Below, piece after piece: positions 1 through 33,948 of a DNA stretch of 33,948 nt. Numbering within the stretch: the stretch's first letter is position 1; each line of letters begins with the position of its first letter. The position numbers and the translations under genes were made by a program. The notes beneath the pieces were generated by a model. The model saw nothing but the letters and a program-made list of their open reading frames with translations, was not told the origin of the DNA and did not search any database. This DNA comes from an uncultured Ignavibacteriales bacterium. GTDB taxonomy: Bacteria; Bacteroidota; Ignavibacteria; Ignavibacteriales; Ignavibacteriaceae. The stretch covers positions 1-33,948 of the forward strand of contig CALLZX010000185.1 of assembly GCA_937858935.1 (NCBI GenBank), given 5' to 3'.

Positions 1-2
1 GA

Positions 3-3000
3 AATGGTGATAAACGGACAGCGATTACTTTAGTTTCCAATACACTAGAAACTTTAAGATTTGAAAAAGATTCTATTTACAGTCATCTTGGTTATGCACC
101 AAATGAAAATAGAGATTATTGGTATTGGGGAAAAGCCGAGTTTAGGAGTGGACTTTCAACAAGTTTTTTCAGGAAAATAGTTGAAGATAGTATTTGGGAT
201 AACTTTTATCTACAAAAACCACAGGCAAAAATAAAAGTTGGTTTGCATGGATTAACTAATATTAATTGTGGTAATGGATTTGCACATACAGCTCAAGTAC
301 TTTTTAATAGTTATCCAGTTGGAACAATTCAGTGGAACGGACAAGAGACTGCGACTTTTGAAAAGAGTTTTTATTTGTCTTTTAGTAATGTTGGTGGTGA
401 TACAGTTTATTTAAATTGGCAAAATCCACAAGAAATTATTGTTCAATCTACTGGGGATGTCTGTAATACTTCTGGTGAGGATATTTTTCTTGTCAATTAT
501 GTAGAATTACAATATTGGCGATGGAATAAGACCTATGAAAATCATTATTTTTTTACAAGTCCACCAGGTGATTATGGCGAGAATATTTATTGGATGTATA
601 ATTGGTTAAGGGATAATATGAAGGTTTACATTCCTAGCCGTAATGAGTTAATCTCCAATCCCTGGATTACTAATGATACTTCCAAAAGTGTAAGATTTGT
701 TGATACACTTTATCAACAAACAGATTATTACTGTGTTGCAGATGATTATTATTTAGCTCCCGATTCAATAACTCACAATGTTTCACATACGGACTTGAGA
801 AATCCCAATAATGGGGCTGATTATATTATTATTACCCACCCCTTATTTACGAATGTTGCCGAACGACTGGCTGCATTTAGGTCTACTAATCTTAAAGGTT
901 ATTCGAACCCTAGAGTGAAAATTGTTAATATTATGGATATATATGACGAATTTTCTTATGGATTGCTTAACCCATTAGCTCTTAATTACTTTACGAAATA
1001 TGTTTTTCAAAATTGGCAACAACCAGCCCCAGCTTATATTACATTACTCGGGGACTTAAGTACAGATTATAGAAAAATATTTGAGACGAGTAAAGAAAAT
1101 TTTATCCCTTCACCCCCTTTTCACTCAATCATTTATGGCCAAGCTGCTAGTGATAATCAAATTGTAACAGTAGCTGGTAATGACCTGATACCGGAGTTAG
1201 CAATCGGTAGAATATCTTGCGAAACAGTAGAGGAAGCAAATTTACTTATAGATAAAATCATTAATTATCCTTCAGATTTAGGAAAAGAATGGATGCAAAA
1301 TGTTTTACTCCTATCTTCAGGACTTAGCGCAGCAGATGAAAATAATTTTAAGTTTAATGATAGAAATATGTTTTTGGCTAATACATATATTGACCCGGAA
1401 GGATTTACATCAACAAAAGTTTTCAGATATCCTAATAAACCTGAATATATACAATATCAGGGCGAGGGTCCTGAGATTAGAAGAGAAATAAATAATGGAG
1501 CTGCGATAGTTAACTATTATGGACATGGTGGTGGTTTTCAGTGGGATTTAGTGTTTACAACAGACGATATATATGCGTTGGAGAATGAAAATCGATTGCC
1601 TTTTGTCGTAAGTGTAACTTGTTATACTGCTCACTATGATAACCAGGAAATATTTGGGGAGATATTTAATTCCATCCCAGGCAAAGGGAGTATCGCATTT
1701 TTTGGAAGCTCAGGAGTAACATTTTGGCCAACAACTGCAAATTTTAATCAAGTAATGTTCAATGAGATATTTAAGAATAAAAAGTATGTTATTGGTGATG
1801 CTATTTTAAAAGCAAAAACAAGGCCTGAATATGGTACAATGCTGGCTTTACTAACTTTGTTAGGTGACCCTGCAATAGAACTAGCTTTACCATATTCTGC
1901 AGATTTTGTCATAAATGCGAATTCAATTTCAATTGAGCCTATAAATCCCCTCATTAATGATACTGTTCAAGTAAAAATAAATATAAAAAATTTGGGAACG
2001 ATTTTTTATGGAGATTCTGTGTTAGTTGAGTTGTATGAAAATTTCATTACTGATTCTACAATTATAGGTTCTGTGAAGTTAGATAGCTTTGGTGAGGCAG
2101 ATTCTACATATTTTTCTTGGATCCCATTGCAAGATGGAAATAATAGTTTGATTGCAGTGATTAATGGTGATCGATCAGTAGAGGAAAGTGATCTGAGTGA
2201 TAACACATCAACACAGATATTTTCTGTTTTTAGTATTGATAAACCAAAGATTCTTAAACCGGTTCCAAATTATTTCAGCAATGATAATAAAGTAGATTTT
2301 GTTTTAGTTGATGTTGGGCACTATGTTCTTCAAGACTTTACTTATCAGATTATTGTTGATACATCTCGAAGTTTGGAATCACCGTTAAAAATCACATCAC
2401 CAACATTAAGTGCGAATAGAGGGCTTGTTGAATGGACCACACCTCAATTACCATCGGGTGAGTATTTTTACGAAATCTATATCATCTCAGAATCTGATAC
2501 AAATAAAAGTGATCTGGAAACATTTTGTATTACATCAAATATAGGAAGTGGATACTTAGCAAAAGCTAAACAGCTTTTAAGCTTTAATATTCAGAATTTA
2601 GAATATTCAGATTCATCATCAAGTTTAGTTTTAAGTACTTCCGCATTACCACCACGTCCATCACCTGAAAAATTTTTAGATTCTATTTTTGTATCTGTTC
2701 CGGATGATTCAACAGAAAATACATCTTGCACTACTGATGGTTCATATCTTTATTTTGGGCACTTATCATATTATCGAGATGGAAAAAAATCAAAAATCTA
2801 TAAAGTTGGGACCGGACTTAATGGAACTACAAAGGGGATGAATTATGGACCGATCGGTACAATTGAGGTCGATATAAAAAATCAAATCTTTTACCATTCT
2901 GATGGATATATTTATGCTGCAACAGGAGATGATTCTACATTATTAAAGATTAGTATTGAGAATGGGGATACGTCAAGAGTGAATATTCCAAGCAAATTAT

Positions 3001-4730
3001 TACCTACTGAAGATGGTTTATTGAAAAATGGCGGGTTCTATTTGACATCTGACGGGAATTATGTTTACAACATTTCTGCCGGTTATGGACAGCACAGAAA
3101 TAAATATATTATAAAAATTCTTGATCCCTCGCAAGGTTGGAGTAAAGTTGGTGAAGATATTATTTGTACAGGTACTTCGGCTACAGGATTTTCAGGATTT
3201 TTTATTACTGATGGATTTTTGCAAACCTATGAGAGTCTGGTCAGCGGATATATTAGAAAATATAGTCTTCCTAGTGGATTTTTTGAGGAAGAATATTTAC
3301 CATTCATAAATGACAAATCAATATATTCTTGGACTTATGACTGGACTAATAATTTGCTTTACGGCGGATTATTCTTACCTATTGGTTTAAGATATAGTTT
3401 TGGGTTTTATCAATTTGTCGGGACATATAAAGAAGCTTCTGGTTCAATTACTTCAGATGATATTGGTCCAGTCCGTAAATGGTATAGTCTAAATTTTAAT
3501 TTAGACACTTCAGGTTCTTTAGGGTATTTCACCAATTTATTATTTGGAAAGAATAGTCTTACTCAAGTTTGGGATACCTTAAATACAAACGTGCCAGCAT
3601 CTTTCAATTTAGCAGATATAAATGCAGAAAAATATCCATTTCTAAAAATGAAATTTGATTTAGTTGATTCCACACTTGGTCTGTCTGAACCAATGAAATT
3701 TAAATCTTTACAGGTTAATTGTGATTATTTTCCTGAATTAAATCTTTATCCTGATGAAGTTGAGTTTAATGTTGATTCATTATTACAGGGTTTTCCAGTT
3801 GAAATGACTTATAAAGTTGATAATATAGGATATACCGAGGCAGATAGTCTTAAATTAGATTTTTATCATAATCTTATTGATACTGCTTTTTACACAACTT
3901 TTATTAATGTGCCTGTAGATTCATCGATCACGGTCAAAAAAATGATATCTACAGATGATTTACTTTATTCTGCTCCGGTATCTCCAATTGAAGTGAGAGT
4001 AGTTGCCACATCTCCCATTCCTGAATATTATACTTTTAATAATTTAAGTAATGGAAGTTTCAACGTAGTAAGAGATTCTGCTAACCCTGCATTTAACATT
4101 ACGTTTGATGGCCAAGAAATTCTTGCTGGAGATATTATTTCATCTGAACCGGTAGTGGTAATTACACTTGAGGACAATAGTCCATTACCGATTGACAGCA
4201 CATATTTTACTATTGTACATACACATAATAATATTCCGAAAGTATTAAGTATTCCTGGACCAGATCTGGCTTTTGAATATACTCCTTATCCAAATTCTCG
4301 AGCTGTAATTACCTGGAAACCTAAACTTGAAGATGGAAGACATGTTCTCGAAGTTTTAGCTAAGGATGCATCTGGGAACTTTTTTGATTCTACATCTTCT
4401 CGTTCAGTTTTTAATGTATTTAATAATCCCGATTTGTTACAGGTCTATAATTATCCTAATCCATTTTCAGAAAATACCTATTTTACATTCGAATTAAGGG
4501 GAGTAATTCCGCCAGAAGAATTTAAAATTAAAATATTTACAGTGGCAGGAAGATTGATAAGAGAATTAATTCCATCATCTCCTCTTCAAATAGGATTTAA
4601 TAAAATCTACTGGGATGGAAAAGATGAGGATGGTGATGAGATAGCTAATGGCTTGTATTTTTATAAAATAATATCCAAGCATGGCGATGAAGTAAAAACA
4701 GTTACTCAAAAACTAGCAAAAGTAAAATAA
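3..4730 (+). CDS. C25 (gingipain-type) cysteine peptidase with CARDB and T9SS sorting domains, 5' partial
   Basis: The reading frame is open from the left edge, so the N-terminus and signal peptide lie outside the window; 1575 codons are visible, and the in-frame ATG at 243 is internal rather than the start. A peptidase C25 core is recognisable: the catalytic His sits in YYGHGGG (His codon 1524-1526) and the Cys in VSVTCYTAH (Cys codon 1620-1622), followed by GSIAFFGSSG. CARDB-like beta domains follow near visible residues 634-720 and 1243-1340, with a region between that has repeated beta-propeller-like character. The last ~95 residues are a type IX secretion sorting domain (YNYPNPF, then WDGKDEDGDEIANGLYFYKI). 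The product is expected to be exported through the outer membrane. It may be a secreted protease or a PorU/PorU2-type sortase, since PorU proteins are also C25 enzymes; length and CARDB content favour the PorU2-like type. Family assignment is firm, exact role is not. Confidence 0.88.
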   Translation, partial: NGDKRTAITLVSNTLETLRFEKDSIYSHLGYAPNENRDYWYWGKAEFRSGLSTSFFRKIVEDSIWDNFYLQKPQAKIKVGLHGLTNINCGNGFAHTAQVLFNSYPVGTIQWNGQETATFEKSFYLSFSNVGGDTVYLNWQNPQEIIVQSTGDVCNTSGEDIFLVNYVELQYWRWNKTYENHYFFTSPPGDYGENIYWMYNWLRDNMKVYIPSRNELISNPWITNDTSKSVRFVDTLYQQTDYYCVADDYYLAPDSITHNVSHTDLRNPNNGADYIIITHPLFTNVAERLAAFRSTNLKGYSNPRVKIVNIMDIYDEFSYGLLNPLALNYFTKYVFQNWQQPAPAYITLLGDLSTDYRKIFETSKENFIPSPPFHSIIYGQAASDNQIVTVAGNDLIPELAIGRISCETVEEANLLIDKIINYPSDLGKEWMQNVLLLSSGLSAADENNFKFNDRNMFLANTYIDPEGFTSTKVFRYPNKPEYIQYQGEGPEIRREINNGAAIVNYYGHGGGFQWDLVFTTDDIYALENENRLPFVVSVTCYTAHYDNQEIFGEIFNSIPGKGSIAFFGSSGVTFWPTTANFNQVMFNEIFKNKKYVIGDAILKAKTRPEYGTMLALLTLLGDPAIELALPYSADFVINANSISIEPINPLINDTVQVKINIKNLGTIFYGDSVLVELYENFITDSTIIGSVKLDSFGEADSTYFSWIPLQDGNNSLIAVINGDRSVEESDLSDNTSTQIFSVFSIDKPKILKPVPNYFSNDNKVDFVLVDVGHYVLQDFTYQIIVDTSRSLESPLKITSPTLSANRGLVEWTTPQLPSGEYFYEIYIISESDTNKSDLETFCITSNIGSGYLAKAKQLLSFNIQNLEYSDSSSSLVLSTSALPPRPSPEKFLDSIFVSVPDDSTENTSCTTDGSYLYFGHLSYYRDGKKSKIYKVGTGLNGTTKGMNYGPIGTIEVDIKNQIFYHSDGYIYAATGDDSTLLKISIENGDTSRVNIPSKLLPTEDGLLKNGGFYLTSDGNYVYNISAGYGQHRNKYIIKILDPSQGWSKVGEDIICTGTSATGFSGFFITDGFLQTYESLVSGYIRKYSLPSGFFEEEYLPFINDKSIYSWTYDWTNNLLYGGLFLPIGLRYSFGFYQFVGTYKEASGSITSDDIGPVRKWYSLNFNLDTSGSLGYFTNLLFGKNSLTQVWDTLNTNVPASFNLADINAEKYPFLKMKFDLVDSTLGLSEPMKFKSLQVNCDYFPELNLYPDEVEFNVDSLLQGFPVEMTYKVDNIGYTEADSLKLDFYHNLIDTAFYTTFINVPVDSSITVKKMISTDDLLYSAPVSPIEVRVVATSPIPEYYTFNNLSNGSFNVVRDSANPAFNITFDGQEILAGDIISSEPVVVITLEDNSPLPIDSTYFTIVHTHNNIPKVLSIPGPDLAFEYTPYPNSRAVITWKPKLEDGRHVLEVLAKDASGNFFDSTSSRSVFNVFNNPDLLQVYNYPNPFSENTYFTFELRGVIPPEEFKIKIFTVAGRLIRELIPSSPLQIGFNKIYWDGKDEDGDEIANGLYFYKIISKHGDEVKTVTQKLAKVK

Positions 4731-4779
4731 CTTTAACTTCATCTCAAAATTATTTTAATAATTATCCGGAGTTTGTTTA

Positions 4780-6612
4780 ATGTGTGGAATAGTTGGTTAT
4801 ATCGGTGAAAGAAATTGTATTCCAATTCTAATTAATGGTTTAAAGAGATTAGAATATAGAGGTTATGATTCAGCGGGAATAGGAATAGTAGATAATGATT
4901 CTAGTCTTATTGTTAAAAATAAAGGTAAAGTCAGTTTTCTTGAAGAAAAAATAGAAAACTTGAATCTTAAATCTGGCGTTGGACTTGGGCATACTCGATG
5001 GGCAACTCATGGAATTCCTAATGAAATAAATGCACACCCGCATTCCAATGAAGACAATTCAATATTTTTAATTCATAATGGTATCATAGAAAATTATCAG
5101 GTCTTAAAAAAAGGATTAATGGGGTTTGGTTACAAATTTATTAGTGAAACTGATTCTGAGGTTCTGGTTCATTTGATCGATAGCTTTACTAAACGTGGTC
5201 ACAATTTAACTAAATCAGTACAACTAGCCTTACACGAAGTTGAGGGAACCTACGGATTAGCCATTATTTCTTCCAAAGAACCAGATAAAATTATCGCCGC
5301 TAGAAGGGGATCTCCGCTAGTTGTTGGGATTGGAGAAAATGAAAATTTTTTAGCCTCAGATGTATCAGCCATTATCGCGCACACTAAACAAATAATATAT
5401 CTTGAAGATGGTGAAATTGCTGTTATCAAAAAAGATGAATTTACGGCAAAAACTATTTATGATAATGCTATAGAAAAAGAAGTCCATGAAATTTCAATGA
5501 CGTTGGAAGAAATAGATAGAGGTGGTTATGCCCATTTTATGCTAAAAGAAATAATGGAGCAACCTGAATCATTAAGAAATTCAATAAGAGGGAGAATTAT
5601 TCAATCCGAAGGTGATGTGGTTTTAGGTGGACTTACAGACGTTGTTGAAAAACTTGCTAATTCAAAAAGAATTATTATAACAGCTTGTGGAACATCCTGG
5701 CATGCTGGTTTAGTTGGTGAGTATATGTTAGAGCAATTTTGTAGAATTCCCACTGAAGTTGAATATGCTTCTGAATTTAGATATCGAAATCCGATAATTG
5801 AAAAAGATGATGCAATATTTTTTATTTCTCAAAGCGGAGAAACTGCTGATACTTTAGCTGCTCTAAGGGAAGCTAAAATGAAAGGTGCTCTTGTACTAGG
5901 TATATGTAATGCAGTTGGTAGCTCAATCGCCAGAGAAACAAATGCAGGTGTATATACTCACGCTGGTCCTGAAATAGGTGTTGCTTCCACAAAAGCATTT
6001 ACCTCACAATTAACAGTTTTTGCATTAATTGCGCTTCTAATTGCTAGAAGAAAAAGTTTAAGTCGTGTTGATGGAAAACAGATCGCTGATGAGTTATTGT
6101 TAATTCCAGATAAAGTTGAAAAAATATTACTACTTAATGATGAAATCGAAAAAATTGCTGAAGAATTTAAGGACGCTACTAATTTTTTATATCTTGGACG
6201 TGGATATAATTTCCCTGTTGCATTAGAAGGTGCTTTGAAATTAAAAGAAATATCATATATACATGCTGAAGGCTATCCCGCTGCAGAAATGAAACATGGT
6301 CCAATAGCTTTGATTGATGAAAATATGCCTGTTGTTTTTATTGCCCCAAAAGATTCAACTTACGAGAAAATATTAAGTAATATCCAGGAAGTTAAAGCCC
6401 GTGGAGGGAGGACGATTGCAATTGCTAGTGAAGATGATAATGAAATTGACCAGCTTGTCGATTATTCAATAAAAATTCCTAATACTATCAGAATGTTAAT
6501 GCCAATACTTACAGTAATTCCTTTACAATTACTAGCTTATCACATTGCAGTAAAAAAAGGTTTAGATGTAGATCAACCAAGAAATCTTGCTAAAAGTGTT
6601 ACGGTTGAGTAG
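4780..6612 (+). CDS. glmS: Glutamine-fructose-6-phosphate aminotransferase (isomerizing)
   Basis: GlmS converts fructose-6-phosphate and glutamine to glucosamine-6-phosphate, the first committed step toward UDP-GlcNAc for peptidoglycan and lipopolysaccharide. The 610-residue length is typical. It begins MCGIVGYIG, so Cys2 is the N-terminal glutaminase nucleophile after Met removal, which fixes the start. RLEYRGYDSAG and GHTRWATHG are class II amidotransferase signatures. Two SIS sugar-phosphate domains follow, with TACGTSWHAG at 301-310 and SQSGET at 350-355. The C-terminus PRNLAKSVTVE is the conserved GlmS tail. A CCGGAG stretch lies about 10 bases before the ATG. The gene sits alone between the protease and tRNA-Phe. 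I saw no glmS ribozyme-like leader in the 49-base upstream gap, which is too short to hold one. Confidence 0.97.
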   Translation: MCGIVGYIGERNCIPILINGLKRLEYRGYDSAGIGIVDNDSSLIVKNKGKVSFLEEKIENLNLKSGVGLGHTRWATHGIPNEINAHPHSNEDNSIFLIHNGIIENYQVLKKGLMGFGYKFISETDSEVLVHLIDSFTKRGHNLTKSVQLALHEVEGTYGLAIISSKEPDKIIAARRGSPLVVGIGENENFLASDVSAIIAHTKQIIYLEDGEIAVIKKDEFTAKTIYDNAIEKEVHEISMTLEEIDRGGYAHFMLKEIMEQPESLRNSIRGRIIQSEGDVVLGGLTDVVEKLANSKRIIITACGTSWHAGLVGEYMLEQFCRIPTEVEYASEFRYRNPIIEKDDAIFFISQSGETADTLAALREAKMKGALVLGICNAVGSSIARETNAGVYTHAGPEIGVASTKAFTSQLTVFALIALLIARRKSLSRVDGKQIADELLLIPDKVEKILLLNDEIEKIAEEFKDATNFLYLGRGYNFPVALEGALKLKEISYIHAEGYPAAEMKHGPIALIDENMPVVFIAPKDSTYEKILSNIQEVKARGGRTIAIASEDDNEIDQLVDYSIKIPNTIRMLMPILTVIPLQLLAYHIAVKKGLDVDQPRNLAKSVTVE

Positions 6613-6634
6613 TTAAATTTAATTTTCTTATCTG

Positions 6635-6665
6635 TTTGTGATTTTGCGGAAATTCCATATTTTTA
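6635..6665 (+). promoter_or_regulatory. Putative promoter for tRNA-Phe (TTTG-N19-TATTTTTA)
   Basis: TTTG at 6635-6638 is followed after 19 bases by TATTTTTA (6658-6665), seven of eight matches to the Bacteroidetes -7 element TAnnTTTG. The tRNA begins 17 bases further on, a suitable distance for a short leader. Inferred from motif and position only. Confidence 0.45.
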
Positions 6666-6681
6666 CGCACTAAATTTTGAA

Positions 6682-6754
6682 GGGCAGGTAGCTCAGTCGG
6701 TAGAGCAAAGGACTGAAAATCCTTGTGTCGGCGGTTCAATTCCGTCCCTGCCCA
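6682..6754 (+). tRNA. tRNA-Phe (anticodon GAA)
   Basis: The cloverleaf folds by eye: acceptor GGGCAGG pairs with CCUGCCC, discriminator A at 6754, D arm GCUC/GAGC, anticodon stem AAGGA/UCCUU around loop CUGAAAA, T arm GGCGG-UUCAAUU-CCGUC (one G-U pair). The anticodon GAA is at 6715-6717. CCA is not encoded (the bases after the discriminator are CATC). A rho-independent terminator follows directly, so this is a single-gene tRNA unit. Confidence 0.97.
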
Positions 6755-6762
6755 CATCCTTT

Positions 6763-6792
6763 AAGAGGCATTACCGAATGCCTCTTTTTATT
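6763..6792 (+). terminator. Rho-independent terminator after tRNA-Phe
   Basis: A perfect 10-bp stem, AAGAGGCATT (6763-6772) with AATGCCTCTT (6777-6786), closes a 4-base loop and runs into a T tract. It starts 9 bases after the tRNA end. Confidence 0.9.
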
Positions 6793-6875
6793 GTCAGTAA
6801 TTTATAAGATGAACAATGGTTCACAAATATCCCTTACTATTTGAAAGCTAGTCCTTTAATACTAGAATATTCAAA

Positions 6876-7628
6876 ATGAAATACTTACTAAAAAAAATAC
6901 GGATTGCATTAACCCCAAGATTTATGAATCTAAAAACCGTACTTTCAAATGGTGCTATTATTTATGGTAAAAATAAATCTGGATACGGTGGACGAGGAGT
7001 ATATTTGTATGGTGATTCTATTGAACCAGAATTAAATTATTTAGATAAATTTTTAGACAAAGATTCAGTTTTTATTGATATTGGCGCAAGTTCTGGCATA
7101 TATACTCTCAAAGCCGCAAAGCATTTAACTCAAGAAGGTATAGTGATTGCGGTTGAACCTTTTCCAGAAGTTTTTAATACACTTTATGCTAGTGTCAAGA
7201 AAAACGGGTTTAATAATGTTAAACTCAGAAATTTTTGCGCTTCAAAAGAAACATCAGAAAAAACTCTATGGATGAATTCAGATTTACCTAATACTTTTAG
7301 CATTGTCGAAAGACACAATAATTCTTCCGGGCTTTCCGTTCTTGGAGTGTCAATTGATGATTTGATGTTGTGGGAAAAGTTAAATCGCCTAGATTATATT
7401 AAAATTGATGCAGAAGGTGCTGAAAAGGAAATCCTAATTGGTGCAAAAAAATCTATTGAAAAATTCAGACCTATAATACAGGCTGAAATTACTGTAAGAG
7501 CTTTAGACCTGAAATTTAGTTCTTATGAAATATTCAAAGCTCACAAAAGCCTAAATATAGTTTTTATTCCAAAAGAAAGTCCTAAAAGACTAGTTGCTCA
7601 CCAATTAGGTTGGGAAATTTTAGCCTAA
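6876..7628 (+). CDS. FkbM family SAM-dependent methyltransferase
   Basis: A 250-residue Rossmann-fold methyltransferase. SAM motif I is FIDIGASSGIYTL at residues 67-79, followed by the acidic ribose-binding position in VIAVEPFPEVF (Glu94). Toward the C-terminus, DYIKIDAEGAEKEIL is the characteristic FkbM signature. FkbM enzymes methylate hydroxyl groups of sugars, polyketides or other small molecules, often in surface polysaccharide or glycolipid pathways. No glycosyltransferases or other biosynthetic genes stand next to it, so the substrate cannot be inferred. It follows the tRNA-Phe terminator and is separated from purC by 231 bases, so it is likely transcribed alone. The lysine-rich first 15 residues are not a convincing signal peptide, so it should be cytoplasmic. 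Confidence 0.85.
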   Translation: MKYLLKKIRIALTPRFMNLKTVLSNGAIIYGKNKSGYGGRGVYLYGDSIEPELNYLDKFLDKDSVFIDIGASSGIYTLKAAKHLTQEGIVIAVEPFPEVFNTLYASVKKNGFNNVKLRNFCASKETSEKTLWMNSDLPNTFSIVERHNNSSGLSVLGVSIDDLMLWEKLNRLDYIKIDAEGAEKEILIGAKKSIEKFRPIIQAEITVRALDLKFSSYEIFKAHKSLNIVFIPKESPKRLVAHQLGWEILA

Positions 7629-7804
7629 TCGATATACTAATGTAAGAGACTAAATTTCCACAATTCGTTTTTTAACCATTAATTCCGTATGTTTTTTAAA
7701 TAATAATTGATAAACATTCAATATTCTTTTCTCATTAAAGTTATAATTTCTTCCATCAACTACAGAATAAATTAGTTTTAGTGAATGTTAATTAATTTTT
7801 AACT

Positions 7805-7836
7805 TTTGAATTCTGCTTTAACCCTGCATATATTTG
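7805..7836 (+). promoter_or_regulatory. Bacteroidetes-type promoter of the purC-recX operon
   Basis: TTTG (7805-7808), a 20-base spacer, then TATATTTG (7829-7836), an exact match to TAnnTTTG. The purC ATG lies 24 bases further on. The rest of the 7629-7859 gap shows nothing else that I recognise. Confidence 0.65.
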
Positions 7837-7859
7837 AACCATAACAATATAGGTTTAGT

Positions 7860-8756
7860 ATGAAAGAAAAAGTTATCCTTCAGACAAATTTTCCTAAATT
7901 GAATTTTGTAAAAAGTGGTAAAGTTAGGGATATATATGATCTTGGCGAGTATTTCTTAATTATTTCAACAGATAGACTCTCTGCCTTCGATGTAATTATG
8001 GGCCAGGGAATTCCATTTAAAGGAAAAGTGCTTACCAAAATTTCAGAATTTTGGTTTGATTACTCAAAGCATATAATCAAAAATCATCTTATTACAACGG
8101 ATGTAAATAAATTTCCAAGAGAATGTATGGAATATGCCGAAGATATTGAGGGCAGAAGTATGCTGGTTCAGAAAGCAGACGTTGTGCAAATCGAAAGTGT
8201 TGTGCGTGGTTATATAACCGGATCTGGTTGGGTTGATTACAATAGGACCGGTGAGGTTTGTGGAATTAAACTTCCCGCTGGCCTTGTTGAATCCGAAAAA
8301 TTTCCTGAACCGCTTTTTACCCCTGCAACTAAAGCAGAAATAGGTTTACATGATGAAAACATTTCCGAAGAAAAAGCAAAAGAAATTGCTGGTATCGAGA
8401 CTATTAATTTCATGAAGAATAAAACTATTGAGATATATAAAGGCGCTGTGGAGTTTGCTCTTGGTAAAGGGATAATTATCGCAGATACTAAAATGGAATT
8501 TGGAAAAATTGGTAATGAAATAATTTTAGTTGATGAATTACTAACTCCAGATTCTTCAAGATTTTGGCCTCTGGATAAATATGAAAAAGGTAAATCACAG
8601 GAAAGTTTTGATAAACAATTTGTTCGTGATTATTTGGTCTCAATTAAGTTTAATAAACAGCCACCACCACCTCCATTACCGGAAGATATAATACAAAGAA
8701 CTAGTGAAAAGTATTTGGAAGCATTGGAAAAACTTACTGGTAAGAGTATCACTTAA
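7860..8756 (+). CDS. purC: Phosphoribosylaminoimidazole-succinocarboxamide synthase (SAICAR synthetase)
   Basis: PurC ligates aspartate to CAIR with ATP in de novo purine synthesis. At 298 residues it is the longer form of the family (short bacterial PurC proteins are about 240). Recognisable motifs are SGKVRDIYDLG near residues 19-29, TDRLSAFDV at 37-45, GKVLTKIS, then VVRGYITGSGWVDY and the LVDELLTPDSSRFWP block that contacts substrate. The ATG is 24 bases after a strong TAnnTTTG element, which supports this start. It is the first gene of a closely spaced series running to recX; its stop (TAA) directly abuts the ATG of the next gene. No other purine genes are in the window. Confidence 0.96.
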   Translation: MKEKVILQTNFPKLNFVKSGKVRDIYDLGEYFLIISTDRLSAFDVIMGQGIPFKGKVLTKISEFWFDYSKHIIKNHLITTDVNKFPRECMEYAEDIEGRSMLVQKADVVQIESVVRGYITGSGWVDYNRTGEVCGIKLPAGLVESEKFPEPLFTPATKAEIGLHDENISEEKAKEIAGIETINFMKNKTIEIYKGAVEFALGKGIIIADTKMEFGKIGNEIILVDELLTPDSSRFWPLDKYEKGKSQESFDKQFVRDYLVSIKFNKQPPPPPLPEDIIQRTSEKYLEALEKLTGKSIT

Positions 8757-9047
8757 ATGCATCCATCAAAAATTCGACTGATCCAGAAGAAAAGACTATT
8801 AATAGTCTGGGATGATGGAAGCGAAAGTGTACTTGAATTAAGAGAATTGAGAAAGAGATGTCCTTGTGCAACTTGTTTAGCTGAACGTGATAAGCAGAGT
8901 AAAATGTATATCCCATTATTTGCTGAAAATCAAATAACTGTTAAATCAATAAATCAGGTTGGCAATTATGCAGTTCAAATTACATGGAATGATGGACATA
9001 AAACTGGTATTTATGAGTACAATTTTTTAAAAAGATTTTCTGAGTAA
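8757..9047 (+). CDS. DUF971 (gamma-butyrobetaine hydroxylase N-terminal-like) protein
   Basis: A 96-residue protein whose ATG abuts the purC stop. It matches the DUF971 / GBBH-like N-terminal pattern: a WDDGSES strand-turn, then RKRCPCATC with Cys35, Cys37 and Cys40, and a C-terminal WNDGHKTGIYEYNFL segment. In the eukaryotic hydroxylases this domain binds zinc through Cys/His residues; stand-alone bacterial members have been connected with iron-sulfur protein maturation or unknown roles. The cysteine cluster suggests metal binding here, but no function can be read from the neighbours (purC, pgsA). Expected to be cytoplasmic, with no signal peptide or membrane segment. Confidence 0.85.
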   Translation: MHPSKIRLIQKKRLLIVWDDGSESVLELRELRKRCPCATCLAERDKQSKMYIPLFAENQITVKSINQVGNYAVQITWNDGHKTGIYEYNFLKRFSE

Positions 9048-9061
9048 ACAACGATCCAATA

Positions 9062-9667
9062 ATGACACTTCCAAATCAATTAACAATTCTCAGAATAATT
9101 CTAACACCAATATTTCTATATCTTTTTTTATCAAAAGAGCCTCTACTGATTCAAATATCAATCGGAGTATTTTTTATTGCAGCATTAACAGATTGGTATG
9201 ATGGTTGGCTTGCAAGAAAATTTAATTACATAACAGATTGGGGAAAATTCTGGGATCCGCTGGCTGATAAAATTTTAACCTCAACAGCTTTTCTTGGATT
9301 TGTTTTTGTTGGATTGCTGGAATTATGGATGGTTATCCTTATAATATTTCGTGATTTGATAGTTACACTCTTAAGGATCTATGCAGAAAGCAGGGGATAT
9401 AATTTTGTAACAAGTTATTATGCAAAGTGGAAAACTGTTTTTCAAATGGTGTTTTTATATTATTTACTTTTGCTATATGGTGGTCTTAACACTATAGAAG
9501 TTTATACAGGGAATGAAAATCTGTTTATTCAGTTATCAAACAAAGATCTGATTTACCTCATAATGTTTGTTATAACTTTAATTACTGTGCATTCCGGTTT
9601 AACATATCTATTAAAAAATAAACATTTAATTAAAAAATTATTTAATGAAACAAATAAACTGGTTTGA
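9062..9667 (+). CDS. pgsA: CDP-diacylglycerol-glycerol-3-phosphate 3-phosphatidyltransferase
   Basis: PgsA makes phosphatidylglycerophosphate from CDP-diacylglycerol and glycerol-3-phosphate in the inner membrane. The CDP-alcohol phosphotransferase motif is complete: Asp47-Gly48-x2-Ala51-Arg52-x8-Gly61-x3-Asp65-x3-Asp69. Several hydrophobic helices surround it (for example residues 14-21, 30-43, 71-98 and a C-terminal segment). The 201-residue length is usual. The N-terminus MTLPNQLTILRI is the conserved family start. Its 3' end overlaps pgpA by 23 bases, which matters because pgpA performs the next reaction; the two are probably translationally coupled to give phosphatidylglycerol synthesis in one unit. 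Confidence 0.95.
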   Translation: MTLPNQLTILRIILTPIFLYLFLSKEPLLIQISIGVFFIAALTDWYDGWLARKFNYITDWGKFWDPLADKILTSTAFLGFVFVGLLELWMVILIIFRDLIVTLLRIYAESRGYNFVTSYYAKWKTVFQMVFLYYLLLLYGGLNTIEVYTGNENLFIQLSNKDLIYLIMFVITLITVHSGLTYLLKNKHLIKKLFNETNKLV

Positions 9668-10106
9668 AAAATTAATCGGTTCAGGTTTTTATACTGGTTA
9701 TGTTCCGATTGCTTCAGGAACATTCGGCAGTTTAGTAGCGATTGTAATTTATATTATTCCGGGTTTTGAAAGACTTGAGATTATAATCCCAGCAATAATA
9801 CTTCTTTTTTTTTATGGATTATTTGTTTCATCAAAATTTGAAAAAGTTTATGGTAAAGATCCATCTCAATGTACTGTTGATGAATTAGTGGGTACTTGGA
9901 TTGCACTTATAGCTTTGCCAAAATCTTTTTTAATCGTATTCACAACATTTTTAATTTGGCGCGCGCTTGATATCATTAAACCATTTCCTGCACGAACATC
10001 GGAAAAATTGCCTGGTGGATTTGGGATAATGATTGATGATGTTATTTCGGGCTTTTATACTGTAGTTATCGTTCATTTATTCCTATACTTATTCGGAGTT
10101 CATTAG
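9645..10106 (+). CDS. pgpA: Phosphatidylglycerophosphatase A
   Basis: PgpA removes the terminal phosphate of phosphatidylglycerophosphate to yield phosphatidylglycerol. The 153-residue protein has the family hallmarks: SGFYTGYVPIASGTFGS at the N-terminus, VDELVGTW in the middle, and RALDIIKPFPAR followed by GGFGIMIDDVISGFY near the C-terminus, where the acidic residues are thought to bind Mg2+. Three to four hydrophobic segments indicate an integral membrane protein. The ATG lies inside the last codons of pgsA (23-base overlap), placing two consecutive phospholipid enzymes in one transcript. Confidence 0.94.
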   Translation: MKQINWFEKLIGSGFYTGYVPIASGTFGSLVAIVIYIIPGFERLEIIIPAIILLFFYGLFVSSKFEKVYGKDPSQCTVDELVGTWIALIALPKSFLIVFTTFLIWRALDIIKPFPARTSEKLPGGFGIMIDDVISGFYTVVIVHLFLYLFGVH

Positions 10107-10110
10107 AAAA

Positions 10111-11367
10111 ATGAAAACTTATTTAATTTCGATAGGAGATGAATTATTAATCGGACAAACGATTAATACTAACGTTGCATTTATCGGCAATCTCATTTCT
10201 GATAATAATATATCCATTATCAAATCAACTGTTATTGGGGATGACATAAAAATTATATTGAAAGAACTGGAAATAGCTTCAGCAAGTGCGGATTTAATTA
10301 TTTGCACTGGTGGACTCGGACCAACACATGATGATGTTACACGAAATGCAATCGTCGAATATTTTAAAACTGAATTAATACATAACGATGAAGTACTGGA
10401 AGATATAAAGAGTATGCTTAAAAGGCGGGGAAGAGAACTTAAAAACACACACGAAGACCAGGCAATGGTCCCTAAAGTTGGGGACGTAATTCGAAATGAA
10501 AATGGAACTGCGCCTGGGTATTGGATTGAAAAGGATAATAAGATATTTATTGTTATGCCAGGTGTTCCATACGAAATGAAAGCCATGATGAGCAATCATG
10601 TTATTCCAAGGTTAATCGAAAAAATTGGTGAACCTAAAGAGTATATAAAAAAGATTACTCTACAAACTACTGGATTACCTGAATCTATTGTAGCAGAACG
10701 ATTAGGAGATATTGACGAACTTCTAAGTGGTGCAAAGTTAGCTTTTTTACCAAATCAGTATGGTGTAAGATTAAGAGTAACTGTTAAATCTAATATTGAA
10801 GAACAAGCAAGTAATCATCTCTTAGAAATTGAACAAAAAATTCGAAGTAAAGTTGGAAGATTCGTTTATGGACGTGGTGATGAAAACTTAGAAGATGTAG
10901 TTGGAAGGCTATTAAAGGAAAGAGAATTAAGAATTTCAGTAGCTGAATCCTGCACAGGCGGTGGATTAGCTGATCGTATTACCAATATAAATGGAAGCAG
11001 TAAATATTTTGAACGTGGTGTTGTTACATACAGTAATGCTGCAAAAGTGGAACTTCTTAAAGTTGATGAAGATGTTATGATGGAAAAAGGAGCTGTATCA
11101 GCGGAGGTTGCAATGCAGATGGCTGAGGGTATTAAATCGACTAGCGGGGCAGATATTGGTGTTTCATTAACAGGGATTTTGGGTCCTACAGGCGGTGTTA
11201 CAGATAAACCGGTTGGAACTGTTTATATTGGGTATTGTGATGATAAAGTTTGCACAGCTAAAAGATTTCAATTTGGTGAAGATCGTATTTTAAATAAAAA
11301 CAGAGCAACACAAGCCGCACTTGAGATGATTAGAAGAAGTTTACTAGGAATTGCTTTTGAAGAATAG
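10111..11367 (+). CDS. cinA: CinA-family protein / nicotinamide-nucleotide amidase
   Basis: A full two-domain CinA of 418 residues. The N-terminal half is the MoaB/MogA-like (COG1058) domain, with ISIGDELLIGQTINTN at the start, CTGGLGPTHDDVT around residues 65-77 and IVMPGVPYEM. The C-terminal half is the PncC-type NMN deamidase domain, with VAESCTGGG at 277-285 (catalytic Ser280) and SLTGILGPTGG. PncC recycles nicotinamide mononucleotide by deamidation; the COG1058 domain has ADP-ribose pyrophosphatase activity in characterised homologues. The gene is 4 bases after pgpA and overlaps thpR by 17 bases. A cinA-recA linkage is common in bacteria and fits recA lying one gene downstream. Confidence 0.93.
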   Translation: MKTYLISIGDELLIGQTINTNVAFIGNLISDNNISIIKSTVIGDDIKIILKELEIASASADLIICTGGLGPTHDDVTRNAIVEYFKTELIHNDEVLEDIKSMLKRRGRELKNTHEDQAMVPKVGDVIRNENGTAPGYWIEKDNKIFIVMPGVPYEMKAMMSNHVIPRLIEKIGEPKEYIKKITLQTTGLPESIVAERLGDIDELLSGAKLAFLPNQYGVRLRVTVKSNIEEQASNHLLEIEQKIRSKVGRFVYGRGDENLEDVVGRLLKERELRISVAESCTGGGLADRITNINGSSKYFERGVVTYSNAAKVELLKVDEDVMMEKGAVSAEVAMQMAEGIKSTSGADIGVSLTGILGPTGGVTDKPVGTVYIGYCDDKVCTAKRFQFGEDRILNKNRATQAALEMIRRSLLGIAFEE

Positions 11368-11914
11368 GCTTTTTGTTTCCTTAAACTTGCCTGAAAATAT
11401 CATTGAACAAATTATAAAGTTGCGTGATAATATTTGTGCTGATGAAAAGATAAAATGGGAACCCAGAGAAAAATATCACCTAACTATAAAATTTATTGGT
11501 GATGTCTCAAATGAAATGGTAGAAGAAATCTCGGATGAATTAATTTTTGTTACTCAATATCCAGAGATAAAATGTTCTTTTAACAAGTTTGGATTTTTCT
11601 ATCGAGATGAAAGACCAGCGATCCTTTGGGCTGGATTAAAAGTAGATGATGTGCTTATAAAGTTAATTATGGAGTTAAATGAGAAGCTAAATAAGTTTTC
11701 AATTTCTATGGATAATAGAAAATTTAATCCACATATTACTTTGTTACGAATTAAAAATGATCCGGAAATTAACTTTGTTAACAACTTCAAAAATTTTACC
11801 TTTGACCCAATACTTTTTACTACTAATTCGGTTACGCTATTTAAAAGTATTCTGCACCCGGAGGGATCTAAATATTTTAAAATTAAAAATTATAAACTTA
11901 AAGAATTGGAGTAA
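11351..11914 (+). CDS. thpR: RNA 2',3'-cyclic phosphodiesterase (2H / LigT family)
   Basis: A 187-residue 2H phosphoesterase with both HxT motifs: HLT at residues 43-45 (context [10 protein letters not shown]) and HIT at 128-130 (context [10 protein letters not shown]). Members open 2',3'-cyclic phosphates at RNA ends to 2'-phosphates. No ATG precedes the conserved [10 protein letters not shown] start, so initiation must use a TTG, either 11351 or 11357, inside the end of cinA; I used the earlier one. The stop TAA shares its last A with the recA ATG (TAATG), implying translational coupling. Placement between cinA and recA suggests co-expression with repair genes, but a repair role is not shown. 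Confidence 0.9.
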
Positions 11915-12975
11915 TGATGGCATCTGATAGAGAGCAGAAAATTAAAATTATTGATGAAGCAATTGCCGGAATTGAAAAAACATACGGTAAAGGCGCAATA
12001 ATGAAACTTGGTGATGGAATCGTAAATGACATAGAAGCAATTCCTACCGGAGCCTTGTCTTTAGATATAGCCCTTGGCATTGGCGGAATTCCACGCGGAA
12101 GAATAATTGAAATTTATGGACCGGAATCCAGCGGTAAAACAACATTATGTCTTCACATAATCGCTGAAGCACAAAAGATGGGCGGCCTGGCAGCCTTTAT
12201 CGATGCTGAGCATGCGTTGGATGTTAATTATGCAAAAAGACTTGGTGTAGATACAGCAAATCTGCTTATCTCACAACCAGATTATGGTGAGCAAGCCTTG
12301 GAAATAACAGATACTTTGGTTCGTAGTAACGCACTGGATATCATCGTTATAGATTCAGTTGCAGCTCTTGTTCCTCGATCTGAAATTGAAGGTGAAATGG
12401 GTGATGCTACAATGGCTGTTCAGGCACGATTGATGTCTCAAGCATTAAGAAAATTAACAGGAGCAATTTCAAAATCAAAAACTTCAGTTATTTTTATAAA
12501 CCAATTAAGAAGTAAAATTGGTGTAATGTTTGGGAATCCTGAAACAACTACTGGAGGAAACGCATTAAAATTTTATGCTTCCGTTAGGATTGATATTAGA
12601 AGAATTGCAGCAATTAAAGATGGTGAGGATGTTATAGGCAATAGAACAAAAGTAAAAATTGTTAAGAGCAAAGTTGCTCCACCATTTAAACAAACTGAAT
12701 TTGATATTTTATACAATGAAGGTATTAGCAAAACAGGTGATGTTATTGATATGGCAACAGAACTTGGCATCATTAAAAAGGGCGGTGCCTGGTTTACTTA
12801 TGGTGAGGACAGAATTCAGGGCAGAGAACAATTTAGACAGAAGCTGATTGAGTTTCCGGATATGTATAAAAAAATTGAAATTGAAATAAAGACAAAACTT
12901 GGTTTGCCAGGATTTAAATCTGATTCTGTAGCAGAAGATAAAACAGAAGATAAACCTAAAGGCAAAAAGAAATAG
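11914..12975 (+). CDS. recA: Recombinase RecA
   Basis: RecA forms ATP-dependent filaments on single-stranded DNA, promotes strand exchange and triggers LexA cleavage. The 353-residue sequence has Walker A GPESSGKT at 69-76, the [10 protein letters not shown] and [11 protein letters not shown] blocks, loop L1 EGEMGD, loop L2 [19 protein letters not shown], and a C-terminal tail ending in a lysine-rich GKKK. Two ATGs are adjacent (11914 and 11917); either may start translation. The first overlaps the thpR stop by one base. I saw no LexA-box-like palindrome directly upstream, and there is no intergenic space for one, so expression probably depends on the upstream operon promoter or on a promoter inside cinA/thpR. 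Confidence 0.98.
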
Positions 12976-12998
12976 TCCTAGAATTCAGATAGTACTAA

Positions 12999-13634
12999 AT
13001 GAAAATAGATAGAGTATCCCGAAAGGACGAAAAGAATGTTTCGGTTTATTTTGATAATGGAGAGCGTTTAATATTATCTGAAGATACTTTTTATAGCAGC
13101 GGTCTTAGGAAAGGAGATGAAATTTCCGGGGACCGCTTTTCTTTTTTTATCGAACAAAATATTCTCTATCATATTAAGCAAAGAGCATTATCATTTCTTG
13201 CCAGAAGATTTCATTCCGAAAAAGAATTACTGATTAAGCTTAAGGCAAAAGCTTATGAGGAGCAATTAATAAAAATTGTGCTAAATGACCTAAGAGAAAA
13301 ATCTTTTATTGATGATCAGGTTTTTGCGAATCATTTTATTGAAGAAAAACTTAAGAAAAAACGTTGGGGAAAAAACAAGATTCGTGCTGCTCTATTTAGT
13401 AAAGGGGTTTCATCATCAATTATTGATGACGTTTTGCAGTCTTTTAATTCTGAAGAAGATCAGAATGAAGTCGCGCTTAGTTTAGCAAAGAAGAAACTTA
13501 AAAATTTAAAACTCCGTGAAACTGATTCAAAAAAACTTAAACAAAAAATCATTTCATTTTTATTAAGCAGGGGATTTGATTATGAAGTAAGTTCCGGAGC
13601 GGTTAATAAAATTATTGAGTGGGATTATGATTAG
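12999..13634 (+). CDS. recX: Regulatory protein RecX
   Basis: A 211-residue RecX, 23 bases after recA, as in many bacteria. RecX binds and caps RecA filaments, limiting recombination. The all-helical tandem repeat pattern is clear: ALSFLARRFHSEKELLIKL, then LREKSFIDDQVFANHFIEEK with KKRWGKNKIRAALFSKGV, and a third repeat near the C-terminus ending LLSRGFDYEVSS. An N-terminal ~60-residue beta-rich extension (DNGERLILSEDTFYSSGL) matches the longer RecX form. The 3' end overlaps the convergent Nudix gene by 23 bases. Confidence 0.93.
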   Translation: MKIDRVSRKDEKNVSVYFDNGERLILSEDTFYSSGLRKGDEISGDRFSFFIEQNILYHIKQRALSFLARRFHSEKELLIKLKAKAYEEQLIKIVLNDLREKSFIDDQVFANHFIEEKLKKKRWGKNKIRAALFSKGVSSSIIDDVLQSFNSEEDQNEVALSLAKKKLKNLKLRETDSKKLKQKIISFLLSRGFDYEVSSGAVNKIIEWDYD

Positions 13635-14058
13635 CAGGTTTAACTTTAACTTCAAGTTTGTGAACAAAATTCTTTATATCACTATTCTCAATATTCTCTA
13701 AGGCATCTTTAATCGTAAACCATTTTCGTTTACGAAGATTTTTTTCAGGATAATCTTTTAGCTCTTTTGTTACTTCCATCGAAAAAATTTTAATATGAGA
13801 TGAACGATTCTTCTTCTTCAGTTCAAAAGAACCAAGTTCAACAGTTTCATTTTCCCCGATAACACCTGCTTCTTCGTAGGCCTCCTTTTTAGCAGATTCA
13901 AACGCAGATAGATTGAATTCAATAAAACCTTTTGGGAAAATCCATTTTTGCTTTTTAATTGAAGTGATTAGAAGGAGTTCAACACTTCCGTTTGAAATTC
14001 TATAAGGAATAACGCAGGATTGATTAAAATCAAATTCGGATTTATATATATCTTCCAA
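13612..14058 (-). CDS. Nudix hydrolase with atypical Nudix box
   Basis: A 148-residue protein with a Nudix fold pattern. The box runs from Gly44 (context FPKGFIE) to KEAYEEAGV at residues 58-66. Compared with the canonical G-x5-E-x7-R-E-U-x-E-E-x-G-U, the first Glu is Leu50 and the Arg is Lys58, while the metal-binding core Glu59, Glu62 and Glu63 is intact. This variation is found in a subgroup related to diadenosine/diphosphoinositol polyphosphate hydrolases, so activity is plausible. The C-terminal WFTIKDALENI is typical of Nudix proteins. It is transcribed toward recX and overlaps its end by 23 bases. The substrate is unknown. Confidence 0.86.
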   Translation of the reverse strand: MEDIYKSEFDFNQSCVIPYRISNGSVELLLITSIKKQKWIFPKGFIEFNLSAFESAKKEAYEEAGVIGENETVELGSFELKKKNRSSHIKIFSMEVTKELKDYPEKNLRKRKWFTIKDALENIENSDIKNFVHKLEVKVKPANHNPTQ

Positions 14059-14253
14059 TACTCTGCAATTTGCTAAATTAATATTTCTGATTGAACTAAA
14101 AATAATTTCTAGATCAATATAGAATTTTGTTGATAGATATAAAAATCGTTAAGTGAATCTAATTTTTAATTTTGAGAAAACTATGCAATAAATCTCATTG
14201 AAAAATTAGGAACCAATCTTTAACTTCTACACCAAGAATAACAGGAATTCAAA

Positions 14254-15072
14254 ATGAACGAAAAAGAAGAAGAAAAAAAAATAATTTCCGCATATGAAAA
14301 AGCCGCACAGGATGGTATTGATCCGAGGTGCATTCCGCAGAAGTTAGAAAACCCTGTTCCAGAGCACGAAGAAATAATCTATCCAAATTATACAGCGGAA
14401 GAGCAATCAAATTGGAGTTTCCTATATAATCGACAAATGAAATTTTTACCCGGCCGAGCTTGTGAAGAATATATTGAGGGTGCCGGCAAGTTAAATCTTT
14501 CAGAAGAAAAGATTCCTTACTTAAAAGATCTCAGTCATATATTTCATAAATCAACTGGGTGGAAAGTCGCTCGAGTTCCAGGATTAATTCATGAACAAAA
14601 TTTTTTTGAAATGCTTCGCAGAAAAGTTTTTCCTTCCACCGACTATATTCGTGGTAAAGAAGAACTGGATTATACTCCCGCACCCGATTTATTCCATGAT
14701 ATTTTTGGTCATATGCCATTATTAACCAACAAAAGTTTTGCATCTTTTTATCAGATGTTCGGCGAGGCTGCTATGAAAGCAGAAGGAATAAATCGAAAGT
14801 ATTTAGAAACTTTTCATTGGTTTACTGTGGAATTTGGGTTGATTAGTAAACCTGAAGGTATAAGAATATACGGAGCTGGAATTGTATCATCCCACGGCGA
14901 AGTACAGAGTGCCTTATCCGGCAATGTTGAAGTAAAGGAATTTGTTCCAGAGAATATAATAATGCAGGAATATGATGTATGGCATTTACAACCAGTTTTA
15001 TTTGCAATCGAATCATTTGAGCAACTCGAACAAGGATTCATAGAATGGACAAAAAAGGCTGGATTGGCCTAA
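14254..15072 (+). CDS. phhA: Phenylalanine 4-monooxygenase (phenylalanine hydroxylase)
   Basis: The enzyme hydroxylates phenylalanine to tyrosine with O2 and a tetrahydropterin. Single-domain bacterial form, 272 residues, without the ACT regulatory domain of animal enzymes. The non-heme iron ligands are visible: His148 and His153 in PDLFHDIFGHMP and Glu193 in WFTVEFGL. The YTPAPDLFHDIFGH motif and RVPGLIHEQNFF block are typical. A TAATTTTG element at 14167-14174 could be a -7 promoter box, but no -33 partner is evident. The genes for a tetrahydropterin cofactor (PTPS, FolE, an SR-like SDR) are 1.1-2.8 kb downstream on the same strand, which supports the function. No pterin-4a-carbinolamine dehydratase is in the window. 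Confidence 0.95.
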   Translation: MNEKEEEKKIISAYEKAAQDGIDPRCIPQKLENPVPEHEEIIYPNYTAEEQSNWSFLYNRQMKFLPGRACEEYIEGAGKLNLSEEKIPYLKDLSHIFHKSTGWKVARVPGLIHEQNFFEMLRRKVFPSTDYIRGKEELDYTPAPDLFHDIFGHMPLLTNKSFASFYQMFGEAAMKAEGINRKYLETFHWFTVEFGLISKPEGIRIYGAGIVSSHGEVQSALSGNVEVKEFVPENIIMQEYDVWHLQPVLFAIESFEQLEQGFIEWTKKAGLA

Positions 15073-15218
15073 TAACAAAATGAACTTTAAATTTTAATGA
15101 TTGTTAGCTATATCAACAATGTTTGCTATTTCTTGAAAGTACATGCCCTTTTGGCTAACTTAAAATAGAAAAACTAAAACTTTCCGATAATTATAAATAA
15201 ATCAAATAGGAGAATACT

Positions 15219-15689
15219 ATGTCGCTCAAAATTGGAGATAAAGCACCTGATTTTACATTATTTAATCAAGATGGTGAAGCAGTAACATTAAGTTCATTTA
15301 AAGGTAAAAATGTTGTTGTTCTTTTTTTCCCTGCCGCAAATACTGGCGCGTGTACTACGGAGATGTGTACTTTTAGAGATGAGCTTAAAGAATATGAGAA
15401 TTTAAATGCTCAGCTTTTAGGTATTAGTGTTGATACTCATTTCGCATTAAAAATGTTTCATGAAAAGAATAACTATAATTTCCCGTTGCTTAGTGATTTT
15501 AATAAAAAAGTTATTAAAGATTACGATGTAGTATTAGATGTTTTTGTGCCTGGTAAATTTGATTATTTAAACACTGCTAAACGTGCGGCCTTCGTAGTGG
15601 ATAAAAATGGAAATATAAAATATTTTGAGATTCTTGCTAATGTAGGTGGCCAGCCAAATTTTGATGCAATCAAAAAAGCACTAGCTTAA
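15219..15689 (+). CDS. Peroxiredoxin (AhpC/TSA, PrxQ/AhpE-like)
   Basis: A 156-residue thiol peroxidase. The N-terminus LKIGDKAPDFTLFNQDG is the standard thioredoxin-fold start. The peroxidatic Cys45 is in NTGACTTEMC with a possible resolving Cys50 five residues later, as in PrxQ/BCP. The usual Pro-x-x-x-Thr-x-x-Cys appears here as Pro38-x5-Gly-Ala-Cys, so the Thr before the catalytic Cys is replaced (Thr42 sits three before). A clear Shine-Dalgarno, AGGAG, precedes the ATG. It is the first gene of a run with a second peroxiredoxin 16-22 bases downstream and then pterin genes. Reductant is probably thioredoxin. Confidence 0.9.
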   Translation: MSLKIGDKAPDFTLFNQDGEAVTLSSFKGKNVVVLFFPAANTGACTTEMCTFRDELKEYENLNAQLLGISVDTHFALKMFHEKNNYNFPLLSDFNKKVIKDYDVVLDVFVPGKFDYLNTAKRAAFVVDKNGNIKYFEILANVGGQPNFDAIKKALA

Positions 15690-15711
15690 TATTTAGATTG
15701 GAGAAATGTTA

Positions 15712-16170
15712 ATGTTAGAGGTTGGAAAAAAAGCTCCTGATTTTAGTCTGTTAAATCAGGATGAGAAAAAAATATCTTTAAAAGATTATGTTGGACAAAA
15801 AGTTATTCTATATTTCTATCCAAAAGATGATACAAGTGGCTGTACGAAAGAAGCCTGCAGTTTTAGTGATGACTTACCAAAATTCTCAAAAGTTGATGCA
15901 GTTATTCTTGGTGTGAGTCCCGACTCAGTAAAATCCCATAAAAAGTTTTCTGAAAAGTATAAACTTAAATTTGATATACTTGCTGATGATGAGAAGAATG
16001 TAGTTGAAAAGTATGGAGTATGGAAAGAGAAGAGCATGTACGGTAGAAAATATATGGGTGTTGAGCGTACAACATTTATTATTGATGAAAAAGGTAAAAT
16101 CAAAAAAATCTTTAATAAAGTAAAAGTTGATGGCCATAACAAAGAAGTTTTAGAGGCTTTGAAAGAATAA
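15712..16170 (+). CDS. bcp: Thioredoxin-dependent thiol peroxidase (BCP/PrxQ)
   Basis: A BCP-type peroxiredoxin of 152 residues from this start. Peroxidatic Cys44 and resolving Cys49 lie in DDTSGCTKEACSF, within the canonical YPKDDTxGC block. The C-terminal half carries KYMGVERTTFIIDEKGKI, typical of BCP. Two in-frame ATGs are available, 15706 and 15712; GGAG at 15700-15703 lies 8 bases before the second but only 2 before the first, so 15712 is preferred. Its stop is 1 base from the PTPS start. It reduces hydroperoxides using thioredoxin in the cytoplasm. Confidence 0.94.
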   Translation: MLEVGKKAPDFSLLNQDEKKISLKDYVGQKVILYFYPKDDTSGCTKEACSFSDDLPKFSKVDAVILGVSPDSVKSHKKFSEKYKLKFDILADDEKNVVEKYGVWKEKSMYGRKYMGVERTTFIIDEKGKIKKIFNKVKVDGHNKEVLEALKE

Positions 16171-16171
16171 A

Positions 16172-16579
16172 ATGATTTATCTTACCAGAAGAGAAACTTT
16201 TGCCGCTGCACACAGACTTTTCAGAGAAGGTTTAAGTGATCAGGAGAATTTTGAATTGTTTGGCAAGTGCAGTAATCCAAACTGGCATGGACATAATTAT
16301 ACTTTAGAAGTTGTTGTTGCAGGTGATGTTGATCCTGCAACCGGCTTCGTTATTGATCTGAAAAAACTAAAAGACATTATTCGAGAACAGGTTATAAGTA
16401 AAGTTGATCATAAAAATCTTAATATAGATACAGAGTTTATGAAAGGATTAAATCCAACTTCAGAAAATATTGTGGTAGCAATATGGGATCAGTTAAAGGA
16501 TAAAATTCCTGCTGGAAAACTGTACTCAGTAAAACTTTATGAAACTGAAAACAATTACTTCGAATATCGCGGAGAATAA
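16172..16579 (+). CDS. ptpS: 6-pyruvoyltetrahydropterin synthase (PTPS)
   Basis: PTPS converts 7,8-dihydroneopterin triphosphate to 6-pyruvoyltetrahydropterin, the second step to tetrahydrobiopterin. Zinc ligands His14, His39 and His41 and catalytic Cys33, Asp79, His80 plus Glu124 are all present. Each is offset by exactly nine from the known rat PTPS positions (23, 48, 50, 42, 88, 89, 133). The catalytic Cys is six residues before the HGH motif ([11 protein letters not shown]), as in animal PTPS; in E. coli QueD the gap is four. Resemblance to animal PTPS continues through [16 protein letters not shown] and YETENN. A QueD role in queuosine synthesis is therefore less likely though not excluded. 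It starts one base after bcp, and folE begins just after its stop. Confidence 0.88.
16571..16574 (+). promoter_or_regulatory. Ribosome binding site deciding the folE start
   Basis: GGAG sits at the very end of the PTPS gene, six bases before TTG 16581. It supports TTG 16581 over the in-frame ATG 16539, which lies inside PTPS and has no comparable site. Confidence 0.6.
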
Positions 16580-16580
16580 A

Positions 16581-17147
16581 TTGGATAAAAATAAAACAAA
16601 AAATTTAATTACTGATTTATTGGTTCAGATTGGCGAAGATCCAACTCGTGAAGGATTACTAACTACTCCTAAGCGTGTGGCCGAAGCATATGAGTTTCTT
16701 ACTAAAGGTTACAATCAGGATATTGAAGAAGTTATTAACGATGCTATCTTTACAGAAAAATATGACGAGATGGTCTTAGTTAAGAATATTGATTTTTATA
16801 GTATGTGCGAACATCATATGCTTCCATTTTATGGAAAAGTTCACGTTGCTTACATTCCTAACGGAAAAATAGTTGGATTGAGCAAGATCCCAAGAATTGT
16901 TGATGTGTTTGCACGACGATTGCAAGTTCAGGAAAGGATGACACAGCAAATTGCAGATACATTAGACAAACATCTTCAACCGATAGGAGTAGCTGTTGTT
17001 TCTGAGGCCTATCATATGTGTATGATGATGCGTGGTGTTGAAAAACAAAATTCATCAGCAACTTCAAGCGCAATGCTTGGTGTATTCAAAGATGATGCTA
17101 GAACCCGATCAGAATTTCTTAATCTTATCTCCACGAAAAATTTATGA
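16581..17147 (+). CDS. folE: GTP cyclohydrolase I
   Basis: FolE converts GTP to 7,8-dihydroneopterin triphosphate, the shared precursor of folate and biopterin. From the TTG at 16581 the protein is 188 residues; an ATG at 16539 would add 14 non-conserved residues and overlap PTPS by 41 bases. Zinc ligands Cys76, His79 ([10 protein letters not shown]) and Cys147 (YHMCMMMRG) are spaced as in E. coli (110, 113, 181). Other hallmarks: [39 protein letters not shown] and [10 protein letters not shown]. The order PTPS-folE-SDR with overlap at both ends points to a biopterin pathway rather than folate alone. Confidence 0.95.
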
Positions 17148-17857
17148 GTAAAGAAAAACCTGGAGTCTGGATAACCGGTGCAAGTTCTGGAATAGGCAGA
17201 GCCGCCGCCATCGAATTTGCAAAAACCGGAGCTAAAGTTTTTGCTTCAGGCAGAAGGGCAGCAGAGCTTGAAAGAATAAATACTGAATTAGATAGTGATA
17301 AAATTTCTGTTGAAGTATTTCCATGTAACGTTGCATCTCATACCAATGTAGATCAGACAGTTAAAAAGATTTTAACTAGTTCCAAAATTGATTGTTTGAT
17401 TAACAATGCCGGTATCACATCTTTCAAATTGGCCGAGGAGAATTCAATTAACGAGATTAACGATATTATTCAAACAAATCTTTTAGGTTCAATTTACGCT
17501 ATCAAAGCGGTGCTTCCTCAAATGATTTCCAACGGTGGTGGCGCAATAATTAACATCCTTTCTGTTGTAACAAAAAAAACATTTACGAAAAGCAGCATTT
17601 ATTCGGCCTCGAAATTTGGTTTGCTTGGTTACACAAATTCTTTGAGAGAAGAAGTTAGAAAACATAATATTAAAGTTATTAATGTAATTCCGGGTGCTAC
17701 TGCTACTCCAATCTGGTCAAAAGAAATTCGTAATCAGTTTTCCGATAGAATGATGACCGCCGAAGATATTGCGCGAGTTTTGGTTTGGGCTTTTCTTCAA
17801 AAAGAAAATCTTGTTACTGAAGAACTTTTGTTAAGACCTATAGAAGGAGATTTATAA
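17144..17857 (+). CDS. Short-chain dehydrogenase, likely sepiapterin reductase-like
   Basis: A 237-residue classical SDR: NAD(P) motif TGASSGIGR at 11-19, NNAG at 87-90, catalytic Ser140 and Tyr153-x3-Lys157. Arg residues after the glycine motif (ASGRR) suggest NADPH. The C-terminal half, including [11 protein letters not shown], a PG-A-TPIW segment, MMTAEDIA and the ending [12 protein letters not shown], strongly recalls the Chlorobium tepidum sepiapterin reductase as I remember it. The ATG overlaps the folE stop (ATGA). Position after PTPS and FolE makes the final reduction of 6-pyruvoyltetrahydropterin the likely role. An unrelated SDR cannot be excluded without a substrate test. Confidence 0.82.
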
Positions 17858-17859
17858 AA

Positions 17860-17886
17860 AAAGCCGGCTCAAACCGGCTTTCATTT
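17860..17886. terminator. Bidirectional rho-independent terminator between the pterin operon and the Spy-like gene
   Basis: An 8-bp GC-rich stem, AAAGCCGG (17860-17867) with CCGGCTTT (17874-17881), encloses loop CTCAAA. An A tract precedes it and T-rich sequence follows, so it can end transcripts from both converging genes; the stronger U tract is on the minus strand. It starts just after the SDR stop. Confidence 0.9.
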
Positions 17887-17889
17887 AAT

Positions 17890-18348
17890 TTACCAATCTC
17901 TTCGCTCATGCATTTTATGTTTCATCTTGTGTTTCATATGTCCAAATTCTTGTTGCTTATCCAACCAAATGTTCCTTTGGCTCTCATCCAATAATTCATA
18001 AACATCCATTTGATGATTTGTTCTTGATAATGCAATGTCGTTTTTAATCGCGCTGATTTCTTTTGTAAGATTTATCATTGCACTTCTTGAAAACTTTTCG
18101 GATGATTTAAGTTTACGCATCTCTAATTCTTTAAGTTCAAGATCTGTTCTGAACTTAATCATAACTTCTTCATGCGATAGCTTTAACGCTTCAATCTTTT
18201 TTTCCTGCTCTTCCGATAAATTTAGTTGGTCTTTTAGATTCGTGCGAAACTCCTTTGATTTAGAATGATCTTTTTTCTGTGAATATATCTGTGGATTTAG
18301 TACTGCGATTGCAAATAGGATCGACAATACAAGAACTAAGTTTTTCAT
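17890..18348 (-). CDS. Spy/CpxP-like periplasmic helical protein
   Basis: A 152-residue exported protein: a signal peptide (MKNLVLVLSILFAIAVLN... with cleavage near YSQ) and a mature region that is almost entirely charged alpha-helix. LNLSEEQEKKIEALKLSHEEV resembles the LTxxQ-type first helix of Spy/CpxP/ZraP/CnrX proteins, and LLDESQRNIW resembles the second LTxxQ (usually LTPEQR..). The C-terminus is rich in His, Met and Lys (FGHMKHKMKHKMHERRDW), which could bind metal. AAAGGA precedes the ATG. It is divergent from an ECF sigma operon whose third gene encodes a similar small periplasmic helical protein, so both probably belong to one envelope or metal stress response. Confidence 0.75.
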   Translation of the reverse strand: MKNLVLVLSILFAIAVLNPQIYSQKKDHSKSKEFRTNLKDQLNLSEEQEKKIEALKLSHEEVMIKFRTDLELKELEMRKLKSSEKFSRSAMINLTKEISAIKNDIALSRTNHQMDVYELLDESQRNIWLDKQQEFGHMKHKMKHKMHERRDW

Positions 18349-18378
18349 AATTTATTCCTTTCAATGAATGTTTTTGAT

Positions 18379-18410
18379 TTTGATCTTTGGACAGCGTAAG
18401 ATTACATTTG
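18379..18410 (+). promoter_or_regulatory. Bacteroidetes-type promoter of the ECF sigma operon
   Basis: TTTG (18379-18382), a 20-base spacer, then TACATTTG (18403-18410), an exact TAnnTTTG. The ECF start is 69 bases downstream. The divergent Spy-like gene begins 30 bases upstream, so regulators bound here could affect both. Confidence 0.6.
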
Positions 18411-18478
18411 GTTTAAAAGAATATGGATTAAACCAATAAGAGTTGTCTTCTGTCTAATAGGTAACTATAAAAAACTGT

Positions 18479-19024
18479 ATGCACGAAGTAAATAACGATT
18501 TTGAACTTACAAAAAGATTTCTTAATGGCGATGAATCTGCCTTTAATCGGCTTGCAGTTAAATACCAGGAAAAAATTTATTGGCATGCTCGTCGTATGAC
18601 CGGAAATCATTTAGATGCCGATGAGATAGTACAGGAAGTTCTAATAGTTCTGTACAATAAATTAAAAACATTTGAGTTTAAGTCGTCTTTGTACACATGG
18701 ATTTTCACAATTACAAATACGCGCAGCATAAATTATTTGAAGAAAAAAAATATAAGAAGTTTTTTTAGTCTGGATGATATAATTAATAAAAAATTTGAAC
18801 AGACAGATGTAATTGATGATCTTGAATCAAAACAAAAAGTTGAAAAGATAGAAAAGGTCTTACAAAAACTGCCTGTTAAACAAAGGGAAGTGTTTATTAT
18901 GAGAAATTTTGATGAGCTTAGTTATGAAGAGATTTCTCAAATTACAGGCAAAAACATTGGAACACTTAAAGCAAATCATTTTCATGCTTTAAATAAAATT
19001 AAGGAGCTGGTTAAGTATGATTGA
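18479..19024 (+). CDS. RNA polymerase sigma factor, ECF (sigma-70) family
   Basis: A 181-residue ECF sigma factor. Region 2 is seen in ESAFNRLAVKYQEKIYWHAR, DADEIVQEVLIVLYNKL and SSLYTWIFTITNTRSINYLKK; region 4 in LQKLPVKQREVFIMRNF and LSYEEISQITGKNIGTLKANHFHAL, a helix-turn-helix. Region 3 is absent, as expected for ECF. It overlaps the next gene by 8 bases, and that gene encodes a single-pass membrane protein, a standard sigma/anti-sigma pairing. A housekeeping-type promoter lies upstream. The divergent Spy-like gene and the third operon gene are candidate targets or modulators. Confidence 0.93.
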   Translation: MHEVNNDFELTKRFLNGDESAFNRLAVKYQEKIYWHARRMTGNHLDADEIVQEVLIVLYNKLKTFEFKSSLYTWIFTITNTRSINYLKKKNIRSFFSLDDIINKKFEQTDVIDDLESKQKVEKIEKVLQKLPVKQREVFIMRNFDELSYEEISQITGKNIGTLKANHFHALNKIKELVKYD

Positions 19025-19631
19025 TTCTGAAGAAAAGTTTTTTTCTTATCTAAAAGGAAGAATGAATTCCGAAAAGAAAAAAGAGTTTGAGGAAGAATTA
19101 TTATTATCAGACAATCTTAATAAGGATTTTGCTGATTATAAAAAGCTTCAAAACATCTTAGATGATGTGAAAAATATTCGTATCAATAAAAATTATTCTG
19201 TATCAATTATAACAGAATTTAGAAAGCGAAAAGAATCACGAATAATTACTAAATCATTTTCTAAAACTAGATTTGCTTTTACATCCATTGTTTTAATTCT
19301 TATTGGGTATTTCTTAATCTCATTTCTCAATCAAGAAAAACCAATGGAAATTAATTCTCTTCTAACTGAATTTTCTGAAACCGAGCTAGAGTCGTTAAGT
19401 CGAAATATTGCTTATTCAGTAAACGTAGAAAATAATATTAGTGATGATGATGTGAGTAAGATAGACTCAATCTACAAAGAAAATCTTTCTGCAAGTCTAA
19501 ATGAAACAATTGAAGAAAATCGTCTGGACAATATTTATAGTATTAATAATGTATCTGATATCGATGAATATCTTTCTGAAAATGATGTCGAACTTATATA
19601 TTCTCAGTTAATTAATAAAGAAATTTTATAA
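19017..19631 (+). CDS. Putative single-pass anti-sigma factor
   Basis: A 204-residue protein with an N-terminal ~85-residue charged helical cytoplasmic part, one transmembrane segment at about 87-105 (FAFTSIVLILIGYFLISFLN) and a ~100-residue acidic periplasmic part. That topology and the 8-base overlap with the ECF gene indicate an anti-sigma factor. The N-terminus EEKFFSYLKGRMNSEKKKEFEEELLLSD resembles the start of Bacteroidetes anti-sigma factors, where the phrase 'leaf-E..l..d' precedes a helix that masks the sigma factor. I see no zinc-binding HxxxCxxC ZAS motif. The periplasmic part may receive the stress signal, perhaps through the next gene. Confidence 0.75.
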   Translation: MIDSEEKFFSYLKGRMNSEKKKEFEEELLLSDNLNKDFADYKKLQNILDDVKNIRINKNYSVSIITEFRKRKESRIITKSFSKTRFAFTSIVLILIGYFLISFLNQEKPMEINSLLTEFSETELESLSRNIAYSVNVENNISDDDVSKIDSIYKENLSASLNETIEENRLDNIYSINNVSDIDEYLSENDVELIYSQLINKEIL

Positions 19632-19640
19632 GAGGTAAAC

Positions 19641-20105
19641 ATGAAAAATTTATTTATAACACTACTAACAGTAATTCTTTTAACCTCTATTTCCTTCCCG
19701 CAACAAATGAAAGAAAAGGGAATGAAGAATCGAGAAAAACTTGAGCAATTGGAAAAAATAAAGTTAATTGAAGCTTTAGATCTAGATGAAGAAACTTCTA
19801 TAAGGTTTTTCGCAAGACGAAATGATTCTAAGAAGGAAATTCAAGAGCTTGAAATAAAGGCAGAGGATATAATTTCTGAACTGGAAAAATCTTTTAATTC
19901 TGAAAATAAAAATCAGAGTGAAAATCAAAAACAGCTTATTTCAGAAATGCTTAAGACTAGGGAATCCATTGAATTGAAACGAAATCAATTCATAGACTCG
20001 CTTAATGATATTTTAAGTGTTGATCAGATTGGAAAGCTGATAGTCTTTGAAAAGAAGTTCAGAGACGAAATCAGACAAGTACTTTTTGATAAAAAACGCC
20101 ATTAA
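19641..20105 (+). CDS. Small periplasmic helical protein, Spy/CnrX-like
   Basis: A 154-residue exported protein with signal peptide MKNLFITLLTVILLTSISFPQQ and a wholly charged helical mature region. The order of helices (LEKIKLIEALDLDEETSIRFF, a long Glu/Lys helix, then LNDILSVDQIGKLIVFEKKF) matches the antiparallel helical hairpin of Spy, CpxP and CnrX. ILSVDQIGKLIVFE replaces the usual LTPEQ motif. It is the third gene after the ECF and anti-sigma genes (9-base gap, AGAGG-type SD), a position occupied by CnrX-type sensors in the Cnr system. It may bind the anti-sigma periplasmic domain; this is inference. It lacks the metal-rich tail of the divergent paralogue. Confidence 0.7.
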   Translation: MKNLFITLLTVILLTSISFPQQMKEKGMKNREKLEQLEKIKLIEALDLDEETSIRFFARRNDSKKEIQELEIKAEDIISELEKSFNSENKNQSENQKQLISEMLKTRESIELKRNQFIDSLNDILSVDQIGKLIVFEKKFRDEIRQVLFDKKRH

Positions 20106-20122
20106 TTTATACCATAAATTAT
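20103..20122 (+). terminator. Weak AT-only hairpin at the end of the ECF operon
   Basis: TAATTTAT (20103-20110) pairs perfectly with ATAAATTA (20114-20121) over loop ACC, overlapping the stop codon, and TTTAAT follows. With no G-C pair in the stem it would be a weak terminator. Confidence 0.3.
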
Positions 20123-20144
20123 TTAATAACCGCATAAGAAAGTG

Positions 20145-20171
20145 TTGATTTTCTAAACACATAGCTATAAT
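20145..20171 (+). promoter_or_regulatory. Possible promoter for tRNA-Leu
   Basis: TATAAT at 20166-20171 (continuing TTG, so close to TAnnTTTG with one extra base) follows TTGATT at 20145-20150 with a short 15-base spacer. The tRNA starts 17 bases downstream of the box. Weak match overall. Confidence 0.3.
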
Positions 20172-20187
20172 TTGTCATCGCAAATTT

Positions 20188-20271
20188 GCGGAAGTGGTGA
20201 AATTGGTAGACACGCTATCTTGAGGGGGTAGTGCCTTAATTGGCGTGCGGGTTCAAGTCCCGCCTCCCGCA
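20188..20271 (+). tRNA. tRNA-Leu (anticodon GAG)
   Basis: A class II tRNA of 84 bases with the long variable arm GUGCCUUAAUUGGCGU. Anticodon stem CUAUC/GGUAG (one U-G pair) holds loop UUGAGGG, with GAG at 20222-20224. T arm GCGGG-UUCAAGU-CCCGC is perfect. Acceptor GCGGAAG faces CUCCCGC with an A-C mismatch at the fifth pair. Discriminator A is 20271; CCA is not encoded. Confidence 0.95.
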
Positions 20272-20309
20272 CAAATTATTCATTATTAAATCAGAATAGG
20301 AAGAAAACT

Positions 20310-21071
20310 ATGACGAAGAACAGCTTATTTTTAACTGTTTTACTTTTATTAAGTGTTTCAATTTTGGGATTTTCCCAGGATATGAAACCTGAAGCCGGTA
20401 AACTATATAATGAAGGCAATGCACTTTTAAAGGAAAATGATGTTAACGGAGCCATTGATAAATATAACGCTGCATTGCAGATTGAAAAAGATTACAGAAT
20501 ATACTATCAAAAAGGTGTTGCACTAAAAAAAGCTGATAGGTTGGAAGATTCTAAAGTTGCTTTTGAAGAATGTTTGAAACTTAATAGCGGCTATGAAGGT
20601 GCATTAAATGCATTAGGTGGCGTTTATTTTTCGATGGGTAATTATACTGCTTCTATTGAGAACTTTGAAAAAGTTCTTAAATCAAATGCTAACAATTCCA
20701 TAAAAGCAAAGGTTAAGAAAAATGTATCTTTAGCTTATGCAAAACTTGGTAACGAATCATTAGCAGGAGGGGACGCAAATAAGGGTATTGAATATTTAAA
20801 AAAATCAGTTGAAAATGATAATTATGATGCAGCCTATTTATCACTTGCAAAGGTATATTCTGAAACAGGTAAGTATGATGATGCTATTGCCGCTGCTCAA
20901 AACGCGCTTAAGTATCGTTCAAAAATTACTAAAGGCGGACCTTATTACTATATGGGAATGGCGTACAAATTCAAAGGTGATGTTACAAAAGCTAAAGAGA
21001 ATTTTAAACTTGCAGCTGCAGATCCTACTTACAAAAAAACTGCTGATTATGAACTTGGATTGTTAAAATAG
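20310..21071 (+). CDS. Exported tetratricopeptide repeat protein
   Basis: A 253-residue protein with a signal peptide (MTKNSLFLTVLLLLSVSILGFSQ) and about six tetratricopeptide repeats. Repeat boundaries are visible at GKLYNEGNALLKENDVNGAI, YQKGVALKKADRLEDSKVAF, LGGVYFSMGNYTASIENF, YAKLGNESLAGGDANKGI, LAKVYSETGKYDDAI and YMGMAYKFKGDVTKAKENF. It fills the protein from residue 28 to the end, so it is probably a periplasmic protein-binding scaffold. AGGAAG precedes the ATG. It is 38 bases after tRNA-Leu, possibly on the same transcript, and is closed by a strong terminator. Binding partner unknown. Confidence 0.87.
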   Translation: MTKNSLFLTVLLLLSVSILGFSQDMKPEAGKLYNEGNALLKENDVNGAIDKYNAALQIEKDYRIYYQKGVALKKADRLEDSKVAFEECLKLNSGYEGALNALGGVYFSMGNYTASIENFEKVLKSNANNSIKAKVKKNVSLAYAKLGNESLAGGDANKGIEYLKKSVENDNYDAAYLSLAKVYSETGKYDDAIAAAQNALKYRSKITKGGPYYYMGMAYKFKGDVTKAKENFKLAAADPTYKKTADYELGLLK

Positions 21072-21086
21072 AATATTTTAATTCTT

Positions 21087-21117
21087 AAAAACCCTCGTTA
21101 TGCGAGGGTTTTTTTTT
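21087..21117 (+). terminator. Rho-independent terminator after the TPR gene
   Basis: CCCTCG (21092-21097) pairs with CGAGGG (21103-21108) around loop TTATG, extended by A-T pairs, and a run of at least nine T residues follows. Confidence 0.93.
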
Positions 21118-21134
21118 ATCGTGAAGGATATAAA

Positions 21135-21761
21135 TTGAAGTTAGAAAATATAACGGAGCTTGAACTGTTAGCGCTTTTAAGTGCAGCTTCTGTTTTGCGG
21201 AAACAAAAACATTTTGAATTAATACTTGAAAGATTGTTAACGAATAAGTGTTCGGTTAAAAAGATTTATGAATCTTTGTTGCAAACTTATTTATTTGCAG
21301 GATTTCCATCTGCACTTATCTCATTAAAAAGGCTAAATGAAATTGTTGGAAAAGATAAAGTTTATAAAGGATATGATCTAAAAAAATATTCTAAACGCGG
21401 TGAGAAGAATTGCAGAATAATTTATGGCAATAAATATTATAAACTGATATCAAACGTAAAATCATTTTCTCCAGAAATGGCTGAGTGGTTAATCGTTGAA
21501 GGGTATGGCAAGGTTTTAGGCAGAACAGGGTTGACTTTGAAAGAGAGGGAAATCTGCATAGTATCCATATTATCCGCATTAAAATTTAAGGATCAATTAT
21601 ATTCTCATATCAATGGTTCCGTAAAGGTTAAAGCTGGTTTTGATTTAATTACGAGGACGATAAATAATCTCGAAATTATCTCAGCCAAATCATCTGCAAA
21701 ATATGGATTAAATGTTTTGAGAGAATATCAATTAAAATGGAATCAAAAAAATGTAGTTTGA
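21135..21761 (+). CDS. Carboxymuconolactone decarboxylase (CMD)-like protein without the AhpD CxxC pair
   Basis: A 208-residue protein that starts with TTG, preceded by GAAGGA 7-8 bases upstream; no ATG precedes the conserved region. Two CMD-like helical stretches can be seen: LLQTYLFAGFPSALISLKRLNE (residues ~56-78) and GRTGLTLKEREICIVSIL followed by FKDQLYSHINGSVKVKAG (~128-166). This is the arrangement in CMD-family proteins. The redox CxxC of AhpD is absent: the cysteines (for example in TNKCSVKK and REICIVS) are single. It is therefore probably not a peroxidase-linked AhpD. It lies between two terminator/promoter boundaries and looks monocistronic. The biochemical role is unknown. Confidence 0.65.
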   Translation: MKLENITELELLALLSAASVLRKQKHFELILERLLTNKCSVKKIYESLLQTYLFAGFPSALISLKRLNEIVGKDKVYKGYDLKKYSKRGEKNCRIIYGNKYYKLISNVKSFSPEMAEWLIVEGYGKVLGRTGLTLKEREICIVSILSALKFKDQLYSHINGSVKVKAGFDLITRTINNLEIISAKSSAKYGLNVLREYQLKWNQKNVV

Positions 21762-21893
21762 TTCGTGACCCCAATTATTTTATGCTTCGTAAAATGAAAC
21801 AATTCTTTAACAAAATCAGTCATAACAAAGTTAGAATTTAGACTATATTTTTTAATACTTTTCTTTAGAAGATCCCTATATTTTCTTAAGTGG

Positions 21894-21926
21894 CTTGATT
21901 TTATGGAATTCCAGAGTTTATATTTG
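21894..21926 (+). promoter_or_regulatory. Promoter of the six-gene trans-envelope operon
   Basis: An exact TAnnTTTG element, TATATTTG (21919-21926), with CTTG at 21894-21897 about 21 bases before it (TTTG with one mismatch). The first gene's ATG is 113 bases downstream, giving a long leader. The remaining 21762-21893 sequence shows only a weak hairpin near 21776-21794. Confidence 0.5.
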
Positions 21927-22039
21927 ATTTAGTTTTTTAAGGTTTATTCCGATTCGATGATTTTTAACAAAAATAAGCATTTTTGAATATTTGAGTATCG
22001 ATTTCAAATTACAACCCAAATCTTTGTGAAGGATTGAGT

Positions 22040-25012
22040 ATGCTAAAATTCTTTTCGTTAATTATTCTTATTGCAATTATTCCGCATATCTATTCTCAAA
22101 CGTCATCCCAAAAGTTTGATGAGGCAATGTCTTCATATCATAATCAACAATATGTTCAATCCAACAGATTATTCGAGGAGTTTTTTAATGAATATAAAAT
22201 TGTTGATGAAGTTTATGCAACTGCTAAATACTATTCCGCAGAATCATTATTAAAACTTGGCAGAAAAGATGAAGCCGCAATTGGTTTTGAATATTTGGTT
22301 AAAACCTATAACTGGTCGAATTATCGGGACAAGGCATTATATAATCTTGGTTTAATTTATTATAATTCTGGTAAGTACGAATTATCCCGCAATAAACTGA
22401 AGATGTTATTAAATGACTATCCTGAAAGTGAGTTCTATGGAAATAGTCTTTACTGGGTAGGTGAATCATTCTCTGCAGAAAATAAACCAAAGGAAGCAAT
22501 TCAATTTTTAGAAGAAGCGGTTGCAGATAAAAGAAATAAAAAATATGCTGATTATTCGATCTATACCTTAGCAAACGCATATGAGAAAACCGGTGATTAT
22601 AATAATGCAGTTAAATATTATGATCAGTTACTTACGTATCATAAAAATTCCACCCTTGCTACTTCATCACAGATACGAATAGGGATTTGTTACTTCAAAT
22701 TGAAAGATTATCAATCTTCTATTGTCGAACTTAAAAGTCCAAAACTTATTAATCTTTCTGATGAAATGTATTCTGAAAGTATTTATTTGCTTGCTACTTC
22801 ATATTATCGGGTTGGTGAATACAATGATGCCGAAAAAAGTTATATGGAGGTCTTGCAAAAATTTCCTGATTCTAAATATGCTAGAGATTCCAAATATGGA
22901 TTAGCTTGGACGCACTTTCAACAAAAAAAATATAATGAAGCATTTTCACAATTTGATGAACTATCAATTGAATCAGATTCACTGGGTATTAAATCACAAT
23001 TCTGGAAAGGCGAATGCAAACGCTATTTAGGAAAAAATAATGAAGCTAATGCGATTTATAAAGAATTTCTAGAAAAATATCCAAATGACCCCTTGGTTCA
23101 GGAAGTTCAATATCAACTTGGCGTGGTTTACTTTAATACTAATAACACAGATCTCGCTACAAGATATTTAATTTCTGCGAACTCATCTGAAGATAGTGTT
23201 ATCAGGGGAAAATCATTTGCGATGCTGGGCGAAATTGAATTGAATAAGGGCAATTTTAAAGCTGCTAAGAATTATTTTGAGATGGTTCTTGCAAATAAAG
23301 GCGCTGAAAAATCAGTTCACAGTCGAGCATTATTAGGCCTTGGAATATCCTTATATCATTTGAATGACAATAAAACTGCGCTTAAATATTTAAATGAATT
23401 AGAAAATTCTGATCCTGGATTTGAAACTCAAAAACTCAATTTCTTCCTTGCGGAAAATTATTTTGCATCGAATGATTATAAAGCAGCCCTAAATAATTAT
23501 AATAACTCAACAGGTACAGATCAGGAAATAAATTCTCAAGCGCTTTATGGAAAAGCCTACAGTTTTTTTAATACGGGTGATTATGAGAATGCTGCATATC
23601 AATTTTCTGATTACATAAAAAAGAATCCAAAAAATAAAAGAATAAGTGATGCAAAATTAAGATTAGCCGACAGTTATTTTGGAAGCAAGAATTATACTGC
23701 TGCAAGCAAAGTATATCAGGAATTGTTTAGTGCAGATGCAAAACTAAGCACAGATCCTTATGCCAGATATCAATATGCTCAAGCTCTTTATAAATCAGGC
23801 AAAACCAATGAAGCAATTAGTGAATTCCGATCAATTCAGGAAAAATTTCCAAATTCTGATTATGCTGAAGTTTCACTTTATACAATTGGATGGATACATT
23901 TTCAGAAAAAAGAATACACACAATCTATAGCGCAATACAATACAGTAATTTCAAAATATCCAAATACAAAACTTGAACCAATAATTTATTATTCAATTGG
24001 TGATGCTCAATTCAATATGGAGAAATATGATTCTGCAATTGTTAATTATGAAAAAGTTTTATCTCAATTTCCATCTTCGCAATATGTATTTGATGCGGTA
24101 ACAGGTATTCAATACAGTTATGTTGCAAAAGGGAACCCCGAAAAAGCTGTTTCTTTTCTTGGCGAATTTGTTTCCAAAAATCCAAGTTTAAATTATGCTG
24201 ATCAATTGATGTTTAAAAAAGGGGAAATTTATTACAGCTTGCGTCAGTACGAAAAAGCAAAATCAGAATATAAAAGTTTCACATCTGCTTATCCAAACAG
24301 CAAACTTGTCGCTGATGCTTATTATTGGATTGGTAAGAGTTCGCAAAATCTTGGTCAGGGCGAGGAAGCAATTATTAATTTTGATAAGGTATTTAACAAC
24401 TTTAAAAATTCTGAATTAGCATCAGCATCAGTACTTGAAATGGGATTAATATATCGATCATCAAAAAATTATGATGCTGCTATCAGCACTTATAATCGTG
24501 GAATTAACGAACTTAAAAAATCTGCTAAAATTCCTGAATTCCAATACAATAAAGGAATGACATTATTGGAAAAGGATAGTTTTCAAGAGGCCTATTCTGT
24601 ATTTGAAGAAGTAGTTATGTATTACCCAGGAACTGTGTTTGGTGATAAATCAAAATTTGAATTAGCATTAATAGATATTGCCGGAGGAAGGTACACGACA
24701 GCAGATGAGTATTTAACGTCTCTTTCAGAAAATAGAACAGATGACTTGGGAGCAAAATCACAATATTATCTTGGTCAATCTTTGTATGATCAGGCCAAAT
24801 ATAATGAAGCAATAACTGCGTTGGTTAGAGTTAGAACAGTTTATTCTCGATATGAAGAATGGCTAATGAGATCTTACTTGCTTTTAGGTGACTGTTACGT
24901 AAAACTTAACGATAAACGAAATGCTGCGGAAATGTATAGAGCTGTTCTGACTAAATACAGCGGAACTCCAATTGGAGATGAAGCCCAACAAAAATTGAGG
25001 AAAGTACAATGA
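22040..25012 (+). CDS. Large exported TPR scaffold protein
   Basis: A 990-residue protein from ATG 22040, which has GAAGGA six bases upstream; an in-frame TTG two codons earlier is less likely. Signal peptide MLKFFSLIILIAIIPHIYS is followed by a continuous array of more than twenty tetratricopeptide repeats (for example YNLGLIYYNSGKYELSRNK, LGVVYFNTNNTDLATRYL, YTIGWIHFQKKEYTQSIAQ, YWIGKSSQNLGQGEEAI, YLGQSLYDQAKYNEAI). Many repeats carry the FPxSxYxxDA-type turn (KFPDSKYARDS, KFPNSDYAEVS, QFPSSQYVFDA) seen in CpoB/YbgF, BamD and outer-membrane TPR proteins, so it is probably periplasmic. It overlaps the beta-barrel gene by 4 bases. It is the first gene of the operon ending in exbB, exbD and tonB. 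Confidence 0.9.
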   Translation: MLKFFSLIILIAIIPHIYSQTSSQKFDEAMSSYHNQQYVQSNRLFEEFFNEYKIVDEVYATAKYYSAESLLKLGRKDEAAIGFEYLVKTYNWSNYRDKALYNLGLIYYNSGKYELSRNKLKMLLNDYPESEFYGNSLYWVGESFSAENKPKEAIQFLEEAVADKRNKKYADYSIYTLANAYEKTGDYNNAVKYYDQLLTYHKNSTLATSSQIRIGICYFKLKDYQSSIVELKSPKLINLSDEMYSESIYLLATSYYRVGEYNDAEKSYMEVLQKFPDSKYARDSKYGLAWTHFQQKKYNEAFSQFDELSIESDSLGIKSQFWKGECKRYLGKNNEANAIYKEFLEKYPNDPLVQEVQYQLGVVYFNTNNTDLATRYLISANSSEDSVIRGKSFAMLGEIELNKGNFKAAKNYFEMVLANKGAEKSVHSRALLGLGISLYHLNDNKTALKYLNELENSDPGFETQKLNFFLAENYFASNDYKAALNNYNNSTGTDQEINSQALYGKAYSFFNTGDYENAAYQFSDYIKKNPKNKRISDAKLRLADSYFGSKNYTAASKVYQELFSADAKLSTDPYARYQYAQALYKSGKTNEAISEFRSIQEKFPNSDYAEVSLYTIGWIHFQKKEYTQSIAQYNTVISKYPNTKLEPIIYYSIGDAQFNMEKYDSAIVNYEKVLSQFPSSQYVFDAVTGIQYSYVAKGNPEKAVSFLGEFVSKNPSLNYADQLMFKKGEIYYSLRQYEKAKSEYKSFTSAYPNSKLVADAYYWIGKSSQNLGQGEEAIINFDKVFNNFKNSELASASVLEMGLIYRSSKNYDAAISTYNRGINELKKSAKIPEFQYNKGMTLLEKDSFQEAYSVFEEVVMYYPGTVFGDKSKFELALIDIAGGRYTTADEYLTSLSENRTDDLGAKSQYYLGQSLYDQAKYNEAITALVRVRTVYSRYEEWLMRSYLLLGDCYVKLNDKRNAAEMYRAVLTKYSGTPIGDEAQQKLRKVQ

Positions 25013-26604
25013 GGCTAAAAATATTATTGATTTTATCATTTTCAATTCTTGTTGTTTATGCACAGGATGATAAAACAAAAAATCCAAATGTTGAACTCCC
25101 TGATTTTGTTATTACCGGCAAAAGTCAATTGAACATTAAGAAAGTTGATAAGATAAAACCAGATTTTATATCGTCTGTGAATGAAGATTTTATTAAACCA
25201 ATTTATTCACCTGAAGAACTTGAGATCGGTGATTTTTCTAATCCGCTAAAAAGTGATATGAGTTTCTTAAATGATGTAAGTTTTTATAAAGGCAATATAG
25301 CTGCAGGGATTGGATTGTATACAATCCCGACAGTTAGCGCCAATTATGCTCATCCGTTTACGAATGGAATTGTTGAAGGAATGTTGAGTGGTGATTTTAT
25401 AAGAGCTTATGAAGACAATAGCGATCGATATAATACAAGATTTGGATTTAATTTTACTTATTGGTCAGATATTGATGGGGAAGTATTTCCGGGGACACAG
25501 TTTAATGTTAACGGTAATTATGGAACTACGAGTTTTAAATTTTTTGCTTCAGAAAATCCTGAAGAACGAAGAAGCCTGAACTATGGAAAATTTGAAGTTG
25601 ATGTAAAAAATGATTTTGGTAAAAATTTTCTATTTGGTTTGAACTTAACAAATCATGTAACGAATATTTCACAGGAAGAATTTGATGAAAACAATTTGCG
25701 CCTAAAAGGGGAAGCACTTTATAAATTAGCCGCAGTAAATGTTGGTGCAGCTATCGATTATCGTAACCATTCAATTAAAAATCTTTTAGGTGATAACGCT
25801 GGTAAAGATTATTTTTTGTTTCGGCCAACTGCCGGATTATTTTTTACTAAATTGATAAAGGGATCAATCGGTTGGACATTTTCTCGAGGAGCTGGTGAAA
25901 CATATAACTCACTCTATGCTTCAGTTGCAATCAAGTTAGATAAAAACATTACAATCTTTGGTGAGTATGCACCAACAAGTGAATTTAGTAGTCCGGGAAA
26001 CTTTGTAATTAAAAATAATTACTTTAACGTTGATAGTATTGGAAGTGTTTATTGGGAAAAAACCAGTGCATTAACTGCATCTGTAAAATATGAGTTTGGT
26101 AAATATTTTCAGCTTGATGGAGGACTGAGATATTATAAATCAGACGCTTTCCCATATTTTGGACCATCTTCTGATTCTGGTAAATTTGATTTGCATTATG
26201 CGGATATGAAAAATATAAATCCATACGCAAACTTTTTATTTTATCTTGGACCGTACGGTGAATTTTATAGTACATTAGAGTTATCTGATATCAGAGATAT
26301 AGATGGAAATTTAATCCCTTATTTACCAGTGTTTACTCTAAATGCTGCATATAGTTATAAATTTCAGAATGGATTAACCTCTATTGCAAGATTAGATTAT
26401 CAATCAAACAGATATGCAGATATTAAGAATGAAATTTCAATAGGTGATTATTTTGATTTAGGTTTATCATTCATATATTCATTCCAGCCAAATCTTGATT
26501 TAACGTTGGATATAAATAATATTCTAAATCAGAAAAATTACTTCTGGAATGGATACAAAGAAGTTCCATTAAATATCATCATCGGTGTTAATTATCGCTT
26601 GTAA
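25009..26604 (+). CDS. Outer-membrane beta-barrel protein with TonB-box-like N-terminus
   Basis: A 531-residue exported protein. Signal peptide MRLKILLILSFSILVVYA is followed at residues 29-37 by ELPDFVITG, which resembles a TonB box (for example DTVVVTA). Residues ~90-531 alternate hydrophobic and polar residues in many short amphipathic strands with aromatic girdles (NGNYGTTSFKFF, SVAIKLDKNITIFGEYAP). The end LDLTLDINNILNQKNYFWNGY...GVNYRL resembles the closing strands of TonB-dependent receptors. The length cannot hold a standard ~120-residue plug plus 22-strand barrel, and no plug motifs are seen between the box and the strands. It overlaps the TPR gene by 4 bases. Likely an outer-membrane anchor or porin coupled to the TonB of this operon; substrate unknown. 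Confidence 0.72.
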   Translation: MRLKILLILSFSILVVYAQDDKTKNPNVELPDFVITGKSQLNIKKVDKIKPDFISSVNEDFIKPIYSPEELEIGDFSNPLKSDMSFLNDVSFYKGNIAAGIGLYTIPTVSANYAHPFTNGIVEGMLSGDFIRAYEDNSDRYNTRFGFNFTYWSDIDGEVFPGTQFNVNGNYGTTSFKFFASENPEERRSLNYGKFEVDVKNDFGKNFLFGLNLTNHVTNISQEEFDENNLRLKGEALYKLAAVNVGAAIDYRNHSIKNLLGDNAGKDYFLFRPTAGLFFTKLIKGSIGWTFSRGAGETYNSLYASVAIKLDKNITIFGEYAPTSEFSSPGNFVIKNNYFNVDSIGSVYWEKTSALTASVKYEFGKYFQLDGGLRYYKSDAFPYFGPSSDSGKFDLHYADMKNINPYANFLFYLGPYGEFYSTLELSDIRDIDGNLIPYLPVFTLNAAYSYKFQNGLTSIARLDYQSNRYADIKNEISIGDYFDLGLSFIYSFQPNLDLTLDINNILNQKNYFWNGYKEVPLNIIIGVNYRL

Positions 26605-26621
26605 ATATTTACAAAAGAAAC

Positions 26622-28700
26622 ATGACTAAAGCAGAATTAATAAGAAAAGTTGCAAAAAATGTTGGTGTTCCAGATACGGATGCTAAAATATTTTTTGAAT
26701 TATTCTTAAAAAGAATTTCGGCAATAGTAGAAATTGGTCACTCAATTTTTGTTAAGGATTTTGGATATTTCCATCTCATAAAAGGGAGTATTAAAAAACC
26801 TATTTTTAGTTTTAAGGATAATGACGCTTCCGAAGAGGCAGTAGAACTTGTACTTTTTTCTGAAGACAAAGATCTTCGGAAATCAGATACAAAAGGGTTA
26901 GTATTTAATATCCCTTTCTTTGATGAAGATGATTATCATCCTATTGATTCTGCATTTAGTTTGAGCATTGGTAAACCTTTAATTCCCTTACGGGGAGTTC
27001 CTTTTGATAATATATATATGCCGACTTCAGGATATGAATACAGAAGACTAATCGAATCTAAAGTTGAAAAAATTATTGCATCCTCAGAGATTGCAGAGTC
27101 TGAAGAGAATTTCCCAACTCTTGTGATTGATGCTCGTTCATACAACTCTAACCAGGTTCAATTACAGTGGGATGATAAATCTAGTTCTGGAATAATTGAT
27201 AAATCAACTGAAGATAAACTTGCTTCTGAAGTAAAATCGGAATTGAGTGAATATGAAAAACAGACTAAAGAATTAAAGAATATAGCCTGGGATTTTGGAG
27301 AGGACCTTTCACAGCAAATTGAAGTTGACTCTATTCTTGATATTGCCGATGAACGAATTAATATGGAGACTAATTCTAAAGAGAAATTACTATCAGAAGA
27401 TGTTACTCAAAAAGTTGAAAATGAACCTGAGGAAGTCAGTTTCGTTCAAAAGGAAACGATATCTGAGGAAAAATTTGCAGATGAATCTGAATTTGTTGAA
27501 GAAATTACTCTTGATCAGTCCTCGGAAAAATTGGATGAGTTATTAGAAAGTGAAAATGAGCCAACTGCAGTAATAGAAGAAGTAATAGATCAAAACATAG
27601 TTGAAGAATATGATGACGGTTTAAAGATTCAGAATGAAAATGAGGAAGAAATTATTGATGAATTGAATAATGAAATAATCATTGAGGATAATTTTGAAAA
27701 TCCTATTGGAGAAGGTGAATCTTTAACAGAGGAAAATGTACTGACTGAAACAGAATTGTCTGATGATGAATTCTGGAAAAGTACTTCAAAATATTTTGAA
27801 CCATATAATCCCGGTGCTGATAAAAATAACAAAGATTTTGAAGATGTAAACTCAATTATTGATAGTTCTATTTCAGATGATTCTAAGGAATCTGACCAAA
27901 AAATGGTTGAAGAAATTAGAGAAGTAATAGAAAATGATTTGGTGCTAGATGTTCCTTCTCTCGATGAAAAAGAAAACTTAAATAACAATAATAAAATTCA
28001 AGAAAATAATATGGATGAAAATAAAGAGGAAGAATTAATCGAATTAGAAAAAGTACCGGAACAAAAAGCTGAATATTTCGAACCGACTAAAAAGAAGAAT
28101 CTTGTCTCTTTTATTGTATTTCCATTATTAGTAATTCTATTGTCTTTAGCGCTCTATTGGTATTTAGAGTTTTATAAAAAAAATGAAGTTGTTCCCAAAC
28201 CTAAACAGATAGTATTAAATTCTAATAATGCAAAGATTGTGCAGAGAAATTTTGATATTCCTGTAACATATCCTTATCTGCCTAAAGTTAATGAGACTAC
28301 AATTTCCGAAACTGAATCTACCAGGAATATTGATCAGAATTTAACATCTGAAAAAAATGAAGTTATAAAAACAGAGCCAATTAAAACAGAAGAAAAGAAA
28401 ATTCCAAAACAAAAAGAGACTGAAACTAAGAAAATAGTTAGTCCTGTTATTCCTACAGGGAAGTCACTTAATGTCGGTAACAATATTTACAAATATGGCG
28501 ATTATTATGTTGTTCAGGTTGCTGCATTCAGATCCAGTTCCATCTCAGAAAATGAAGCAGGGAAGTACAGGAACAAAGGATATAATTCTTTTGTAGAAGC
28601 AGCTGAAATTCCTGAACGTGGAACTTGGTATAGAGTAAGGGTTGGAAATTTTTCATCAAAAGAAGAAGCCCAGAATTTTTTAGAAAAAAACATTAGATAA
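26622..28700 (+). CDS. HU-like domain / transmembrane / SPOR domain protein
   Basis: A 692-residue three-part protein. Residues 1 to ~90 start like HU/IHF (MTKAELIRKVAKNVGVPDTDAK, then FVKDFGYFHLIKG), but the DNA-binding arm of canonical HU, with its RNPQTG tip, is missing and acidic sequence stands there. Residues ~195-490 form a very Glu/Asp-rich low-complexity linker. One transmembrane segment is at about 494-516 (LVSFIVFPLLVILLSLALYW). A second linker leads to a C-terminal SPOR domain at ~628-692 (YYVVQVAAFRSS...WYRVRVGNFSSKEEAQNFL). SPOR domains bind denuded septal peptidoglycan. With the HU-like end inside and SPOR outside, the protein could connect cytoplasm to septum. HU-like domains joined to SPOR are known in Bacteroidetes; whether this one binds DNA is open. 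Confidence 0.85.
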   Translation: MTKAELIRKVAKNVGVPDTDAKIFFELFLKRISAIVEIGHSIFVKDFGYFHLIKGSIKKPIFSFKDNDASEEAVELVLFSEDKDLRKSDTKGLVFNIPFFDEDDYHPIDSAFSLSIGKPLIPLRGVPFDNIYMPTSGYEYRRLIESKVEKIIASSEIAESEENFPTLVIDARSYNSNQVQLQWDDKSSSGIIDKSTEDKLASEVKSELSEYEKQTKELKNIAWDFGEDLSQQIEVDSILDIADERINMETNSKEKLLSEDVTQKVENEPEEVSFVQKETISEEKFADESEFVEEITLDQSSEKLDELLESENEPTAVIEEVIDQNIVEEYDDGLKIQNENEEEIIDELNNEIIIEDNFENPIGEGESLTEENVLTETELSDDEFWKSTSKYFEPYNPGADKNNKDFEDVNSIIDSSISDDSKESDQKMVEEIREVIENDLVLDVPSLDEKENLNNNNKIQENNMDENKEEELIELEKVPEQKAEYFEPTKKKNLVSFIVFPLLVILLSLALYWYLEFYKKNEVVPKPKQIVLNSNNAKIVQRNFDIPVTYPYLPKVNETTISETESTRNIDQNLTSEKNEVIKTEPIKTEEKKIPKQKETETKKIVSPVIPTGKSLNVGNNIYKYGDYYVVQVAAFRSSSISENEAGKYRNKGYNSFVEAAEIPERGTWYRVRVGNFSSKEEAQNFLEKNIR

Positions 28701-28721
28701 TTAATTTATTAAAGGATAGAT

Positions 28722-29378
28722 ATGAACTTATTAGATATTTTCTTAAAAGGTGGATTTATCATGTGGCCGATACTTCTCAGTTCAATAATCGGACTTGCAG
28801 TATCAATCGACCGATTTATAATGTTAAGAAAAGCAAAAATTAACGTTCCGGCCTTTATGGTTAGAATAAGAGGATTTATAAAGAAAAAAGATATTTCAGG
28901 TGCAATAAGTTATTGCATGCAGGAAAAATCGCCTGTTGCAAATATTGTTCGTAAAGGATTAAAGAAATACAAATACGGACATGATAGAGTTAAAGATGCA
29001 ATAGAAAATGCCGGCAGCCAGGAAATAAGCAAATTAGAAAAAGGATTATCAGTACTAGCGTCCGTTGCAGGTATTGCTCCATTGTTAGGATTTCTTGGAA
29101 CAGTTACAGGAATGATTCAGGCTTTTATGACAATTCAAGATTTAGCTGGTGCAGCAAATCCCAGTGATCTTGCCGGTGGAATTTGGGAAGCACTAATTAC
29201 AACTGCATTTGGTCTGATAATTGGCATCCCGGCGTTTGCATTATATAATTACTTTCTAAGTGCAGTTAAAAAATTAGTTGGTGAGATGGAAACCGTCGCT
29301 AACGATGTTATTGATGTAATTCAGGATGGTGGAAAAGATGAAGCGGAAATTGATGACGAAATTGAAATGGAATTATAG
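28722..29378 (+). CDS. exbB: ExbB/TolQ/MotA family proton channel
   Basis: A 218-residue inner-membrane protein with three transmembrane segments: residues ~12-33 (FIMWPILLSSIIGLAVSI), a second in VLASVAGIAPLLGFLGTVTGM and a third in LITTAFGLIIGIPAFALYNYF. AGIAPLLGFLGTVTGM and AAxPxDLAGGIWEALITTAFGL are classic ExbB/TolQ signatures, with the Thr residues of TM2/TM3 that line the proton path. Acidic EAEIDDEIEMEL forms the end. The gene is followed 9 bases later by exbD and is 22 bases after the SPOR gene. It forms the pentameric stator that converts proton motive force into force on the TonB partner. Confidence 0.95.
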   Translation: MNLLDIFLKGGFIMWPILLSSIIGLAVSIDRFIMLRKAKINVPAFMVRIRGFIKKKDISGAISYCMQEKSPVANIVRKGLKKYKYGHDRVKDAIENAGSQEISKLEKGLSVLASVAGIAPLLGFLGTVTGMIQAFMTIQDLAGAANPSDLAGGIWEALITTAFGLIIGIPAFALYNYFLSAVKKLVGEMETVANDVIDVIQDGGKDEAEIDDEIEMEL

Positions 29379-29386
29379 GTAACCAA

Positions 29387-29791
29387 ATGAAATTTAAACT
29401 ATCTAAAGAACCACTAAGCATATTTGCTTATTCCTCTTTAACAGATATTGTGATGCTGCTGCTTATATTCTTTTTACTCACTTCGCAATTTGTTATTCAA
29501 ACAGGAGTTAAAGTAAAACTTCCCGGTTCAAAGATGAATGAAAAATCTGAACCATCTAGAATGGTAGTTACCTTAACACCAATGGGTGGAGTTTTTGCGG
29601 GAGAAGAAGAAATTAGCATAGATCAACTTCCTGTTAAGCTTGGTGAGATGAAGGCACAAACAAGTGAGGATAATCTTATAATTCGTGCTGATAAAACTGT
29701 TGCAATAGATCTGGTAATTAAAGTTATAGATGCAGCTAAAATTTCAAACATTGAGAAATTTACAATAGAAACTGAAAAAGAAAAGCTTTAA
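29387..29791 (+). CDS. exbD: ExbD/TolR family stator protein
   Basis: A 134-residue single-pass inner-membrane protein. The transmembrane helix lies at ~18-37 (TDIVMLLLIFFLLTSQFVIQ), and its Asp19 corresponds to the conserved proton-carrying Asp of ExbD/TolR. The periplasmic part has the family pattern VKVKLPGSKMNEK, RMVVTLTPMGGVFAGEEEI and NLIIRADKTVAIDLVIKVIDAAK. Spacing of 9 bases after exbB and 1 base before tonB shows one unit. With ExbB it should energise the TonB protein of this operon. Confidence 0.95.
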   Translation: MKFKLSKEPLSIFAYSSLTDIVMLLLIFFLLTSQFVIQTGVKVKLPGSKMNEKSEPSRMVVTLTPMGGVFAGEEEISIDQLPVKLGEMKAQTSEDNLIIRADKTVAIDLVIKVIDAAKISNIEKFTIETEKEKL

Positions 29792-29792
29792 T

Positions 29793-30494
29793 ATGTATTT
29801 GTCAAATCAAAACGTTAGCCGTATCTCATACTCAGCTTCAATAGTATTTCACCTGATTTTACTTTTGCTGTTCCTTATAATCAATTTCAGTTTTGATTAC
29901 CCTTCTAAAGAGTATGTTGAATTATCATTTGGAGTTTCAGGCGATGCAGGTTCTTCAGGTTCGGAAGGAACAGCGTTTGATGAAGTATTAGAGAAAGCCG
30001 AGTTGCAGGAAAAAGATATCACAAAAGACAAAAATCTTGAAGTAAAAGAAGTTGAGCTTCCAAAAGCAAAAAATACAGATGTAAGTGATGTTAATCCTGC
30101 TCAAAAAGATAAGGAAGTAAAAAAAGAAACTGTTAAACAAACTGAGCAGCGTGAAAGTGAAAATTCTACAGGTGATAAAAAAGGAAATCTAAATCAAGGC
30201 TCAGGCGATTTTGGTTTTCATTTTGAAGGCGGGGGATTAGGAACCAGAAAGATTTATAGCTATGTAATTCCTGCTTATCCCGAAGGAGTTAACAAGGAAA
30301 TTGATATAAGATTAAAGTTTACAATTAAACCTGACGGAACAGTTGGTTCAATATTTTTGCTTTCTAAAGCAGATACAAGATTAGAGAATGCTGCAATAAA
30401 TTCGCTTTGGCAGTGGAGATTTGAACCTTTAAATTCTAATCAGGTTCAAGGTGATCAAACTGCGGTTATTGTTTTTCCTTATCGACTGCAATAG
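29793..30494 (+). CDS. tonB: TonB family energy transducer
   Basis: A 233-residue TonB-type protein. N-terminal anchor at ~12-32 (SYSASIVFHLILLLLFLIINF) carries the His that is typical of TonB/TolA anchors (His20). A charged periplasmic linker follows (Lys/Glu-rich, residues 60-150; not the Pro-rich type of E. coli). The C-terminal TonB domain runs from about 155 (GLGTRKIYSYVIPAYPEG) to the end, with FTIKPDGTVGSIFLLSKAD and SLWQWRFEPL. It is the last gene of the operon and overlaps the convergent minus-strand gene by 29 bases. It should transmit force to an outer-membrane partner, plausibly the barrel encoded in the same operon. Confidence 0.92.
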   Translation: MYLSNQNVSRISYSASIVFHLILLLLFLIINFSFDYPSKEYVELSFGVSGDAGSSGSEGTAFDEVLEKAELQEKDITKDKNLEVKEVELPKAKNTDVSDVNPAQKDKEVKKETVKQTEQRESENSTGDKKGNLNQGSGDFGFHFEGGGLGTRKIYSYVIPAYPEGVNKEIDIRLKFTIKPDGTVGSIFLLSKADTRLENAAINSLWQWRFEPLNSNQVQGDQTAVIVFPYRLQ

Positions 30495-30765
30495 GTTCTT
30501 CATGGTAATAGAATTTATAAAAGAAAAATTCTATTATAGTTAATAATGATAATGAGAATGCATCCCGATCAAACTGCATACCCAAACCTTTTGGTTCCAT
30601 TACAACTTTAGCAACTATTCCAGTGATTGTCCAGCCTACAGCAAATAAAATAGCGATAAGTGAAATGTTTAGGAACCCTGCGGATAGATTCTCATCCTGC
30701 CATTTTTTTGTAAAGATTACTAATCCAAAAATAAGATGAACAAAAAAGATAAATGCTGTAATCAT
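30466..30765 (-). CDS. Small three-helix membrane protein of unknown function
   Basis: A 99-residue protein with three predicted hydrophobic segments: residues ~2-18 (ITAFIFFVHLIFGLVIF), ~30-52 (LNISLIAILFAVGWTITGIVAKV) and ~70-84 (SLSLLTIIEFFFYKFYY). I do not recognise the family. Its ATG overlaps the stop of the preceding minus-strand gene by 4 bases (ATGA), so it is translated in the same operon as that membrane protein. Its 3' end overlaps the last 29 bases of tonB in convergent orientation. The charged C-terminus KFYYHEEPIAVDKEKQ probably lies in the cytoplasm. Confidence 0.7.
   Translation of the reverse strand: MITAFIFFVHLIFGLVIFTKKWQDENLSAGFLNISLIAILFAVGWTITGIVAKVVMEPKGLGMQFDRDAFSLSLLTIIEFFFYKFYYHEEPIAVDKEKQ
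30506..30536. repeat. Perfect 11-bp inverted repeat just after tonB
   Basis: TAATAGAATTT (30506-30516) and AAATTCTATTA (30526-30536) are exact inverse complements around a 9-base loop. It begins 12 bases after the tonB stop and lies inside the 3' coding part of the convergent gene. There is no clear T tract for the plus strand. Confidence 0.6.
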
Positions 30766-31280
30766 AATTCGGCATCCTCCTCGCGGGATTTACGATTTGC
30801 TAAACTCATTCCTAACGCTCCGCCAATCATTCCAAAAATTGAGTTTATTATAAAGTTACTGGACAAAATCATAAGCAAATAGATGATTGAAAAACCATTC
30901 TTTTGAATGTCTTTAGATACACTTTTAATCAGTTTTAAGGACTCATCAACCATTGGTCCTAAATCCCATTGACGCATTACTATTTCTGTTTGCGGCAGGG
31001 ATTGTATAAAATCATTTGACTTTGTGAAGTAGGTTAAGAGCATTTCAAATGTTGTAATAAAGAGAGTTGCAAATAATCCTGTTAAGAATCCAAATCCTAA
31101 AGATTTTCCTACAAGTACTTTCTCATTTGAACTGTTGATTTTTTTATCAAGTAAAATTGAAATGGCTGCAGCAGCAGGTACTATAAGACAGCAGCTAAAG
31201 TTTTTTATTCCCGGAACTGTTGAAAGAACCGCGGCACCAAAGCCACACACAAGAGTTGGTAAATATTTTTTTAAAATCAT
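30762..31280 (-). CDS. Multi-pass membrane protein (DUF4199-like)
   Basis: A 172-residue membrane protein starting at ATG 31280 (a GTG 14 codons upstream would overlap DUF2085 by 38 bases and begins with a charged non-conserved stretch). Hydrophobic segments occur near LPTLVCGFGAAVLSTVPGI, FSCCLIVPAAAAISILL, SLGFGFLTGLFATLFITTFEMLL and IIYLLMILSSNFIINSIFGMIGGALGM. The layout (an early GxGAAVLSTVPG, a central hydrophilic helix between TM3 and TM4, a final GGALGMxLA) resembles DUF4199-type proteins, but I rate this as weak. It is followed by the 99-residue membrane protein with a 4-base overlap. Confidence 0.65.
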   Translation of the reverse strand: MILKKYLPTLVCGFGAAVLSTVPGIKNFSCCLIVPAAAAISILLDKKINSSNEKVLVGKSLGFGFLTGLFATLFITTFEMLLTYFTKSNDFIQSLPQTEIVMRQWDLGPMVDESLKLIKSVSKDIQKNGFSIIYLLMILSSNFIINSIFGMIGGALGMSLANRKSREEDAEL

Positions 31281-31284
31281 AAAT

Positions 31285-31749
31285 CTATTTTTGTTTTGTG
31301 AAAAGTAAATTTTCAATCGCACTTAAAATATATAGAAATACCGCAGAACCGAAAAGAAAACCGGTTAATGCTGATAATGACTTATTGTAATAATACACCC
31401 CAATGTTTACCAGAATAACATCTAATAACATGGGTGCAGAAAGTATCATCAGATACTTAGTTTTAATGATAAATAGTTTGTTATAAATCATAAGCATGAA
31501 TGCAAAAAATAAAGCTCCCGAATAAATTCCTGTACATCTTGCACAAACTAAAAATGGAAGATCATTACAAATAAAAGATTTTGCAACACTCTGATGACAG
31601 ACAGTTGAGAATAGTTGCTTATGAAAAGGGTATAAAGAATTGATACAATTGGAATCAAAACACGGACTAATAATTCCACCGAGCCAGACTACTGCAAAAA
31701 TAAAAAGTCCAAATCGAACAAACCTTTGTATGAGAATCTGATTTATCAA
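31285..31749 (-). CDS. DUF2085 membrane protein
   Basis: A 154-residue protein with the DUF2085 signature: a short Cys/His-containing segment STVCHQSVAKSFICNDLP followed by FLVCARCTGIYSGALFF. There are about four hydrophobic helices (FGLFIFAVVWLGGII, GALFFAFMLMIYN, LMILSAPMLLDVILVNIGVYYY and LTGFLFGSAVFLYILSAI). The Cys and His residues of CHQ and CARC could bind metal or form disulfides; function is unknown. No ATG precedes the conserved region, so initiation is at TTG 31749, 10 bases after the stop of the upstream propeller gene. It is the second gene of a minus-strand operon. Confidence 0.85.
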   Translation of the reverse strand: MINQILIQRFVRFGLFIFAVVWLGGIISPCFDSNCINSLYPFHKQLFSTVCHQSVAKSFICNDLPFLVCARCTGIYSGALFFAFMLMIYNKLFIIKTKYLMILSAPMLLDVILVNIGVYYYNKSLSALTGFLFGSAVFLYILSAIENLLFTKQK

Positions 31750-31759
31750 AAAGGAATTT

Positions 31760-32605
31760 TCAATTGTTTTGATCGAATACTAACAGCTTTTTTGCTGTAA
31801 GAATATATAATCTATTATTAAGTAATATTCCGGAAATAATTTTTTGATCAATTTCTAACCCTGCTAAATCAATTTTAGTAAATTTTGAATCGATAGATTT
31901 TAGATAACTATGATAAACTTCTTCTCCGTTACTAATAATCATGTGATCAAATAGGATTCGAATACTATTCACTGGCTTATCGATACTTATTCTGTTAGTA
32001 CCGTTCCCGAAATTATCAAAGATTACAATATCAGATCCATCTATAACAAAAATATAGTTCCAGGAAGATATTGCAAGTTGCTTTGGATTAGTAAGTTGAT
32101 ATTTGCCGGCATCGAATCCGCCAAAATTCATAATAAAATTCCCAAAAATATCGAACTTCATAATTCTTTTATTTTCAGAATCAATAAAATATAAGTCACC
32201 TTGATTTGAAGTTGCACAACTAAGCGGGTACCCAAATTGTTCTTGTAGAAATTCACTTTCCCGTCTATAAAGAGAAGATATAAAATTAAGATTTTTATCA
32301 AATCTTTTAATTTTGTGATTATTATTATCCGCAACGTAAATTGATAGAGGATCAGCAAAAACATCTGCGGGATCATCAAATGAATTTTCATCCCAGCCGT
32401 AACCACCAAAAGTATTCATTTGATTACCCAGAGTATCCAACAAAATAATTTCATCACTTCCGGAGTCTGAAACATAAATCAATCCATTTGCGGTAATATA
32501 AAATGATGATGCTCTGTTAAACTTTCCAATGGATTCTGAATACTCAAAACTCTGAGCGACTGTCAACGATGATATAGCTAAGAAAAGAGCTAATATATTT
32601 TTCAT
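31760..32605 (-). CDS. Exported NHL-type beta-propeller protein
   Basis: A 281-residue protein with signal peptide MKNILALFLAISSLTVAQ and repeated NHL-like blades. Recurrent strand patterns include LIYVSDSGSDEIILLDTLGN, SIYVADNNNHKIKRFDKNLN, DLYFIDSENKRIMKFDIFGN and YIFVIDGSDIVIFDNFGN. Four to six blades give a six-bladed propeller, typical of periplasmic or surface proteins binding ligands or other proteins. It is the first gene of a minus-strand operon (followed by DUF2085). On the minus strand a TAATTTTG box (plus positions 32722-32729) lies 117 bases upstream but without a clear -33 partner. Function unknown. Confidence 0.85.
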   Translation of the reverse strand: MKNILALFLAISSLTVAQSFEYSESIGKFNRASSFYITANGLIYVSDSGSDEIILLDTLGNQMNTFGGYGWDENSFDDPADVFADPLSIYVADNNNHKIKRFDKNLNFISSLYRRESEFLQEQFGYPLSCATSNQGDLYFIDSENKRIMKFDIFGNFIMNFGGFDAGKYQLTNPKQLAISSWNYIFVIDGSDIVIFDNFGNGTNRISIDKPVNSIRILFDHMIISNGEEVYHSYLKSIDSKFTKIDLAGLEIDQKIISGILLNNRLYILTAKKLLVFDQNN

Positions 32606-32686
32606 TCTATAATAAATCTTAATTGTTATTGTAAATTAAGTCAAGAAATCTACCAATCTCAAGTAACTTCGGTATCTTAAAAATGA

Positions 32687-32717
32687 TTGCATTTAGAAAT
32701 GATTTCAGATATATTTG
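32687..32717 (+). promoter_or_regulatory. Putative promoter for tRNA-Gln
   Basis: TATATTTG at 32710-32717 is an exact TAnnTTTG, with TTGC (TTG at 32687-32689) 19 bases before it. The tRNA starts 23 bases downstream. Confidence 0.5.
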
Positions 32718-32739
32718 GCATCAAAATTACTCGAAATAT

Positions 32740-32811
32740 TGTCCTATGGTGTAATTGGCAACACACAACACTCTGGATGTTGGGTTTAAGGTTCGAGTCC
32801 TTATAGGACAA
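32740..32811 (+). tRNA. tRNA-Gln (anticodon CUG)
   Basis: Acceptor UGUCCUA pairs fully with UAGGACA and the discriminator is A (32811). U1-A72 is a known feature of glutamine tRNAs. Anticodon stem CAACA/UGUUG holds loop CUCUGGA with CUG at 32773-32775. T arm UAAGG-UUCGAGU-CCUUA is perfect. CCA is not encoded. The CUG anticodon normally accompanies a UUG isoacceptor elsewhere in the genome. Confidence 0.95.
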
Positions 32812-32823
32812 CTTTCCATATTG

Positions 32824-32892
32824 AAGAATTTAGAATTATCAACGTAAAATATTAAGTTTTTTTTAATTCTAAATTATACATTCTAAATTCTT
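32824..32892. repeat. Inverted repeat with two alternative 3' arms between tRNA-Gln and tRNA-Glu
   Basis: AAGAATTTAGAAT (32824-32836) is the exact inverse complement of ATTCTAAATTCTT (32880-32892). The overlapping AATTTAGAATTA (32827-32838) is also the exact inverse complement of TAATTCTAAATT (32864-32875). The first arm can thus pair with either of two later arms. A T8 run lies at 32857-32864. Confidence 0.7.
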
Positions 32893-32908
32893 AATTAAAT
32901 ATTACATT

Positions 32909-32982
32909 GGCGCGTTCGTCTAGTGGCTTAGGACACCGCCCTCTCAAGGCGGGGATCACGGGTTCGAATCCCGTACGCGCTA
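32909..32982 (+). tRNA. tRNA-Glu (anticodon CUC)
   Basis: Acceptor GGCGCGU pairs with ACGCGCU (G-U at the first pair), discriminator A at 32982. Anticodon stem CCGCC/GGCGG holds loop CUCUCAA with CUC at 32943-32945. T arm ACGGG-UUCGAAU-CCCGU is perfect. CCA is not encoded. No separate promoter is seen; it is probably read from the tRNA-Gln promoter or through the repeat region. Confidence 0.95.
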
Positions 32983-32990
32983 CAAATAAT

Positions 32991-33015
32991 AGCGGACATT
33001 AAGTCCGCTTTCTTT
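32991..33015 (+). terminator. Rho-independent terminator after tRNA-Glu
   Basis: AGCGGAC (32991-32997) pairs with GTCCGCT (33003-33009) around loop ATTAA and runs into TTCTTTATTTT. Confidence 0.85.
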
Positions 33016-33027
33016 ATTTTATACCTT

Positions 33028-33372
33028 ATGAAAAGATTTAATAAACATATTTTTATTTGTGAGAATAAAAGACCTGAAGGACACCCTAGAGGATGTTGTT
33101 TTGAAAAGGGAAGTGTCGAGGTACGCGAGCACTTAAAAATAAGATTAAAAGAGCTTGGATTGAATGCTGAGATTAGAGCAAATGGAGCAGGATGCCTGGA
33201 TGCATGTGAATTTGGTGTTGCTATAGTAATTTATCCTGAGCAGATTTGGTATGGAGCTGTTACAAAAAATGATGTTGAAGAAATTATTCAGTCACACATC
33301 ATTAATGATAAGCCTGTTGAAAGATTAAAAATAATTCATCCAAGATATAATAAAGATGCAAGACAAGATTAG
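33028..33372 (+). CDS. Thioredoxin-like [2Fe-2S] ferredoxin
   Basis: A 114-residue thioredoxin-fold ferredoxin. The likely cluster ligands are Cys11 (IFICENKR), Cys23 or Cys24 (PRGCCFEKGS), Cys56 and Cys60 (GAGCLDACEFG), the arrangement of Shethna-type 2Fe-2S ferredoxins (in Aquifex positions 9, 22, 55, 59). VIYPEQIWYGAVTKNDVEEII is the conserved C-terminal block. It should be a soluble cytoplasmic electron carrier. It overlaps the next gene (nth) by 17 bases, suggesting co-translation. The partner reductase is not in the window. Confidence 0.9.
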   Translation: MKRFNKHIFICENKRPEGHPRGCCFEKGSVEVREHLKIRLKELGLNAEIRANGAGCLDACEFGVAIVIYPEQIWYGAVTKNDVEEIIQSHIINDKPVERLKIIHPRYNKDARQD

Positions 33373-33948
33373 TAAAGATTTTGCAAAACAAATTTTTGAT
33401 ATTCTTAAGAAAGAATATCCTAAAGTTAAACCTGCACTGGTTTATTCAAATCCATTTGAACTACTTATTGCAACAATTCTTTCTGCACAATGCACTGATG
33501 AAAGAGTAAACATCGTTACAAAAGAACTTTTTAAGAAGTATAATAAACCACAGGATTTTGTTAATCTTGCTCAAGAAGGATTAGAGAAAGAAATATTTTC
33601 AACCGGTTTTTATAAACAGAAAGCAAAAAGTATTAAAGCCTGCTGTGATGAATTAATCAGAAGCCATAAAGGTAAAGTGCCAGCGGATTTCGATGAACTG
33701 GTAAAACTTTCAGGTGTTGGAAGAAAAACAGCTTCTGTAATTGCAGGTAATGCTTTTGGAATTCCTGCCATAGCCGTTGATACTCATGTTAAACGGTTAT
33801 CAAACTTACTGGGTTTTATTGATTCACAAAATCCCGATAAAATAGAATTAAGATTAAAAGAACTTTTACCAGAATCTTATTGGATAAATTCATCACACTG
33901 GCTTGCAACACATGGAAGAAAAATCTGTATTGCCAATAGACCAAAATG
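33356..33948 (+). CDS. nth: Endonuclease III (DNA glycosylase/AP lyase), 3' partial
   Basis: The first 197 residues of Nth, cut by the window end. Nth excises oxidised pyrimidines and cleaves the resulting abasic site. The helix-hairpin-helix is LSGVGRKTASVIAG with catalytic Lys124, and Asp142 in AVDTHVKRL is the second catalytic residue. The N-terminal NPFELLIATILSAQCTDERVN block is typical. The iron-sulfur loop begins at Cys191 (HGRKICIANRPK), and the expected second Cys would be residue 198, just past the right edge. Its ATG overlaps the ferredoxin end by 17 bases. The overlap may reflect co-expression of two Fe-S proteins. Confidence 0.94.
   Translation, partial: MQDKISKDFAKQIFDILKKEYPKVKPALVYSNPFELLIATILSAQCTDERVNIVTKELFKKYNKPQDFVNLAQEGLEKEIFSTGFYKQKAKSIKACCDELIRSHKGKVPADFDELVKLSGVGRKTASVIAGNAFGIPAIAVDTHVKRLSNLLGFIDSQNPDKIELRLKELLPESYWINSSHWLATHGRKICIANRPK

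Follow-up and report, generated by a model that had tools for sequence, protein, structure and literature searches.

A conserved operon of Bacteroidota combining a Ton-type motor, a plug-less transporter-type barrel and a SPOR protein

Motors of the ExbB/ExbD/TonB type are usually employed in nutrient uptake. What might such a motor do when its genes share an operon with those of a TPR protein, an outer-membrane barrel and a SPOR protein? The question is raised by a locus in the window, that is, the whole analysed stretch of 33,948 nt from an uncultured Ignavibacteriales bacterium, for which a preliminary description had proposed six co-directional genes with tiny gaps or overlaps. The ORF list bears this layout out: the genes extend over positions 22034/22040–30494, with spacings from −4 to 21 bp (the TPR and barrel genes overlap by 4 bp, and the four junctions that follow leave 17, 21, 8 and 1 bp). 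The reading favoured here, to which we give a probability of about 45%, is that they encode a second, dedicated Ton-type trans-envelope machine, probably serving envelope anchoring or constriction.

The six genes and their products

All six genes lie on the plus strand. The first encodes the TPR protein (22034–25012; 992 aa from a TTG at 22034, 990 aa from the in-frame ATG at 22040, which is the likelier start and was the coordinate given earlier), and is followed by the gene of a 531 aa outer-membrane barrel of the TBDT type without a plug (25009–26604). The third (26622–28700, 692 aa) encodes a protein with an HU-like domain, a single TM segment and a SPOR domain, and the set is completed by genes for an ExbB/TolQ-type proton-channel subunit (28722–29378, 218 aa), an ExbD/TolR-type subunit (29387–29791, 134 aa) and a divergent TonB (29793–30494, 233 aa). 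The next ORF (30466–30765) is on the minus strand, convergent, and overlaps the end of tonB. The part assignments made earlier agree with Pfam, which gives matches above cut-off for TPR, SPOR, HU, ExbB, ExbD and TonB_C and a sub-threshold one for the barrel. An assembly artefact is ruled out by the occurrence of the same block in single-contig genomes (e.g. G003, G006 and G024), and a chance cluster by the conserved gene neighbourhood across Bacteroidota loci. Literature searches on HU-SPOR proteins and on the operon yielded no study of the latter.

The TPR protein consists of a signal peptide followed by an uninterrupted solenoid of ∼27 TPRs; its AlphaFold model (mean pLDDT 92) has ∼54 helices in series and no other domain. 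It belongs to one full-length family, 45 members of which align from end to end at a mean column identity of 38%. It reaches 334 bits against TIGR02795 (cut-off 90), a score gathered over 12 repeated stretches of a 992-aa all-TPR protein, and 108 of 383 on the PRK10803 CpoB model. A Foldseek search with the model was uninformative, returning generic TPR and other α-solenoid proteins, mostly eukaryotic.

In the third protein, the HU-like domain occupies residues 1–58 (26622–26795; Pfam Bac_DNA_binding, 26.3 bits, cut-off 22.4), the TM segment, read from the sequence, approximately residues 498–519 (28113–28178), and the SPOR domain residues 627–689 (28500–28688; 56.5 bits, cut-off 21). Bacteroidia relatives match HU-CCDC81_bac_1/2. 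Proteins of the HU-CCDC81 plus SPOR kind (PF18174/PF18175) have the same HU-like N-terminus and SPOR C-terminus, and the Bacteroidia operon versions match both models, whereas the window protein is above cut-off on the general Bac_DNA_binding model only.

The TPR–barrel pair and its conservation

The preliminary description had allowed for the barrel being an ordinary substrate receptor. It is not ordinary: the plug is missing, and a TonB-box-like motif is conserved. Pfam detects in the barrel protein a sub-threshold TonB_dep_Rec match (23.9 bits, cut-off 27) and no Plug domain (PF07715). In the AlphaFold model, computed with 44 relatives (pLDDT 84.9), ∼22 strands are predicted; model and structure alignment together delimit the β-barrel to residues 95–531 (25291–26601), and residues 18–89 are disordered (pLDDT <50) and too short for a plug. 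The solved structures that match best (Foldseek, VIA-align) are barrels of TonB-dependent transporters, such as BtuB residues 135–594 and FhuA residues 157–723 (VIA-align Z ∼23, rmsd 3–4 Å over ∼390–420 residues), both stretches lying behind the plug. Because most alignments begin after the partners' plugs, the transporter barrel is taken to be present and the plug to be missing. A transporter fold without a plug is thus well supported by the models.

The motif, VELPDFVITG (residues 28–37; 25090–25119), is located in the disordered N-terminus shortly past the signal peptide. Eight of the 23 invariant or nearly invariant barrel positions fall within these 10 residues (hypergeometric p = 1.4e-10), and the motif aligns with the boxes found just ahead of the plugs in plug-bearing transporters of the same order (such as KLSDVVITATK, LNDVVITATK and LSDVVITATK). 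A profile built from 20 real boxes picks VELPDFVITG in most of the order, with a median score of 4.3 for a control 95th percentile of 5.8, and leaves most Bacteroidia barrels unrecognized; since the scores lie inside the upper control range, the identity of the box rests on position, conservation and resemblance together. Motif and TonB are both present in 68 loci of the class, and both are absent from L077 (genome G037) and L225 (genome G204), where an operon-type TonB was not found genome-wide either (Fisher 0.013 for co-occurrence, in lineages that are not independent). Exceptions are L196 and L221, with the motif and no TonB in the locus, and L222, with TonB and no motif; in L191, TonB is present, and the predicted start is placed so far upstream that the segment scanned would not reach the motif. 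A trans-envelope link through the TonB-box-like motif is likely.

To follow the set across Bacteroidota, as the preliminary description had recommended, neighbourhoods from 127 further genomes were annotated with profiles built in this analysis, giving 128 loci with the window. The set is conserved as a unit, and the TPR and barrel genes adjoin in 120 of the 128 loci. In the organism's own order (48 loci including the window), TPR occurs in 48, HU and SPOR in 48, TonB in 47, ExbB in 38 and ExbD in 37; the combination TPR-barrel-HU/SPOR-TonB is found in 47 of these loci and the ExbB-ExbD pair in 37. Unity is less complete elsewhere: among the 26 loci from the class's other orders, none gave a detectable HU domain and ExbBD is missing in part (TPR 25, SPOR 21, TonB 22, ExbB 8), and in the 54 loci of other classes the counts are 47 for TPR, 31 for HU or SPOR, 26 for ExbB and 15 for TonB. 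Complete sets reappear in distant loci, in some of them with an HU domain of the CCDC81 type. In loci taken for Flavobacteriaceae (family names for Bacteroidia loci are guesses from locus content), only TPR and barrel stay together. In some loci without a TPR gene, FtsK-like and LolA-like genes, read by eye, lie upstream of the barrel gene. Of 59 close relatives, 57 have the barrel, at a single locus wherever it is intact; weaker matches occur in 311 of 395 Bacteroidota genomes, many of them partial, and those in the large family f26 are partial only. Neither barrel nor operon-type TonB was found in G020, G029, G219, G303 and G336; some lineages can thus do without the system. Overall, the gene set, its architecture and the conservation of the operon are well supported.

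In 59 of 118 adjoining pairs, the overlap between TPR and barrel genes is exactly 4 bp; another 21 pairs overlap by other lengths. This pattern is consistent with coupled translation and a complex. The constancy of the TPR–barrel pair, the most constant core of the operon and the part that stands alone in the Flavobacteriaceae-like loci, points to the main rival of our reading, in which TPR protein and barrel form a secretion or assembly portal for polysaccharide, lipid or protein and TonB/ExbBD are optional accessories. Synthase-dependent polysaccharide export characteristically relies on a TPR scaffold together with an outer-membrane barrel, as in the exporters AlgK-AlgE, BcsC and PelB, and a plug-less barrel of ∼22 strands would make a wide pore. 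The likeness to these exporters has limits, as the present barrel has ∼22 strands of transporter fold and a TonB-box-like motif, and is accompanied by a SPOR/HU protein and no synthase. Moreover, neither a synthase nor any other substrate gene constantly adjoins the operon, whose downstream neighbours vary, and a plain exporter leaves the TonB box, TonB, SPOR and HU unexplained. Export is rather unlikely, and stands as the principal alternative to a machine for envelope anchoring or constriction.

A motor that is usual and not obligatory

ExbB and ExbD are clear members of their Pfam families (120.8 bits for a cut-off of 22.9, and 85.1 for 25.4), with tolQ (109.7 bits, cut-off 221) and tolR (48, cut-off 127) as best equivalogs. 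The C-terminal domain of TonB (residues 162–232; 30276–30488) matches Pfam TonB_C with 28.6 bits (cut-off 24.6) and TIGR01352 with 26.5, just below the cut-off of 27.1. In its TM motif SxxxH, S16 and H20 are invariant in 26 aligned relatives; it is through these serine and histidine positions that TonB is known to touch ExbBD. Each of the 80 genomes tested contains at least 8 Plug receptors, plus TonB_C matches, and the best TonB_C matches are at other loci. The operon TonB is thus an additional one; as the general Ton system of the cell it is ruled out by the higher-scoring TonB_C proteins located elsewhere. With the Ton system and its transporters, the operon shares ExbB/ExbD/TonB, a transporter-type barrel and a TonB-box-like motif; it differs in the missing plug and in a TonB that is divergent and separate from the higher-scoring TonBs of the same genome.

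The ExbBD motor of the preliminary description is present here and in most loci of the order but is not obligatory, ExbB, ExbD or both being missing in 11 of 48. In eleven loci of one Chlorobiales-type clade (the clade name is inferred) and in L201, the operon is devoid of ExbBD and the TM histidine of TonB is lost; the clade retains TPR, barrel, SPOR and TonB. The same pattern is seen in L228 and L230, from another class, where operonic ExbBD and the histidine are both missing, and L216 and L223 keep ExbBD without the histidine. Since the clade keeps the operon without these two, force cannot be the universal element of the system. Within the class, the joint loss of ExbBD and histidine looks strong by Fisher test (9e-5), but not when independent pairs are counted (see below). 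The persistence of the operon without its usual motor contact argues, on sequence grounds, against energized uptake as the universal function and for structural linkage, and it suggests a passive tether in the Chlorobiales-type clade.

Such tethering could be generalized: the operon would then specify a strut fixing outer membrane, peptidoglycan and inner membrane, with ExbBD force as a lineage-specific addition. Barrel, motif (in the loci of the class) and TonB do persist in the Chlorobiales-type clade, L201 and L228/L230, and a solenoid of 27 repeats, to judge from its inferred length, could span much of the periplasm. Against this generalization, most of the organism's own order keeps ExbBD beside TonB, with S16 and H20 invariant, and joint loss does not reach significance when counted by independent pairs on the tree (3 pairs in agreement, none opposed, 7 ties; median p 0.25). 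This reading as a strut is improbable. More improbable still is nutrient uptake, with the barrel as a substrate receptor that has a TonB system to itself, a reading favoured by the transporter-type barrel, the TonB-box-like motif and, as a precedent by gene kinds, a Riemerella ExbB-ExbD-TonB set (only ∼10% identical to Riemerella TonB2) that contributes redundantly to hemin uptake (PMC5109031, PMC4446302), but opposed by the missing plug, which leaves no ligand-gated transport as known, by the presence of just one locus per genome in lineages whose diets differ widely, by the lack of any constantly adjoining SusD-like or transport gene, and by the difficulty of energized import in a clade without motor contact.

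Relation to Tol-Pal and proposed function

Tol-Pal had been named as the nearest analogy, and aptly so, since TolB_N (PF04052) has no match in the source genome; weak matches occur in 4 of 62 genomes, and the E. coli control is positive. For Pal, 48 of 50 genomes have OmpA-like matches to the equivalog TIGR02802, none of which exceeds the 125-bit cut-off, and the control picks up E. coli. Membership of the operon in Tol-Pal is accordingly rejected. Shared with Tol-Pal (TolQRA-TolB-Pal-CpoB) are a TolQ/R-type motor, an inner-membrane transducer and a periplasmic TPR protein encoded in the operon, and, as a proposal only, a division or envelope role. The operon differs in lacking TolB and Pal, in place of which stand a SPOR/HU protein and a TBDT-type barrel bearing the TonB-box-like motif, and in ExbB and ExbD that fall below the TolQ and TolR equivalog cut-offs.

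The earlier statement that no characterized system has exactly this set should be softened, as Agl-Glt of Myxococcus, a moving envelope machine, combines similar kinds of parts (PMC3169522). Agl-Glt/Nfs likewise has a PMF motor of TolQR type, a TonB-like transducer, several TPR proteins and outer-membrane proteins; however, it comprises many more genes, with no SPOR or HU part noted, and the outer-membrane proteins predicted for it are much shorter (GltA 256 aa, GltH 209 aa). Beyond the shared TPRs no family-level match was found, the TPR protein scoring 34 of 450 on the GltC equivalog. In Bacteroidetes, published work identified no tol-pal loci, and the CpoB-TolB-Pal fusion PorE was proposed as a substitute (PMC12204202). 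PorE shares with the operon the phylum and a proposed tethering of outer membrane to peptidoglycan, and differs in being a single lipoprotein. Its matches in the present order are mostly weak (2.5e-15 at best in the source genome, G000), with none above cut-off in 50 genomes, and the TPR protein scores 16.6 bits on the T9SS_PorE equivalog (cut-off 600). TPR proteins are mentioned in neither of two studies published in 2025 on the Bacteroidota BAM complex, which name other subunits.

How might a dedicated Ton-type machine operate? On a well-supported architecture, we infer TonB binding, complex formation, SPOR targeting and a role in division. ExbB and ExbD would drive the divergent TonB, whose C-terminal domain may bind the TonB-box peptide on the disordered N-terminus of the barrel. 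With no plug to unfold, the barrel itself would be what TonB pulls on or holds. In the periplasm, the TPR protein, probably translated together with the barrel, would serve the latter as a scaffold. The HU/SPOR protein would be inserted in the inner membrane so that the HU-like domain faces the cytoplasm while the SPOR domain contacts septal peptidoglycan, and in this way it would direct the complex to the site of division. The machine would probably serve to anchor the outer membrane or pull it inward as the cell grows and divides, as Tol-Pal does elsewhere. Division or envelope anchoring is thus our best guess for the function.

It is tempting, though the idea is doubtful, to propose that the operon replaces Tol-Pal in Bacteroidota: the motor would grip the plug-less barrel through the TonB box, the SPOR/HU protein would link peptidoglycan and nucleoid, and the outer membrane would be anchored and drawn in at the septum, with a motor-less strut remaining in Chlorobiales-type lineages. 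Bacteroidota hold and constrict their outer membrane although no Tol-Pal system can be identified in them (PMC12204202). For this missing role the operon is, beside PorE, a phylum-wide, single-locus candidate. Tractable cultured relatives exist, and for Flavobacterium johnsoniae a depletion system is available (PMC12611786). If the proposal is true, a transporter-type barrel with a TonB-box-like peptide and no plug would represent a new use of the Ton system.

Genes flanking the operon

Many relatives carry, immediately 5' of the TPR gene, a gene whose membrane-protein product is roughly 270 or 490 aa long; at these barrel loci (L045, L048, L051, L054-L057, L062, L068 and L071), -8 to 7 bp separate it from the TPR gene. 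Judged by eye, the protein resembles DUF92/phytol-kinase proteins. No such gene directly precedes the TPR gene in the window, and a 208-aa protein with a sub-threshold match to carboxymuconolactone decarboxylase is encoded just upstream of the operon (21135-21761). After the TonB position, a FolC-like protein with two Mur ligase domains is found at three Bacteroidia loci (L209, L220 and L223).

Variation in gene content

The TPR gene is absent from L254, L259 and L263, where LolA-like genes, read by eye, lie 5' of the barrel gene, accompanied at L254 and L259 by FtsK-like genes, likewise read by eye. At L070, the HU and SPOR halves are encoded by two separate overlapping genes, as if an HU-SPOR fusion had been split. 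At the operon of genome G043, ExbD was not detected and the TonB encoded there has no histidine in its TM segment at the usual position; a further TonB of the same family is encoded apart from this operon (G043:C12:230495-231223).

A conserved element in the TonB linker

The linker of the window's TonB contains a VELPKxKNT element (30036-30068, residues about 82-92), which is conserved in Ignavibacteriales and is similar to the TonB-box-like VELPDFVITG of the barrel. The linker element might act as a decoy in cis.
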